Part shown: positions 1-64,000 of the stretch, one piece after another
Layout of the letters: the number at the start of each line of letters is the position of its first letter
Position numbering within the stretch: position 1 is the stretch's first letter
Assembly: GCF_021533835.1 (NCBI RefSeq)
Contig: NZ_JAKFYQ010000001.1
Span: 1,584,079 to 1,648,078, forward strand
Direction: 5' to 3'
Length of the DNA: 64,000 nucleotides
Origin: Synechococcus sp. Nb3U1
GTDB taxonomy: Bacteria; Cyanobacteriota; Cyanobacteriia; Thermostichales; Thermostichaceae
Program-made: the position numbers and the translations under genes
Notes under the pieces: model-generated
Seen by the model: only the letters and a program-made list of their open reading frames with translations
Database searches by the model: none
Told to the model about the DNA's origin: nothing

Positions 1-1650
1 AAACACCTCTTTTTTGGCCTTCAAGCTCCAGAGTTCTAGAGCACAATCATCGTTAGGATGCTTGGGATCCAAAATCAGCTCCATTTGCCGGGGGGCTTCC
101 TCCAACAATTGAAAGCGACAGTGCAAGGATTGAATCGCTTGTAACCGACGGCGATCCAGGGCACAGGCCATGCGCAACAACGGGCTTAATTCCATAACGA
201 TTTGGCGATCCCGTTCATCGGTGAGGTGCTGAAAATTGTCGTGTTTCTTTTTGGGTGGTGACTTGCGGTGATAGCGGGCCAGATTGGCGATTAGCTCCAC
301 TTCTTCTTCGTTGAAACCCAACAGTTCCCCATGGCGGATTAAGTAGTAAGAATGCTTATGGTGGGCGGCATGGCTAATGAAGTGACCACAGTTGTGCAGC
401 ATGGCCGCAGCCCAAAGGAGCGTCCGCTCTCGGGATCCCCAGCGATGCAGCAGACCGCGGGTTTGATCAAATAGGCTGAGGGAAAATTCTGCCACCCGCT
501 CGGCATAGGGGATCTCCACCTGATATTTTTCCGCCAACTTGAGAATGCTGCGTCGCCGTACCGAGCTGTGGTAGCGCAGCCGATCCTCAATCAGACCTTG
601 GCTGATCATCCAATCCACGATCAGACCTTCTCGCAAAGCCCGCTCACAGAATTGGATTTGCTCTATCTCTAGCAGGCTCATCACTTCTTCTAGGATCATC
701 GTTCCTGCCAGGATGATCTCGCCGCGTTTTTCCCCAAGGCCGGGTAACTTTTGGCGTTCGGCGATGGTGAGGGCGCGAAATTCTTTGCTGTAGGTGCGCA
801 AGGCTTCTAGGCTGAACTCGTACCCCTGCATGCGACTGGGGGGGTTGCCTAGGCGACGACGGGCGTCCAGTTGGGCGAGGGTTTCGATGGTGCCTGAGGT
901 GCCCACCAAGGTGAGGGATCCCTGTTGTTTCCGCAGCTCAAAAATCCGTTTGATTTGCTCGATGGGCGCCTCTAACATGCCGCGAATGTGTTGCCTCAGG
1001 GCTTGCAGTTCGGCGGGCGTGGGGGGATCCGTGTGTAGAAAAGCCTGGGTTAATCGCACCGCCCCTACTTTGACACTGCGCAAAAACTCCGGCTCCTGGC
1101 CATCTCCCAGAATCAGCTCGGTGGAGCCGCCGCCAATATCCACCACCACGTGCAGGCGGTTGTGGAACTCCATCGCCGAGAGCACCCCGAGGTAGATGCG
1201 CCGCGCCTCCTCTTGCCCCGAGATCAGTTCCACCCGCAGGCCTAGAGCCCGTTCGATCCGCTTCAGAAAATCCGCGCCGTTGGGGGCTTCCCGCACTGCG
1301 CTGGTGGCCACTGCCACGATCGATTGCACCTGAAACCCTTGCGCAATGCGACAGAACCGATCCAGAGCTTCGAGTGCCCGCTCCATGGCTGCCGGGGCGA
1401 GGGCACCTGTTTTGTCGCAGTATTCCCCCAGGCGTACGGTTGCCTTCTCGCGGGAAATAATACTGAAACTGGGAATGCGGGGGTTAATGCGCACCACCAC
1501 CATATGGAGAGAGTTGGTCCCCACATCAATGGCGGCCAGAACGGGGGCAACTAGGAGCTGAGACTCAGGAAGTAAGGGTTCAGTCGGCTCGGGATCCAAA
1601 GGGGTAGGGGTGGCGGAGCGGTGGGTGGGATTGGCACGCGACGAGATCAT
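1..1650 (-). CDS. ppx: Exopolyphosphatase / Ppx-GppA phosphatase (3' end outside window)
   Basis: The minus-strand frame is open from an ATG at 1650 to the window edge, so the C-terminus is missing. After a Pro/Thr-rich stretch of about 35 residues it reads AAIDVGTNSLHMVVV, the first phosphate-binding loop of the sugar kinase/actin-like fold, and further on DIGGGSTELI and VGTSGTIETLA, the other family motifs. A C-terminal HD-like region follows, with LHNCGHFISHAAHHKHSYYL. The family hydrolyses inorganic polyphosphate, or pppGpp in GppA. At more than 540 residues it matches long Ppx proteins with the helical C-terminal domain. Together with the pst operon 11 kb away it belongs to phosphate metabolism; Ppx versus GppA cannot be settled here. 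Confidence 0.9.
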   Translation of the reverse strand, partial: MISSRANPTHRSATPTPLDPEPTEPLLPESQLLVAPVLAAIDVGTNSLHMVVVRINPRIPSFSIISREKATVRLGEYCDKTGALAPAAMERALEALDRFCRIAQGFQVQSIVAVATSAVREAPNGADFLKRIERALGLRVELISGQEEARRIYLGVLSAMEFHNRLHVVVDIGGGSTELILGDGQEPEFLRSVKVGAVRLTQAFLHTDPPTPAELQALRQHIRGMLEAPIEQIKRIFELRKQQGSLTLVGTSGTIETLAQLDARRRLGNPPSRMQGYEFSLEALRTYSKEFRALTIAERQKLPGLGEKRGEIILAGTMILEEVMSLLEIEQIQFCERALREGLIVDWMISQGLIEDRLRYHSSVRRRSILKLAEKYQVEIPYAERVAEFSLSLFDQTRGLLHRWGSRERTLLWAAAMLHNCGHFISHAAHHKHSYYLIRHGELLGFNEEEVELIANLARYHRKSPPKKKHDNFQHLTDERDRQIVMELSPLLRMACALDRRRLQAIQSLHCRFQLLEEAPRQMELILDPKHPNDDCALELWSLKAKKEVF

Positions 1651-2048
1651 GGCCCAAGCACGTAGAGAGTTCTAACACCTTTAGGATACTGTGCGCTTTC
1701 CCCCATTTTTCTGGGCCGAGTTCTGGGATCCATTTTGAGCGTGCAGGGCAACAAACGGTCAAAAGCTGAACTGACCGGGTTCCCATTCCTCCTTGCGGTT
1801 CGCTCTTGCGCAGATCAGACAACTTGCCAAATTTATCTACAATTCCATGTCTTGAGGTCACCATTTGTTTCGTTCTGTCTCAGGCTGAGGTGCTCATGGA
1901 TTGAAAGAGATTGGGTAACCCAAAGAAACCTCAGGCTTTCTTGAGATGGCCCTTTGCGGATTACCCTCAGCCTGGGATCCCTACTGCTCTCGCCTGCAGG
2001 GTCAGCCTAAGATAAGGACACTGGTTTCTTGTTCTGAAGCGGATCCCG
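1651..2048. other. Divergent intergenic region between ppx and thrS
   Basis: These 398 bases lie between the divergent ppx and thrS starts and must hold promoters for both. I see a TACAAT hexamer near 1838 but no convincing -35 partner. Three Cys/Gly-rich words resembling CCTCAGGCT occur at about 1880, 1930 and 1967. No T-box, tRNA or small gene is recognised. Confidence 0.4.
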
Positions 2049-3869
2049 ATGTCTCAGTCACCCGAAGTCGCCCAAAACGGTACCCTCAAGCTGCTGCGTA
2101 CTCACGAATCTCCCAAGCTGGAGCGCATCCGTCATACCACTTCCCATGTCATGGCGATGGCGGTACAAAAGCTGTTTCCCAAGGCTCAGGTGACCATCGG
2201 CCCTGCCACCGACTACGGCTTTTACTACGATTTCGACAATCCGGCTCCCTTTACCCCCGAGGATCTCAACCGCATTAAAAAAGAGATGCAGGCGATCATC
2301 AAAAAGGGCTTGCCCGTGATCCGGGAAGAGGTTAGCCGCGAGGAGGCCAAACGGCGCATCCAAGCCTTGGGAGAACCCTACAAGCTGGAGATCCTAGACA
2401 GCATTCCCGAGGGGGAACCCATCAGCCTTTATCACCTGGGGGAAGAATGGTGGGATCTCTGCGCTGGCCCCCATGTAGAGAGCACTAAAGATCTCAATCC
2501 CAAGGCCTTTGATCTGCTTAGTGTGGCGGGGGCCTATTGGCGGGGGGATGAAACCAAGGCCCAGTTGCAACGGATCTACGGCACCGCCTGGGAAACCCCG
2601 GAAGAACTCAAGGAATACAAACGCCGCCTAGAGGAAGCCAAACTGCGGGATCACCGCAAACTGGGCAAAGAATTGGGCTTGTTTTTGTTTGCTGATGAAG
2701 TAGGGCCGGGGCTACCTCTGTGGACACCGAAAGGAACCCTCCTGCGCTCTACTCTGGAGGATTTTCTCAAGCAAGAGCAAATCAAGCGGGGCTATTTACC
2801 TGTCGTCACCCCCCATATTGCGCGGGTAGATTTGTTCAAAATCTCCGGCCACTGGCAAAAATATCGAGAAGATATGTTCCCGATGATGGCGGAGGATGAC
2901 AAGGCACGGGCGGCGGAGCAGGGCTTTGTCATGAAGCCCATGAATTGTCCCTTTCATATCCAAATCTACAAATCGGAGCTGAGATCCTATCGGGATCTGC
3001 CCCTGCGCTACGCGGAATTTGGCACGGTTTATCGCTATGAGCAATCCGGGGAATTAGGGGGCCTGACGCGGGTACGGGGCTTTACGGTGGATGACTCCCA
3101 TTTGTTCGTCCGTCCCGACCAATTGGATGAGGAATTCCTCAAGGTGGTGGATCTGATCTTGGTGGTCTTTGAGAAGCTGCAACTGAAGGATTTTCGTGCT
3201 CGTTTGAGCTTCCGGGATCCCAACTCCGACAAATATCTCGGCTCTGCCGAAGATTGGGATAAGGCAGAAAACGCCATTCGTCGCGCCGTCGAGCAACTTT
3301 CCATGCCCCACTTTGAGGGGATCGGGGAGGCGGCTTTTTATGGGCCGAAGCTGGACTTTATCTTCCGCGATGCTTTGGATCGGGAGTGGCAGCTGGGCAC
3401 GGTTCAGGTGGATTACCAAAACCCCCAACGATTTGATCTGCAATACGTAGCCGAGGATGGATCCCGGCAACGGCCGGTGATGATCCACCGTGCCCCGTTC
3501 GGCTCGTTGGAGCGTTTGGTCGGGATCCTGATCGAGGAATATGCTGGGGATTTCCCCTTTTGGCTGGCCCCAGAACAGGTGCGGATTTTGCCGGTTTCCG
3601 ATCAGTATCTGGGCTACGCCACCCAGGTGCGGGATTACCTGCGGGAACACGGGATCCGCGTCCACATCGACGCCGATAGCGACCGCCTGCCCAAGAAGAT
3701 CCGCAATGCGGAAAAGGCCAAGATCCCCTTCATGTTAATCGTGGGAGAACAGGAACAGGCGGCGGGAACCGTGAGTGTACGGCAACGGCACGGGGATGAG
3801 GGTGGATCCCCAACCCTGGCAGAGCTAGCGGCTCAATTGCAGCAGCTCAACTCCGGGATGACGGCCTAG
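2049..3869 (+). CDS. thrS: Threonyl-tRNA synthetase
   Basis: This class II synthetase (606 residues) charges tRNA-Thr with threonine. The N-terminal editing domain begins almost at once, with its HTTSH zinc/catalytic motif at residues 29-33 and the partner DLCAGPH near 140; the catalytic core has motif 2 around EQSGELGGLTRVRGF and motif 3 around GSLERLVGILIEEY; an anticodon-binding domain closes the protein. The ubiquitin-like TGS domain that precedes the editing domain in the E. coli enzyme (642 residues) is absent, which explains the shorter length. The gene stands alone behind a 398-base spacer; the next gene starts 23 bases downstream. Confidence 0.96.
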   Translation: MSQSPEVAQNGTLKLLRTHESPKLERIRHTTSHVMAMAVQKLFPKAQVTIGPATDYGFYYDFDNPAPFTPEDLNRIKKEMQAIIKKGLPVIREEVSREEAKRRIQALGEPYKLEILDSIPEGEPISLYHLGEEWWDLCAGPHVESTKDLNPKAFDLLSVAGAYWRGDETKAQLQRIYGTAWETPEELKEYKRRLEEAKLRDHRKLGKELGLFLFADEVGPGLPLWTPKGTLLRSTLEDFLKQEQIKRGYLPVVTPHIARVDLFKISGHWQKYREDMFPMMAEDDKARAAEQGFVMKPMNCPFHIQIYKSELRSYRDLPLRYAEFGTVYRYEQSGELGGLTRVRGFTVDDSHLFVRPDQLDEEFLKVVDLILVVFEKLQLKDFRARLSFRDPNSDKYLGSAEDWDKAENAIRRAVEQLSMPHFEGIGEAAFYGPKLDFIFRDALDREWQLGTVQVDYQNPQRFDLQYVAEDGSRQRPVMIHRAPFGSLERLVGILIEEYAGDFPFWLAPEQVRILPVSDQYLGYATQVRDYLREHGIRVHIDADSDRLPKKIRNAEKAKIPFMLIVGEQEQAAGTVSVRQRHGDEGGSPTLAELAAQLQQLNSGMTA

Positions 3870-3892
3870 AAAAGTAATTAGCCCTTTTTCCC

Positions 3893-5470
3893 ATGAATAT
3901 CTCCGATAGCTCCTCTGCCGAGGGATCCCACTCCAGCGCAATCGCCCTTCAACTGCAAGGGATCACCAAACGGTATCCGCTGGTGCTAGCCAACGATCAC
4001 ATCGATTTGGACGTGCGCTGGGGAGAAATCCTGGCTTTGATGGGGGAGAACGGGGCGGGCAAATCCACCCTAATGAAGATCGTCTATGGCTTGGTCAGTC
4101 CGGATGAGGGAGCCATTTATGTGGATGGGCAACCGGTGCGCATCCACAGCCCCACAGACGCGATTCGGTTGGGGATCGGCATGGTGCATCAGCATTTTAT
4201 GTTGGTGGATCCCTTGACGGTGGTGGAAAACGTTATCCTTGGGGCCGAACCAGGCAACCGGCTCCGGGTGGACTTTCGTCAGGCACGGGCACAAGTGGCA
4301 CAGATGATCGCCGAGATGGGCTTTGATCTGGATCCAGATGCACGGGTGGAAGATCTGCCGGTGGGGTTGCAACAGCGGGTGGAGATCCTCAAAACCATCT
4401 ACCGTAAGGCCCGCATTTTAATCTTGGACGAGCCCACTGCCGTTTTAACCCCCCAAGAAGCCAGTGAACTGTTCGCCTTTTTGCGCCGTTTTACTCAGCA
4501 AGGTGGGGCCGTGATTTTCATCAGCCACAAGCTGAACGAGGTGATGCAAATCTCGGATCGCATTACCGTGATTCGGGACGGCAAGGTGGTCGCGACGGTG
4601 CCCACGGCCGAAACCCACACCCAGGAGCTGGCGCGATTGATGGTGGGGCGGGAGGTGAGCCTGACGGTGGAGAAAGATGCTTGTGAGCCAGCGACAGTGT
4701 TGTTGGATGTGCAGGATGTGTGGGTGGAGATACCGGGGCGGAAACCGGCGGTGGCGGGGGTGAGTTTTCAGGTGCGTTCCGGTGAGATCGTCGGCATTGC
4801 CGGGGTAGAGGGAAACGGGCAAACAGAGTTGGTGGAGGCAATCACCGGCCTGAGAAGCTATCGGGGCCAAATTCGCTATGGATCAAGTGCTCTTTCCCCT
4901 TCTGCGCGGCAAGTACGCTACTGGGGCCTAAGTCATATCCCCGAGGATCGCAATGTGCGGGGGTTGGTCTTGGATTTTCCGACACGAGACAACCTGATTC
5001 TGGGGGATCATCACCAAAAGCCCTACACCGGCTGGCTGGGATTTTTTAACGAGGATTCCATTAATCAACATGCCGAACAGGTGGTGAATACCTTCGATGT
5101 ACGCCCGCGTAGCATTTCCCTGACGGCACGGCGCTACTCTGGCGGCAATGCCCAAAAAATCATCGTCGGGCGAGAGCTCTCCTGCGGGCCAAGGGTGCTA
5201 GTAGCGGCCCAGCCAACGCGGGGGGTGGATGTGGGGGCGATCGAGGCCATTCATCGGCGCATTGTACAGGCACGGGATCAGGGCATGGCGGTGTTGCTGG
5301 TATCGGCGGATTTGAATGAGGTCATCGGCTTGGCGGATCGCATCTTGGTGATTCACGAGGGTCGCATTGCCGGAGAGCTTTCCCCTGCGGAGGCTACCGA
5401 GGAACAGCTGGGCCTGCTCATGGGCGGGATCCAGGCCTCCCCCGCACCCCAGTCACCCAGCAGCACCTAA
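3893..5470 (+). CDS. ABC transporter ATP-binding protein, sugar/nucleoside (BMP) type, two ATPase domains
   Basis: The 525-residue protein has two fused ABC domains, the layout of RbsA/MglA and of the YufO/NupO nucleoside importers. The first has a canonical Walker A (GENGAGKS, about residue 52) and Walker B ([15 protein letters not shown]). The second has a degenerate Walker A (GVEGNGQTE, no lysine), signature YSGGNAQK and Walker [15 protein letters not shown]; loss of the second-site lysine is normal in this family. It should energise uptake of a purine nucleoside or related solute across the inner membrane. No permease or binding-protein gene lies nearby, so the partners must be encoded elsewhere. 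Confidence 0.9.
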
Positions 5471-5554
5471 CTTTTTTGGCTTCTCTGGCATGCCGGATGT
5501 TTGAAGGTACGTAATGTGATAAAAAGAGCCCGTAGTATGCAGGGCAAGCCAGAC

Positions 5555-5878
5555 ATGAGTCTACAAGCGGTTCGAGACTTCTTGAATAGGGTGGTCGAGG
5601 ATGAGCAGTTGCTTAAGGATCTGACCTTGGCCCTCGAAGCGGAGGATGATCGGGCGGCTGTAGCCCATTTGGCCAGCAAACGGGGGTTTCACTTTTCCCC
5701 AGAAGAGCTGTGGACAGAAGTACAGAACCTGCAGGCGGAGTATGTGCGACAGGCCGATGCCGCTGTGGCGGCTCTCAGCGATGAGGAATTGGAGGGGGTG
5801 GGCGGGCGGAGCGGCGGCGGTGATGCCGCTGTTGTTATCGGGAGTAAGGCTTGGTGGGGCGACGATTATGGCTGCTAA
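5555..5878 (+). CDS. Nif11-leader RiPP precursor peptide
   Basis: The N-terminal part (MSLQAVRDFLNRVVEDEQLL, then GFHFSPEELW) matches the Nif11-type leader, an acidic helical region used by cyanobacterial RiPP precursors such as the prochlorosins. It ends in LSDEELEGVGG, the double-Gly cleavage signature. The 23-residue remainder is Gly-rich, with two Ser, two adjacent Trp, Tyr and one C-terminal Cys, so it is a plausible core. I chose ATG 5555 because the leader homology starts there; ATG 5537 and TTG 5501 are in frame upstream. It follows the ABC ATPase on the same strand by 84 bases. No LanM, YcaO, radical-SAM or peptidase-ABC gene is present in the window, so any maturation would be in trans. 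Confidence 0.8.
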   Translation: MSLQAVRDFLNRVVEDEQLLKDLTLALEAEDDRAAVAHLASKRGFHFSPEELWTEVQNLQAEYVRQADAAVAALSDEELEGVGGRSGGGDAAVVIGSKAWWGDDYGC

Positions 5879-5944
5879 CGACTTTGTCCCGCTGCCGGGA
5901 TCGTCCTCAGGGGTGTCTCCATCTCAACAGCCGCAGTGGTGAAC

Positions 5945-7540
5945 CTAGGCGGGATCCGACACTGAACCCAGTGCTGCTCGTTCTTGGGCCAGGGTTTCTC
6001 GCCGGTGATCCAGCTCCTGAGGAGAGATGCGCCCATAGGTGACGCTCATTGCTGCCAGCCGATGAATCAGATCCTCCTGTAGCATCTCTTCGCTGTAGCG
6101 CCAGGCCCAATTGTTCTCGGCAGTACCGGGGAAATTCATGCGCGAATCCGCCCCCAAACCCATCACATCCTGCAGAGGAATAATCGCCAGATCCGCAACC
6201 GAAGAGAGAGCCAGCCGAATCAGATCCCAATGGATGCCGTCGGATCCCTGGCAGCCCAGGTAGCGCAGAACATTTTGTTTCTCCCAATCGGAGCGCTCCG
6301 GATCGTAAAACCAGCCCACAGCCGTGTTGTTGTCGTGGGTGCCAGTGTAGACGACAAAGTTGCGCTCATAACCATGGGGTAAATAGGGGTTGTCTGGGCC
6401 GGAACCAAAGGCAAACAAGAGAATCTTCATCCCGGGCAGGCCAAATTGATCCCGCAGTTGCAGCACCTCCGGCGTGATCTCCCCCAGATCTTCTGCGATC
6501 ACCGGAATATCCCCTAGCCTTTCTGCTAGCACCCGAAAGAAATCCGCTCCCGGCCCTTTTTGCCACTCCCCTTCCACAGCTGTTTCTGCATCCCCCGGAA
6601 TGGCCCAGTAACTCTCGAAGCCCCGGAAGTGGTCGATACGCACGCAGTCTACCTGGTTGAGGATGGCCCGCATCCGCCTGATCCACCAGTCGTAGCCCTG
6701 CGCCTTGAGCGCCTCCCAGTTGTAGAGGGGGTTGCCCCAGCGCTGCCCGGTAGCGCTGAAATAATCGGGAGGCACCCCTGCCACCAGCAACGGTTGCCCC
6801 TGCTCATCCAGGTGAAACAGCTCCCGGTTGGCCCAGACATCAGCACTGTTGGGGGCGACGTAAATGGGCAGATCCCCCATCAACTGCACCTGATGCTGAT
6901 GGGCATAGGCTTTCAGGGATCCCCACTGTTGGGCAAACAGGTACTGCCAAAACATCTGCTCGGTAATGGCATCGGCGTAACGATCACGGGCATCTTGCAA
7001 AGCTAAGGGATCCCGTTTGACAAGAGCTGGATCCCATTTTGTCCACTCTTGCCCTTCGTACACATCCTTGAGAGCCATAAACAGGGCATAGTCCGGTAGC
7101 CAGTCTGCTTCAGCAGCACAAAAGGCTTGGAAGGCTTCCCAGTCTGCGGAGGTGGCTTTTTCGTTGAAGCGTCTCCAGGCTCGATGCAGTAGAGCCAGCT
7201 TAAAGGGGATCACGGTTTCGTAGTCCACCCGACCGACAAATCCTGATTGGATCGTGGGCCACTGGGGCAAATCCTGCCAACTATCTGGCTCTAGCCAGCC
7301 TGCTTGCACCAAAAGCTCGGGGCTGAGCAGTAGGGGGTTGCCTGCAATGGCAGAAAAGCTCATGTAAGGGGAGTTGCCCCATCCGGTTGGCCCTAAGGGG
7401 AGCACCTGCCAGAGGCGCTGGCCACTTTCCACCAAAAAATCCACAAAGCGGTAGGCGGCGGGCCCCAAGTCTCCAATTCCAAACGGCCCCGGTAGCGAGG
7501 TGGGGTGCAGGAGGATCCCACTAAGTCTGCCCATGTCCAT
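5945..7540 (-). CDS. malQ: 4-alpha-glucanotransferase (amylomaltase / disproportionating enzyme)
   Basis: A GH77 enzyme of 531 residues that transfers alpha-1,4-glucan segments between oligosaccharides during glycogen turnover in the cytoplasm. The N-terminus SGILLHPTSLPGPFGIGDLG is typical of bacterial and plastid disproportionating enzymes. The catalytic nucleophile lies in VRIDHFRGFESYW, the acid/base Glu in IAEDLGEITPEV, and the third carboxylate in YTGTHDNNTAVGW. Length fits the family (about 500-530). It converges with the Nif11 precursor gene, 66 bases apart, and has its own transcription unit upstream of larB on the same strand. Confidence 0.96.
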   Translation of the reverse strand: MDMGRLSGILLHPTSLPGPFGIGDLGPAAYRFVDFLVESGQRLWQVLPLGPTGWGNSPYMSFSAIAGNPLLLSPELLVQAGWLEPDSWQDLPQWPTIQSGFVGRVDYETVIPFKLALLHRAWRRFNEKATSADWEAFQAFCAAEADWLPDYALFMALKDVYEGQEWTKWDPALVKRDPLALQDARDRYADAITEQMFWQYLFAQQWGSLKAYAHQHQVQLMGDLPIYVAPNSADVWANRELFHLDEQGQPLLVAGVPPDYFSATGQRWGNPLYNWEALKAQGYDWWIRRMRAILNQVDCVRIDHFRGFESYWAIPGDAETAVEGEWQKGPGADFFRVLAERLGDIPVIAEDLGEITPEVLQLRDQFGLPGMKILLFAFGSGPDNPYLPHGYERNFVVYTGTHDNNTAVGWFYDPERSDWEKQNVLRYLGCQGSDGIHWDLIRLALSSVADLAIIPLQDVMGLGADSRMNFPGTAENNWAWRYSEEMLQEDLIHRLAAMSVTYGRISPQELDHRRETLAQERAALGSVSDPA

Positions 7541-7623
7541 GGCTAAGCCTTTCTTTGCCCTAAGGGTGCTAACGTGCTTCCACTGCCTATCCTGTCACCT
7601 TTGGAGCCACAACTGTCTTTAAC

Positions 7624-8442
7624 TCAGTCTTTGTCGGCAGTGGCAGGGCGGAGCCGGGTGGCCATCTGCTGCCCACAGCGCAGGATCTGCCCCGCCAAGA
7701 TCGCAGCCCCAAAGCCGTTGTCGATATTCACTACCCCGACCCCTGCCGCACAGGAATTGAGCATGGTGAGCAAGGCGGCTAACCCTTGAAAACTCGCTCC
7801 GTAGCCGATACTAGTAGGTACAGCGATCACCGGACAATTGGCTAAACCCGCCACCACACTGGCCAGGGCTCCTTCCATGCCAGCTACCACGATCAGCACA
7901 TCCGCCTGGAGCGCTTGTCGATTCTGCAGCAACCGATGGATCCCGGCTACCCCCACATCCCAGAGGCGTTTCACCTGAAATCCAGACAATTCGGCGGTGA
8001 GGGCGGCTTCTTCGGCCACTGGCAGATCGGCGGTACCGGCGGAGATCACACTTAACTGGCCGGGATAAGCCAGCTCCTGGGTACGCGGGAGCCAACAGAG
8101 ACGGGCCATGGGGGAGTAATGCACCTGCGGCAACCGTTGGGCGATCTGGGCATGCACCGAGGCTTCAATGCGAGTGGCCAAGGCTAGGGATCCCTGCTGG
8201 TGTAACTGCTCCATAATCTGGGCGATCTGTTCCGGGGTCTTGCCTGGCCCCCACACTGCTTCGGGAAAACCGGTGCGCAGGGAACGGTGATGATCCACAC
8301 GGGCGAAGTCTCCCACCGGCTCGAAGGGTAGGAAGCGATAGGCTTGTAGGGCTTGTTCTGGAGAAAGTCTGCCTTGGGCTACCGCCTGCAGCAGCTCCTG
8401 TAGCGCATGTTCAGAAGTGGGGGAAATGGAGGGTTCGTTCAA
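7624..8442 (-). CDS. larB: LarB, pyridinium-3,5-biscarboxylic acid mononucleotide synthase
   Basis: The 272-residue protein belongs to the AIR-carboxylase (PurE-like) fold branch called LarB, which carboxylates and hydrolyses nicotinic acid adenine dinucleotide in the first step of the nickel-pincer cofactor of lactate racemase. Recognisable segments are the GFPEAVWGPGKTPEQI stretch near residue 60, SAGTADLPVAEEAA, VAGMEGALASVVAGL and VPTSIGYGASFQG, with the phosphate-binding Gly/Ser clusters of the fold. It starts 12 bases after the universal stress protein gene on the same strand and is likely co-transcribed. LarC and LarE are not in this window, so pathway membership rests on family knowledge. 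Confidence 0.88.
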   Translation of the reverse strand: MNEPSISPTSEHALQELLQAVAQGRLSPEQALQAYRFLPFEPVGDFARVDHHRSLRTGFPEAVWGPGKTPEQIAQIMEQLHQQGSLALATRIEASVHAQIAQRLPQVHYSPMARLCWLPRTQELAYPGQLSVISAGTADLPVAEEAALTAELSGFQVKRLWDVGVAGIHRLLQNRQALQADVLIVVAGMEGALASVVAGLANCPVIAVPTSIGYGASFQGLAALLTMLNSCAAGVGVVNIDNGFGAAILAGQILRCGQQMATRLRPATADKD

Positions 8443-8453
8443 TGCTGCACCAC

Positions 8454-9350
8454 CTATTTTGCCAAAGCCCCGCGAGGGAAAAACAACACCGGATGCCAGC
8501 TACGCCGCAGAATTTCGCCAGTCAAGCTGCGCACCGACCATTCCCAAAAGCCCCCCACATTGGGAGAGGCAGTGGCAATGGCGGTCATATCCTCGTCGGC
8601 AGCAGTGGCCAGGATCTCTTTCAGGGGGGATCCAACCCGCACCAAAATGCGTAGCTGCACCGGATCAACCTGCTTGATCAGCGGTTCGATCACCTGGTTC
8701 AGATCCGCCTCGGCTTTGCGTTTGAGCACCTCTAGGTCGGATCCCTGGTTACGGCGGGCGCTGGGATCGATGACATAGAGCAAGGTCACAGTCTGGCACT
8801 GCGGGGTACCGGACAACAGGCGACTGAGATGAGTCAACAATTGTTGGCGTGGTTCTTCAAAGTCGAAGGGCACCAAGATACAGCGAAACAGGTGGCGGCT
8901 ACGCAGGCGCAATTCCTCTAGGGTAAAGGTGGCGATCAGCTGTGGGCGCATTACCATCACCGGGATCTTCAGCTTCGGCAACAGGCCGATGGTGGTGCTG
9001 CCGAACAATTTTTCGGCCAGTAAGTTGTGGGTATCCATGCCGGTAATCAGCAGATCAGAGCCATATTGCTGGATCCCTTTCAGGATCAGATCTACGGGCT
9101 TGCTCACCTGCACCCATGTCTTAACTTCCAACCCCGCCGGAATATCGCTCAACAGCTCCCGCAACTCCGCCTGCTGAGCCTGTATTTCAGGGGTGATATC
9201 TTCAGGGATGCCAATGCTGTCATCTTGCCAGATGATGCTGTGAACAAAGGCAATGCGCTCAATGCCACCGCTGTGCAAGTCTTTCAGGCACTTGCCAAAG
9301 CGCTGCAAACCATCTTGGCGATCGGTGGCAATTAACAGGTTCTTGAACAT
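8454..9350 (-). CDS. Tandem universal stress protein (two UspA domains)
   Basis: The 298-residue protein holds two UspA folds. The first starts MFKNLLIATDRQDGLQRFGK and contains GSDLLITGMDTHN and GSTTIGLLPKLKIPVMVMRP, with the usual nucleotide-site region. The second starts FRCILVPFDFEEPRQQ and ends ATASPNVGGFWEWSVRSLTG followed by HPVLFFPRG, a weaker match to the Gly/Ser ATP loop. Such tandem proteins are common in cyanobacteria and are thought to bind nucleotides under stress; the exact role is unknown. It is the first gene of a probable two-gene unit with larB. Confidence 0.88.
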   Translation of the reverse strand: MFKNLLIATDRQDGLQRFGKCLKDLHSGGIERIAFVHSIIWQDDSIGIPEDITPEIQAQQAELRELLSDIPAGLEVKTWVQVSKPVDLILKGIQQYGSDLLITGMDTHNLLAEKLFGSTTIGLLPKLKIPVMVMRPQLIATFTLEELRLRSRHLFRCILVPFDFEEPRQQLLTHLSRLLSGTPQCQTVTLLYVIDPSARRNQGSDLEVLKRKAEADLNQVIEPLIKQVDPVQLRILVRVGSPLKEILATAADEDMTAIATASPNVGGFWEWSVRSLTGEILRRSWHPVLFFPRGALAK

Positions 9351-9364
9351 ACGAAGGGTTGGCT

Positions 9365-9382
9365 GGCGACAAGTCGCCGCTG
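9365..9382. repeat. Short palindromic repeat GGCGACAAGTCGCCGCTG (copy 1)
   Basis: An 18-base word with a 6-base inverted repeat (GGCGAC / GTCGCC) lies 15 bases upstream of the usp start. The same word recurs at 20297-20314 and, in part, at 20429-20446, where it lies inside coding sequence. Confidence 0.6.
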
Positions 9383-9440
9383 CTGCATATGGCTAGGCTA
9401 ACACCTTAGGGAGAGGCTCTGGCGGTGAGGATCTGCGGAT

Positions 9441-11249
9441 TCAACGATTGGGATCTGCTAGGTTGCGAAATTGGGTGTACTGATTTTCAAACAGCAGCCG
9501 CACGGTGCCGGTAGGGCCATTGCGGTGTTTGGCGATGATCACTTCCGCAATGCCGCGATCGCTGGTGTTGGGGTCGTAGTATTCCGGTCGGTAGAGCATC
9601 ATCACCAGATCCGCATCTTGTTCAATACTGTTGTGAACCAGCAGACCATTGGCGACAAAGTTGTGATGGCGGGGCATTTCAATGTCGTAAACCGGCTGTG
9701 GATCCCCTAGTTCGCTAATCGAGACCACCGGATCCCACACCAGCTCCTCCTGCAGCACCACCGCCACTTCTTCCTCCAATTGCAGATCATCCAGCACCTT
9801 CCAGCCCTGCTGCGTGAAAAATGGGTGGTTCCCAGTCGCCTGAATGGAAAGATTGAGACGGGTTTTCAGGGCACAGGTGCGTTGCTCGCCGCTGCAAAAC
9901 ACTTTGACGGGCTTTTGGGGCACAAGGCGACCACGGCTATTCAAGCTGAGCAGACGAGGTAGCGCCTCTGGCTGGGCGACAGAGGCCAGTTGCTCCAGTC
10001 GCCACACTTTGCCCCGATCCACATCCAGCACTTCAGTCTCCCCAGCCAAGCAGCCGGATTCCCGCAGATCCGCCAGTTGCGGACGTTTGTCGGAGCGAGA
10101 TTCCACCGCCCGACTCAGTTGCGAAAGCACCACCACCGGCACCATCAGCTCTTTGGCCAGGGCCTTTAGCCCACGGGTAATGCGCGATAGCTCCTGCACT
10201 CGGTTGTCGGAGGCGGATCCCTGCATCAGTTGCAAATAGTCGATCAACACCATCCCCAAGGTTCCTCCCTGCTCCGCTTGCAAACGCCGCGCCTTGGATC
10301 GAATTTCCGTGACAGTACAATCGGGGGTGTCGTCGATGAAAAGGGGCAATTGCGACAAAAAGCCGATCGCCTGTCCCAATCGTTGCCACTCGTTTTCGCT
10401 AATGCGCCCAGACCGCAGGCGGCTGCTATCGATGCGGGCTTCGCTGGCCAAAAGACGCTGCACCAGTTGCTCCCGAGACATCTCTAAACTGAAGACGGCA
10501 ACCGGCTGCTTGGAATAAGCAGCCACATTTTGGGCAACGTTGAGGGCCAAGCTGGTCTTTCCCATGGAAGGACGCCCTGCTAAAATCAACAGATCAGACC
10601 GTTGTAAACCCTGGGTCAGGTTGTCCAAGTCGATGAATTTGGTCGGGATCCCTGGGATCTGAGCCCCACTCTGAAACTTCTCTTCTAGATCCGAGAAGAT
10701 ATTGACCAAAACCTCGGAAGCGGGGATAAGGCTGCGCTGCACTCGCTCTTGGGTAAGGCCAAACACCTGCTGCTCAGCTTGATCCATCACCTGGGGCAGG
10801 GGCTGGCTGGTGTCGTAGGCCAAACGGGCCAGGGTATTGCTCACCTGGATCAACTGGCGGCGCATGTATTTGTCCAGCACCAAGCGGGCGTACTGGTCGA
10901 TGTTGATGCTGCTGACGGTTTGCTCCAGTAGACGACGGATTGCCCCAGTACCGCCCACTCGCTCCAATAAATGGTGATCCGCCAACCAAGCGGAGACGGT
11001 CATCAAATCCGTAGGTTGCCCCTGACTGTGCAGCTGTAGGGCAGCTCGATAAATTTCCTGGTGGGCGGAAGTATAGAACATTTCCGGGCGCAGCAGCTCC
11101 GAGACCCGTACCAGCGCATCCGGATCCAGGAGGATGCCACCCAGGATCTCCTCCTCGGCCTCGACATTCTGGGGAGGAAGCCGATCCCCTCCGGTCAGGT
11201 CGTAATCGCTGATCACCGCAAGCCAGGATAGACAAAAGAACCCAGCCAC
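9441..11249 (-). CDS. dnaB: Replicative DNA helicase DnaB with mini-intein
   Basis: DnaB unwinds DNA at the replication fork as a hexamer. The N-terminal domain begins around LPPQNVEAEEEILGGILLDP; the RecA-like domain has Walker A GRPSMGKTS near residue 225, MVLIDYLQLM as Walker B, and RGLKALAKELMVPVVVLSQL. At residue 400, after LADLRESG, a 141-residue intein is inserted, and the helicase resumes at SIEQDADLVMMLYRPEYY. Spliced product is about 461 residues, the normal size. The start is uncertain: ATG 11249 is used, but GTG 11216 is closer to the conserved N-terminus. Upstream of it on the same strand, across a 193-base gap, is rplI. Confidence 0.95.
   Translation of the reverse strand: MAGFFCLSWLAVISDYDLTGGDRLPPQNVEAEEEILGGILLDPDALVRVSELLRPEMFYTSAHQEIYRAALQLHSQGQPTDLMTVSAWLADHHLLERVGGTGAIRRLLEQTVSSINIDQYARLVLDKYMRRQLIQVSNTLARLAYDTSQPLPQVMDQAEQQVFGLTQERVQRSLIPASEVLVNIFSDLEEKFQSGAQIPGIPTKFIDLDNLTQGLQRSDLLILAGRPSMGKTSLALNVAQNVAAYSKQPVAVFSLEMSREQLVQRLLASEARIDSSRLRSGRISENEWQRLGQAIGFLSQLPLFIDDTPDCTVTEIRSKARRLQAEQGGTLGMVLIDYLQLMQGSASDNRVQELSRITRGLKALAKELMVPVVVLSQLSRAVESRSDKRPQLADLRESGCLAGETEVLDVDRGKVWRLEQLASVAQPEALPRLLSLNSRGRLVPQKPVKVFCSGEQRTCALKTRLNLSIQATGNHPFFTQQGWKVLDDLQLEEEVAVVLQEELVWDPVVSISELGDPQPVYDIEMPRHHNFVANGLLVHNSIEQDADLVMMLYRPEYYDPNTSDRGIAEVIIAKHRNGPTGTVRLLFENQYTQFRNLADPNR
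9630..10052 (-). other. DnaB mini-intein (protein splicing element)
   Basis: The element covers DnaB residues 400-540 (141 residues). It has block A CLAGETEVLD with the N-terminal Cys, block B TGNHPFF with the catalytic His, block F VYDIEMPRHHNFVANG and block G LLVHN, followed by Ser as the +1 residue. There is room for the Hint fold only; no LAGLIDADG homing endonuclease is present. The insertion point, RESG/SIEQDADLVM, is the same as in the Synechocystis DnaB intein. All splicing residues (Cys1, block-B His, His-Asn, Ser+1) are present, so it should be active. Confidence 0.93.
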
Positions 11250-11442
11250 GGCTCAATGGCCGGTACACTAGCACGTCAGCCAAGCCTTTCAACCTCATGT
11301 CAGGGTTCTAGGCTGAGCATACCCACTTGTTCACTCAGACGGAAACCGTACCCACCTGCAGCCCAGGGATCCCCTGTAACCTAGCTTCTTCGATCTACTC
11401 GAGAATCTATTCGAGTTCAGGCATCGCTTGGGTCAAATCCGC

Positions 11443-11907
11443 TCAATCGGGGGTGACTTGAATGCGCAGGGTAGCGGTCACTTCTGGGTGGAGCTTCACC
11501 TGTACGGGATAAACCCCGGTTTTCTTAATCTCTTCTGGCAAAGAGATGTTGCGGCGATCAATATCCAGGCCGCTGGTGGCCAACACCACTTCGGCAATAT
11601 CGCTGCTGGTCACCTGCCCAAACAGCAGATCGTTTTCCCCCACTTTTTGGCGAATCACGAAGCGACCAATGGTCTCCAGAGCGGTTTTGTAACTTTCCGC
11701 CTGTTGCTTTTCCGCCAGTTTACGGGCCGCCTCTTGCTCCAAGCGCATTTGGTGCTCTTTCAACAGACCAGGGGTCACCCGTACTGCCATCTGCCGGGGG
11801 AAAAGATAGTTGCGAGCATAGCCGGGTTTGACGTTCACCAGCTCTCCAGGCTTGCCCAACCCGGGGATGGGCTGGCGCAGGATAACCTGCATATCACGTT
11901 TCGACAT
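11443..11907 (-). CDS. rplI: 50S ribosomal protein L9
   Basis: L9 binds 23S rRNA near the L1 stalk. The N-terminal domain shows the hallmark GELVNVKPGYARNYLFPRQMA, followed by a long charged connecting helix and a C-terminal domain ending in LHPEVTATLRIQVTP. The frame opens at GTG 11919, but I chose ATG 11907, giving MSKRDMQVIL, because cyanobacterial L9 usually starts M-x-K-R just ahead of QVxL. At 154 residues it is normal. It is followed on the same strand by dnaB, a pairing seen in many bacteria. Confidence 0.95.
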   Translation of the reverse strand: MSKRDMQVILRQPIPGLGKPGELVNVKPGYARNYLFPRQMAVRVTPGLLKEHQMRLEQEAARKLAEKQQAESYKTALETIGRFVIRQKVGENDLLFGQVTSSDIAEVVLATSGLDIDRRNISLPEEIKKTGVYPVQVKLHPEVTATLRIQVTPD

Positions 11908-12226
11908 GGGGGGAGACACTTATTTTCTCAACAGCCTTCTATTCTAAATGCCCAGCGGGGGTCTCGTCAGCCTAAGCTGCCCGAACGAGTTGCCCGCCCC
12001 ACCTCATGGCGTAAAGGATCCCTATTCGGATTCAATCTCCACTAATAGATGTAGAGCTCAGTGCATCTCAAGACTCTCCAACTTAGGACAGACCCAAACA
12101 AAGTCTTTTCCCTAGTTAAAAACACGGAAGTTATATGTTGCTAAAATTATCTCTAGCAAAAAGTAGACGGGACTGTGCCGAAAGGGATCCCTAAAACACC
12201 TGCAACATCTGGCGTATACTCTCAAT

Positions 12227-12267
12227 TATAACCTGAAATTAACCTCTTCTTAACCAAAGATTGTCCA
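12227..12267 (+). promoter_or_regulatory. Pho box (tandem SphR/PhoB sites) upstream of pstS
   Basis: Four 8-base words spaced by 3 bases read TATAACCT, ATTAACCT, CTTAACCA and ATTGTCCA. The first three fit the cyanobacterial Pho box PyTTAAPyPy(T/A), and the 11-base period is what PhoB-family dimers require. A TACATT hexamer at 12276-12281 could be the -10 box, placing the last site at the -35 position. This predicts induction of pstSCAB on phosphate starvation. The pstS start is about 250 bases downstream, giving a long leader. Confidence 0.85.
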
Positions 12268-12536
12268 CTTTACGTTACATTAATGGCATGCTTAAAAATT
12301 AAGCCAATAAAGCTTGAGTCTTTAGGAGTTTTCAAGCTGGCTAATGATGGCTCTGGGCCTTGAGACTTTCTCGATTGGCGCTGGGTTTTTGGGTTATACA
12401 AACTCAAGTTATCAGGATTGTTGTAGGAGACTTCATCTGAGTCTTGCTACCACTCCTGGTCTGGTCATTAGTCCGTGTTGCTTATCATTTGTGGGCTAGA
12501 CAGAGGTTTGAGCTTTACTTGTCGGAGGTTTCCATA

Positions 12537-13610
12537 ATGCTGACACGCTCCCTGAGTCGCCGTTTCTTTTTAAAGTCTCTATCTGCAACTGCTGCTGGCT
12601 TTGTTGCTGGTCAGTCTAATTGGCGTCAGGCATTTGCCCAACAGGTTACCAACTTAAACGGTGCTGGAGCAACTTTCCCGGCTCCGATTTACCAAACTTG
12701 GGCACAGGAGTTTGGCAAGCAAAATCCCAACATTCAAGTGAATTATCAGTCGGTGGGAAGTGGTGCAGGTCGGCGGCAGTTTGTCGCCCGCACGGTAGAC
12801 TTTGGTGCTAGCGATAGCGTACCCCGCCCCGAGGAAATTGCTCAAGTTGAGGGTGAGGCACAACCCCCTAAGGGTATGGTTTCTATTCCCATGGTGGCAG
12901 GAGCATTGGTGGCAGCCTACAACATTCCCGGTGTCGGTTCAGAAATTCGCCTTTCGCGGAAGGTATTGGCGGATATCTTTTTGGGTAAGCTAAGTCGCTG
13001 GAATGATCCTTTGATTGCGGCTTTGAACCCGCGTGTGAATTTCCCTAACTTGCCGATCACCGTCGTGCACCGTTCTGACGGCAGTGGCACCACCGATATT
13101 TTTACCAGTCACCTCAACGCCATCAGCACCGAATGGCGGGAGCGGGTGGGACGTGGCTCTTCTGTAAATTGGCCCACCGGCGTAGGAGCACGGGGCAATG
13201 AGGGAGTTTCTGAGCAAATCAAGCAGATTCCGGGTGCAATTGGCTATGTGGAATTTGGCTTCGCTAAGCTGAATAACTTGAATTTGGCCCGATTGGAAAA
13301 CCGCTCTGGGAAGTTTGTCACCCCGACAGTTACATCGGAACAAGCGGGACTCTCTCAGATTCAATTGAATGAGCGTTTGCTAGGGGTTGATCCGGATCCA
13401 ATTGGAGAGGAGTCTTATCCGATTGTGGGCTACACCTGGATTTTGGCTTACAAAGTCTATGCCAATGCACAAACCTCCCAAGCTATGAAAGCATTTTTGC
13501 GCTATGCCCTTTCTGAAGGTCAGGCTTTTGCCGAGCCACTAGGCTATGTGCCTTTGCCGGCAGAGGTGCTGAAGAAGTCGTTGGCGGCTGTTGAGACAAT
13601 AACGCCCTAA
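12537..13610 (+). CDS. pstS: Phosphate ABC transporter, periplasmic phosphate-binding protein
   Basis: PstS captures phosphate in the periplasm for PstCAB. The start ATG 12537 is set by a GGAGG ribosome site 8 bases upstream. The N-terminus carries a twin-arginine signal (SLSRRFFLKSLS, Ala-rich core, cleavage near RQAFA/QQ), so export by Tat is likely rather than by Sec. The mature protein begins with LNGAGATFPAPIYQTW and has NYQSVGSGAGRRQF and VHRSDGSGTTDIF, the phosphate-binding loops. At 357 residues it is normal for the family. It is first in pstS-pstC-pstA-pstB and lies behind the Pho box. Confidence 0.96.
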   Translation: MLTRSLSRRFFLKSLSATAAGFVAGQSNWRQAFAQQVTNLNGAGATFPAPIYQTWAQEFGKQNPNIQVNYQSVGSGAGRRQFVARTVDFGASDSVPRPEEIAQVEGEAQPPKGMVSIPMVAGALVAAYNIPGVGSEIRLSRKVLADIFLGKLSRWNDPLIAALNPRVNFPNLPITVVHRSDGSGTTDIFTSHLNAISTEWRERVGRGSSVNWPTGVGARGNEGVSEQIKQIPGAIGYVEFGFAKLNNLNLARLENRSGKFVTPTVTSEQAGLSQIQLNERLLGVDPDPIGEESYPIVGYTWILAYKVYANAQTSQAMKAFLRYALSEGQAFAEPLGYVPLPAEVLKKSLAAVETITP

Positions 13611-13687
13611 GCCTGCTTCAGAATAGGGGTGTTTACATCTTCAGGCGGGTGCATGTTCTATGGGCTTTTTCAGGGATCCCTTAGGTT

Positions 13688-14656
13688 ATGACTATCACTT
13701 CTTCTGATGTCAGTCCGGTTTTCCGACCTAGAGCAGTTTTCCAGCGCCGACGGGATCGGATCTTTGTTTGGGCAACTCGCATTGCGGTTTTCTTCTCCGC
13801 GTTGTTGCTGTTGTGGATTGCTGTGGAGATCACCCGCCAAGCCCTACCCGCAATTGGGAAGTTTGGCCTTGGGTTTCTTTGGAATGTCACCTGGGATCCG
13901 GTAGAGGACAACTATGGTGCTTGGCCGCAGATCTATGGCACTTTGGTAAGCTCGCTGATTGCCCTGATTGTCGGGATCCCCTTTAGTTTTGGTATTTCCA
14001 TTTTTCTAAGTGAGGATTTCCTACCCAAGCCCCTACGTCTTGCCTTGATTATTGTGGTGGAGTTGTTGGCAGCCATTCCCAGTGTGGTCTTCGGAATCTG
14101 GGGCCTATTTGTGTTCATCCCCTTCTTCCGCCCCATTCAAATGGTGTTGTTTGAGCGGTTCAACTGGATCCCAATTTTCAGTACGCCCCCGGTTGGCCCT
14201 GGCATGCTCACGGCAGGTGTTGTGTTGGGGATTATGATTATCCCAATCATCACTGCGATTGCGCGGGAAGTGCTGATGTCAGTTCCTCCGGAGTTGCGGG
14301 CAGCGGCCTATTCCATGGGAGCAACCCGTTGGGAGGCGATTTTCATGGTGATTTTGCCAGCGGCGATTGGGGGCATGTTGGGGGCAGTGGTACTGGGTTT
14401 GGGCCGAGCCATGGGGGAAACAATGGCGGTGGCGATGCTGATCGGTAACTCCCGTAGCATCAACATTTCTATTCTCGCTCCGGCCAGTAATATCCCGGCT
14501 CTACTAGCGAATGAGTTTGGTGAGGCTGGCGATCAACAAATTGCTGCTTTGATGTATGCTGCGTTGGTTTTGTTGCTGGTGACGCTGGTGGTGAATATCA
14601 TTTCCGAATGGTTGGTGCGCCGCGTCAAGCTTGCTCTGACGGCTTCTCAGGAATGA
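13688..14656 (+). CDS. pstC: Phosphate ABC transporter permease PstC
   Basis: PstC is one of two membrane subunits of the high-affinity phosphate importer. The 322 residues show six hydrophobic spans beginning at IFVWATRIAVFFSALLLLWI; the cytoplasmic EAA loop lies around ELRAAAYSMGATRWEAIFMVILPAA, and the pore segment near the conserved GLGRAMGETMAVAMLIG. It follows pstS by 77 bases and its stop lies within 9 bases of the pstA start, consistent with one transcript. Confidence 0.96.
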   Translation: MTITSSDVSPVFRPRAVFQRRRDRIFVWATRIAVFFSALLLLWIAVEITRQALPAIGKFGLGFLWNVTWDPVEDNYGAWPQIYGTLVSSLIALIVGIPFSFGISIFLSEDFLPKPLRLALIIVVELLAAIPSVVFGIWGLFVFIPFFRPIQMVLFERFNWIPIFSTPPVGPGMLTAGVVLGIMIIPIITAIAREVLMSVPPELRAAAYSMGATRWEAIFMVILPAAIGGMLGAVVLGLGRAMGETMAVAMLIGNSRSINISILAPASNIPALLANEFGEAGDQQIAALMYAALVLLLVTLVVNIISEWLVRRVKLALTASQE

Positions 14657-14664
14657 GGGAATAT

Positions 14665-15555
14665 ATGGCAACTCAAGTGGTGGGTAAACCCGATCTGTTT
14701 AAGCGTAAGACTCGTTCTCGGCGGGTGGTGTTTGACTGGGGCATGACTGCCCTTACCGGCATTTCCAGCGTTTTTGCCATCTTTGTCTTGGGGTTAATCC
14801 TCTACTACGTGTTCATCAACGGGATTGAGCGCTTTAACTGGCAGGGCTTGACTCAGTTGCCGCCGCCGCCGGGAGATCAAGTGGGGGGATTCGCCAATGC
14901 TGTGCTGGGAACAATCATTGTCGTTTCTATTGCGATTTTGATCACCTTTCCAATTGGGTTGCTCGCCGCCATTTACCTCTCAGAATTTGGCCGAAACAGC
15001 CCCACTGCCTCTGCTTTGCGCTTCATCATCAAGGTGTTGACGGGGGTACCTTCCATCATCGCCGGGGTGTTTGCCTATGGTGTGCTGGTGCTAACTACCA
15101 AAACCTTCTCCGCCCTATCGGGGGGGGTAGCTCTGTCGGTGTTGACGCTGCCGATTATTATTCTCTCCTGCGAAGAAGCCCTGCGCTTGGTGCCTCAGGA
15201 GGTGCGGGATGCTGCCTATGCCCTGGGGGCTTCGAAGGTGCAGACGGTGTTTCGCGTGATCCTGCCGGCGGCGCTGCCGGTGATTTTGACGGGGGTGACT
15301 CTGGCCATTTCCCGAGCCGCTGGAGAAACGGCACCACTCATTTTTACGGCCCTGTTTAGCTTTTTGTGGCCCAGTGGCTTGCTGAAGCCGGTGGCCTCTT
15401 TGGCGGTGCTGATCTACAACTTTGCCATTGTGCCCTTCGAGAACCAACAAAAGATTGCCTGGGGAGGGGCCTTGGCTTTGGTGGTTTTGGTGTTGATCAC
15501 CACGGTTACCTTCCGCCTGCTGATCAGTCGGAGGGAAGAGAACATCTCTATCTAG
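14665..15555 (+). CDS. pstA: Phosphate ABC transporter permease PstA
   Basis: PstA pairs with PstC in the inner membrane. It has six spans, the EAA loop EVRDAAYALGASKVQTVFRVILP, and the family motif ISRAAGETAPLIFTALF. I used ATG 14665 because a GAGGGA ribosome site lies 5 bases upstream; an ATG at 14653 overlaps the pstC stop as ATGA and could serve in coupled translation. Predicted length is 296 residues. Confidence 0.95.
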   Translation: MATQVVGKPDLFKRKTRSRRVVFDWGMTALTGISSVFAIFVLGLILYYVFINGIERFNWQGLTQLPPPPGDQVGGFANAVLGTIIVVSIAILITFPIGLLAAIYLSEFGRNSPTASALRFIIKVLTGVPSIIAGVFAYGVLVLTTKTFSALSGGVALSVLTLPIIILSCEEALRLVPQEVRDAAYALGASKVQTVFRVILPAALPVILTGVTLAISRAAGETAPLIFTALFSFLWPSGLLKPVASLAVLIYNFAIVPFENQQKIAWGGALALVVLVLITTVTFRLLISRREENISI

Positions 15556-15617
15556 GTGGGATCCTGTTCAGAGGTTGTTGCGTTTGTGTTTTGTAGCTTT
15601 CCTTCTCGGTACTGATT

Positions 15618-16445
15618 ATGCGTTCTCCTTCTTCCGATACCTCAGATTCTCAGAAAAAGCCGGCCCGTTTGGCGGTTGAAATGGAGACGAAGGAGGTGAG
15701 TGTCTATTACGGATCCCATTTGGCGGTGCGCCAAGTCTCCCTCAAGATCCCCAAAAACCAGATCACGGCATTTATTGGCCCTTCCGGCTGTGGCAAAAGT
15801 ACGCTTCTACGTTGTTTTAACCGCATGAATGATTTGATCCCTTCGGCGAAAGTGGAGGGATCCGTGATTTTCCACCAACAAAACATCTATGACCCGGAGG
15901 TGGATCCTTCTGAAGTGCGGCGGCGGATTGGTTTGGTGTTTCAGAAACCCAACCCCTTCCCTAAGTCCATCTACGACAACATCGCCTTCGGGCCTCGCAT
16001 TAATGGCTATCAGGGGGATCTGGATGAGCTGGTGGAGCGTACCCTCCGTCAAGCTGCCCTTTGGGATGAGGTGAAGGACAAGCTCAAACTCAGTGGGCTA
16101 TCTCTGTCTGGCGGTCAACAACAGCGTCTTTGTATTGCCCGTACCCTGGCCATTCAACCGGAGGTGATCCTGATGGACGAGCCATGCGCTTCCTTGGATC
16201 CAATCTCCACTCTGCGCATCGAGGAGCTGCTCAAGGAGTTGGGCCGTCGCTACACGATCATCATCGTTACCCACAACATGCAGCAGGCGGCGCGGGTATC
16301 TGACTTCACGGCTTTCTACAACACCGAGATCGATGATGACGGGATCCGCTATGGGCGGCTGGTGGAGTTTAACCGCACCGAGAAGATTTTCAATGCCCCG
16401 GCCCATCGAGAAACGGAAGAATATGTGAGCGGACGGTTCGGCTAG
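15618..16445 (+). CDS. pstB: Phosphate ABC transporter ATP-binding protein PstB
   Basis: The ATPase of the Pst importer, 275 residues. It shows Walker [14 protein letters not shown], a Q-loop in [15 protein letters not shown] (diagnostic of PstB), signature [16 protein letters not shown] and Walker [16 protein letters not shown]. It closes the pst operon; no phoU follows in this window. The first 20 residues are Ser/Pro-rich and unusual compared with the family, so a later start such as ATG 15681 ([11 protein letters not shown]) is possible. Confidence 0.96.
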
Positions 16446-16520
16446 CCTATTGGCTGGGTTGGTTACCATGAAGCGCGTGGGGTTTCCCAAGGCTCCCGTG
16501 GGTGGTGCGGCTGAGGCAAG

Positions 16521-17348
16521 ATGGCGGATCGGGTGCGCTTGGATAGCTGGCTAGTCGAGCGGGGATACTTTGCGTCCCGGCAGCAGGCGCAGCGTTCCAT
16601 TTTGGCTGGGGAAGTGTTTTTGAATGGGCTGCGGGCCGAGAAAACCGGCGCTTGGGTGAACGGAGAGCCGACGGTGCAGATCCAGGCCAAGCCTGCTTTT
16701 GTCTCGCGGGGAGGAGAGAAACTACGGGGGGCGCTGGAAACCTTTCCGGTGCAAGTGCAGGGTCGCATTTGCCTGGATGCGGGCATTTCCACCGGCGGCT
16801 TTACGGATTGCCTGCTGCAACGGGGGGCCAAACAAGTGTACGGGGTGGATGTGGGCTATGGACAGTTGGCCTGGTCTTTGCGTACCGATGCACGGGTGAT
16901 CCTAAAAGAGCGGGTCAATCTTCGCCATCTGCAGCCAGCAGATCTGTACGGGAGGGAGTTGCCCAGCGAAAATTGGCCGGATCTAGCGGTGGTGGATCTA
17001 TCCTTTATCTCCTTGGTCAAGGTGCTGGATCCCGTGTGGAATCTGTTGCGCTCTCCCCGTGAGGCGCTGTTGTTGGTGAAGCCCCAATTTGAGGCGGGTC
17101 GGGAACAAGTAGGCAAAAAAGGGGTGGTACGGGATCCCGCCATTCATGCCCAGGTGATCGAGGCGGTAATCGAGGCGGCATTGGCTCAAGGTTGGCATCT
17201 GCAGGGATATACTTGGTCCCCGATTACTGGGCCCGCCGGGAACATCGAATATTGGCTTTGGTTAGCAGAACGAGACGGGATCCCCTTGCCCGGCCGAAGT
17301 GCGCTACAACAGATGAGCGAGCAGGCAAAAACACAATTGACTGCATAA
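16521..17348 (+). CDS. tlyA: TlyA-family rRNA (cytidine-2'-O)-methyltransferase
   Basis: The protein (275 residues) combines an N-terminal S4 RNA-binding domain (RVRLDSWLVERGYFASRQQAQ) with an FtsJ-like Rossmann methyltransferase. The SAM loop is CLDAGISTGGFTDCLLQRGA, and the KDKE-type catalytic set is spread over VDVGYGQL, PDLAVVDLSFISL and LLVKPQFEAGRE. TlyA proteins 2'-O-methylate cytidines in 16S and 23S rRNA; older annotation as hemolysin is misleading. It lies 75 bases after pstB on the same strand but has no functional link with phosphate uptake. Confidence 0.93.
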   Translation: MADRVRLDSWLVERGYFASRQQAQRSILAGEVFLNGLRAEKTGAWVNGEPTVQIQAKPAFVSRGGEKLRGALETFPVQVQGRICLDAGISTGGFTDCLLQRGAKQVYGVDVGYGQLAWSLRTDARVILKERVNLRHLQPADLYGRELPSENWPDLAVVDLSFISLVKVLDPVWNLLRSPREALLLVKPQFEAGREQVGKKGVVRDPAIHAQVIEAVIEAALAQGWHLQGYTWSPITGPAGNIEYWLWLAERDGIPLPGRSALQQMSEQAKTQLTA

Positions 17349-17391
17349 CTCATTAATCTTGTCAATACGTTATTGTGCGTAATCTGGGGAT

Positions 17392-17817
17392 ATGAGTCAA
17401 GAAATTGAAGAATTATTTCAGCAATGTATTCGACGCTACGAGTCTGGGGAGGCGGCTAGGTCGTTGATTCCCTCCTTCGAGTCAATCTGCAAGGGATCCC
17501 CGAAAGCTGCTGCCGCCTGGACGTGTTTGTCGTGGTTGTACCTTCTAGAAGGACAGGCAGAAAAAGCCTTGAAAGCCTCGCAAACCGCCGTCAAGCTAGA
17601 TCCGGTGGATGCCCAGCCCCGCGTGAATTTGACCCTAGCCATGCTAGAGCTGAAAAAAACAGGGGTGCGCCAACAGGTAGACACTATTAAACAAATCTTG
17701 GTACGGGATCCCGAGCAGATCGATGGCATTAAGTCCAATTTGGCAGAAGGGGAGAATCGCCGCCCCACTTGGCCCCACTTGAGCAAGATCTCCACCTGGC
17801 TTTTTGAAGAAGATTAA
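17392..17817 (+). CDS. Small TPR-repeat protein
   Basis: A 141-residue protein with one or two TPR motifs around AAWTCLSWLYLLEGQAEKALKASQTAVKLDP and the following helix pair, then a conserved C-terminal end RRPTWPHLSKISTWLFEED. TPR proteins mediate protein-protein contacts; I do not know its partner. It is 43 bases after tlyA with a TGGGGA ribosome site, so it may be the last gene of that unit. Confidence 0.75.
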   Translation: MSQEIEELFQQCIRRYESGEAARSLIPSFESICKGSPKAAAAWTCLSWLYLLEGQAEKALKASQTAVKLDPVDAQPRVNLTLAMLELKKTGVRQQVDTIKQILVRDPEQIDGIKSNLAEGENRRPTWPHLSKISTWLFEED

Positions 17818-18106
17818 GCAGTCCTGACTACCGTCTTGTAACAAGACTTTGGGAAAAGCTAGGGGTCGTAACGACAACCTATAACTCTTAACAAGATACT
17901 CATGAGGTCGGTGCTAGACTTCACTTACCTAATCGCAAGATGGGATCAAATCACAGTTAGGGATTAGATTTCATCGCTTCTCGACCTCGATTTGTTGGGT
18001 TCTGAGAGGATGCGAGATGTTTAATGGCCGTCGCATTTTTTGTGTTGCATTGCCGTTCCTATTTTGAGTCTCACCTTTTTTGACCCCAGATTGGAGGAAC
18101 TTTAAG

Positions 18107-18283
18107 ATGAACCGTCAAACCGTTTGGCTCAAGGGCGAAACCCGGAATCACCAGGGTCATTTCGTCCCTCAGTCTGAGTACACTTTGGTCGATGCTGACC
18201 AGAATGGCTGGGCGTTGATTTGTGTTGACAATGCCCGCTGCTATTATGTGGATCCTGAAGCACTCCGATTCGAAGCAGGATGA
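18107..18283 (+). CDS. Conserved-looking small protein, function unknown
   Basis: A 58-residue frame starts at ATG 18107 with a strong GGAGG site 9 bases upstream; an earlier in-frame start at 18080 lacks one. The protein is soluble, mildly acidic, and predicted mostly beta (TVWLKGETRNHQGHFVPQSE, then YTLVDADQNGWALICVDNA), resembling a small barrel. It is followed by a strong intrinsic terminator at 18396-18431, which supports a real, separately transcribed gene. I do not recognise the family. Confidence 0.65.
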   Translation: MNRQTVWLKGETRNHQGHFVPQSEYTLVDADQNGWALICVDNARCYYVDPEALRFEAG

Positions 18284-18395
18284 GACTTGTTATCCCACAG
18301 TTCAGCTCTGTGCCAGACTTCATCAGTATTCTGTAGTATTCTGCGGTCAAATCTGTTTTTAAGACCTCGATAAATACCTTTAATAAGTGGCCAAC

Positions 18396-18431
18396 AGAGG
18401 AGCTAGTGTTTAGCTCCTCTTCTTTTCTTTT
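18396..18431 (+). terminator. Rho-independent terminator
   Basis: A perfect 10-base stem, AGAGGAGCTA / TAGCTCCTCT (18396-18405 and 18411-18420), with loop GTGTT is followed by a T-rich run TCTTTTCTTTT. It ends the transcript of the 58-residue protein and separates it from the convergent atpC. Confidence 0.9.
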
Positions 18432-18475
18432 GAGTCAGTTTAGGGATCCCTCCGCCAAGGCGCTTAGGTTGAGCT

Positions 18476-18883
18476 TCAGCTCTTGTTGCCCATTTCAGCG
18501 GCTTGGATCAAGGCGGTGGCCCGTTGCTGATCCAACTTGGCTTGCAAGCGTTCCTGCTTGTCGCTGCTGGTATTCAAGACTTTGCTGGCCTCGCTCAAGA
18601 TTGCCTGGGCAGCGGCTTTATCCACTTTGTCACCCATTTCAGCTCGGTTCACCAGGATGGTGACTTCGTTATTCTCCACTTCTGCAAAGCCACCCATCAC
18701 CGCGATAGCAGACCATTTGCCCCCGGCCCTAACCCGCATCACTCCATTGCCGATGGCGGTTAAAAGGGGGGCGTGCCCGGTCAGTATGCCTAATTGACCC
18801 GAGGTGGCAGGGAGGATCACCTCCTCGCTAGGGGCATCCCAAACGGTGCGGTCAGGGGTGATCACACGAACCGTCAGCGTCAC
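18476..18883 (-). CDS. atpC: ATP synthase epsilon subunit
   Basis: Epsilon is part of the central stalk of F1 and regulates ATP hydrolysis. The 135 residues include the beta-barrel start [22 protein letters not shown], the conserved [16 protein letters not shown] and the C-terminal helical hairpin. In most cyanobacteria atpC directly follows atpB; here nothing resembling atpB lies upstream, only a 196-base spacer and a DHFR-family gene. Either the pair was separated or the epsilon gene is naturally detached in this lineage. Confidence 0.95.
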
Positions 18884-19079
18884 GGCAGGTTCTCCTGGAA
18901 GCTTAACGTCTTTGATCCTACCGGATTACGGGGATCCCTAGTTTGATGGGATCCCCAATTCCCAGGCAAGTGTTCTCTACACCTACTATTCAGATGTTAT
19001 CGACTGTTATCGACCCAGTTGCAGCGGACGGTTAGCTGCAATGACTCCGTCTCCCTCAGGGTCTATGTTAGGCCACCAT

Positions 19080-19712
19080 CTACTGACGCACGTATCGCAA
19101 GTGCGTAGCCGCAGGGGTATCGAGAACTCGGTTGATGCGAAAATGCTGCAAGGGCTCACCCAGATTCTCGAACAACCGCCGACCACCCCCAAAGAGCACA
19201 GGTGCCAGAGCAATCTCGAGCTCGTCCACGACGCCCAAATTCAGGTACTGCTGGATCACATCCGCACCCCCCGAGATACGGATGTCCTTGGCACCGGCGC
19301 GCGAAGCGGCCGGTGCCAGCGCTCGCTCGGCTCCGTCATTGATGAAATAGAAGGTCGTCCCGCCGTGTCGTGGCCATGGCTCGCGCTTCTCGTGCGTTAG
19401 CACGAACACAGGCGTGTGGAACGGTGCCTCCTCAGGCCAGCCCCGCTCACCTCCCTGAAACATACGTTTGCCCATAATGTGGGCACCGGTGCGCTCGAAG
19501 GTGTGGCGAATCATATCGTTGACGGGACCCGTCTCGCCACCGGTGCCGAATTTCAGCTTCTCACGCAGGTATTGCTGATCAAGCGCCCAGGACATCAGCG
19601 CGCCCCATTTGTCGGCCCACCGCTCTGGCCGATCCCAGTTCTCAAGGGTCATGCCTTCCGGGGCCATGTGACCATCGAGGCTGAGGGCAATGTTGACGAA
19701 TATTTTGCTCAT
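19080..19712 (-). CDS. Dihydrofolate reductase-family (RibD C-terminal-like) oxidoreductase
   Basis: A 210-residue protein of the DHFR fold: it starts MSKIFVNIALSLDGHMAPEG, has the NADPH-binding GKRMFQGGERGW and KDIRISGGADVIQQYLN, and ends in LAPVLFGGGRRLFENL. Such proteins resemble the reductase domain of RibD and are common in proteobacteria and actinobacteria; the substrate is generally unknown. It lies between atpC and a 2H phosphoesterase. The surrounding 1.2 kb has no GGATCC, weakly suggesting recent acquisition, though some native genes here have equally long gaps. Confidence 0.85.
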   Translation of the reverse strand: MSKIFVNIALSLDGHMAPEGMTLENWDRPERWADKWGALMSWALDQQYLREKLKFGTGGETGPVNDMIRHTFERTGAHIMGKRMFQGGERGWPEEAPFHTPVFVLTHEKREPWPRHGGTTFYFINDGAERALAPAASRAGAKDIRISGGADVIQQYLNLGVVDELEIALAPVLFGGGRRLFENLGEPLQHFRINRVLDTPAATHLRYVRQ

Positions 19713-19754
19713 GATTTCCTTTGCGTGTTTTGATTGATGGTGCCTAACCAGAGG

Positions 19755-20387
19755 TTATCCAGAACCGGACACCAAGGAAAATTGTTCCGTGACTTGCCAC
19801 TGCCGACCATCGTGTTGCAGGAGCGTCAGGTCTGCAGCCCAAAAAGAAGCCTGAAACTGCCGAGATTGGAACTCCGGCCAAGCAGCGCGAAACTGGTGTG
19901 GGGTCAAATCTCGAAAAGCCACGGTCATGTGCGGGACAAAAGGACGTGGGCGAGTCGAAGGATTTTTTGGATTCAACAGGGGCAGCAGGTGAGCCTGGAC
20001 TCCCGATTGGAGCTGCTGCAATTTTTCAGAAGGATCAACATGGATGTAGATGACACGGGGGGCAAAAGCGCCAAAACCGGACAGCTCTATCGCAATGGAG
20101 TCTTGGCCTGCGGCAAAGATCTGCAGGGATCCGATCAAAGCAGACCATTCGGATCCGGGCCACTCGAAAGGCGGCACCAGGGTGATGTGAGGCGGAGAAC
20201 GAAGGGCAGCGCGACTGGCAAAGCGAACCACAAACTCCTGTTGAAGAGCTCTCACCTGCTCCTGCAGGGCCGGGGGAGGGAGCAACGCCAGAAACAGGCG
20301 ACAAGTCGCCGCTGGCGCGAACGCTGTTTGGCAGCCGACATCAGAACCCATCAGAAGAAAACCCATCAGAAGCAGAGGATAATGCAA
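19755..20387 (-). CDS. 2'-5' RNA ligase / 2H phosphoesterase (LigT-ThpR family)
   Basis: The two HxT/S motifs of the 2H superfamily are present as PPHITLVPPFEW and PFVPHMTVAFRD. Members act as RNA 2',3'-cyclic phosphodiesterases or reversible 2'-5' ligases. The fold normally begins M-R-L-F-x-A-L; here that segment (CRLFLALLPP) starts at residue 29 and is preceded by a hydrophobic stretch and by residues encoded by a short palindromic repeat (20297-20320). The annotated start is the ATG at 20387; the ATG at 20351 (MGSDVGCQ) is an alternative. The true N-terminus is therefore uncertain. Confidence 0.82.
   Translation of the reverse strand: MHYPLLLMGFLLMGSDVGCQTAFAPAATCRLFLALLPPPALQEQVRALQQEFVVRFASRAALRSPPHITLVPPFEWPGSEWSALIGSLQIFAAGQDSIAIELSGFGAFAPRVIYIHVDPSEKLQQLQSGVQAHLLPLLNPKNPSTRPRPFVPHMTVAFRDLTPHQFRAAWPEFQSRQFQASFWAADLTLLQHDGRQWQVTEQFSLVSGSG
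20297..20320. repeat. Short palindromic repeat (copy 2), inside the 2H phosphoesterase gene
   Basis: GGCGACAAGTCGCCGCTG, identical to the copy at 9365, continues with GCGCGA. It is read in frame on the minus strand as FAPAATCR, immediately before the conserved fold. Confidence 0.65.
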
Positions 20388-20413
20388 CCGTAGCTTGAAC
20401 GTAGGGATCCTCT

Positions 20414-20872
20414 ATGACACGTTGCGAGAAGTCGCCGCTGGCGCGAGCATTGGATTCTGTCCCCAGCCAGGAAACCCCTTCTGAAATGGGATCCCTCCGT
20501 CAAACCCCTATCCCTCCTTATCAATGGCATATATTTCTCTGTGCTGACCAAACCAAACCCAAATGTTGTGAAAAAGCTCTCGGTCTGGCAGCCTGGGATT
20601 ATCTAAAGCAGCGGATCAAAACTTTGAACCTAGAGTCTGAGGTGGCGGGATCCCCACGGATATACCGTACCAAGGCCAATTGTCTGCGTGGATGTGACTA
20701 TGGCGTTCCTGGCCCCGTATTACTGATTTATCCCGGTGGATTTTGGTATCACTCTGCCACCCCTGAGGTGATCGAGCGGATTTTGCAGGAGCACGTGCTA
20801 GGTGGGATCCCAGTTAAGGACTATTTGGTGGCCCAAGACACCCTACAGCCCCTGCTGCCGAGGGCACACTAG
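20414..20872 (+). CDS. Thioredoxin-like [2Fe-2S] ferredoxin-domain protein
   Basis: The 152-residue frame contains the four-cysteine layout of the thioredoxin-like ferredoxin fold: [12 protein letters not shown], then [28 protein letters not shown]. Related proteins occur widely in cyanobacteria as small stand-alone ferredoxins; electron partners are unknown. Start choice is open: ATG 20414 includes residues EKSPLARA encoded by the short repeat at 20429-20446, while ATG 20486 begins after it. It is divergent from the 2H phosphoesterase gene, with only 26 bases between starts. Confidence 0.8.
20429..20446. repeat. Short repeat AAGTCGCCGCTGGCGCGA (copy 3, partial)
   Basis: The 18 bases match 20303-20320 exactly but lack the left palindrome arm (TGCGAG instead of GGCGAC). 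It lies in frame near the start of the ferredoxin gene. Confidence 0.6.
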
Positions 20873-21263
20873 GGCGAATGCGAGTCACTTGCCCAGGGCA
20901 TATCTTGCTCCCGAGGTGCGAAGCACCCTCGCCAGAGTGCTCTTCTAACCTCTTTCAATCCTGTTTAAGACCCTAGCTTCCCGTATGCCCTACGCTAATC
21001 CCCGATTGGGTCTCTATCCAACAACCATCCACACGGATAAGATTGCCGGAATAATTGCTTCTCCCCTGCGGTCGGTCGCCCAGCTTATATCCCCGTGCCT
21101 GCTAGCTTGCTTCTGCTGCTTGCGGTAGGCAGGACTGGCTTAGCGCTCTTGAAAAGATTTGCTGAGGGGGCCCACGGGGTCAGATCCCTCGAGAGATACT
21201 CAGTGCAGGGTTGGCGGGGGGTTGGCTCGACCAGTATGATTTTGTGTAGATACATTAAGGCGT
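20873..21263. other. Intergenic region upstream of the CGLD27 gene
   Basis: A 391-base stretch with no convincing gene. It holds a small hairpin GGTGC-GAA-GCACC at 20915-20927, without a T-run. I found no tRNA cloverleaf or repeat shared with the rest of the window. Confidence 0.4.
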
Positions 21264-21749
21264 ATGGCGGAGTCTTCCCATCCCATTCCTGCAGAGCAAC
21301 AGCCGCTACAACAGTATGAAGAGTTGCGGGAAGCTTTCCCCTTTCGCTGGCCAGCGTTGGAATGGATCCCCTATCTCAAACGGATCTTGGGGGTTTGGGG
21401 AGTGCTGGCACTCTTGATTTCCCCGCTGGTTTGGGGCAGCTTTGCTGGAGATTGGGGCCATTTTGCCTCGGGATCCCTGTTGGGAGCCAATGCCCTGCTG
21501 AGCTTGGTGTTGATGCATCTGTATCTGGGGTGGGCCTATATTCGGCGCCGCTTGGTTCAGGTGCGGATCCCTTACGAAGAAAGCGGCTGGTACGACGGGG
21601 CGATCTACGCCAAATCAGAAGAAGAAGTGGCTCAGCATCGGTTGATTGTCAGTTACCAGATAGATCCTATTTTGCGGCGAGTACGGCGAAGCTTCTGGGG
21701 GGTGCTAGGGCTGAGTGGGTTGGTGGCCTTGTGTTGGCCACTTTGGTAA
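21264..21749 (+). CDS. CGLD27 family (DUF1230) membrane protein
   Basis: A 161-residue protein with two adjacent hydrophobic spans (about residues 43-62 and 70-92) and a third near the C-terminus, and with the conserved IPYEESGWYDGAIYAKS segment typical of DUF1230. The family is found in cyanobacteria and plastids (Chlamydomonas CGLD27) and has been linked to iron-limited photosynthetic growth; the molecular role is not known. It precedes ribF by 40 bases and may share its transcript. Confidence 0.82.
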   Translation: MAESSHPIPAEQQPLQQYEELREAFPFRWPALEWIPYLKRILGVWGVLALLISPLVWGSFAGDWGHFASGSLLGANALLSLVLMHLYLGWAYIRRRLVQVRIPYEESGWYDGAIYAKSEEEVAQHRLIVSYQIDPILRRVRRSFWGVLGLSGLVALCWPLW

Positions 21750-21789
21750 GAAACGGTTGTTTTGGTGTTTTTGATTGGGATCCCAAACT

Positions 21790-22722
21790 GTGCATATCAC
21801 CTCTGATCTGGCTCAAACCTTGCGACCCACCGCAGTCGCCATTGGGAATTTTGATGGATTGCACCTTGGCCATCAGAAAGTGCTGCGCCCCATCCAGGAG
21901 TCTGGGCAGGGAGTGCGCACGGTACTCACATTCCATCCCCATCCGCAGGAGGTCTTGACGGGGCGCTCCCAACTGTTGCTGACACCCCCCACAGAAAAGC
22001 TAGCCTTGTTGGCTCAAATGGGCTTTGAACAAGTGATCCTATTTCCCTTTACGGCTGCTTTTGCCCGCCAACATCCTCAAGAATTCATTCAGGACATTCT
22101 GGAGCAAGGCTTACGGGCACGTCACCTCAGTGTGGGATGGGATTTCTGCTTTGCCCATCGCCGCTCCGGTAGTGCCCAAACCCTACAAGCCTGGGGATCC
22201 GAACATTGCATTCCGGTGGAGGTGATCCCGGAAGCCCAATTTCATGGGGAACGGGTGAGCAGCTCGCGCATCCGCGCCGCTTTGGCTACCGGAGAAGTGT
22301 CAACGGCAGCAGATTTACTGGGGCGTCCCTACCGCCTGATCGGGGAGGTGGTGCAGGGGGATCAACGGGGCCGCCAACTGGGCTTTCCCACCGCCAACTT
22401 GCGCTTGCCCCCAGAGAAATTTTTGCCTCGGGATGGGGTGTATAGTGTTTGGGTGTATTTGCCGGGAGCCGATCAGGCTTTGCCGGGTGTGATGAACGTC
22501 GGCTATCGCCCTACTTTTGCGGGCTTGCAACATACCATCGAGGTGCATCTACTGGATTGGGCTGGGGATTTGTACGGGCAAGAGTTACAGGTGGTGTTAG
22601 AAGGCTTTATTCGCACGGAGCGGCGCTTCCCTGGTGTGGCGGAGTTGATCGAACAAATTCAGCAAGATTGCCAAACGGCACGGATACAACTAGGCTTGGC
22701 TGAGCAGGTGCGGATGCTCTAG
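21790..22722 (+). CDS. ribF: Bifunctional riboflavin kinase / FAD synthetase
   Basis: RibF phosphorylates riboflavin to FMN and adenylates FMN to FAD. The N-terminal nucleotidyltransferase domain has AIGNFDGLHLGHQ (HxGH) and a SSSRIR segment; the C-terminal kinase domain has GEVVQGDQRGRQLGFPTANL and VGYRPTF. The frame opens at TTG 21775, but GTG 21790 (MHITSDLAQ) aligns better with relatives, giving 310 residues. No other riboflavin gene is adjacent. Confidence 0.95.
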   Translation: MHITSDLAQTLRPTAVAIGNFDGLHLGHQKVLRPIQESGQGVRTVLTFHPHPQEVLTGRSQLLLTPPTEKLALLAQMGFEQVILFPFTAAFARQHPQEFIQDILEQGLRARHLSVGWDFCFAHRRSGSAQTLQAWGSEHCIPVEVIPEAQFHGERVSSSRIRAALATGEVSTAADLLGRPYRLIGEVVQGDQRGRQLGFPTANLRLPPEKFLPRDGVYSVWVYLPGADQALPGVMNVGYRPTFAGLQHTIEVHLLDWAGDLYGQELQVVLEGFIRTERRFPGVAELIEQIQQDCQTARIQLGLAEQVRML

Positions 22723-22752
22723 TGGCGATCTGAAAATGCGCTTGAGAAAGCT

Positions 22753-23445
22753 CTAACGTTGTTCCAAAATTTGAGCAGCCAACAGCAAATCCAAAGGGGT
22801 GGTTAACTTGAGGTTCGACTCCTCCCCTTCCACAAGGTAAACAGGCCAACCCAACTTCTCGAATAGGGCTGCATCATCGGTCACTTGCCAACCTTGAGCT
22901 TGCGCCTCCTGATGAGCCTGCCACAGCAACGGCAACCGAAATCCTTGCGGAGTTTGGGCCGCCCACAATCTGCTGCGATCCGGTGTCGATTGCACTTGGA
23001 TCCCGTTTGGGCTAGTTTCCGTGACTTTAATCGTGTCCTTGACGGGGATCGCCGCGATCAACCCATCCACCTGCTGTAAAGCGGCACTACAGCGATCGAA
23101 CAACTCGGGAGTGGCCAAACAGCGCGCCCCATCGTGAATCAGCACCCGTTCCACATGCCCCTGTTGCCAGAGGTAGTGGATACCGTTGAAAACGGACTCT
23201 TGCCGGGTTGAACCACCCTGCACAAGCTCCACGGGCGTAGCGAGGGGATCCGCGGCCAACATTGCTTCAATAGCCGGCCAATCAGTGGGTTGTGCCAGAA
23301 TGCCGATCCACTCGATGGAGCTAGCCCGATCCGCAGCCCGCAACGTCCAGGCCAAAATCGGCTGCCCCAACAGCGGTAGCAACAGCTTGTTTACTGTTGC
23401 CCCCATCCGTTTGCCGCTACCCGCCGCTGGGATCAAAAGGTGCAT
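22753..23445 (-). CDS. ispD: 2-C-methyl-D-erythritol 4-phosphate cytidylyltransferase
   Basis: IspD makes CDP-methylerythritol in the plastidial/bacterial MEP pathway for isoprenoids, here feeding carotenoids and the chlorophyll phytyl chain. The 230 residues begin LLIPAAGSGKRMGATVNKLLLPL, the CTP-binding loop, and include VLIHDGARCLATPELF and AAQTPQGFRLPLL with the expected acidic and basic residues. It converges with ribF, with 30 bases between stop codons. Confidence 0.96.
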   Translation of the reverse strand: MHLLIPAAGSGKRMGATVNKLLLPLLGQPILAWTLRAADRASSIEWIGILAQPTDWPAIEAMLAADPLATPVELVQGGSTRQESVFNGIHYLWQQGHVERVLIHDGARCLATPELFDRCSAALQQVDGLIAAIPVKDTIKVTETSPNGIQVQSTPDRSRLWAAQTPQGFRLPLLWQAHQEAQAQGWQVTDDAALFEKLGWPVYLVEGEESNLKLTTPLDLLLAAQILEQR

Positions 23446-23493
23446 GAGGCTGAAAAGATGAAATCGGATCCCAGTGTACTGTGTCGGGATCTC

Positions 23494-24469
23494 CTACGAG
23501 CTTTTGGCTTCTACCCCCGGGAACGGGCGGGCAAACTGCCGAAACGCTACCCAGCTAGCCCCCAAACCCAAGCCTCCCCAGCCGAGGAACAAGCCACTCA
23601 GGGGGGCAACCCCCAAGAGGGATCCCATGCCGGCGCTGCCCAAGGTCATACCCGAATCAAACCCCATCAAAAAAAGGCTGTACACCCGCCCCCGCTGCTC
23701 CGGGGGTACCGCCAAGGAGACAATCGTCGATAAAACCGGAAACACCGTGCCAAACCCCAAGCTGTAGAGAATTGCCCAACTGCTGAGCCAGCCCGGCTGC
23801 CAGACAATGCCCATCAACGCCAAACTGGAACAACAAAAGGCCCCTGTCGACAAAATCCGATAGGAAAACCGATCCCCCCATTGCCCCAAGATCCAGCGCA
23901 CAACCACCGCCCCCAGGGCAAATAAGCTGTAAAAATCTCCCGTTGCCCAACCACGGCCCGAAGGCAAACCCCAAGGTATTGGCCATGGCCAGGTAGCCCA
24001 TCATCGCGGCCCGTCGCTCGGGCGGAACCAGGTCTGCCAAAAAGGTTTGGGATCCCGTGGCCACCCCCGCCTGACTCAGACCATGTAAGATCCGCACCGG
24101 CAGCAACCACTCCGGACTAGGGGCCAGCAGGTACAACGGCTGAATCCACAATGCCGTCACTAATCCCAGAACCAACAAGGGTTTTCGCCCCCACCTGTCT
24201 AGGGCTATGCCAATCAAAGGCCGCAACATCAACACCCCTGCCGCCATCGCTCCTACCACCAACCCCACTGGAGCCGTGGCTCCCCAGCGTGCGGTTAGAT
24301 AAACCGGCAGAATCGGGAAAAAGGCGGTGGCTTGGGCAAAAAAAGCAAACATGCCCCCACAGAGGCAGAAAATCCATAACCGTTGCACCCAAGGGGGGGG
24401 ATCCAGCTCCTCTAGGCGACGCCGAGACGGAAAAATCGCAGTCAAGGCAAGGGGCAAACTCGAAGCCAC
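23494..24469 (-). pseudogene. Broken MFS transporter (frameshift plus internal loss)
   Basis: The first frame (from 24469) gives a normal first half of an MFS protein: helices 1-5 with GRKPLLVLG after helix 2 and FLADLVPPERRAAMMGYLA, up to TLGFAFGPWLG. It then runs out of frame near 23960. Homology resumes in another frame at GDFYSLFALGAVVVRWILGQWGDRF, which looks like helix 7, and continues to helix 12. Helix 6 and the central loop seem to be missing, so an internal deletion probably caused the shift. Joined length is about 325 residues against the usual 400. A sequencing error alone would not explain the missing part. Confidence 0.8.
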
Positions 24470-24615
24470 AAGGGATCCCTTCCAGAACAGGAGTCAGGCT
24501 AACTCTGACCTATGCTGACATTTCAGGGTCTAACCAACAACCCTCTATGCTGCTGTGAAATTCTAGAGATGGTGCCACGCACCTCGCTTAGCAAGACGGA
24601 TCCCGCGCAAAGTAA

Positions 24616-24631
24616 CTAGCGTTCACGCTAG
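24616..24631. repeat. Short hairpin between ktrB and the MFS pseudogene
   Basis: A 7-base inverted repeat CTAGCGT-TC-ACGCTAG lies 33 bases past the ktrB stop. It has no T-run on the minus strand, so it is at best a weak transcript end or an mRNA-stabilising hairpin. Confidence 0.4.
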
Positions 24632-24663
24632 CGTACCCTTGGTGTAAGGGGCTGTAGGCAAGA

Positions 24664-26094
24664 TTAACCGATCAAAATCGGCTCTTCGGGGTAGATCACC
24701 AGCTGTCGTGGTTGTTGTTGGGCCAGCGCCAGAACAATCGTCAGCGCCCCCAGTCGTCCCCAGAACATCACCAAAACGATGATCAGTTGGCCGAACAGAT
24801 TCAAATCTGCGGTAAACCCGGTCGAGAGGCCGCAGGTGGCGAAGGCGGAGATCACCTCAAATAGCACCGGATCCAACCTGCTGCCGCTGTGGCTCATCAA
24901 AATCAACCAAGCCGCCAAGAGCACCACAAACAGAGAAACCGTCAACACTGCCGCCGCCTTGCGCACCATGGAAGGATCCAAACTGCGCCCGGCAATCTGG
25001 GCACTGGGCAGCCCGCGGGCATAGCCCCATAGAGCCAACACCAACACCGCAAAGGTGCCGGTGGTAATTCCCCCCCCCATAGAGGCTGGAGCTGCCCCGA
25101 TGAACATTAAGGCAATCAACAACAACTGGCTGGGCGGGGCCAAATCCTGAATCGGGATCCCGGCAAACCCAGCCGTGCGAGCGGAAACCGACTGAAAAAA
25201 CGTCAAACCCAAGCGGCGAGGCCAGCTCACCTCCAGCAGGGATCCCCCCGACAAGCTCTCTCCCAAGAACATGCCAATGCCACCCGTACACAGCAACACC
25301 ATCACCACCCCCAACGTGATGCGCGTATGCAAAGACAAGCGATGGCTACGGGGCCAGGTGAGCAAATCTGACAAGACCGGAATGCCCAATCCGCCGATAA
25401 AAATTAAAGCGGCCAAAATCGTCAGAGAAAGATTATCGGTAGGGATCCCGGTTGTCCCAAACAGATCAAACCCAGCATTGCAAAAAGCAGAAACCGCATG
25501 AAAAATCGCCAGAAAAATCGCGCGATCCGGCCCATACAAGTCCCGCCAATGTACCCACAGCAGCAACGCTCCCCCCAACTCGATCAAGGTGACCGAGAGC
25601 AAAACTTTGCGGGTCAAGGCTAGAATCGCCCCCGGATCGATCAGTCCCAAAGAATTACAGAGAGCTAGCCGATTCAACAGAGAAATGCGCCGCCCCATTA
25701 GCTGAAACACCACCACCGCCAGCACCATGAAGCCCACCCCACCAATTTGAATGAGGATGAGCAGCACGATCTGGCCAAATAGGGTGAGGTCATCGGCCAC
25801 CTGGATAATCGAGAGCCCCGTCACACTCAAAGCCGACATCGCCGTGAACAGGGCCTCATTCCAGCTCAAGGGATCCCCGCGGCCAATCCCCGGTAACATC
25901 AAAATTAAGGTGCCCACCACCGCCAGCAACCCCAGCCCTGTCACCAGGCGCAATGGCGGTGGCAACGGGCGGCGTTTATCTCCCAAAAAGAACCGATTAA
26001 AACGATTTTTAAAGACCTTGGCGGGTTGAGCCGATCCCGAGTCAGTTCGTGTCAACGGGGCGAAGTCCTTAGCTAGAGCTAGATCCGATTCCAT
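24664..26094 (-). CDS. ktrB: K+ transporter channel subunit KtrB/TrkH
   Basis: The 476-residue membrane protein has the four-repeat M1-P-M2 design of the Trk/Ktr/HKT family. The selectivity-filter glycine occurs in each repeat: SALSVTGLS, SAFCNAGFDLFG, SARTAGFAGIP and ATCGLSTGFT. It should mediate Na-dependent K uptake in the inner membrane under control of KtrA, whose gene ends 9 bases upstream. Length fits KtrB (about 450) better than TrkH of proteobacteria. Confidence 0.94.
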   Translation of the reverse strand: MESDLALAKDFAPLTRTDSGSAQPAKVFKNRFNRFFLGDKRRPLPPPLRLVTGLGLLAVVGTLILMLPGIGRGDPLSWNEALFTAMSALSVTGLSIIQVADDLTLFGQIVLLILIQIGGVGFMVLAVVVFQLMGRRISLLNRLALCNSLGLIDPGAILALTRKVLLSVTLIELGGALLLWVHWRDLYGPDRAIFLAIFHAVSAFCNAGFDLFGTTGIPTDNLSLTILAALIFIGGLGIPVLSDLLTWPRSHRLSLHTRITLGVVMVLLCTGGIGMFLGESLSGGSLLEVSWPRRLGLTFFQSVSARTAGFAGIPIQDLAPPSQLLLIALMFIGAAPASMGGGITTGTFAVLVLALWGYARGLPSAQIAGRSLDPSMVRKAAAVLTVSLFVVLLAAWLILMSHSGSRLDPVLFEVISAFATCGLSTGFTADLNLFGQLIIVLVMFWGRLGALTIVLALAQQQPRQLVIYPEEPILIG

Positions 26095-26103
26095 CGGGAG
26101 CCC

Positions 26104-26769
26104 TCACAACTCATTAAGCCGACTGATATTTGTGTTGGCACCCAACACCACCAAAAGATCCCCCTCCTCCAACAAATAATCTGCCGGTGGCGAGACGATC
26201 AGGGATTGCTTGCGCTTCACCACCAATACAGTAATGCCAAAGCGGCGGCGCAAATCTGACTCCGAGAGGGTATGACCCATCAACGACTGCGGCACCCGCA
26301 GCTCCGTAATGCTGTAGCCCGGCTCCAGTTCCAGTTGATCCAAAACTCCTGGAGCCGTCAATACCTGCGCCAAGCGACGCCCCGCTTCTTGTTCCGGCAG
26401 CACCACCCGATCTGCCCCCACCCGCAGCAAAATCGAGCGCTGACGCTCTGTTGAAGCCTTACAGACCACATTGCGAGCCCCCAGACTTTTCAGGGCCACC
26501 GTCGTCAGTAGATTGCTCTCAAAGTCGCTACCAATGGCCACCACCACCGTGTCGAAGGAGAGGATATCCACTGCCCGTAGCGCATCTTCATCGCTAGAGT
26601 CGAGGGCAACCACCTGAGTCAGCTGATCCGCCAATCGCTGCACAATCTCCCGACTGCGATCGATCCCTAAGACATTGTGTCCCCGCTCTACCAACGTTAG
26701 AGCCAAGCTAGAACCGAACCGTCCCAGCCCGATCACCGCATACTCGTGATCCACCCGCTGCCGAGCCAT
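26104..26769 (-). CDS. ktrA: K+ uptake regulator KtrA (RCK domain)
   Basis: KtrA is the cytoplasmic gating ring of the Ktr system. The 221 residues begin with a Rossmann NAD/ATP-binding domain (YAVIGLGRFGSSLALTL) with ALDSSDEDALRAVDI, then an RCK-C domain ending in DYLLEEGDLLVVLG. It is the first gene of a two-gene unit with ktrB. The KtrE subunit known from Synechocystis is not nearby. Confidence 0.94.
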   Translation of the reverse strand: MARQRVDHEYAVIGLGRFGSSLALTLVERGHNVLGIDRSREIVQRLADQLTQVVALDSSDEDALRAVDILSFDTVVVAIGSDFESNLLTTVALKSLGARNVVCKASTERQRSILLRVGADRVVLPEQEAGRRLAQVLTAPGVLDQLELEPGYSITELRVPQSLMGHTLSESDLRRRFGITVLVVKRKQSLIVSPPADYLLEEGDLLVVLGANTNISRLNEL

Positions 26770-26806
26770 TCGCCTTCTCGCCCCTCACCTCGAAAGGATC
26801 TTACAC

Positions 26807-28156
26807 TCAGGCAGACTCAGGCTTGGGCAAGGTGGAAGGGTGAGGAATCAGCTCGCTGGTGGAACGGCGCTCCACCATATCGGCAGTGATGCGCATTTGC
26901 TTGATGTCGCGGCGAGAGGGGATCTCGTACATCACCTCCAACATCAGCTCTTCGACGATGGCCCGCAGAGCCCGTGCTCCGGTTTTGCGGCGGTAGGCTT
27001 CTTTGGCAATGGCGGAAATGGCAGCGGGCTCGAATTCCAGCTCCACCCCATCCATGCGCAGCAGCTTTTGGGATTGTTTGAGAATGGCATTTTTGGGCTG
27101 GGTCAGGATCGCTTCCAGGGCCTTTTCATCGAGCGCATCCAAGGTGGCCACCACCGGGATCCGTCCCGTGAACTCGGGGATCATGCCGTACTTGACCAGA
27201 TCATCCGGTTCCAGAGCCTTGAGAGCATCCGCCATGCGCTGGTCTCGGGTGACCGACAGTTGCTCCCCTTGCTTGATGAAGCCCATCGATTTTTTGCCGA
27301 TGCGCTGTTCGATGACCTTTTCTAAGCCGACAAAGGCACCCCCGCAAATAAAGAGGATGTTGGAGGTATCAATTTGAATGCAGTCTTGGTAGGGGTGCTT
27401 GCGACCTCCCTGGGGCGGCACATTGGCGACTGTCCCCTCCAGCATCTTCAACAAAGCCTGCTGCACCCCTTCACCGGAGACATCGCGGGTAATGGAGGGA
27501 TTTTCGCTCTTGCGGGCGATTTTGTCGATTTCGTCGATGTAGATAATGCCGCGCTGGGCCTCTTCCACATCCAGATCCGCCACTTGCAACAGGCGCAAGA
27601 GAATGTTTTCCACATCCTCGCCCACATAACCCGCTTCCGTGAGGGTGGTGGCATCTGCAACCGCGAAGGGCACATCCAACATCCGCGCCAGGGTTTCCGC
27701 CAACAGAGTTTTGCCAGAACCGGTGGGGCCGATGATCAGAATATTGGACTTCTGCAGTTCCACATCGTCAAATTCTGAAGCTGCTGCACCGTTGCTCGGG
27801 TTCGCCTTGGAAGAAAGCCGCTTATAGTGGTTGTACACCGCCACCGACAGGATCTTTTTGGCATTTTCTTGCCCAATCACATATTGGTCGAGGTAGCGCA
27901 TGATCTCGCGCGGCTTGGGCAACTGTGCCAGAGAAGGCAGATTGCGGGAAGATTTCTTCGGGGCCTCACGGCGACTAGCAGCAGGGGTAGCAGCAGCAGG
28001 GGTGTTGCCGTCGTAGAGTTCTTCATCCAAAATTTCGTTGCAGAGGTCGACGCACTCATCACAGATGTAGACCCCCGGCCCCGCAATCAGTTTACGAACT
28101 TGATCCTGCGACTTATTGCAGAAAGAGCATTTCAAGTGGGAGTCGTATTTGGCCAT
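26807..28156 (-). CDS. clpX: ATP-dependent Clp protease ATP-binding subunit ClpX
   Basis: ClpX unfolds substrates and feeds them to ClpP. The 449 residues include the N-terminal C4 zinc domain ([24 protein letters not shown]), Walker [16 protein letters not shown], Walker [13 protein letters not shown], the pore loop region after NILLRLLQ, and the ClpP-contact loop IGF-like segment (KSMGFI). clpP and tig, common upstream neighbours, are absent here; the next gene upstream is divergent. Confidence 0.97.
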
Positions 28157-28366
28157 GGGATCCTCGGTGCTGCTCGCTCTCGGCTATCCTATCCGGCAAA
28201 AGCCAGAAGAAGGCTGGATTTCAGAAAATGTGCAGCAAATCAACGGCCGCAGGGCAAGGATGCCGGAATTTGTGCAAATCTTACTGACCCCCTAGTCTAG
28301 CATTTTTGGTAGGTTTGTAGCGTTTATTCGTCCTAGTCGCGAGGTTGTTGGGGTGTTCTGAACCCA

Positions 28367-29392
28367 ATGCCGGATCGCCAGGGGGATTTTATGCAGGATG
28401 TGCGCCGTTGTGGGGTGAACCTGGATTACTGGTGGCCGGTTGCCCATGAGCGCAGTTTTCCGGCGACGGGGCTGTTGGGGGTGCGGATTGGGGCGTTGGA
28501 GTTGCTGGTATTTCGCGCACCCACAGGTCATTACAGCGTGTTTGAGGATGCTTGCCCCCACAAGCGGGTGCGGCTGAGCCGCTTCGGGGAAGTCGTGGGA
28601 TCCGAGCTGATGTGCAGCTATCACGGTTGGCGCTTTACGGCTCAGGGGAATTGCAGCCTCACCCCCGGATTCGCCGGCCTTGAAGCCAAGTTTTGCCTGA
28701 AAAGTTACCCGCTGCGGCAATATGGTGGCTGGATTTGGGCTTTTCCTGGGGATCCCACTCGGGTGGAGGAGCGGGCCTTGCCAGTAATTCCCCCCGCCAC
28801 GGATCCCTGCTATCACCCGATCCCGATGGAAGGGCCGGTTCATTGCCACTTCAGTTACATGACGGAAAATGCCACCGACCTCTTTCATGCCCAGTTGCAC
28901 AAGAGCCAACAACCCTGGGCCAATCCGGTTTTGTTGCACCTAGAAAGCGATGATCGCAGTGTTTGGGCTCTTTACGAGGTAGAAGCGCCACGATTATTGG
29001 CGGCTTTGATCGGGCAGCGGGGCAAAAATCGGATCCGGGTCACCTATGAGTATCCCTATTTTCATTTGGCCTCGGAATACGGAGCTTTTTACCTGTTTGT
29101 GGTGTATGTACCCACCAGTTCTACGAGCATTTGGGTGCATTCCACTTTTTATTTTCGGCATGTGTTAGGGATCCCGTGGATTTTACGATTGCTGCATCCG
29201 CTGTTGGATCAGGGCACCTTCCGCCAGGTGTTTGGGCAGGATCGCCGCGCTGTGGAAGAGGAACAACGGGCCTACAATTTGCATCAACAGGATCTGAGCC
29301 GCGAAACCAATCCGGTCTCTCACGCGGTTCGGCAGGTGATTCGCCAACAAACCCTAGCCAGCTCCCCCTTGCCCGAGCGGATCCCAGAGTAA
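28367..29392 (+). CDS. Rieske-type non-heme iron oxygenase
   Basis: The N-terminal Rieske domain has both cluster motifs, CPHKRVRL and CSYHGWRF. The catalytic domain has NATDLFHAQLHKSQ, which supplies the Asp and two His ligands to mononuclear iron, separated as in ring-hydroxylating oxygenases. Size (341 residues) and layout resemble single-component, plant-like enzymes (pheophorbide a oxygenase and choline monooxygenase relatives) that draw electrons from ferredoxin. No C-terminal membrane anchor is evident. ATG 28391 (MQDVRR) is an equally possible start. Substrate unknown. Confidence 0.85.
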   Translation: MPDRQGDFMQDVRRCGVNLDYWWPVAHERSFPATGLLGVRIGALELLVFRAPTGHYSVFEDACPHKRVRLSRFGEVVGSELMCSYHGWRFTAQGNCSLTPGFAGLEAKFCLKSYPLRQYGGWIWAFPGDPTRVEERALPVIPPATDPCYHPIPMEGPVHCHFSYMTENATDLFHAQLHKSQQPWANPVLLHLESDDRSVWALYEVEAPRLLAALIGQRGKNRIRVTYEYPYFHLASEYGAFYLFVVYVPTSSTSIWVHSTFYFRHVLGIPWILRLLHPLLDQGTFRQVFGQDRRAVEEEQRAYNLHQQDLSRETNPVSHAVRQVIRQQTLASSPLPERIPE

Positions 29393-29413
29393 AGCTCAGG
29401 AGGATACGTTCAC

Positions 29414-29443
29414 AAAAAAACCGCCCGACTCTACGTCGAGCGG
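29414..29443 (-). terminator. Rho-independent terminator of the candidate RNA
   Basis: On the minus strand CCGCTCGAC-GTAGA-GTCGGGCGG forms a 9-base stem (one U-G pair) and is followed at once by TTTTTTT. It also stops any read-through from ligA. Confidence 0.88.
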
Positions 29444-29662
29444 AAGATGGTGTGAGGAGTGAACGGAAACATGCGTCTCCGCTGCTCCCATCATAGTGGA
29501 ATTCGATTGGCCCTGGCAAAGAATGTGGGAAGAGACAGCCGCGCCTTTCAGTTAAATTGGATACTTTTTTGAGAAGAGGTTCTGGCACCTTTTCAAACCA
29601 AAAGAGGGAAGGGACTGTCCGTGTTTCGTCCACTTCCCCCTATTGGCGTCCACTCCTCACCT
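29414..29662 (-). ncRNA. Candidate structured small RNA, about 250 nt
   Basis: Between ligA and the Rieske gene a complete transcription unit for a non-coding RNA can be read on the minus strand. A promoter (29670-29698) places +1 close to 29662. Directly after it, GTGAGGAGTGGAC (29660-29648) pairs over 13 bases, one G-U, with GTTCACTCCTCAC (29464-29452), closing a 183-nt internal domain. A terminator hairpin with seven T follows at 29443-29414. No convincing reading frame exists. The closed 5'/3' stem and size recall 6S RNA, but the interior did not fold into an obvious 6S rod with a central bubble, so I leave the family open. RNase P, SRP and tmRNA signatures are absent. Confidence 0.6.
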
Positions 29663-29669
29663 GAAGGGT

Positions 29670-29698
29670 ATCATAAATCATCCCTGCGGGCAGAACAA
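29670..29698 (-). promoter_or_regulatory. Sigma-70-type promoter for the candidate RNA
   Basis: On the minus strand TTGTTC (29698-29693) and TATGAT (29675-29670) are separated by 17 bases. The -35 box is 28 bases past the ligA stop, so the unit is independent of ligA coding sequence. Confidence 0.65.
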
Positions 29699-29725
29699 CC
29701 ACCTTACTCTAGGTTTTTCTGGACT

Positions 29726-33206
<3,481 letters not shown>

Positions 33207-33363
33207 AGTTGCGGATCCTTTCGGGAGAGCAGCAAATCACCAATGACTCACCCAATCTAAGGGTCGATCCGGCTGCAACCCCTGAGGGATCCTGTTTTCT
33301 TCACCTTTGGAATCGTCGGTTGGATCCCATGAAAATCTCAGGCAAATGTGCTTTTTTGAGCAG

Positions 33364-33474
33364 TACAGCCTTTTCCAACTTTACGCAGGCCCTTGAACTA
33401 GGCAAAAAAACAACTTATGGGGCAAGGGAGTGACCTGAATTTGCTGTATCAGCACAACGCTGGAAAAGGCTGTA
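33364..33474. mobile_element. MITE-like inverted-repeat element (copy 1, 111 bp)
   Basis: The ends are perfect 14-base inverted repeats, TACAGCCTTTTCCA and TGGAAAAGGCTGTA. The element has no coding capacity and lies in the spacer between gnd and the FAD oxidoreductase gene. A second copy in opposite orientation occurs at 52650-52766; interior segments such as AGGCAAAAAA and GCAAGGGA are shared. Both copies begin and end with TA, as expected for a target duplication of the IS630/Tc1 group. No matching transposase is in the window. Confidence 0.85.
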
Positions 33475-33574
33475 ACTCTGCTGCACATCGCCATTGGCAA
33501 TGCATCTTCAGGATCCTCAAGCGGCCCAAATCCGTCTAGCCTAAAAAAGTTGTGTGTGCGGAGGAAAGGCCAGG

Positions 33575-35446
33575 ATGAAACGTCAAGCCTGGGGCAGTGT
33601 GGTGCTGGGGCTAGGGATCCTCGGATCTGGGGCGGGGGTGGCTCAACCTTCTAGTGCAGCGTTGCCGGAGGTACCCATTACCTGTGAGATCTTCATCGCT
33701 GGCGGCGGACTGGGGGGCGTGGCGGCAGCCTATGATGCTCTGCAACTGGGCCGGCAGGTGTGCATGACGGAGATCACCGATTGGATCGGCGGCCAAGTGA
33801 GCGCCCAGGGGGTATCGGCTCTAGACGAGCGGCCTTTGCAACGGGAAAACGACATCTTCCCGAGGGGCTACAGCGAGTTTCGCCAGCGGGTACGGGCGGA
33901 GTATGGCGGGGATCCGAATCCGGGTAAGTGCTGGGTGAGTGTACTGTGTTTTTCGCCGCAGGTGGGCCACCAGGTGATCCGGGAAATGTTGGATCCCTAT
34001 CTGCAGACGGGGCAGTTGCAACTGTTCACCGAAACGGTGGTCAAGGATCTGGAATTGCAAGGCAACCAGATTCGCAGCGTGCAAGCCATTCGGAATATCC
34101 CCAAACATGCGGGCGTTGAGCCGGAGCAACGGGGGGATCTCTCCAGCTATCTGTTGGATTTTTATAGCCTAGAACCAACTGAAGATTGGGATAAGGAGAT
34201 CCTGCGTTTTGTCCCTCCGATGGGACGACGGAGCCAAACCCTACCTTGGATGGTAATCGATGCTACAGAAACGGGTGAACTGCTGCCTTTGGCACGGGTG
34301 CCCTACCGCCTGGGAACCGACGGGGAAAACCGCTGGGAACCCAGTTCCAAGCCCTATGAGGATCCCTACTGTACCCAGGGTTTTACCTATACCTTTGTCA
34401 TGGAACGGTTGCCCCTACCCCAGTTGCCTGTGAGGCCGGAGTTTTATGATGACCCGCTGCATGGATCCTACTACAGCTACGAACAGGCCCGCTTTAATTT
34501 TCCGCTCATTTTCACCTATCGGCGCATTTGGGGACAGGTGCCCGGGTTTGGGGAAGAAGCGATCCGGGTGGGGGATCAGTCGATGCAGAACTGGACTTGG
34601 GGCAATGACTGGCGGATCACGGGGCCAGAAAAAAATTTCATTCTCACCCACGAGCAGCTGCAGGCCTCTGGGCAACTGGAGCCGGGCGGTTGGCTGGGGG
34701 GCTTGCGACCGGAATCCCTGCTGCGGGGAGAACAACACGCCCAAGGTTTTTTCTACTGGCTGGTGGCGGGGACGACAGATTTTCTCTTGCAGCAGGAGGA
34801 TCCCGATTTTCAGAAGGATTATTACCTGCGCTATGGCTATATGCAAGGAGCCGATAGCCCCATGGGATCCGCCAGCGGCCTCTCCAAATATCCCTACATC
34901 CGCGAATCGCGACGTATTATTGGCCGCCCCAGCGAAGCCTACCCAGAGGGGTTCACGATTTATGAATCGGATATCACTACCCGCGAGTCGGATCTGAACC
35001 GGGGTCGCCCATTTATCTTTTATGACTCGGTCGGGGTGGGCCAGTACCCCATCGATTTTCACGACTGCCTGTTGCCGGATTTTTCCCTGCCCCCCAGCAA
35101 CAACAAAGACTCGCAAGCCCCCAGCTATCCCTATCAGATCCCTTTGCGCGCCCTGATCCCGCAGCGGGTGGATAACCTCTTGGCCGGCAATAAAAACATC
35201 GCCACCAGTCGTATCGCCAGCGGATCCTACCGGGTGCATCCGGTGGAGTGGGCCATTGGTACAGCTGCCGGCCATACTGCCCACTTTGCCCTCGAGCGTG
35301 ATCTGATCCCGGCGGAGATCATCCAGGAACCCCTTTTGGATTTGCAGCTTTTGCCCGCCTTGCAAGCTCAGATCCAAAGCTTGGGCAACCCGATCCAATT
35401 TCCTGGCACCACGATCACCGCTACCGAATGGGCCGACCCCCGATAG
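33575..35446 (+). CDS. Exported FAD-dependent oxidoreductase
   Basis: After a Sec signal peptide (KRQAWGSVVLGLGILGSGAGVAQPSSA) the protein starts with the FAD loop CEIFIAGGGLGGVAAAYDALQLG, followed by VCMTEITDWIGGQVSAQG, typical of the FAD-dependent oxidoreductase family PF12831. Near the end, AGNKNIATSRIASGSYRVHPVEWAIGTAAG closes the FAD site. I chose ATG 33575, 3 bases after an AGG and downstream of a GGAGG; total 623 residues. Family members are common in cyanobacteria, but the substrate is not established. It may act in the periplasm; cofactor loading would then suggest Tat, yet no RR motif is seen. Confidence 0.85.
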   Translation: MKRQAWGSVVLGLGILGSGAGVAQPSSAALPEVPITCEIFIAGGGLGGVAAAYDALQLGRQVCMTEITDWIGGQVSAQGVSALDERPLQRENDIFPRGYSEFRQRVRAEYGGDPNPGKCWVSVLCFSPQVGHQVIREMLDPYLQTGQLQLFTETVVKDLELQGNQIRSVQAIRNIPKHAGVEPEQRGDLSSYLLDFYSLEPTEDWDKEILRFVPPMGRRSQTLPWMVIDATETGELLPLARVPYRLGTDGENRWEPSSKPYEDPYCTQGFTYTFVMERLPLPQLPVRPEFYDDPLHGSYYSYEQARFNFPLIFTYRRIWGQVPGFGEEAIRVGDQSMQNWTWGNDWRITGPEKNFILTHEQLQASGQLEPGGWLGGLRPESLLRGEQHAQGFFYWLVAGTTDFLLQQEDPDFQKDYYLRYGYMQGADSPMGSASGLSKYPYIRESRRIIGRPSEAYPEGFTIYESDITTRESDLNRGRPFIFYDSVGVGQYPIDFHDCLLPDFSLPPSNNKDSQAPSYPYQIPLRALIPQRVDNLLAGNKNIATSRIASGSYRVHPVEWAIGTAAGHTAHFALERDLIPAEIIQEPLLDLQLLPALQAQIQSLGNPIQFPGTTITATEWADPR

Positions 35447-35452
35447 CCTAGG

Positions 35453-35830
35453 ATGGGGAACGTTCTGGCATTGAGTTTGAGCATGGATCCCGTTGCAATG
35501 GCCCTACCCTGGGAGCTGATCCGCCCTTCTTTATGGGCAGGCATGGCGCTGTGGTGTTTGGGGCTGATGTGGGGCTTTTCGCCGTTGCATCGACAGTTGC
35601 AGGAGGGTTGGGAACGACAGCTCCCGTTTGACCCAACCGGGGCCTTGGCCTCGCTGCTCAGTCTCGCCCCCTTTCTGCTCGGATCCCTCTTGGTGGTGGC
35701 CCTGACGGAGCTGTCTTTGGGCAAAAGCTGGGGGGTATCTTGCGGGTTGATCGCCTGTGTTGGTGGGGGCCTCTACGAACTGGGCCGTCGGGACAGTCGG
35801 CGCGGCTCCTCCGAAGATGAGGGATCATGA
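35453..35830 (+). CDS. Small two-span membrane protein, function unknown
   Basis: The 125-residue protein has two hydrophobic spans (around SLWAGMALWCLGLMWGF and ASLLSLAPFLLGSLLVVAL) and perhaps a third (GVSCGLIACVGGGLYEL), and a charged Ser/Arg/Glu tail. A later start at ATG 35483 is possible. It begins 6 bases after the FAD oxidoreductase gene and overlaps the AAA+ gene by four bases (ATGA), so it is probably translated in an operon with both. I do not recognise the family. Confidence 0.65.
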   Translation: MGNVLALSLSMDPVAMALPWELIRPSLWAGMALWCLGLMWGFSPLHRQLQEGWERQLPFDPTGALASLLSLAPFLLGSLLVVALTELSLGKSWGVSCGLIACVGGGLYELGRRDSRRGSSEDEGS

Positions 35831-37101
35831 CTCCTTGTGGCTCCCCGACGCTAACGCGACTGCAGGAGGCTGCAGAAGCTGCCGCTGAGTTGCTGGTGTT
35901 TCGGGGCATTCTCGCCCATCCTGTTGCCCTGGCTTGGCAGGAGCTGATGCAACAGTTGGCGGAAGGGGATCCCTTGCCGTGTTTGGCCGCCTATGGCCGC
36001 TGGTTTGAGTTGCTGGCTCAGCAGAACCTCAGCTGGCGGGAATGGCTGATTCAAACGGTGCGACTGGCGGATAACCCCTTTTCACGGGCGGCACTGCGAC
36101 CGGACGGGAGCCCGACTCCGTTGCGGCAAGCCGCCGCTCACGACTTGAGATGTCTACAAACCCTTGCCGATAGCCAAGAGGCGATTTGGGAGCAGGTACA
36201 GGCATTGGGTCTAGGGATCCACTGGCTGGATGGAGAAGCAAGCACTGGCTGGGATCCACGGCGCTTTTCCGATTGGGGGCTGAGCCTGGAGGAGTTGATC
36301 GCCCATTACCGTCAGGCGGGGGTAGGGTTGTGTGGGCAGTACCGGGCCTTTCGCTGGGATCCGGCAGGTCTACAGGGGATCCCGGCACCCGATTTGCCCG
36401 ATTGGGATTGGATCTACGGCAACGAGCGGCAAAAACAGCGGCTGGCCGCCAATACCGAAGCCTTGATCCAGGGTCGGTCGGCCTTGCATGTGTTGCTCTA
36501 CGGGGCACGCGGCACGGGCAAATCCTCGCTGGTGAAGGCGTTGCTGGGTCGCTATGGTGCGCAAGGATTACGGCTGTTGGAGCTAAACCGCTCTGATCTA
36601 ATCCATTTGCCAGAGATTCTGCTGGATCTGCGGGAGCGGGTGCTGCCATTCATTCTGTTTGTGGACGATCTTTCCTTTGAGGCCGATGAAACCGACTTTA
36701 AGCAGCTGAAGGTGCTCCTAGAAGGGGATATTGCCGCCCAACCGCCGAATGTGCGCCTCTATGCCACCACCAACCGCCGCCATTTGATTCGGGAGTTTTT
36801 CCCGGATCGGCCCAACCCCGAGGATCAAGAGGTACACGCCTGGGATACGGTGCAAGAAAAGCTATCGCTGCGGGATCGCTTCGGCCTCACCCTCACCTTC
36901 ACCCCCTTCACTCAAGCCGATTACTTTGCCACGGTTGCCCACTTGGCGGACAAGCTGGGCCTTGCTCATGACCCAGAGGCACTGCGTCGCCACGCTCTGA
37001 TCTGGGCCCAACAGCAAAATGGCTTTTCTGGTCGCACCGCCCGCCAATTTTTGGATGCCGTCAGGGCCGGTTTGGTCAAGATTGAGTTTGATCAAGATTG
37101 A
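35827..37101 (+). CDS. DUF815-type AAA+ ATPase
   Basis: The C-terminal half matches DUF815: an introductory WIYGNERQKQRLAANTEALI, Walker A LYGARGTGKSSLVKALL, Walker B FILFVDDLSFEADE, the sensor region RLYATTNRRHLIREFFPD and ALSLRDRFGL-type box VII (KLSLRDRFGLTLTF). The N-terminal 190 residues are helical and family-specific. The role of DUF815 ATPases is not established. Coupling to the preceding membrane protein by a four-base overlap suggests that the ATPase works at a membrane. Confidence 0.85.
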   Translation: MTPCGSPTLTRLQEAAEAAAELLVFRGILAHPVALAWQELMQQLAEGDPLPCLAAYGRWFELLAQQNLSWREWLIQTVRLADNPFSRAALRPDGSPTPLRQAAAHDLRCLQTLADSQEAIWEQVQALGLGIHWLDGEASTGWDPRRFSDWGLSLEELIAHYRQAGVGLCGQYRAFRWDPAGLQGIPAPDLPDWDWIYGNERQKQRLAANTEALIQGRSALHVLLYGARGTGKSSLVKALLGRYGAQGLRLLELNRSDLIHLPEILLDLRERVLPFILFVDDLSFEADETDFKQLKVLLEGDIAAQPPNVRLYATTNRRHLIREFFPDRPNPEDQEVHAWDTVQEKLSLRDRFGLTLTFTPFTQADYFATVAHLADKLGLAHDPEALRRHALIWAQQQNGFSGRTARQFLDAVRAGLVKIEFDQD

Positions 37102-37127
37102 AGGGTAGAGAGGCCGGATAGAGAGAA

Positions 37128-37445
37128 TTACAGCAGCCACTCAGAAGCCCGTTCCCCTATCCCAGCTAAGTCGAGCGGGATCGTCACCGCTTTACCCATG
37201 CGGGGTTTTTGACGGGTGGCTTCGATTTCACTTCGCACCGCCTCCCACACCCCCCAAGCCTGCAGATGGGCCAACACCTCCTCCAAGTGAGCGAGATACT
37301 CCGCCTCACTCATGGGAAAGGAGGGCTGCTCCAGATAACGCCACATCACCAGCAGCACCACCCTTTGGTTGATACGCCGCAGTTGCACATCGTAGGAATG
37401 GCCCCACTTCTCCTGTAGCAAAGATTGAAAGTCGGATCCTGTCAT
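37128..37445 (-). CDS. DUF3067 family protein
   Basis: Recognised from GSDFQSLLQEKWGHSYDVQL, VMWRYLEQPSFPMSEAEYLAHL and the C-terminal KPRMGKAVTIPLDL, all conserved in this family of cyanobacterial and plastid proteins. About 105 residues, soluble, function unknown. The frame extends to 37493, but ATG 37445 with GGGGA upstream matches the start of relatives. It is convergent with the AAA+ gene and divergent from petC. Confidence 0.85.
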   Translation of the reverse strand: MTGSDFQSLLQEKWGHSYDVQLRRINQRVVLLVMWRYLEQPSFPMSEAEYLAHLEEVLAHLQAWGVWEAVRSEIEATRQKPRMGKAVTIPLDLAGIGERASEWLL

Positions 37446-37581
37446 CAAGTTTTCCCCGTTATCTGCACACTCCACGCAGGAGAGCTGTTGCATTTCTTAA
37501 CGATATTGGTCGGAGGGGTCAGTTAGGATGAACTCGTTTATCAACGAACATTAAGACGATCTCAGGTCTGCACTCGCCATT

Positions 37582-38100
37582 ATGACGGAAGCGGTTAGCA
37601 ACTTTGAAGCGCCCTCCATGGGCCGACGTGTCTTCATGAATGCCCTACTGAGCGGCTCTGTGGGGGTTGTGGTACTGGGTGCCCTCTACCCAGTGGTGAA
37701 GTATTTTATTCCTCCCTCTTCGGGTGGAGCCGGTGAGGGGCTGTTGGCTCAGGATGCCCTGGGTAAGGCTATCAGTGTCAGCGAGTTACTGGCCACCCAC
37801 GCCAGTACCGACCGGGTGTTGGCCCAGGGCTTGAAAGGGGATCCCACCTACATTGTCATTAACGACGGATCCATCGCCAACTACGGCCTCAACGCTGTCT
37901 GTACCCACCTGGGCTGTGTGGTGCCCTGGAATGTGGGGGAAAACCTGTTTAAGTGTCCCTGCCATGGATCCCAGTATGCAGCCAACGGCAAGGTGGTACG
38001 GGGGCCGGCCCCGCGCTCTCTGGAGCTGGTCAGTGCCACTGTGGATGGCGACAATGTTCGCTTTAGCCCCTGGCGAGAAGCTGACTTCCGCGAGGCCTAA
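37582..38100 (+). CDS. petC: Cytochrome b6f complex Rieske iron-sulfur subunit
   Basis: PetC passes electrons from plastoquinol to cytochrome f. The 172 residues have an N-terminal membrane anchor after a twin-arginine-like [20 protein letters not shown], and cluster motifs [11 protein letters not shown] and CPCHGSQY with the four ligands. Length fits cyanobacterial PetC. It is followed by petA 104 bases later in the usual petC-petA order. Confidence 0.97.
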
Positions 38101-38204
38101 ATCCAGTTGGCCTGAGCTGAGAACTGGGGCTGAAGCTGTAACCCAACTTTACGAGAATGTGATTTTCCCCTAATGCGAACCCTTTTGAAAGTTTGAGCCG
38201 AGAT

Positions 38205-39188
38205 ATGAAGCGAATTTGCTTGGCCCTGTGTGCGTTGCTGCTGCTGTTGGGGATCAACAGTCGTCCGGCGGCAGCCTTCCCTTACTATGCCCAAATGGCC
38301 TACGACAACCCGCGGGAAGCGACCGGAAAAATTGTCTGTGCCAACTGCCACCTGAATGCCATGCCCACCCGGGCCGAGGTACCCCAGGCGGTTACCCCCG
38401 GTCAGGTGTTCGACATCAAAGTCGGGATCCCCTATGACCTCAGTCAGCAGCAGGTGCTGGGGGATGGCAGCAAGGGTGGGTTGAATGTCGGGGCTGTGGT
38501 GGTATTGCCGGAAGGCTTCCGCCTCGCCACCGAAGAGGAAATGACTGAAGAACAACGGCTGGAGACCGCCGAGACTTACATCACCCCCTACAGCGACGAC
38601 AAGCCTCACATCCTTTTGGTGGGGCCATTGGCGGGAGAGGAACACCAAGAAATTGTTTTCCCGGTGGTTGCCCCCGATCCGACGGAGGATCCCTCGGTGG
38701 CCTTCATGAAATACAAGGTGTTTGTGGGAGCGAACCGGGGGCGCGGCCAGCTTAATCCCGATGGCAGCCTCAGCAACAACAATGTCTTCCGGGCTCCGGC
38801 AACCGGGCGTTTGGCCAGCGTTGCCCTGATCGAGTCGGATATCAGCGATCTGCCCGCTGATTTGGCCAGTTTGGTGCCGCCGGAATATGAACTGCCCGGA
38901 ACCCGGGTGCTCAGCTTTGAAACCGAAAACGGGATCCAAAACCTGGTACTGCCCCCTGGGCCAGAGTTGCGGGTCAACCTCGGCGATAGCGTCAAGGAAG
39001 GGGATCCCCTCACCAATAATCCCAATGTGGGTGGCTTCGGACAAGTAGAGCGGGATCTGGTGCTGCAAAGCCCCGACCGAGTGAAGTGGTTGCTGGCTTT
39101 CCTAGCGGCGGTGTTTATCGCCCAGGTGGTGTTGGTGCTGAAGAAGAAGCAGGTGGAGCTGATCCAGGCGGCTGAGCTGCTCGGCTAA
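38205..39188 (+). CDS. petA: Cytochrome f
   Basis: Cytochrome f is the c-type cytochrome of the b6f complex. A signal peptide ([20 protein letters not shown], cleavage at AAA/FPYYAQ) exposes the N-terminal Phe/Tyr region whose amine ligates the heme; the heme is bound at CANCH. A long beta domain follows, and a single C-terminal span (WLLAFLAAVFIAQVVLVL) anchors it. The start is ATG 38205 rather than the TTG 12 bases upstream, giving 327 residues. Confidence 0.97.
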   Translation: MKRICLALCALLLLLGINSRPAAAFPYYAQMAYDNPREATGKIVCANCHLNAMPTRAEVPQAVTPGQVFDIKVGIPYDLSQQQVLGDGSKGGLNVGAVVVLPEGFRLATEEEMTEEQRLETAETYITPYSDDKPHILLVGPLAGEEHQEIVFPVVAPDPTEDPSVAFMKYKVFVGANRGRGQLNPDGSLSNNNVFRAPATGRLASVALIESDISDLPADLASLVPPEYELPGTRVLSFETENGIQNLVLPPGPELRVNLGDSVKEGDPLTNNPNVGGFGQVERDLVLQSPDRVKWLLAFLAAVFIAQVVLVLKKKQVELIQAAELLG

Positions 39189-39249
39189 GGGATCCCATTC
39201 TCTTCTTGATGGATACATTTAATATAATAGTTGTTAATAATTTTCGCTC

Positions 39250-39280
39250 GGCACTCCAGATGTTTCTGGAGTGCTTTGGC
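39250..39280 (+). terminator. Probable terminator of petCA
   Basis: GCACTCCAG (39251-39259) pairs with CTGGAGTGC (39266-39274), loop of 4-6 bases, followed by a short TTT. The stem is strong; the T-run is weak. It lies between the convergent petA and PhzF genes and could also serve the minus strand. Confidence 0.7.
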
Positions 39281-39286
39281 TTGACC

Positions 39287-40099
39287 CTAATCGAGCCGCA
39301 TCTCTCCCATAATCACCAGCACTGCATATCCAGCTATTTCCACACGGGATCCGAGATCTCGACCCAACAACTCACCCCCACGGGCGGAAACTTGGCGGGC
39401 TGTCAGCTCAGATCGGCCTAACCGTTTGGCCCAGTAGGGGATCAGCAGGCAATGGGCGGCTCCTGTCACCGGATCCTCCGGGATCCCCAGTTGTGGGGCA
39501 AAAAAGCGAGAGACAAAATCCTGCTCCTCTCCAGGGGCGGTCACGACCAAGCCGGTGCTGGCAAGGGCCTGAATCTTGGCCATATCGGGCTGTAGCTGCC
39601 CCACCTGCTGGGGGGAGTCTAGGACCGCCAACCCCATTCCCCCACGATACAGTTCCCGAGGAACAACCCCCAATGCCGCCGCCACACTCTCCAGGGCTTC
39701 CGGCCATGGCTCCACGGGTTGGGCGGGAAAATCCATAACCAGTCGCTCCCCCAACCGCCGCACCCGCAACAGGCCACTGCGGGTAGAAAATTCTACTGCC
39801 TCTGCTTGCGGATCCACTTGGGTTAACAGCACATGGGCACTGGCCAAGGTGGCATGACCACACAGATCTACTTCTGTGGTCGGGGTAAACCACCGCAGTC
39901 CGTAGTGTAGGATGGTTCCCTGGGATCCCTGGGGCAGCAAAAAGGCTGTTTCCGAAAGATTATTCTCTGCAGCAATCTGCTGCATGAGCGGCTCCGCCAA
40001 CCCATCTTTTGTGAGCAAACAAACGGCTGCTGGGTTGCCCGCAAAGGGCTTTTGGGTAAAAGCATCAACTTGAAAGAACGGGATCCGCACACTATTCAT
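39287..40099 (-). CDS. PhzF-family isomerase/epimerase-like protein
   Basis: The 270 residues show the two-lobed diaminopimelate epimerase-like PhzF fold: FQVDAFTQKPFAGNPAAVCLL, the catalytic-Glu region AENNLSETAFLL, DLCGHATLASAHVL, and the second-lobe DPVTGAAHCLLIPYW. PhzF in pseudomonads isomerises a phenazine precursor, but most family members, including cyanobacterial ones, have no known substrate. No phenazine genes are nearby. Confidence 0.88.
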   Translation of the reverse strand: MNSVRIPFFQVDAFTQKPFAGNPAAVCLLTKDGLAEPLMQQIAAENNLSETAFLLPQGSQGTILHYGLRWFTPTTEVDLCGHATLASAHVLLTQVDPQAEAVEFSTRSGLLRVRRLGERLVMDFPAQPVEPWPEALESVAAALGVVPRELYRGGMGLAVLDSPQQVGQLQPDMAKIQALASTGLVVTAPGEEQDFVSRFFAPQLGIPEDPVTGAAHCLLIPYWAKRLGRSELTARQVSARGGELLGRDLGSRVEIAGYAVLVIMGEMRLD

Positions 40100-40442
40100 G
40101 AAAATTCTCTTCTCTAAGTAAAAAGGCTTGCCAAGCTACGTGGAAATACAGATCTTTACCAAAAACCATAACCAAACCGAAAGGATTGTCAACGTTTTCT
40201 TACAGTGCCCCTGTGATTTCCCCAGTTTTTCTCCACAATCAGTATTGGCGAGGTGATAGTATCAATTACAACAAGCTTGTCTGCTGTCAAACGCGAAGAC
40301 CGACGGGTTTCTACTGTAATCGATATAGATACTGGAACGGTTGATTTCGGTGTTTTTACTCAGCTCAAATTTTCATTCAGTTCAGTATTTTCGAAGCAAG
40401 TTCGCCTATCACCCTCACTCCGTTATTATGAAAACCCTAGCT
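40100..40442. other. AT-rich spacer before the PatA-type pseudogene
   Basis: This 343-base region is visibly richer in A+T than its surroundings and lies between two divergent genes, so it should carry both promoters. I could not pick a well-spaced -35/-10 pair and see no repeat or RNA gene. Confidence 0.4.
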
Positions 40443-41641
40443 ATGTCACATGAGCATCAACCCATCCTCTCTCCATCGGCAGCATCCGCGAGAGCAGGGT
40501 TAAGTGGCGGCAACATGGTCAGAGAACTGCTCAGAATCAAGCAAGAACAACTCTCCGGCATCCTCACCGTTGAATCTTCTGACCAGATTTGGCATCTCTA
40601 CCTTTACCTTGGCCGTGTGCTCTATGCCGATGGGGGGAACCACTCCGTTCGTCGTTGGCACAACAAAATTTGCGGCGTTTCTGTCCTTCCCTAGAGCAAG
40701 AGCTCGAAAGTGTTTCCAAAGAGATCTTAAAAGAGGCTTTCCCCGAAAGTGCTGGTTGCCCCCACTATCACTTCCTCTGTCTTTTGGCCAAACAAGGGAT
40801 CCTGAACCGGGAACAAACCCAGACAATCATCCGAAATCTGTGTGCCGAAGTTCTTTTTGATCTTTGCTGCTCCGATCACCTCAGCTTTCGACTGGATACA
40901 ACGGGATCCCTTTCTCCCCACCTGACCATCCTCAGTATTTCTGAATTGTTGGATAGCATTCATCGGGAATTATCCCTTTGGCAAACCCTGAACTTGAAGC
41001 CGGTTTATTTAGATCAAATGCCGCGGCTGGATCTCCCGGAGGTTTTGGAGAGGCAGGTATCCAAACCCATCTTTTCCCAGTGGCAGAAAATTTTTCAATC
41101 CCAACAAACCTTGCGAGAACTGGCTGGTACCCTCGGCAAGAGTCCTGCTGAAATTGGACGGTTGCTAATGCCGTTGCTGCGCCAGGGTATTGTCTCCATG
41201 CAACCAACGTCAGACATGAAATCCTCCTTCTTAGAGGAGCCTGAGAGGGAAGATCCCGCCACCAAACCATTGATCGTTTGCATTGACGACAGCGAAATTA
41301 TCTGTGAGACCATCAAGCGTATCTTGATCCCGGAGGGGTACCGATTTTTGGGCATTCAGGATCCCTTGCGTGCTATTGCTCAGGTGTTGAGTCAGCCGCC
41401 AGATCTGATCCTTCTGGATTTGGTGATGCCCTCGAGCAATGGCTATGAAATCTGTGCTCAGTTGCGCAAAGTGCCGCGTTTCCGAGACACACCCATCATT
41501 ATTCTGACGGGTAATGATGGCATCATCGACCGAGTGAGAGCCAAGTTGGTTGGATCTAGCCATTTTATGAACAAGCCCGTGCAAAAGGAGGAGCTTCTAG
41601 ACATAGTTCGAACTTACTTGTCGGTCAAAAATGCCTTGTGA
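40443..41641 (+). pseudogene. PatA-type response regulator, frameshifted
   Basis: The N-terminal PATAN/DUF4388-like part (VRELLRIKQEQLSGILTVES, LYLGRVLYADGGNHSVRRWH) is in one frame and stops at 40692. The rest continues in another frame from about 40670 (LRRFCPSLEQELESV), through helical segments, to a complete C-terminal receiver domain (IVCIDDSEIICETI, LILLDLVMPSSNGYE, HFMNKPVQKEEL). The break is in or near an AAAA run at 40666-40669. Joined length is about 399 residues, typical for PatA/PilG-like regulators of twitching and phototaxis. Expression could still yield a receiver fragment from the second frame; a sequencing error is possible. Confidence 0.8.
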
Positions 41642-41714
41642 GCTCCTAGCTCAGCTCTTAGCCAGTTTAGTTGTCTACCTCAACCCTTTTCTTTCATTCA
41701 AGCGCAGGTCAATC

Positions 41715-42101
41715 ATGTATACCATTCTCATCGTCGAAGACTCTCCCGTAGAATCCGCCATTATCAGCGAATGCTTGCAACGAGCAGGCCACTTCGTACT
41801 AAAAACCAAAAGTGCAGAAGAAGCCCTGCAAATGATTCGTCAAAAACTGCCCGATTTGATGGTGATCGATGTGGTATTACCTGGCTTGAGTGGGTTTGAA
41901 CTCTGCCGCGAACTGAAGGCGGAAAAAGCGACTCAAGATATTCCTATTGTGATTTGCTCCACCAAAGGCAGCGATACCGATAAGTTTTGGGGTCGGGCTC
42001 AAGGGGCAGATGCCTATTTGGCCAAGCCCGTTAACCAAGCAGAGTTGACCCAAACGGTCGAGGATTTGCTCAGAAAGCTACCGGTTAGCCGAGGGAAATG
42101 A
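41715..42101 (+). CDS. CheY-like response regulator (PilH/TaxY type)
   Basis: A 128-residue stand-alone receiver domain: YTILIVEDSPVE with the acidic pair, phosphoacceptor Asp in DLMVIDVVLPGLSGFE, the Ser/Thr in VICSTKGSD and Lys in AYLAKPVN. It has all phosphorylation residues and appears intact. ATG 41715 is preferred over the in-frame upstream start at 41631. It follows the PatA-type gene as in cyanobacterial phototaxis and pilus operons, but the expected CheW, methyl-accepting protein and full CheA are missing. Confidence 0.88.
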   Translation: MYTILIVEDSPVESAIISECLQRAGHFVLKTKSAEEALQMIRQKLPDLMVIDVVLPGLSGFELCRELKAEKATQDIPIVICSTKGSDTDKFWGRAQGADAYLAKPVNQAELTQTVEDLLRKLPVSRGK

Positions 42102-42480
42102 TGCCGCCATCCTCCCCACTCAGGCCGCTGACAGAAGCGCCTCTAGGCCCGCCCGAGAGGAGGGAACTGCTGAGCCTGCGGGTGGTAGGGTAGCCCAAGC
42201 CCGAGATGGACAGGAGGCCATCGCTCAACTGGAACATCAGCAACCCGCCGATTTGATCCTCTGCGATGTGGAAATGCCCCGCATGAATGGATTCGAGTTT
42301 CTGAATCAACGGCGCAAAGTCTCCCATTTGGCTGGGATCCCAGTGGTCATGCTCACCTCTCGCAGCGGCCAAAAGCATCGTCGTCTGGCCATGCAACTGG
42401 GGGCCAATGCGTATCTGACCAAGCCCTGCCTGGAATACGAACTGCTCACCCAGGTGGAAGCCCTGCTGGCCAGCCGCTAG
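42102..42480 (+). pseudogene. Remnant of a hybrid CheA kinase (C-terminal receiver domain)
   Basis: A segment reading RRELLSLRVV in one frame passes, after a shift near 42190, to RVAQARDGQEAIAQLEHQQP and LILCDVEMPRMNGFEFLNQR in a second frame, ending with NAYLTKPCLEYELLTQVEAL. This is the C-terminal receiver of a CheA/PilL-like hybrid; everything upstream (Hpt, kinase and CheW-like domains) is absent. The beginning of the fragment overlaps the cheY-like stop, so a large deletion probably fused cheY to the tail of cheA. Confidence 0.78.
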
Positions 42481-42584
42481 AGGCAAAAAGTTGCAGATTA
42501 TTAAAGTTTCGCTCGCAAGGGGAGCAAACTCCTAGCGCGTTCTGTTGCCTGCTAGCCTGAGTAATGCGACGCATTGAGCCCGTT

Positions 42585-43895
42585 ATGACTAGCACCCTTC
42601 ACTCCACCTCCTTTAACACCACCCAATCCAAGCAAATTTTTGCCCAGGCCAAAACCTTGATGCCGGGAGGGGTCAGTTCACCCGTGCGGGCCTTTAAGTC
42701 GGTGGGCGGGGATCCGGTTGTCTTCGACCGCGTCTCAGGGGCCTATGCCTGGGATGTAGACGGCAACCGATACATCGACTACATCGGTAGCTGGGGACCG
42801 GCCATCGTCGGCCATGCCCACCCGGAGGTGATCGAAGCGCTACAAAAAGCCCTCGGCAAAGGCACCAGTTTTGGTGCCCCCTGTCCGCTGGAAAACCAAC
42901 TGGCGGAACTGGTGATCGAGGCGGTACCCAGCGTGGAGATGGTGCGCTTTGTCAATTCGGGTACCGAGGCCTGTATGGCGGTGCTGCGCCTGATGCGAGC
43001 CTACACCGGGCGGGAAAAGGTGATCAAGTTTGAAGGCTGCTACCACGGCCATGCGGATATGTTTCTGGTAAAAGCGGGATCCGGAGTCGCCACCCTCGGC
43101 CTGCCGGACTCCCCTGGGGTACCCAAAGCAGTCACCACTGCCACCCTCACCGCACCCTACAACGATCTTGAAGCAGTCAAAGTTCTGTTTGAGCAAAATC
43201 CCGACTCGATTGCGGGAGTAATCCTGGAGCCGGTGGTGGGCAATGCCGGCTTTATCCCCCCGCAGCCGGGCTTTTTGCAAGGGTTGCGAGATCTGACCCA
43301 ACGATACGGGGCGCTGCTGGTGTTTGATGAGGTGATGACGGGGTTTCGCATCAGCTATGGCGGCGTGCAGGCCAAGATGGGGGTGACCCCAGATTTAACC
43401 ACCTTGGGGAAAGTCATCGGGGGCGGCTTGCCGGTGGGAGCCTACGGCGGTCGGCGCGAGATCATGGAAATGGTAGCTCCGGCGGGGCCGATGTATCAGG
43501 CCGGAACACTCTCTGGCAATCCCTTAGCCATGACGGCAGGGATCCATACACTGCAAATTCTGCGTCGTCCCGGCACCTACGAGTACCTGGAGCAGATGAC
43601 CGAGAAGCTGGCCAATGGACTATTACAGGTAGCCCAAGAAACCGGGCATGCGGCCTGTGGTGGCTATTTGCCGGGCATGTTTGGTCTGTTTTTCACCGCT
43701 GGGCCAGTTCGCAACTATGAAGAGGCCAAAGCCTCGGATCTGCAAAAGTTTGCCCGCTTCCATCGCGGCATGTTAGAGCAGGGGATCTATCTGGCTCCTT
43801 CTCAATTTGAGGCGGGCTTTACCTCCCTAGCCCATACAGAGGCGGATGTGGAGCAGACCTTGGCGGCAGCGCGGCAAGTGTTGAGCACGTTGTAG
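42585..43895 (+). CDS. hemL: Glutamate-1-semialdehyde 2,1-aminomutase
   Basis: HemL makes 5-aminolevulinate, the precursor of chlorophyll, bilins and heme, by the C5 pathway. The 436 residues show [56 protein letters not shown], and the PLP-lysine in [19 protein letters not shown]. An in-frame ATG at 42564 would add seven residues. Neither start has a strong ribosome site. No other tetrapyrrole gene is adjacent. Confidence 0.97.
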
Positions 43896-44033
43896 CTGGA
43901 ACCCAGGATAGAAAGGGATCCCTGAGAATAGAGCACCCCTAGTTCCTCATGTAGCAGTTGCGAGCATAGTCTCTGTTGCCCAAAACTGGAGGGGGATCCG
44001 TAGGCTGGCGTACAATTTGGCAAGAATCCTTGA

Positions 44034-46856
44034 GTGGCCATGATGATCCCTGCTGCTGGATCCCCTGACTCTTCTGCTCCCGTCTGGCACACCCTCACCC
44101 TGGCTACTACCGCCCAGAAGCTACAGACTGATCCCGATCGCGGCCTTACCGCCCAGCAGGTGGCCCAACGACAGCAGGAATATGGCCCCAACGAGCTGAT
44201 CGCCACTTCCGGGCGCAGTCGCTGGCAGGTGTTGCTTGACCAGTTCACCAACATCATGCTGCTGATGCTGATCGCGGTGGCAGCAGTTTCAGCGGCTTTG
44301 GCTTTAGAGGAAGGGGAATTTCCGAAAGATGCCTTGGCCATCCTGCTGATTGTCGGGTTGAATGGCGGGCTGGGCTACCTGCAAGAAAGTCGGGCGGAAA
44401 AGGCACTGGCGGCCCTAAAAAAATTGGCCTCCCCCACAGTGCGGGTGGAACGAGATGGCCTTTGGCAGGAGATTCCCGCCGGCAAGTTGGTACCCGGGGA
44501 TCGGGTGCTGCTAGAGGCTGGGGTACAAATCCCAGCGGATGGACGGTTGGCGGAAGCCGTGAATTTGCAGGTGCGCGAAGCTGCCTTGACCGGAGAAGCG
44601 GTGTCAGTGGTGAAACAGGCGGACTGTGTGCTCCCAGCCGACACTGAATTGGGGGAACGGCGCAACATGGCCTTTATGGGCACGGAGGTGGTTCAGGGGC
44701 GCGGGATCCTCTTGGTTACCAGTACCGGCATGCGCACGGAGTTGGGCAAAGTAGCAACCCTGCTGCAATCGGTGGAGAGCGAGCCGACGCCGCTACAACG
44801 GCGTATGAGCCAACTGGGCAATGTGTTGGTGTTTGGCTCCTTGGCCTTGGTGGTAGTGGTGGTGGTGGTGGGCTTACTGCAGGCCGGGACTATGGCCCCC
44901 TTTACCTCGCTGCTGGAAACCTCCTTGAGTATGGCGGTGGCAGTGGTGCCGGAGGGGTTGCCCGCTGTGATCACCGTAACCCTGGCCATTGGTACTCAAC
45001 GCATGGTGCGGCGACATGCCTTGATTCGACGCTTGCCTGCAGTGGAAACCCTGGGATCCGTAACCACCATCTGCTCCGACAAAACCGGTACCCTTACCGA
45101 AAACAAAATGGTGGTCACCGATATTGTTACGGCCAGCCGTCATTACTACGTCACCGGGACAGGCTACATCCCCCAGGGATCCTTTTACTGCACGGGCGAA
45201 CCGGTTGACCTTCAAAGAGCTCCGGATTTGCTGGCGGTGTTGCGGGCAACCGTGTTCTGTAACGATGCCCTGTTGCAGGCCAACATCCAGCCGGCTAGGG
45301 TGCGCAACCCCCGCTCTGGAGTGTCCTCCTCACCCCCTAGCTGGTCGATCTTGGGGGATCCGACGGAAGCAGCGCTGCTGGTGGCCGCAGCTAAAGCCAA
45401 TCTGCACAAAGCCTCTTTACAAGAGCAATGCCCACGGGTACAAGAGCTGCCCTTCAGCTCGGAGCGCAAGCGCATGAGTGTGGTGATTCAGGAGAGTAAT
45501 AGCTACCGCGTTTACGTTAAGGGATCCCCGGAACTGGTGCTGGAGCGGTGTGATCGCATTCAAAATGCTGAAGGTTGGCATTGGCTTTCAGAAAAGGCTC
45601 GCCAGGATATTCTCGATACCAACAATCAAATGGCGGCCCAGGGCACACGGGTTTTGGGGGTAGCCACCTTGGATCTGGAAGGGATCCCGAGCAATCTGGA
45701 GGAAGTGGAGCAAAATCTAATCTGGCTGGGATTGGTGGGCATGCACGATGCCCCTCGACCAGAAGCGCGCGAGGCGGTGGCTCGCTGTCATGAGGCCGGG
45801 ATCCGCACCCTGATGATCACTGGTGATCACCAACTGACTGCCGTAGCGATTGCCCGCGATCTGGGCATCATCGGGCCAGAAGACCGGGCAGTGGATGGGC
45901 GAACTCTCTCCCGTCTGAGTGCCGATGAGCTGCTACAAACGGTGCAAACAGTCAATGTCTATGCCCGTGTAGCTCCCGAACATAAACTGCGCATTGTCCA
46001 AGCCCTGCAAAAGCAACACCAATTTGTGGCCATGACTGGCGATGGGGTAAATGATGCCCCAGCTCTGCGCCAGGCAGATATTGGCATTGCCATGGGCATT
46101 ACGGGCACCGACGTGAGCAAAGAAGCCAGCGATATGGTTTTGCTGGATGACAATTTTGCCACCATTGTTGCTGCTATCGAAGAAGGGCGAGTTGTTTACA
46201 GCAATATCCGCCGCTTCGTGAAATATATTTTGGGCAGCAACATTGGTGAGGTACTCACGGTAGCCGCTGCCCCGATTTTGGGTTTGGAGGATGTCCCCCT
46301 TTCGCCGCTGCAAATTCTGTGGATGAACCTGGTCACCGATGGCCTGCCCGCTCTGGCTTTGGCCCTAGAACCTGCCGAGCCGGGGGTGATGCAACGAGCT
46401 CCCTTCAACCCAAAGGAGAGCATTTTTGCGCGGGGGCTAGGAGCCTACATGGTGCGTATTGGTGTTGTCTTTGCCATCACCACGATCACCATGATGCTAA
46501 TTGTGGAGAACTCCATCCCCCATTGGCGCACGATGGTGTTTACCACGTTGTGTGTGGCCCAAATGGGCCATGCGGTGTCCGTGCGTTCTAACAAAAAATT
46601 GATTATCGAAACCAACCCCCTTTCCAACCCCTACCTCTTCTGGGCTGTTCTGGCCACGCTTCTACTGCAATTTGCCTTGCTTTATGTGCCCTTCCTGCGC
46701 AGCTTCTTTGGTACTGAAGAATTGACCCGCAGCGAACTTTGGATCTGCATAGGCTTCAGTACCTTAGTCATGGTTTGGGTGGAATTAGAAAAGCTCTACT
46801 CTCGCTGGCGCAAGGGATCCCAGCCCCCGCCCTCAGAGCCTGCGGCCACAACCTAA
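44034..46856 (+). CDS. P-type cation ATPase, Ca2+-transporting type (PacL-like)
   Basis: The 940-residue P2-type pump has the N-terminal cation ATPase domain, actuator loop [12 protein letters not shown]4 site [13 protein letters not shown], phosphorylation motif [14 protein letters not shown], nucleotide domain with [11 protein letters not shown], hinge [22 protein letters not shown], and the C-terminal cation ATPase helices. PEGLP in M4 and the M6 region [16 protein letters not shown] fit Ca2+ (or Ca/Mn) export, as in cyanobacterial PacL, better than Na/K pumps. Metal choice cannot be proven from motifs alone. It stands as a single gene between hemL and a signalling locus. Confidence 0.92.
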
Positions 46857-46871
46857 TGATCTACAGACAGC

Positions 46872-47242
46872 TTGTCGGAAATAAGCCCGATTGATACCGC
46901 CACTCTCAAGGCCCTGAAAACGGTGATGGGCCTGAAGGATCAAGCAGTTCTACAAAGCCTGATCAAAAGGAAGGGACAGACCCGGATGGGATCCCTGCAA
47001 GCGGCCCTGACCCAGCGAGCTCCTGAGGCTCTGTTCCGTCTGGCGCATCGGTTCAAAGGCAGCAGCAGCATCCTGGGAGTGGGGGAGCGAAAGGATTGGC
47101 CCAGCTCTGCCAAGAGATAGAGGCACTGACCCGCACAGAATCGATAGACTGGGATCACCTACCATCACTGTTAAACCCACTACAAAACCCACTACAAGCT
47201 GAAGACCAGCGCGTTACTCTTAGCCTGGCTTGTCCATACTGA
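46872..47242 (+). pseudogene. Hpt-domain phosphotransfer protein, frameshifted
   Basis: The first frame (TTG 46872) encodes a helical segment with the phosphotransfer histidine in LAHRFKGSSSILGVG. It then leaves the family pattern, while the remainder (GLAQLCQEIEALTR, ending at TGA 47240) continues in a different frame. The indel is in or near the GGGGG run around 47082. About 120 residues when joined, normal for an Hpt domain. It precedes a receiver-kinase with its own lesion, so the pair appears to be decaying together. Confidence 0.72.
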
Positions 47243-47265
47243 ACCAATCATTTCATTCCCTCCCT

Positions 47266-48585
47266 ATGCCGACCCCTGATCCGCTGAATCTTTGTCCTGT
47301 CATTTCAGCTGTTAACCCAGAGGTACCCCAGATGGAGCCCTGCACAGATTCAGCCCCTGCTGCTAGGGATCCCCTAATGCACACCATCAATTTGACTGTA
47401 GATCCTGGCCCATCCTCGGGCTTGGGTGAGACCTTCTCTGTCCAGACCCAGCCATTGCTGTTGATTGCCGACGATGACCCTAGCCAACGGCTGTTGATCC
47501 GCCATGTCATGAGCAAAGAGGGCTATAGGATGATCGAGGCCAGCAATGGGGAGAGCTGTTTGGAGACTTTTACTGCCCGGCTGCCGGATATAGTGTTGCT
47601 AGATGCGGTTATGCCGCAGTTGGATGGGTTTGAGTGTTGCCGTCGTCTCCGTGCTCAAAACCCAGATTTGCCGGTTCTGATGGTGACTGCTCTCGATGAT
47701 GAAACCTCTGTAGCCGAGGCCTTTGCTGCAGGCGCCACCGACTATATCCCCAAACCCATTTACTGGCCGGTGTTGAAGCAACGCATTCGTTATTTGCTTG
47801 AAGTTAGCCGTGCCCATCATCACTTACGGAAACTCAACCAAGCCCTGGAAGAAAAAGTCAAGGAGCGCACTGCCTAGTTGGCCTGCCAAGTGGAGGGTCT
47901 GCAACAACTGCATCGCCTCAAGGATGACTTTCTGGCTACCGTCTCCCACGAGCTGCGCACCCCCCTGACCAAGGTGGAACTGGCGCTACAACTTTTGGGC
48001 CGCACACCCCTAAACGAGAAACAACAGCAATACCACCGCATTGCTCTAGAGGAATGCCATGTTGAGATCAGCTTGATCAATAAATTGCTGGATTTGCAAC
48101 GTCTAGAAACCAAGGATCTGGCGGCTTCTGTCTCCGCCATTGATCTGAACGATTTTTGGGTGAGCCTGCTTGCCTCAGTACAGGAGCGGACACAGGCGCA
48201 ACACCTAACCCTAAAGATCACCAATCCGCCGCCTGCAGCGGTGATTCGTACTCATTTGCAGCACCTCAGCCAGATTTTGCAGGAACTCCTAGAGAATGCC
48301 TGCAAATTTACCCAGCCGGGGGGAACGATTTGCCTAGAGATTCAGCCGGTTCCAGCAGGGTTTGAGTTCAAGGTCGGGAACACCGCCCAAATCGAGGCTG
48401 ACCAGTTGCCTCGCCTGTTTGATCGCTTTTATCGAATCTCCTCTGCGGATCCCTGGGCCCAACAGGGGAGTGGCTTGGGGTTGGCTTTGGTGAAGCAGTG
48501 GGTGGAGTATCTACAGGGGCAGATCCGGGTCACCAGCCAAGCGGAATGGACGTGGTTTATCCTCAGGCTGCCAGACCTAAAGTGA
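47266..48585 (+). pseudogene. Receiver-histidine kinase split by an in-frame TAG
   Basis: The first part (to 47877) has a receiver domain: LLLIADDDPSQ, IVLLDAVMPQLDGFE, TDYIPKPIYWPVL, then a coiled linker ALEEKVKERTA. A TAG codon follows, and the same frame goes on with LACQVEGLQQLHRLKDDFLA, the HisKA box VSHELRTPLTKVE, LLENACKFTQPGG and GSGLGLALVKQWVEYLQG of a complete kinase. Where TAG stands, relatives have Gln (KERTAQL), one base away. Either the gene is inactivated, or two half-proteins are made, the second starting at TTG 47878. Start ATG 47266 is chosen; TTG 47230 is in frame upstream. Confidence 0.8.
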
Positions 48586-48672
48586 CCCGCTCCCAACTCC
48601 TCAACTCACCTCAACCCCCTTTCCAGTTCTTTCAGAGGCAGGGATGAAGGGGGATTTCGACTAGGGTTAGCT

Positions 48673-49029
48673 TCAGTGGCTGGCAACAGCAGCGGTTTCG
48701 GAAGTCGCAAAAGAGGTACCACAACCACAACTGGCGACGGCATTGGGATTCTTGAAGCGGAAGCCGCCCCCCAGCAAATCCTCAGAAAAATCGATGGTGA
48801 TACCGCTGATCAGGGTCATGCTCAAGGGATCCACTGCCACCCGGATGCCATCAAAATCAAAGGTTTGATCGTCGGGATTGGAATGAGGCTCAAAGTTCAT
48901 CACATAAGAAAGGCCAGAACAGCCACTGGGTTTCACCCCCAAGCGCAAAATCGGCTCGGATCCCTCTTTTTCGTACTTGCTGCGCAGGCGCTTCAATTCT
49001 TGTACGGCGCTATCGGTAACGGTGATCAT
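48673..49029 (-). CDS. A-type Fe-S cluster carrier (SufA/IscA family)
   Basis: The protein (118 residues from ATG 49029) has the three conserved cysteines of A-type carriers: GVKPSGCSGLSYVM and, near the C-terminus, VASCGCGTSFA. It delivers Fe-S clusters to target proteins. The gene is convergent with the kinase. Cyanobacterial genomes usually have several A-type proteins; this one resembles the plastid CpIscA/SufA branch. The frame extends 5 codons further upstream to ATG 49044. Confidence 0.92.
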   Translation of the reverse strand: MITVTDSAVQELKRLRSKYEKEGSEPILRLGVKPSGCSGLSYVMNFEPHSNPDDQTFDFDGIRVAVDPLSMTLISGITIDFSEDLLGGGFRFKNPNAVASCGCGTSFATSETAAVASH

Positions 49030-49137
49030 GGCGGGAAAGCTCACATCTTACCTTTCATCCTATCAGGGGTTTTGGGCAGCCCTCAGATTCCGCTTGCCTG
49101 ATCCTGGCTGTTGATAAGCTAGGAATCCCCATTCTTA

Positions 49138-50130
49138 ATGTTTGCCCCCGTGACGGATCCCAACGCCATTCGGGTTACCTTTTTGGGCACCAGCTCCGGC
49201 TTGCCCACCCGTCAACGCAATGTCTCCGGGATTGCGGTGCAGTTTCCACAGCGGTCGGAATGGTGGCTGTTCGATTGTGGAGAGGGCACTCAGCACCAGT
49301 TGTTGCGCCTAGACGAGTTGCGCCCCAGCCAACTGCGCCGCATTTTCATCACCCACATGCACGGCGATCACATTTACGGTCTGCCGGGGTTGTTGGCCTC
49401 CTGTGGCCTGGGCAGTACCCCCGAACGCATCGATGCCTATGGCCCACCCGGCTTGGAAGATTATCTCAAGGCAGTGCTGCGCTACAGCGAAACGCGGATC
49501 CCCTATCCGTTCCACATTCACACTGTAGAAACTGGGCTGATCCTACAAGAACCAGAATACTCAGTCTTCTGTGCACCGTTGGATCACCGGGTGCCGGCCT
49601 TTGGCTATCGGGTAGTGGAACAGGATCGGCCCGGCAGTTTCGATGTTGCTAAAGCACAAGCGGACGGGATCCCTTTCGGCCCCCTGTACGGGCAACTGAA
49701 GGCCGGCCAATCCATCACCTGGCAAGGCCAATCCTTCCATGGCCGTGATTATGTCGGGGAGCCGATTCCGGGTCGCAAGTTCTCCTACTGTACCGACACG
49801 AGCTTTTGTCGCAATGCCGTGGATCTGTCTCGGGCTGCCGATTTGGTAATTCATGAGGCCACCTACGCCGAAGCCGATCGGGAACTGGCCCGTCGCGCCA
49901 AACACTCTACAGCTGCTATGGCAGCCCAGGTGGCAGCCGAGGCCAAAGCTCAAGCCCTGATGCTCACCCACTTCAGCCCCCGCTATCATCCAGAGGCCTC
50001 GATTACATTGGCAGATCTGCTGGCGGAGGCCCAGGCGATTTTCCCGAATACGCTGTTGGCCTACGACCGCCTCACCTACGAAATCCCCCGTCGGATCCCA
50101 GCTCCTCTCTCTGTAGGCCTGCCTCGCTAG
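49138..50130 (+). CDS. rnz: Ribonuclease Z
   Basis: RNase Z trims the 3' trailer of tRNA precursors. The 330 residues contain the metallo-beta-lactamase metal motif [37 protein letters not shown] at the N-terminus, [12 protein letters not shown], and [12 protein letters not shown] with HFSPRYHP later. The length and PxKxRN-like QRN turn fit the short bacterial/plastid form. The RDD gene follows after 29 bases. Confidence 0.95.
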
Positions 50131-50159
50131 AATAGTAGGACTGACTGTCTACACCAGCG

Positions 50160-51038
50160 ATGACGGATCCCAGACCTTATCCCGAACGACCCAAATTTCC
50201 AGAACGGCCCAAAACCGATCAGCTGGATCAGCGCTCCAGCGAGTGGCAAACCTTGAGCGCCCTCCCGACCCCTGCCCCTCTGCGCCCCGTGGAGACCGAA
50301 CGACCAGCCCCGCAAACTGCCACAGCTCCGCAGACTGCTCCGGTAGAGACGATCCCGAAATTGGCCTCCTGGCGCAAACGGATTGGTGCTTTTGCCCTGG
50401 ATTTTGGGGTGGGTTTGGGAGCTTCCTACCTGGCTCAGGGCCTGGCATCACTGTTTGGAGCCAATGCTGGGGCGGTGGATATGACCGGCTACGTGGCCTT
50501 CTTTGCCGTTTGGCTGGTGAACCGAGGTTATTTTCAATCCCGGCCTGAAGGACAAAGCCTCGGCAAGTGGTTGCTGAACATCAAAACCCTGGATCCGGAA
50601 ACCGAGACCTCGCCGCACCTGATCCGCTCGCTGGCCCGCGAGAGTGTCCTATCGCTGTTTCTGCTCACCGAAGCCCTGTTGGTACCGCTGGCTGCCGATG
50701 GTCTGTTTGCTGCTTTCGATAAAGAAAAACGCCAAACCATTCACGATCGCGCTGGGCGCACCTTGGTGGTGGAAGCGGAGCAGGGCTACCACCTGGATGA
50801 AAAGGCGATGCAGTTTTTGCAGGGGATCCTAGAGGGAGATGCTGCCGAAGATGTGAAATCTGCTGCCCGTGACCTATTGAGCCAAGCCCAACGCAACGAT
50901 ACCGTGCGCGATCTCTCCAAACAGGTGCAGCGTCTGGGCAAAGATATGGATCAAAATACCCGCAGTCTACGGCAACAAACTGGCAAACAGGTGAAAAACT
51001 GGGTTGATTCTGTCAAAGAAAAGTTAGATAATTGGTGA
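50160..51038 (+). CDS. RDD-family membrane protein
   Basis: A proline-rich 60-residue N-terminus precedes an RDD domain: ASWRKRIGAFALDFGVGLGA and two more spans, with the conserved GQSLGKWLLNIKTLD and an IHDRAGRTLVVEAE end. The C-terminal 90 residues are hydrophilic and helical (VRDLSKQVQRLGKDMDQNTR), likely a coiled coil. RDD proteins are membrane proteins of uncertain role; some are Na+/H+ antiporters. No clear operon partner. Confidence 0.82.
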   Translation: MTDPRPYPERPKFPERPKTDQLDQRSSEWQTLSALPTPAPLRPVETERPAPQTATAPQTAPVETIPKLASWRKRIGAFALDFGVGLGASYLAQGLASLFGANAGAVDMTGYVAFFAVWLVNRGYFQSRPEGQSLGKWLLNIKTLDPETETSPHLIRSLARESVLSLFLLTEALLVPLAADGLFAAFDKEKRQTIHDRAGRTLVVEAEQGYHLDEKAMQFLQGILEGDAAEDVKSAARDLLSQAQRNDTVRDLSKQVQRLGKDMDQNTRSLRQQTGKQVKNWVDSVKEKLDNW

Positions 51039-51141
51039 TTGCGCTTGCAATTGCGTTTGTAATTATGAACGCTCGGTTGCGGCCCGAAGTTCGGGTAGCT
51101 TCTGAGTCTTGCTAGCCTCTCACCTCAGTCTGGGATCCGTC

Positions 51142-51336
51142 ATGGCCAAAGCAAAAGGTGTCCGCATCATCATTAACCTAGAGTGTACGGAGTGCCGTAC
51201 CAACGCTGACAAACGTTCTCCGGGTGTAAACCGCTACACCGCCACCAAAAATCGCCGCAACACCACGGCCCGCTTGGAGCTGAAGAAATTCTGCCCCCAC
51301 TGCAACCGTCACACCATCCACAAAGAGATCAAGTAG
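51142..51336 (+). CDS. rpmG: 50S ribosomal protein L33
   Basis: The 64-residue protein carries the L33 zinc-type motifs [20 protein letters not shown] and [13 protein letters not shown] (four Cys), so it is the zinc-binding form. ATG 51142 is the canonical start (MAKAKG); an upstream in-frame start at 51109 is ignored. It precedes rpsR by 22 bases, the usual cyanobacterial and plastid rpl33-rps18 pair. Confidence 0.97.
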
Positions 51337-51358
51337 TTCCTTTTATCCCTGCTGCCCT

Positions 51359-51574
51359 ATGGTTTATTCCCGCCGCCGCATGTCTCCCATCAAGCCTGGA
51401 GATCCGATCAAGTTCACGGATATTGAACTCCTCAAAAAATTTGTGACCGAACGTGGTAAAATCCTGCCCCGCCGCATTACCGGCCTTACCGCCAAGCAGC
51501 AACGGGATCTAACCGTGGCGATCAAACGGGCACGGATTATGGGTCTGCTTTACTTCGTCAACAAAGAGGGATAA
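51359..51574 (+). CDS. rpsR: 30S ribosomal protein S18
   Basis: S18 binds the 30S platform beside S6. The 71 residues contain ISFTD-like [19 protein letters not shown] and the family signature [24 protein letters not shown]. It is co-transcribed with rpmG and ends 35 bases before the dihydrouridine synthase gene. Confidence 0.97.
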
Positions 51575-51609
51575 CCCTCCGCGCTTCTTCTGTTCTGGGA
51601 TCCCTTCCC

Positions 51610-52674
51610 ATGAGCCTGACTCTCTCGCCAGAACTGCAAGCCCGACTGGCCCAACCGCTAGATATTGGTGGGGTAAAGGTGGATAGCCGCGTGTTTCAGG
51701 CACCGTTGTCGGGGGTGACGGATAAGGTTTTTCGAGGCTTGGTGCGTCGTTTGGCCCCCGAGAGCGTGGTTTACACCGAAATGGTGAATGCGACAGGGTT
51801 GCACTACGCCCGCGATTTGCCCCGCATCATGGAAGTGGGGGAGGGGGAGGCTCCGATCGGCATTCAACTGTTTGACTGTCGACCTCACTTTTTGGCGGAA
51901 GCGGCCCGCATGGCGGTAGACGAAGGGGCAACCATCGTCGATATCAACATGGGCTGCCCGGTGAACAAGATCACCAAAAATGGCGGTGGCTCTTCGTTGT
52001 TAAAGGATCCGGACATGGCTGCCCGCATTGTGGAGGCGGTGGTGGCGGCGGTAAATGTGCCCGTCACGGTCAAAACTCGCTTGGGCTGGTCGGATCAAGA
52101 GATTACGATTTTGGATTTTGCCCATCGTTTGCAGGAGGCAGGAGCCCAGCTGCTGACCTTGCATGGTCGTACCCGCGCCCAAGGTTTTAACGGAACTGCC
52201 CGTTGGGACTGGATCCGCCGAGTGAAGCAACACCTGCACGTTCCGGTGATCGCCAATGGAGATATTTTCTCGGCGGCAGCAGCGGTGAAATGCCTCGAGG
52301 AAACCGGAGCGGATGGGGTGATGTGCTCACGCGGCACCATGGGTTACCCCTTTTTGGTGGGGGAAGTGGATCACTTCCTCAAAACTGGGCAAGAAAAGCC
52401 AGCCCCAACTCCCCTGGATCGCATTCAAATGGCTTTAGAACACCTGCGCGGCCTCTGGGAATATAAGGGAGAACGCGGGATCCGCCAGGCCCGTAAGCAC
52501 ATGACCTGGTATATCAAGGACTTTGCCGGGGCCTCCCAATTTCGCGCCCTGTTGTGCCGCATTGAAACCTTGCAAGAAGGGGAAGCTCTACTGCTGCAAG
52601 CCATGGAACGCTGCCAAGAGGGATCCCAGGGTAACAAGGATAACCAGGATACAGCCTTTTCCAGCGTTACCTGA
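51610..52674 (+). CDS. tRNA-dihydrouridine synthase (DusB-like), C-terminus altered by a MITE
   Basis: Dus enzymes reduce uridines in the D loop of tRNA with FMN and NADPH. The 354-residue protein has FQAPLSGVTDKVFRGLVRRL, VDINMGCPVNKITKNGGGSSLL with the catalytic Cys, VTVKTRLGW, LTLHGRTRAQGF, and VIANGDIFSA. Its last eight codons (TAFSSVT and stop) come from a MITE whose left end starts at 52650, so the natural stop codon has been displaced. The altered tail is outside the catalytic barrel and may be harmless. It lies downstream of rpmG-rpsR on the same strand. Confidence 0.93.
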   Translation: MSLTLSPELQARLAQPLDIGGVKVDSRVFQAPLSGVTDKVFRGLVRRLAPESVVYTEMVNATGLHYARDLPRIMEVGEGEAPIGIQLFDCRPHFLAEAARMAVDEGATIVDINMGCPVNKITKNGGGSSLLKDPDMAARIVEAVVAAVNVPVTVKTRLGWSDQEITILDFAHRLQEAGAQLLTLHGRTRAQGFNGTARWDWIRRVKQHLHVPVIANGDIFSAAAAVKCLEETGADGVMCSRGTMGYPFLVGEVDHFLKTGQEKPAPTPLDRIQMALEHLRGLWEYKGERGIRQARKHMTWYIKDFAGASQFRALLCRIETLQEGEALLLQAMERCQEGSQGNKDNQDTAFSSVT

Positions 52675-52766
52675 TATAGGAGAATATAGCAGATTCAGCT
52701 CAATCCCTTGCTCCATAAGGTTTTTTGCCTAGCTCAAGAGCCTGTGTAAAGTCGGAAAAGGCTGTA
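52650..52766. mobile_element. MITE-like inverted-repeat element (copy 2, 117 bp)
   Basis: Same family as 33364-33474 but inverted. Its terminal repeats share 13 bases, TACAGCCTTTTCC and GGAAAAGGCTGTA. Reading its complement beside copy 1 shows shared blocks ACTTTACxCAGGC, AGGCAAAAAA, GCAAGGGA and AACGCTGGAAAA. It is inserted at the 3' end of the Dus gene and provides that gene's stop codon. TA flanks both ends. Confidence 0.85.
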
Positions 52767-52870
52767 ATACTGATCCTGTTCTGGATCTGCTCTCTTCTGA
52801 ATCTCTGCCAAAGTTGCCTGAAGGATCCCGTAGTTGTGGATCTCAAGATTTGACTGCACCTCATTGAGAC

Positions 52871-54085
52871 TCAAGACTCATGAGGACTGGAAGACCGAGA
52901 AACACTGTAAGTGCGTCCTCGCCAAGACCGGGGCCGACTGAGAGCAGACAGAACAATCCTTAACACTGCCAAGGGATCCGCCAGAGGGGAAAGCCAGAAC
53001 GTCCAGGGGGGATCCTGATAAGAACCCCGAATGCCCGCAAGCAACCTAAACCGGAAGGCGATCAGCCCCAGGTTCAACCCCAGCAACAACGACTCCGTTA
53101 GGGAGAAGGGAAGCCCTATCCCGGCTGCGCCCAATAACCCCAAAACTGTTACCCAAGGGATCCCTTGCGTAAGAACCAGCAGAACCACATCTCCCCACAA
53201 CTGTGGGGCTGGGGTCGCATCTTTCAAATCCAGCGAACGACCCCATTCCCTCCAGGTTTCCCTGAAAGAAGTATACATGCGCACCTTGAGCAAATGCCGA
53301 CCATCCCAAAAGCCCACTTTGAAGCCCGCTACCGCGATCTGCCGGACCAAGGTCACATCATCACAAAACGAGGCCCGTGCCACTGTGTAGCCGTCCATAG
53401 ATTCCAGTACCGACCGCCGCACCAGCATACATTGCCCATTAGCCATCGTCCGTTCCGGGAGAGTGGCGGGATCCCCTGCTGCCCCGTAGCGATAAATCAG
53501 GGTGACCAAAAGAGCCGGTTGCAGCCAGCCTTCTCCCCAGTGCTGCAAGATAAACTGCGGTGCCAAGGTGATTAGGTCAAACCCTTGGTTTTGAGCGGTT
53601 TCCAGCAAGCGCTCCACCAACCCTGGCTGCGGGCGGGTATCGGCATCGATGCCCAAGATCCACTCAGAAGTGGGATCCGACTTGAGAAACCCGTAGTGCA
53701 AGGCCCAGGGGCGACCCACCCATCCCGTTGGCAAAGGATCATCCGTGACCAGCCGAAAGCGGGGATCCCGTGTGGCCATCGCCCAAACCTTCTCCGGGGT
53801 TCCATCTTGAGAGCGGCTATCCACCACCAGCACCTCCCGCAGAGCGGATCCCTGAGCATGCAGACCCTGTAAACAGGGATCGATCCGCTCCGCTTCATTC
53901 AAGGTGGGCACGATCACGCTTACCGAGCCGGGCAGAGCGGGAAAATCGGGTGGATCCGCTGGCAAAGGGGCAGGCCGACGCAACGAGGGTAATAGGCGGG
54001 CCAACAAAACCAACACCATCGGCACCTGCAACACCAGCACAGTCAGGGCCAGCGCATCGAATGTCCAACCAGGGATCCCGTTCAT
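52871..54085 (-). CDS. Family 2 glycosyltransferase, membrane-bound (carotenoid/hopanoid type)
   Basis: One N-terminal span (TFDALALTVLVLQVPMVLVLL) precedes a GT-A domain: VSVIVPTLNEAERIDPCL, the DxD-like GIDADTRPQPG, and GQCMLVRRSVLESMDGY; C-terminal spans follow. The segment TGWVGRPWALHYGF is characteristic of the CruC/CruG carotenoid glycosyltransferases and HpnB relatives. A role in carotenoid glycoside (myxol-type) synthesis is thus plausible but unproved. The open frame reaches 54193; ATG 54085 has GGAGAAG immediately upstream and is the better start (404 residues). Confidence 0.82.
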   Translation of the reverse strand: MNGIPGWTFDALALTVLVLQVPMVLVLLARLLPSLRRPAPLPADPPDFPALPGSVSVIVPTLNEAERIDPCLQGLHAQGSALREVLVVDSRSQDGTPEKVWAMATRDPRFRLVTDDPLPTGWVGRPWALHYGFLKSDPTSEWILGIDADTRPQPGLVERLLETAQNQGFDLITLAPQFILQHWGEGWLQPALLVTLIYRYGAAGDPATLPERTMANGQCMLVRRSVLESMDGYTVARASFCDDVTLVRQIAVAGFKVGFWDGRHLLKVRMYTSFRETWREWGRSLDLKDATPAPQLWGDVVLLVLTQGIPWVTVLGLLGAAGIGLPFSLTESLLLGLNLGLIAFRFRLLAGIRGSYQDPPWTFWLSPLADPLAVLRIVLSALSRPRSWRGRTYSVSRSSSPHES

Positions 54086-54611
54086 AATCTTCTCCGAGAA
54101 ACCGCATCCCCTTGTGGGTGCGGTTGTTGACATCGATTTACTCCTGCAGCCCTTACACGGGTTTTCTACAACCGTGTCCTCCTCCAGAACCAAGAGCTCC
54201 TCAGGCTAACACGGACAACTCATATCCCCAATAAACAGGAGAGCATCCCCCAAAACAGGCCACCCCCCGGTACAACAAACAGCCAACCTTGGCCCAGGTA
54301 GTGGGATCCGAGCCGATCGGAAAGCAACTCCGGCTGTAGCACTGTACCCTGTTTTGCCTGCCGACCCTGTCCCCATGCCTAGAGGGGATCACCAGGCTGC
54401 AAAACCTGCTCCTAGGTGATCAGGCTGCGCCGACTCAAAAAGACTTGCTGCTTTTCCCACCGTGATATTCCCGCATTTATACTCGCCAACAGGGGGTCTG
54501 GTCTGAAAATCGGGATCCCATCGCGTAAGGCGGTCAAGGCCAACCAGGGACTGGTGAGACTCACAGCTCTAATGGTATGCTAGATCTCCGCTACAGTTTC
54601 TCTTTCCAGCC
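54086..54611. other. Divergent spacer between the glycosyltransferase gene and rpsT
   Basis: A 526-base region with promoters for both flanking genes presumed. It contains an inverted repeat GATCACC (54387-54393) / GGTGATC (54415-54421) of unclear meaning and a TATGCT hexamer near 54575, 30-40 bases before rpsT, which may be its -10 box. No gene is recognised. Confidence 0.4.
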
Positions 54612-54914
54612 ATGCCACGCATCAAATCTGCCATTAAGCGCGTTCAGATCGCAGAGCGTAATCGGTTGCGCAACAAGGCCACCAAGGCAACGGTGCGCGG
54701 TCTGATGAAGAAAGTGCTCTCTCTGTCGGATGCCTACGCCGCCAACCAACAGCAAGAAACTCTGCAAGAAATTCAATCAGCCATGAGCGCGGCCTTCAGC
54801 CGCATCGACAAAGCGGCTAAAACCGGCGTGTTGCACAAGAACACGGCGGCCCGTCGTAAGGCTCGCCTGGCCCGGGTGGTGAAATTGGCCACGGCCTCCG
54901 CAGGAGCTTCTTAG
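54612..54914 (+). CDS. rpsT: 30S ribosomal protein S20
   Basis: S20 is a primary 16S rRNA-binding protein. The 100 residues begin MPRIKSAIKRVQIAERNRLRN and end with GVLHKNTAARRKARLARVVK, both family hallmarks; the protein is strongly basic and all-helical. It is a single-gene unit behind a long spacer. Confidence 0.97.
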   Translation: MPRIKSAIKRVQIAERNRLRNKATKATVRGLMKKVLSLSDAYAANQQQETLQEIQSAMSAAFSRIDKAAKTGVLHKNTAARRKARLARVVKLATASAGAS

Positions 54915-54982
54915 ACCTAAGCCTTTGCTCAACGACCCTGTAAGGTTTTGGGAATTGCTGAGAAGGCCGATATTAGCCGACA

Positions 54983-55831
54983 TTACAGGTGGCGAAGCCC
55001 GGCCATAAGGCCCTGACACACCCCGACAAGAAAGTCTCGATCCAGGGTTTTTAGGCTGTCGCTGAGCTTGTGGTAGTGGGGGTTGCGCAGATCGGCGGTA
55101 TCGGTGACCAAAACGGCTCGATAGCCCTCATCCCAGAAGGGAGCGTGATCGCTGCGCCGAGTACTGGGAACCATCCACCCTCGCTGCCCGACAGGCAGCC
55201 ACTGGCAAGGGATCCCGACTTTGTTCATGCTCCTTTGAAGGCGCAGCAAATCCGGCAGTGTCAACCAGTTGCCGATCAGACCGATGTAATCCCCCCGATC
55301 TGGGTAGAACCGCTCCAGTCCGGCAGGGTAGCGTTGTGAACCTGCCGTTGGATCCCGGTAGCCCACCATCTCCAACGACAGCATCAGCCGCAGGGGCTGC
55401 CCTTGCCGTTTGAGAAATTGTGCGTAGGCGGTACTGCCCACCAGACCGCGTTCCTCCAGATCAAAGGCCACCAGCCAAAGGGGGGAACAGGGGGGATCCT
55501 GGGCAAAATCTCGGGCCAGCTCCAGCAAAACTGCTACACCACTGGCATTGTCATCCGCTCCGGGAGATTCTGGCACCGCATCAAAATGTGCCCCGATCAG
55601 AATCGGATCCCGTCTTGGGTTGGATCCCGGCAATTTCAAGATCCAATTGCCATGAGTGCGACGAAAGTACTCAAACCGAAATTCTTCTAGGGATCCCCAC
55701 TGAGACAACTGTTCCTCGACATACTGCTCCACCTGACGATGGCCCAAAGGCGACCAATCGGGATCCCGCGGACGAGCCACTTGCTCCAAATGGCCTTCTA
55801 GGCGATGTTTGAGCGCCTCAACCTCTGTCAT
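54983..55831 (-). CDS. M28-family zinc aminopeptidase-like protein
   Basis: A 282-residue peptidase M28 protein with metal ligands visible in IGAHFDAVPESPGADDNASGVAVLLELA (His and Asp), LVAFDLEERGLVGSTAYAQ (Glu pair), SLEMVGYRDP, and TDTADLRNPHYHKLSDSL (last His). No signal peptide is seen, so it probably acts in the cytoplasm on small peptides. It lies 4 bases after the HAD gene on the same strand and is likely co-transcribed. Confidence 0.88.
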   Translation of the reverse strand: MTEVEALKHRLEGHLEQVARPRDPDWSPLGHRQVEQYVEEQLSQWGSLEEFRFEYFRRTHGNWILKLPGSNPRRDPILIGAHFDAVPESPGADDNASGVAVLLELARDFAQDPPCSPLWLVAFDLEERGLVGSTAYAQFLKRQGQPLRLMLSLEMVGYRDPTAGSQRYPAGLERFYPDRGDYIGLIGNWLTLPDLLRLQRSMNKVGIPCQWLPVGQRGWMVPSTRRSDHAPFWDEGYRAVLVTDTADLRNPHYHKLSDSLKTLDRDFLVGVCQGLMAGLRHL

Positions 55832-55834
55832 CCC

Positions 55835-56620
55835 CTAGCTCACAGGTTTGGAATTGGGGTTGAAAAACTGGGCATGCACTTGTTGGGCCAGCTCTAGGGT
55901 GAAATAGCGATGGGATCCCGCCGTTCCCCTTAACACCTGAAAGGGCTCCCCCGGTTCACCAAGATGATCCAGCACCAGAGCCGCCCCGGAAAACACCTGC
56001 GCTTGGGTATAGCCATTTACCGTCACCACGGTTGGGATCCCAGCCTGTTGAGCAGAAAGTAGCCCATTGTGGGAGTCTTCAAAAGCTAGACAATCCTGTG
56101 GGCGCAGGCCCATAGTTTCCAGGGTGTAGTGATAAATATCCGGGGCAGGCTTCTTGGCGGGAACGATATCTCCGGCGGCAATCACCTCAAACCACTGCAA
56201 GCTCTCCGGTAGGGTGTGCTCTAGCAAGGCCGTGACATTTTCAGGGGTGGTGGTGGTGGCAATGGCCAACCGGATCCCGGCGGTTTTCGCCTCCTGTAAA
56301 AAGCGCTTGACCCCAGTTCGCAAGGGGATCCCACCCTGGGCCAATAGAGCGGTGTAGTGGCGGGTTTTAGCCTTATGCAGCCGGGCAATTAGGTCTGTCA
56401 AGTCTGACCCTTGCGGGAGCGGAGGGTGTTCCGTGTCGATGAAGTGGCGGATCCGCTCTTTGCCCCCGGTCACAGCCAGCAACTGGCCGTACAGTTCCAC
56501 CGACCACTGCCAATCTAGGCCTGCCTCCGTGAAAGCCGCATTAAAGGCGACACGATGGCCATCTCGCTCCGTATCCGCCAGAGTACCGTCCACATCGAAG
56601 ATCAAAGCTTGCAGTTGCAT
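55835..56620 (-). CDS. HAD-superfamily hydrolase, CbbY-like
   Basis: Motif I LIFDVDGTLADTERDGHRVAFN, motif II IATTTTPENV, the motif III Lys in VPAKKPAPDIYHYTLETMG and motif IV LAFEDSHNGLLSAQQAG identify a subfamily IA HAD phosphatase. The cap region and overall match resemble CbbY/CBBY, which dephosphorylates xylulose-1,5-bisphosphate, a misfire product and inhibitor of Rubisco, in photosynthetic organisms. The start is ATG 56620 (MQLQALIF); ATG 56635 is in frame upstream. Substrate assignment is inferred. Confidence 0.85.
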   Translation of the reverse strand: MQLQALIFDVDGTLADTERDGHRVAFNAAFTEAGLDWQWSVELYGQLLAVTGGKERIRHFIDTEHPPLPQGSDLTDLIARLHKAKTRHYTALLAQGGIPLRTGVKRFLQEAKTAGIRLAIATTTTPENVTALLEHTLPESLQWFEVIAAGDIVPAKKPAPDIYHYTLETMGLRPQDCLAFEDSHNGLLSAQQAGIPTVVTVNGYTQAQVFSGAALVLDHLGEPGEPFQVLRGTAGSHRYFTLELAQQVHAQFFNPNSKPVS

Positions 56621-56674
56621 CGGCCAACGATCCAAAAGGGCGACCCCATGTTACCGCAGCTGGGAGATCCCCAT

Positions 56675-59473
56675 TCAAACCCGGGCTTTAGGCGTGATCT
56701 TCAAAATGGCGGAACGGGATCCGGCTTGGGCGGCGCCATTGCCCTGGGGATCCTTGGTAGTGTTAGGAGTGTTGGTGGTCGTTCGCGTCCGCGGGACAGA
56801 GTCCTTAGCTTTCTGGGCTTGGCCGGCGGTGCTTTTGCGGGCACTGCTGGGGGTAGCTTTGGCCTTGGTGGTGCTTTTCCCCTGGGTTTTGCTTGCAGAT
56901 TGGCTGGCACTGGCTTTGGCTGCTGAGCGCCCTTTCCCTTTGGAGCTCCCTTCTTTTTCCGCCAGCACCTGTAGAGCAATCTCTAGAGTGGCTTCTTCGG
57001 CGGGCATCTCTTTTGGTAGAGAGGCATTCACCTTGCCATGCTTGACGTACAACCCATAGGGGCCGTTGTGCAAATTGACCGGCTCCCCGTCGTCGGGATG
57101 GGATCCCAGCTCCCGCAGGGGTTTGGCAGATCCACGTCCGCGACCCTTTTTGGGTTGGGCAAGCAGCTCTAAGGCCCGCTCAAAGTCCACAGTCAGTACA
57201 TCGTCACCAGCAGGTAGAGAGCGGAAATCCCCATCACAAACCACATAGGGGCCGAAGCGACCAATGCCCGCCTGCACTTTTTTCCCCGACTCTGGGTGTT
57301 CGCCAAGGGTGCGGGGCAAGCTGAGCAACCCCAACGCGATCTCTGGGGTAACCTGATCTGGCTTCAGCCCCTTGGGGAGGGAAGTGCGCTTGGGTTTTTT
57401 ATTGTCTTCCGAGACATCTCCCAACTGTACATAGGGGCCATAGGGGCCCTGCGGCACCACATAAACCGGCTCTTGGGTTTCCGGGTGAAAGGTGATGGGT
57501 TTGGGGCCTTCCTGCTTGAGTTTGATCAGCTCCACCACCTGCTCTTCGCTCAAATCGGCGGGTGGAATATCCTCCGGCAGATTGGCGCGCACCTCTCCGG
57601 TGCCATTTTCCACGGCCACATAGGGGCCATAGGGACCGATGCCGATTTTGACGGGCAAGTTCTCCAGCTGAATGGAGCGGGCCAACCCAGAATCAATTTC
57701 CGACTCGCGGGCCTTCACCTGCCCCTCTAGACCTTGCTCCCCCAAAAAGAAATGGCGCAAATAGGGCAACCACTCCGCCTGCCCGGAGGCAATGTCGTCT
57801 AGGGTTTGCTCCATCTTGGCGGTGAAACGGGTGTTCACCAGATCGGGGAAGTGTTTTTCCAACAGGTCGGTGACGGCGAAGGCGGTATAGGTAGGCACCA
57901 GAGCGTTGCCCATCGGTTTGACGTAGCCCCGACTGACGATGGTGTTGAGGATGGTGGCGTAGGTGCTAGGGCGGCCAATCCCTTCACTTTCTAACACCTT
58001 AACCAACGAGGCTTCCGTAAAACGGGCCGGGGGCTGGGTTTCGTGGCCAACGGGTTCTAGCTTCTGACATTCGGGATGATCCCCTTGGCGCAAGAGGGGC
58101 AAATGCACTTCCCGATCTTCGAGGGCGGCATCGGGGTCGTCGGATCCCTCCACGTAGGCGCGGAAAAAGCCAGGAAAATCAATGCGCTTGCCGCTGGCCC
58201 GAAAGACCGCATCTTCCACCCCAATCAAGACGGTAGTGTGGGTTTGCCGTGCCTCTGCCATTTGGCTGGCGACGGTGCGCTTCCAGATTAGGTCATAGAG
58301 GGCCAGCTCCTGACCCGAAAGGGGGGTTTGGTTGGGCAGGCGAAATTCGGATCCGGCGGGACGAATGGCTTCGTGGGCTTCCTGGGCCCCTTTGGCTTTG
58401 GTGGTGTACTGACGGGGTTTGGGGCTGAGGTATTCCTTGCCGTACATGGATGACACACAGGCACGGGCGGCACTGATGGCCTGATCCGACAGATGCACCG
58501 AGTCAGTACGCATGTAGGTGATATAGCCCTCTTCGTAGAGCTTTTGGGCGATGCGCATCGTCTGTTGGGCTGACAGGTGCAACTTGCGGTTGGCCTCCTG
58601 CTGCAGCGTGGAGGTGGTAAAGGGAGGGGCAGGCTTGCGGGTGGAGGGGCGCTCTTCCACCGAGCTAACGATCCAGGTTTTGCTCAAGAGTCGAGCGTGT
58701 AGGGCTTCTGCTTGAGCCTGATCCAGCAGCACTACATCCCGCCCAGCGGCTATTTGGCCCGTATTTTCATCGAAGTCCTGTCCGGTGGCCAGACGTTTGC
58801 CGGCGAGGTTCACCAGCTCCGCTGGAAAAGGGGTTTGGTTTTGCCGCAGCTCCGCCCTTAGATCCCAATAGGATCCCTTTTTGAAGGCCCGCCGTTGCCG
58901 CTCCCGATCCACCAAGAGCTTGACCGCCACCGACTGTACCCGCCCTGCCGAAAGTTTGGGGGCAATTTTTTTCCAGAGCAGCGGCGATAGGGTGTAACCC
59001 ACCAGGCGATCTAGAATGCGGCGGGTTTCTTGGGCTCGTACCAGTTGCTCATCCACCTCACGGCAGTTTTGCAGCGCCTGTTGAATCGCCTCGCGGGTGA
59101 TCTCGTGGAAGACCATGCGGCGGGTGGGTACTTTGGGTTTTAAGATTTGTTGCAGGTGCCAGCTAATGCTCTCCCCTTCTCGGTCTTCGTCTGTGGCCAG
59201 AATCAGTTCATCAGCTTTTTTCAGGGCATCCTTCAGTTCTTTGACGACCTTCCTCTTATCTTTGGGGATCACGTAGAGGGGCTCAAAATCCGCCCGCACA
59301 TTCACCCCCAGACGGCTCCAGTCTTCCCCCTTCACCTCCTCTGGAATCTCGGCTGCCGAATCGGGCAGATCCCGCACATGCCCCATTGAGGCCTGCACCT
59401 CATAGCCAGCGGGCAAGAACCCCCGGATGGTACGGGCTTTGGTGGGAGATTCGACGATGACAAGCTTGGACAT
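56675..59473 (-). CDS. topA: DNA topoisomerase I
   Basis: TopA relaxes negative supercoils. From ATG 59473 ([20 protein letters not shown]) the 932-residue protein has the Toprim metal site [16 protein letters not shown], the catalytic tyrosine region [15 protein letters not shown], and [15 protein letters not shown]. The C-terminal third consists of GPYGPYV-type beta repeats (at least four), instead of Cys4 zinc fingers, and ends in a Lys/Ala/Ser-rich tail of about 90 residues, typical of cyanobacterial and actinobacterial TopA. The frame extends 24 codons upstream to 59545. Confidence 0.96.
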
Positions 59474-59861
59474 GATGATGTTGGGAGTAATCGACTCAGC
59501 CTGTTCTGCTCCCCTGCGGTGGGGATCCAGTTCGGTACAGCGCACCCTACACCCTAAAGGTGCTCAGGGATCATTGGTTGCTTTTCTGGAGCGTAGCAAG
59601 TCTATTTGCACTTGACTAGCGGTTGCAGCTTTTTCCGGCCTTGTGGCCGTCGCGTCGTCACATGAGCGGTACGGGCTACTGCAACGAATCTGGGTAGGGG
59701 CATGCTGTTGCGACTGCACAGCGGGAGGGAACTCCTTACCTGTTAGAGTTCGTACAGGATAACCCCCTAGGAGATTTTGGGCTGCCTCAGAACCTCTGTG
59801 AAGTGGGAAAAGCTGTAGGGGTGATCACTCTAAAAAGTTTGCCCTCCTCTAGCCCCTCCAC
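59474..59861. other. Spacer between topA and the VOC gene with TIR-like ends
   Basis: Within this divergent region TGCAGCTTTTTCC (59624-59636) and GGGAAAAGCTGTA (59805-59817) form imperfect inverted ends resembling the MITE terminal repeats. The right end (CTGTGAAGTGGGAAAAGCTGTA, written here in parts) parallels GTGTAAAGTCGGAAAAGG of copy 2, but the interior is unrelated. It could be a diverged or larger cousin element. Confidence 0.4.
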
Positions 59862-60293
59862 ATGACTATGAAACTGCACCATTTTTCGATTCGTGCTGCT
59901 GACATTTTCCGATCCATTGCCTTTTATGAGGGGCTAGGATTTGCCATCGAGGAACGCTTTACCACGGGCATGACCCTTGCCTGCTGGATGGTGGGGCCGT
60001 GGGGACGGTTGGAGTTGCTGCAGGTGCCCGAGCCTCACCCTGCCCCGGATCCCTTTGGGGATCCCCACTATGTGGGCTATTACCATCCCTCCATCGAAAT
60101 CGGCTCTGAGTGGGGATCCCTGTCTGCCTATTTGGAACGTCTACAAGCGCGGGTACCGTTACAGATCCTTCTCTCCCCCCATCCGCAACAGATTGGCCCA
60201 CAAACCTATCAAGTGGCCTTCATCGCCGATCCGGATGGCCTGCCGATAGAGTTGCTCTACCCCCAGGGATCCCCTGAAATGGAGCAGGGCTAA
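59862..60293 (+). CDS. VOC/glyoxalase-fold protein
   Basis: A 143-residue single-chain VOC protein with two beta-alpha-beta units: KLHHFSIRAADIFRSIAFYE and, at the C-terminus, VAFIADPDGLPIELLYPQ with the typical metal-ligand Glu; His is present in the first module (HHF). The family includes glyoxalase I and dioxygenases; the substrate is unknown. Alternative ATG 59868 (MKLHHF) may be the true start. Confidence 0.82.
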   Translation: MTMKLHHFSIRAADIFRSIAFYEGLGFAIEERFTTGMTLACWMVGPWGRLELLQVPEPHPAPDPFGDPHYVGYYHPSIEIGSEWGSLSAYLERLQARVPLQILLSPHPQQIGPQTYQVAFIADPDGLPIELLYPQGSPEMEQG

Positions 60294-60467
60294 TGGGTTG
60301 CCTAACCCAGGGGATCATCCGCTGATCTACGTGGGGTCGCGAAGAGTCAAACAAGACTCAAAAGAGATATCCAGGATCTAGGGATTTGGGAAGAAGGGGC
60401 ACCCTTGGGGCTAAGCTGGTAAAGCCTTACTAGCAAACCTTTTCGAAACCTGCTGGCAAGTGGATTC

Positions 60468-61481
60468 ATGAAGGCTCAACTTCCGGTCACCATCTTGACG
60501 GGCTTTTTGGGGAGTGGCAAAACCACACTGCTCAAACGCATTTTGCAGGAGGAGCATGGGTTGCGCATTGGTGTGATCCTGAATGAATTTGGCGAAATTT
60601 CTATTGATGGCGAGCTGGTGAATATGCCCCCAGAAGGGCTAATGCAACTGAGCAATGGTTGTCTGTGCTGCACGGTACGAGACGACTTTGAACGGGCGGC
60701 GCGAGAACTGCTCAAGCGCACCGAAGAGTTGGACTATTTAGTAGTGGAAACCAGTGGTGTAGCGGATCCCAGGCAGGTGACCGAGCTGTTTGTGCAGAGG
60801 GCTTTTCACGAAGATCTGCGCTTGGATGGGGTGGTGACGTTGGTGGATGGCCCCGAATATTGGCATAATTTTCAGCACTCCCAAACCGCAGCCCATCAAA
60901 TTAGCAGCGCCGATATTTTGTTGCTTAACAAAGTGGATTTGATTACAGAAGCAGAACGGGATCGGATTGTGTCGGATGTGCGTCGCTACAACCCGGATGC
61001 TCCATGCCTGCTCACCACCCACGCCCAGGTGCCCTTGGCTCGCATTTTAGATGTCCATGCCTTTCAGCCGGAGCTATGGGATCCCCATACAGAGACAGAA
61101 GACCCTCATCCTCTCCATCCCAAGGGCTCCCCGCTGCTGACGCCAACAGATGAGCACCACCACAGCCATCACCTGCAGGAAGACGGGATCCAATCGGTGA
61201 GTTTTCAACTGCAGCAACCGTTGGATCTGGCAGAATTTCAAGAATGGCTACAAGATCTGCCGGATAATATTTTTCGAGCCAAAGGGGTGTTGTGGATTCT
61301 GGATGAGCCCCAGCGGGTGATTTTCCATCAGGTGGGCCATCGCCAAACCCTGTTTCTGGAGAGAGACTGGGATCCCAATGAGCCGCGTTTGTCGAAAATT
61401 GTCTTGATTGGCAAAGGCTTACAACGAGAACCTCTGGCGGCTGGGCTAAAGCAAGTTTGTAGAGCAGCGGCTACCCTCTAA
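60468..61481 (+). CDS. CobW/COG0523 G3E GTPase (metallochaperone)
   Basis: Walker [16 protein letters not shown], the metal-binding [11 protein letters not shown] (CxCC), the ETSGVADP segment, the GTP-specific LLNKVDL, and a His-rich linker ([11 protein letters not shown], about residue 220) identify a COG0523 GTPase of the zinc/cobalt class. Such proteins deliver metals, often zinc under Zur control; no Zur box was recognised in the 174-base spacer upstream. It has a C-terminal CobW_C domain. Which metal and client are unknown. Confidence 0.9.
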
Positions 61482-61543
61482 AAGGTGTCAATCTTTTTGG
61501 ATGCTTTCTACCTCTTTTTCATCTGACTTACCCGCAGAACCCT

Positions 61544-62584
61544 ATGGCGCGCAGCAAACTTTCAGAACAAGAACAGCAACAGATCGTCAGCACCTACCGG
61601 GGGTCGCCAGCCACTGCTGCGGAATTGGCGGAGCAGTTTCAGGTGAGTATCAGTACCATTTCTCGTGTACTGAAAGAAAACATTGAAGCAGATGAATATC
61701 AACAGTTGGTCAGCAGCAAACGCTCTGCGGCCCGCCGTAAAGAGACCGGAGAAGAGGTCACAGAGTCTCTGCCCCCTGAGCCGGTGTCTAGCGATCCCCC
61801 TTTGTCTGTTCCAGAGCCTGAGCCTATCGCCACACCTGCTTCGAACCGAACCCGCAGCCGTTCCTCCAGCTCTAGGGATCCTGAAGCACATCAACAGGTA
61901 CTACCCCTCACCTCAGAACCCGAAGCCGAAGCCGCTTCAGTCCCCGTAAGGGAAGAAAGGGTGGCCCCAACAGCTCATGCAACAGCTGATATAAATCTAG
62001 CTCCAATCTTAGAAGCAGAAGAGGACGATATCGCGGATCCAAAGCTGCCCTCTGAGGAATTGGAGTCGGAGGAATTGGAGTTGACGGCTGAGCTTGAGGA
62101 AGAACTGGAAGATGAAGAGGAAGAAGAAGACGAAACTGACGAAGATAGCGAACTAGAGGATTTGGAAGACGACGAGGATGAAGACTCAGATTACTTCCTA
62201 GAGGATGCCCCTGAAGCTGTTAGCTTGGCCGAGCCAGGCTACCAATTTCAGGTGTTGCCCCTAGAAGATCTAATCCCGCCTGAAACCTGTTATGCCGTGA
62301 TTGACCGCTATCAGGAACTGGCCACTCGACCCCTGAAGGAGTTTTTTAACCTGGGATCCCTGCCCCCTCATGCCGAAGGGATCGACAGCGCCAACACGCT
62401 GCCCATCTTCGACAACCACAGGGTGGCCCGCCGCTTTTCCGAGATGAGCCGCCGCGGCAGCAACACCTACCCGCCCTACCGAGTGATTCAGTTTTCCGGA
62501 CACATTCTGGAGGCTGTGCGTAGCCAGTTGCAAAATAAAGGGATCACCCATCTGTTGATAGATGGGCAAATTTATACCCTGTGA
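61544..62584 (+). CDS. HTH protein with a long acidic linker and conserved C-terminal domain
   Basis: The first 60 residues form a helix-turn-helix (SEQEQQQIVSTYRGSPATAAELAEQF with SISTISRVLKEN, transposase/Hin-like). A disordered Pro/Ser/Arg stretch follows, then residues 170-230 are almost all Glu/Asp (ELEEELEDEEEEEDETDED). The C-terminal 115 residues are a compact, non-acidic domain (LEDLIPPETCYAVIDRYQEL, FDNHRVARRFSEMSRRG, FSGHILEAVRSQLQNKGITHLLI). This architecture is typical of a cyanobacterial-specific family of putative transcription regulators; I know no tested function. It begins 63 bases after the CobW gene. Confidence 0.75.
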   Translation: MARSKLSEQEQQQIVSTYRGSPATAAELAEQFQVSISTISRVLKENIEADEYQQLVSSKRSAARRKETGEEVTESLPPEPVSSDPPLSVPEPEPIATPASNRTRSRSSSSRDPEAHQQVLPLTSEPEAEAASVPVREERVAPTAHATADINLAPILEAEEDDIADPKLPSEELESEELELTAELEEELEDEEEEEDETDEDSELEDLEDDEDEDSDYFLEDAPEAVSLAEPGYQFQVLPLEDLIPPETCYAVIDRYQELATRPLKEFFNLGSLPPHAEGIDSANTLPIFDNHRVARRFSEMSRRGSNTYPPYRVIQFSGHILEAVRSQLQNKGITHLLIDGQIYTL

Positions 62585-62665
62585 AAGGGGCCAAAAAAGG
62601 GATCCCCAGCGGTTTGAGCAGGGATTCCTCGGGAATATTCTCGGGCGTATGTCACACAACCAGTA

Positions 62666-63637
62666 TCAATCCACTGCTGCGCCAGCGTACTCCAACTCTT
62701 CCACCGCCACCTCCACCGGGGCTTCTTCCGGCTGCCCTTGCTTAGCGGCCAGCATTTGCTCGCGATACTTGGCCGCCATTTCTTCCGCGCCATCGTAAAC
62801 CAGCTGTGGATCGCGGGTCATATCGCCAGGATTGGCCTCTAGCTGCTTGGTAGATAGCGAAATCCGACCCCGTTCGGCATCCAGGTCGATGATCATCACC
62901 TTCACTTCATCGTTGACGTTGAAGACGCTGTGGGGAGTATCGATGTGATCGTGGGAGATCTCGGAAATGTGCAATAGGCCGGAAACGCCGCCAATATCGA
63001 TGAAGGCGCCGTAGGGTTTGATGCCGCGTACCGCACCGACCACCACTTCCCCCACTTCCAGTTTGTTCATCTTCCGCTCCACCAGGGCACGGCGATGGCT
63101 CAACACCAGGCGATTGCGATCTTCATCCACTTCCAAGAACTTGAGGGGCAATTCTTCACCCACCAAATCTTCCTTCGGCTTGCGGGTGCTGATGTGGGAT
63201 CCCGGAATAAAGCCCCGCAGCCCCTCGATGCGCACCAAAGCCCCACCCCGGTTGGTGGCAAAAATGGCGGAGCGCACGGTGGCATCTTCTTTTTGCAGCT
63301 GCCGTACCCGTTCCCAAGCCCGCATGTACTCAATGCGACGGATGGAGAGAGTCAGTTGCCCTTCTTCGTTCTCTTCGGTGAGGATAAAAAACTCGCGGGT
63401 CTCCCCCGGCTGCAACATCTCTTCTGGGTCATCCAACCGGCTAATGGACATTTCCTGCAACGGCAGAAAAGCAGCAGTTTTGGCCCCAATATCGATCAAC
63501 GCACCACGCGGCTCCAACGAAAACACTGTACCCGCCACAATTTCCCCAGGGCTGAAATGATAATCGTACTTATCGAGTAGGGCGGCAAAGTCCTCGGTGG
63601 TAAAACCTACATCAGCAGTGGCGGTGAATCGACTCAT
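62666..63637 (-). CDS. rpsA: 30S ribosomal protein S1
   Basis: A cyanobacterial S1 with three S1/OB domains (about residues 30-100, 115-185, 200-270); domain 3 is the best match, GEVVVGAVRGIKPYGAFIDIGGVSGLLHISEIS. S1 helps mRNA bind to the 30S subunit. The short three-domain form of about 320 residues is usual for cyanobacteria and plastids. ATG 63637 (MSRFTATADV) is the start; the frame extends upstream to 63685. The C-terminal tail is acidic. Confidence 0.95.
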   Translation of the reverse strand: MSRFTATADVGFTTEDFAALLDKYDYHFSPGEIVAGTVFSLEPRGALIDIGAKTAAFLPLQEMSISRLDDPEEMLQPGETREFFILTEENEEGQLTLSIRRIEYMRAWERVRQLQKEDATVRSAIFATNRGGALVRIEGLRGFIPGSHISTRKPKEDLVGEELPLKFLEVDEDRNRLVLSHRRALVERKMNKLEVGEVVVGAVRGIKPYGAFIDIGGVSGLLHISEISHDHIDTPHSVFNVNDEVKVMIIDLDAERGRISLSTKQLEANPGDMTRDPQLVYDGAEEMAAKYREQMLAAKQGQPEEAPVEVAVEELEYAGAAVD

Positions 63638-63778
63638 AGTGGTGAAGCAGCAGGCCGGTCGGCGCGGATAAAGGGCAAAGAACAAGTGAACCAGATGACC
63701 AAGTCCCCGGAGAGCTCACTCTCCTATCACCCCACACGCGACAGGGCAATAGGTTCGGGAAATACCATCCTAGCTTAG

Positions 63779-64000
<222 letters not shown>

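Follow-up and report, generated by a model that had tools for sequence, protein, structure and literature searches.

Tandem genes for a Yfr2-family RNA and for Yfr1 between ligA and a Rieske-type gene in Synechococcus sp. Nb3U1

Yfr1 and Yfr2 belong to the small number of regulatory RNAs that are retained across the cyanobacteria. Both their interaction and the relief of Yfr1 repression by Yfr2 are known from cyanobacteria other than the one studied here: Yfr1 of Prochlorococcus is pulled down by Yfr2 and no longer represses a reporter in its presence (PMC6778093), and Nostoc Yfr2 binds Yfr1 in EMSA gel shifts (PMC6974561). Yfr2 RNAs, of whose family Cyano-1 is the motif (PMC8400943), combine an unpaired 5′ end with a long stem that has a conserved loop of 12 nt and a bulge at −4 (PMC2662882), and in the literature yfr2 genes are described with little or no conserved position. 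Pairs of neighbouring genes were reported in Prochlorococcus MED4 (Yfr10-Yfr2, Yfr12-Yfr4 and Yfr18-Yfr5), together with a 270-nt Yfr10-Yfr2 precursor (PMC2518516), and proximity has been suggested to raise the interaction potential (PMC6778093). For yfr1, the gene order ligA, yfr1, clpX was published in 2007 for the hot-spring Synechococcus OS-A and OS-B′ (PMC2190773).

The locus described here lies in a 64-kb window (that is, the whole stretch of 64,000 nt that was analysed) of the genome of Synechococcus sp. Nb3U1. The minus strand of the spacer that separates ligA (29726-31846) from a Rieske-type ORF (28367-29392, plus strand) carries two known sRNA genes in tandem, yfr2 and then yfr1, with the 5′ part (29666-29592) and the 3′ part (29482-29419) arranged head to tail. 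The features are as follows:

29693-29698, minus strand: −35 element TTGTTC of the Yfr2-like gene (TTGT invariant in the seven aligned genomes)
29670-29675, minus strand: −10 element TATGAT of the Yfr2-like gene after a 17-nt spacer (TATGAT, TATCAT or TAAAAT in relatives)
29592-29666, minus strand: Yfr2/Cyano-1 family sRNA, yfr2-A copy (RF01701, 22.8 bits; covarying hairpin)
29651-29660, minus strand: GUGAGGAGUG, the unpaired 5′ Yfr2 motif and complement of the Yfr1 motif (without variation among 10 of 10 Yfr2 copies from the order)
29598-29646, minus strand: Yfr2 hairpin with a bulge four pairs below the loop and a short U-rich 3′ arm (weak terminator)
29627-29616, minus strand: 12-nt Yfr2 loop GAAACACGGACA
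29490-29519, minus strand: Yfr1 promoter TTGCCA-18-TATGAT (kept in the seven aligned genomes)
29419-29482, minus strand: Yfr1 sRNA (RF01116, 56.4 bits, E 1.7e-8, gathering score 38)
29450-29460, minus strand: ACUCCUCACAC, the ultraconserved Yfr1 undecanucleotide (PMC2190773)
29414-29443, minus strand: Yfr1 3′ hairpin plus U7 tract, an intrinsic terminator (nine pairs, then TTTTTTT)

Yfr1 is the sole Rfam family matched at the curated threshold in the entire window, and its locus is the single one above the Rfam gathering score in the source genome. The ACUCCUCACAC element is perfect and sits in the unpaired linker between two stem-loops, in line with the definition of Yfr1 (PMC2190773), and the GC-rich 3′ hairpin with a U tail that typifies the family is present; this hairpin is the terminator stem with seven T (29443-29414, minus strand) that an earlier note on this DNA, made from the letters only, had correctly located. 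The same note had considered the RNA unassigned, either a new family or a diverged 6S RNA. None of these descriptions is supported, as the Rfam search that it proposed returned Yfr1 at the gathering threshold, Cyano-1 (in the 5′ part) below it, and no 6S. A diverged 6S RNA, which had just size and end pairing in its favour, is practically out of the question: RF00013 gives no match at the site even at E ≤ 10, and the real 6S RNA of this genome is located at G000:C1:1891005-1891191 (56.9 bits, above the cut-off), which together rule out 6S RNA at the locus. Outside Yfr1, two further copies of ACTCCTCACAC were found in the genome (G000:C2:755145 and G000:C3:39334), which are possibly Yfr10-like RNAs.

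The Cyano-1 model aligns over its full length to the 5′ part, yet its score is below the gathering threshold of 41 bits, and thus Rfam alone would not call this RNA; that threshold is a curation cut-off and not a defining trait of Yfr2. The traits of the family are found: in the computed fold the first 13 nt of the RNA are unpaired and carry the GUGAGGAG motif, and a single unpaired base, four pairs away from the loop, forms the bulge. Among the seven adjacent copies, 95% standard pairs are kept in the hairpin and 6 of the 18 pairs have changed on both sides, a number reached by none of 500 shuffles; when three more Yfr2 copies were added, double-sided changes were seen at 10 of the 18 stem pairs. 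By a family model (R1) made from ten Yfr2 copies of the order, two strong Yfr2 loci were found in each of nine genomes of the order, with the window copy being the A copy and the second, canonical copy of the source genome lying at G000:C1:1664084 (50.6 bits). The window copy scores 91.1 bits with R1 but is itself in the training set, as are nine A copies in total, and hence their high R1 scores are not independent evidence. R1 also recovers Yfr2 loci from other genera; in one genome (G296), two additional marginal matches were found. Judged by its sequence, the 5′ part is a Yfr2/Cyano-1 RNA despite its sub-threshold Rfam score.

The low score, together with a weak U tract (CUCUUUU, so short that independent termination of Yfr2 is uncertain), might instead suggest that only Yfr1 is a gene and that the Yfr2-like stretch upstream either serves as a leader or is what remains of a decayed gene. 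This is very unlikely, as the stretch is kept in seven genomes with compensated pairs, its promoter is conserved, and orthologous A copies are present at other loci in G294 (of the same family) and G292 (an outgroup within the order).

The promoter TTGTTC-17-TATGAT of the earlier note is indeed present (TTGTTC at 29698-29693 and TATGAT at 29675-29670, minus strand) and belongs to Yfr2. The note had joined this promoter, an end pairing and the terminator into one self-contained unit, from which a non-coding structured RNA with promoter and terminator survives, but not the single gene: since there is a second promoter (29519-29490) and a complete hairpin that ends the first RNA, the three signals belong to two genes. 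Both promoters are kept in the seven aligned genomes, among which the spacer between yfr2 and yfr1 is conserved neither in length nor in sequence.

In all six genomes of the genus plus one of another genus in the same family (G293), that is, in seven of the eight family genomes, yfr2 precedes yfr1 by ~200 nt on the same strand; in G294 and G292 the genes are separated. The pair is flanked by ligA and clpX in six of the six genus genomes, while in G293 it lies between different genes (a bestrophin-type-like and a hypE-type-like ORF, as read from the translations); thus the yfr2-yfr1 pair outlived a change of surroundings. Between yfr1 and clpX, the source genome carries the Rieske-type oxygenase ORF, which among the genus genomes is shared with G298 only; it was not found there in the other four, where clpX follows yfr1. 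This ORF is convergent with yfr1 and ends 22 nt from the yfr1 3′ end, so that read-through would give antisense RNA to Yfr1.

The end pairing, described earlier as 13 bases, is a real helix: GUGAGGAGUG (29660-29651) pairs with CACUCCUCAC by 10 Watson-Crick pairs, which extend to 14 with one G-U. Of random 253-nt segments drawn from the window, ~1% reach an equally long helix whose arms lie 120 nt or more apart, and the full two-RNA stretch folds at −100.6 kcal mol−1 (z −5.15), beating 200 of 200 shuffles. What the helix is not is a closing stem as in 6S RNA; it is the known Yfr2-Yfr1 recognition pair, formed by the Yfr2 motif and the Yfr1 motif. Compensatory changes, looked for across relatives, were absent from this stem, with the motif bases of both arms invariant in the seven aligned genomes, and the idea of a closing stem backed by covariation was accordingly rejected. 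Since either arm is a motif that its own RNA family conserves, no variation is seen, and the covariation test is uninformative for this helix. In seven of seven genomes, the computed Yfr1-Yfr2 duplex gains 12.7 to 20.4 kcal mol−1 over the separate folds, and pairing of the two motifs in cis is computed at 15 to 23 kcal mol−1.

Given the family identities, promoters, conserved linkage and computed duplex established here, it is very likely that yfr2 and yfr1 are two adjacent same-strand sRNA genes between ligA and clpX, each equipped with a promoter and a 3′ hairpin of its own, and that Yfr2 is a decoy of Yfr1. By analogy with other cyanobacteria, Yfr1 would repress target mRNAs by pairing of its exposed ACUCCUCACAC with translation-initiation regions, and Yfr2, whose unpaired 5′ end carries the complement GUGAGGAGU(G), would bind Yfr1 as a decoy, such that more Yfr2 would release the targets of Yfr1. 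Both RNAs are presumably expressed in the source organism, with the same function, where a Yfr2/Cyano-1 member would be expected as an abundant RNA of ~65-95 nt, and any benefit of linkage would probably consist in Yfr2 being made where Yfr1 is made.

A single read-through transcript over both RNAs is possible: the weak Yfr2 terminator may be passed, which may yield a precursor of ~250 nt in which the motifs would pair in cis. It is a different proposal, and quite an improbable one, that a single RNA of ~250 nt (29663 to 29414) closed by the 14-bp end helix is the functional molecule, in which the sRNA units are mere domains and cis pairing keeps Yfr1 inactive until processed. The strong full-length fold, the cis pairing energies in all seven genomes, the weak Yfr2 terminator and the 270-nt Yfr10-Yfr2 precursor of MED4 (PMC2518516) are consistent with such a molecule, but Yfr1 has its own conserved promoter, the spacer between the units varies in length and sequence, members of both families act elsewhere as short RNAs in their own right, yfr2 and yfr1 are not adjacent in G294 and G292, and the end helix is without compensatory changes. 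Two independently started sRNAs, with Yfr1 as mRNA repressor and Yfr2 as decoy, thus remain the most likely reading. A rather speculative extension, for which we see a minor chance, is that in this family the sRNA and its antagonist constitute a joint unit of two genes, which can be transcribed through into one self-annealed precursor and which arose independently of the Prochlorococcus Yfr10-Yfr2 pair; if true, transcription from the yfr2 promoter would both supply the decoy and silence the Yfr1 copies on the same transcript.

Side-by-side placement of yfr2 and yfr1 seems particular to this hot-spring cyanobacterial group. In 65 other cyanobacterial genera, the Yfr2 model found no Yfr2 within 1 to 1.5 kb of any of the 86 Yfr1 loci examined; a general cyanobacterial linkage was therefore rejected, as these loci gave only weak antisense echoes of the Yfr1 motif (≤23.8 bits) and one noise match of 17 bits. 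Around Yfr2 itself, tandem Yfr2 arrays with a spacing of ~160 nt were observed in several other cyanobacterial genomes (L129, L133, L158 and L162), and the Yfr1-motif matches seen next to Yfr2 on the opposite strand in other genera represent, for the most part, additional tandem copies of Yfr2. In a family of marine picocyanobacteria (f20; L124, L169 and L170), a Yfr1-type motif lies ~125 nt from Yfr2 on the opposite strand, which may be either a Yfr10-like RNA or the antisense reading of a further Yfr2. In the Prochlorococcus loci examined, the Yfr1 motif was found ~142 nt upstream of Yfr2 on the same strand, which agrees with the published pairs (PMC2518516).

The two RNA families themselves are already known, and the new part is the sub-cut-off Yfr2 copy and the lineage-specific tandem; the linkage appears undescribed so far, though the Yfr2-family paper (RNA Biol 6:222, 2009) may already mention it. 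The fixed neighbourhood of yfr2 and yfr1, together with the analogue in reverse order in Prochlorococcus, suggests that linkage of regulator and decoy was selected more than once, and the locus offers a compact site for testing such selection.

Compared with Yfr1 of Synechococcus OS-A (JA-3-3Ab) and OS-B′ (JA-2-3B′a), the RNA, its motif and its flanking genes are the same here (PMC2190773, Table 2), whereas the source genome has the extra Rieske-type ORF between yfr1 and clpX, and the table contains no Yfr2 copy between ligA and yfr1. With Yfr2/Cyano-1 (RF01701), the 5′ RNA shares the unpaired 5′ GUGAGGAG, the 12-nt GAAACA.GGA loop, the bulge at −4 relative to this loop and a conserved promoter, but it scores below the gathering threshold, has a U tract shorter than that of the canonical copy in the same genome, and adjoins yfr1. 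The closest precedent for the linkage is Yfr10-Yfr2 of Prochlorococcus: in MED4, as in the Yfr12-Yfr4 and Yfr18-Yfr5 pairs, an RNA with the Yfr1 motif directly adjoins a Yfr2 RNA, yet there the partner is Yfr10-like and upstream of Yfr2, whereas in Synechococcus sp. Nb3U1 it is Yfr1 itself, downstream of Yfr2.
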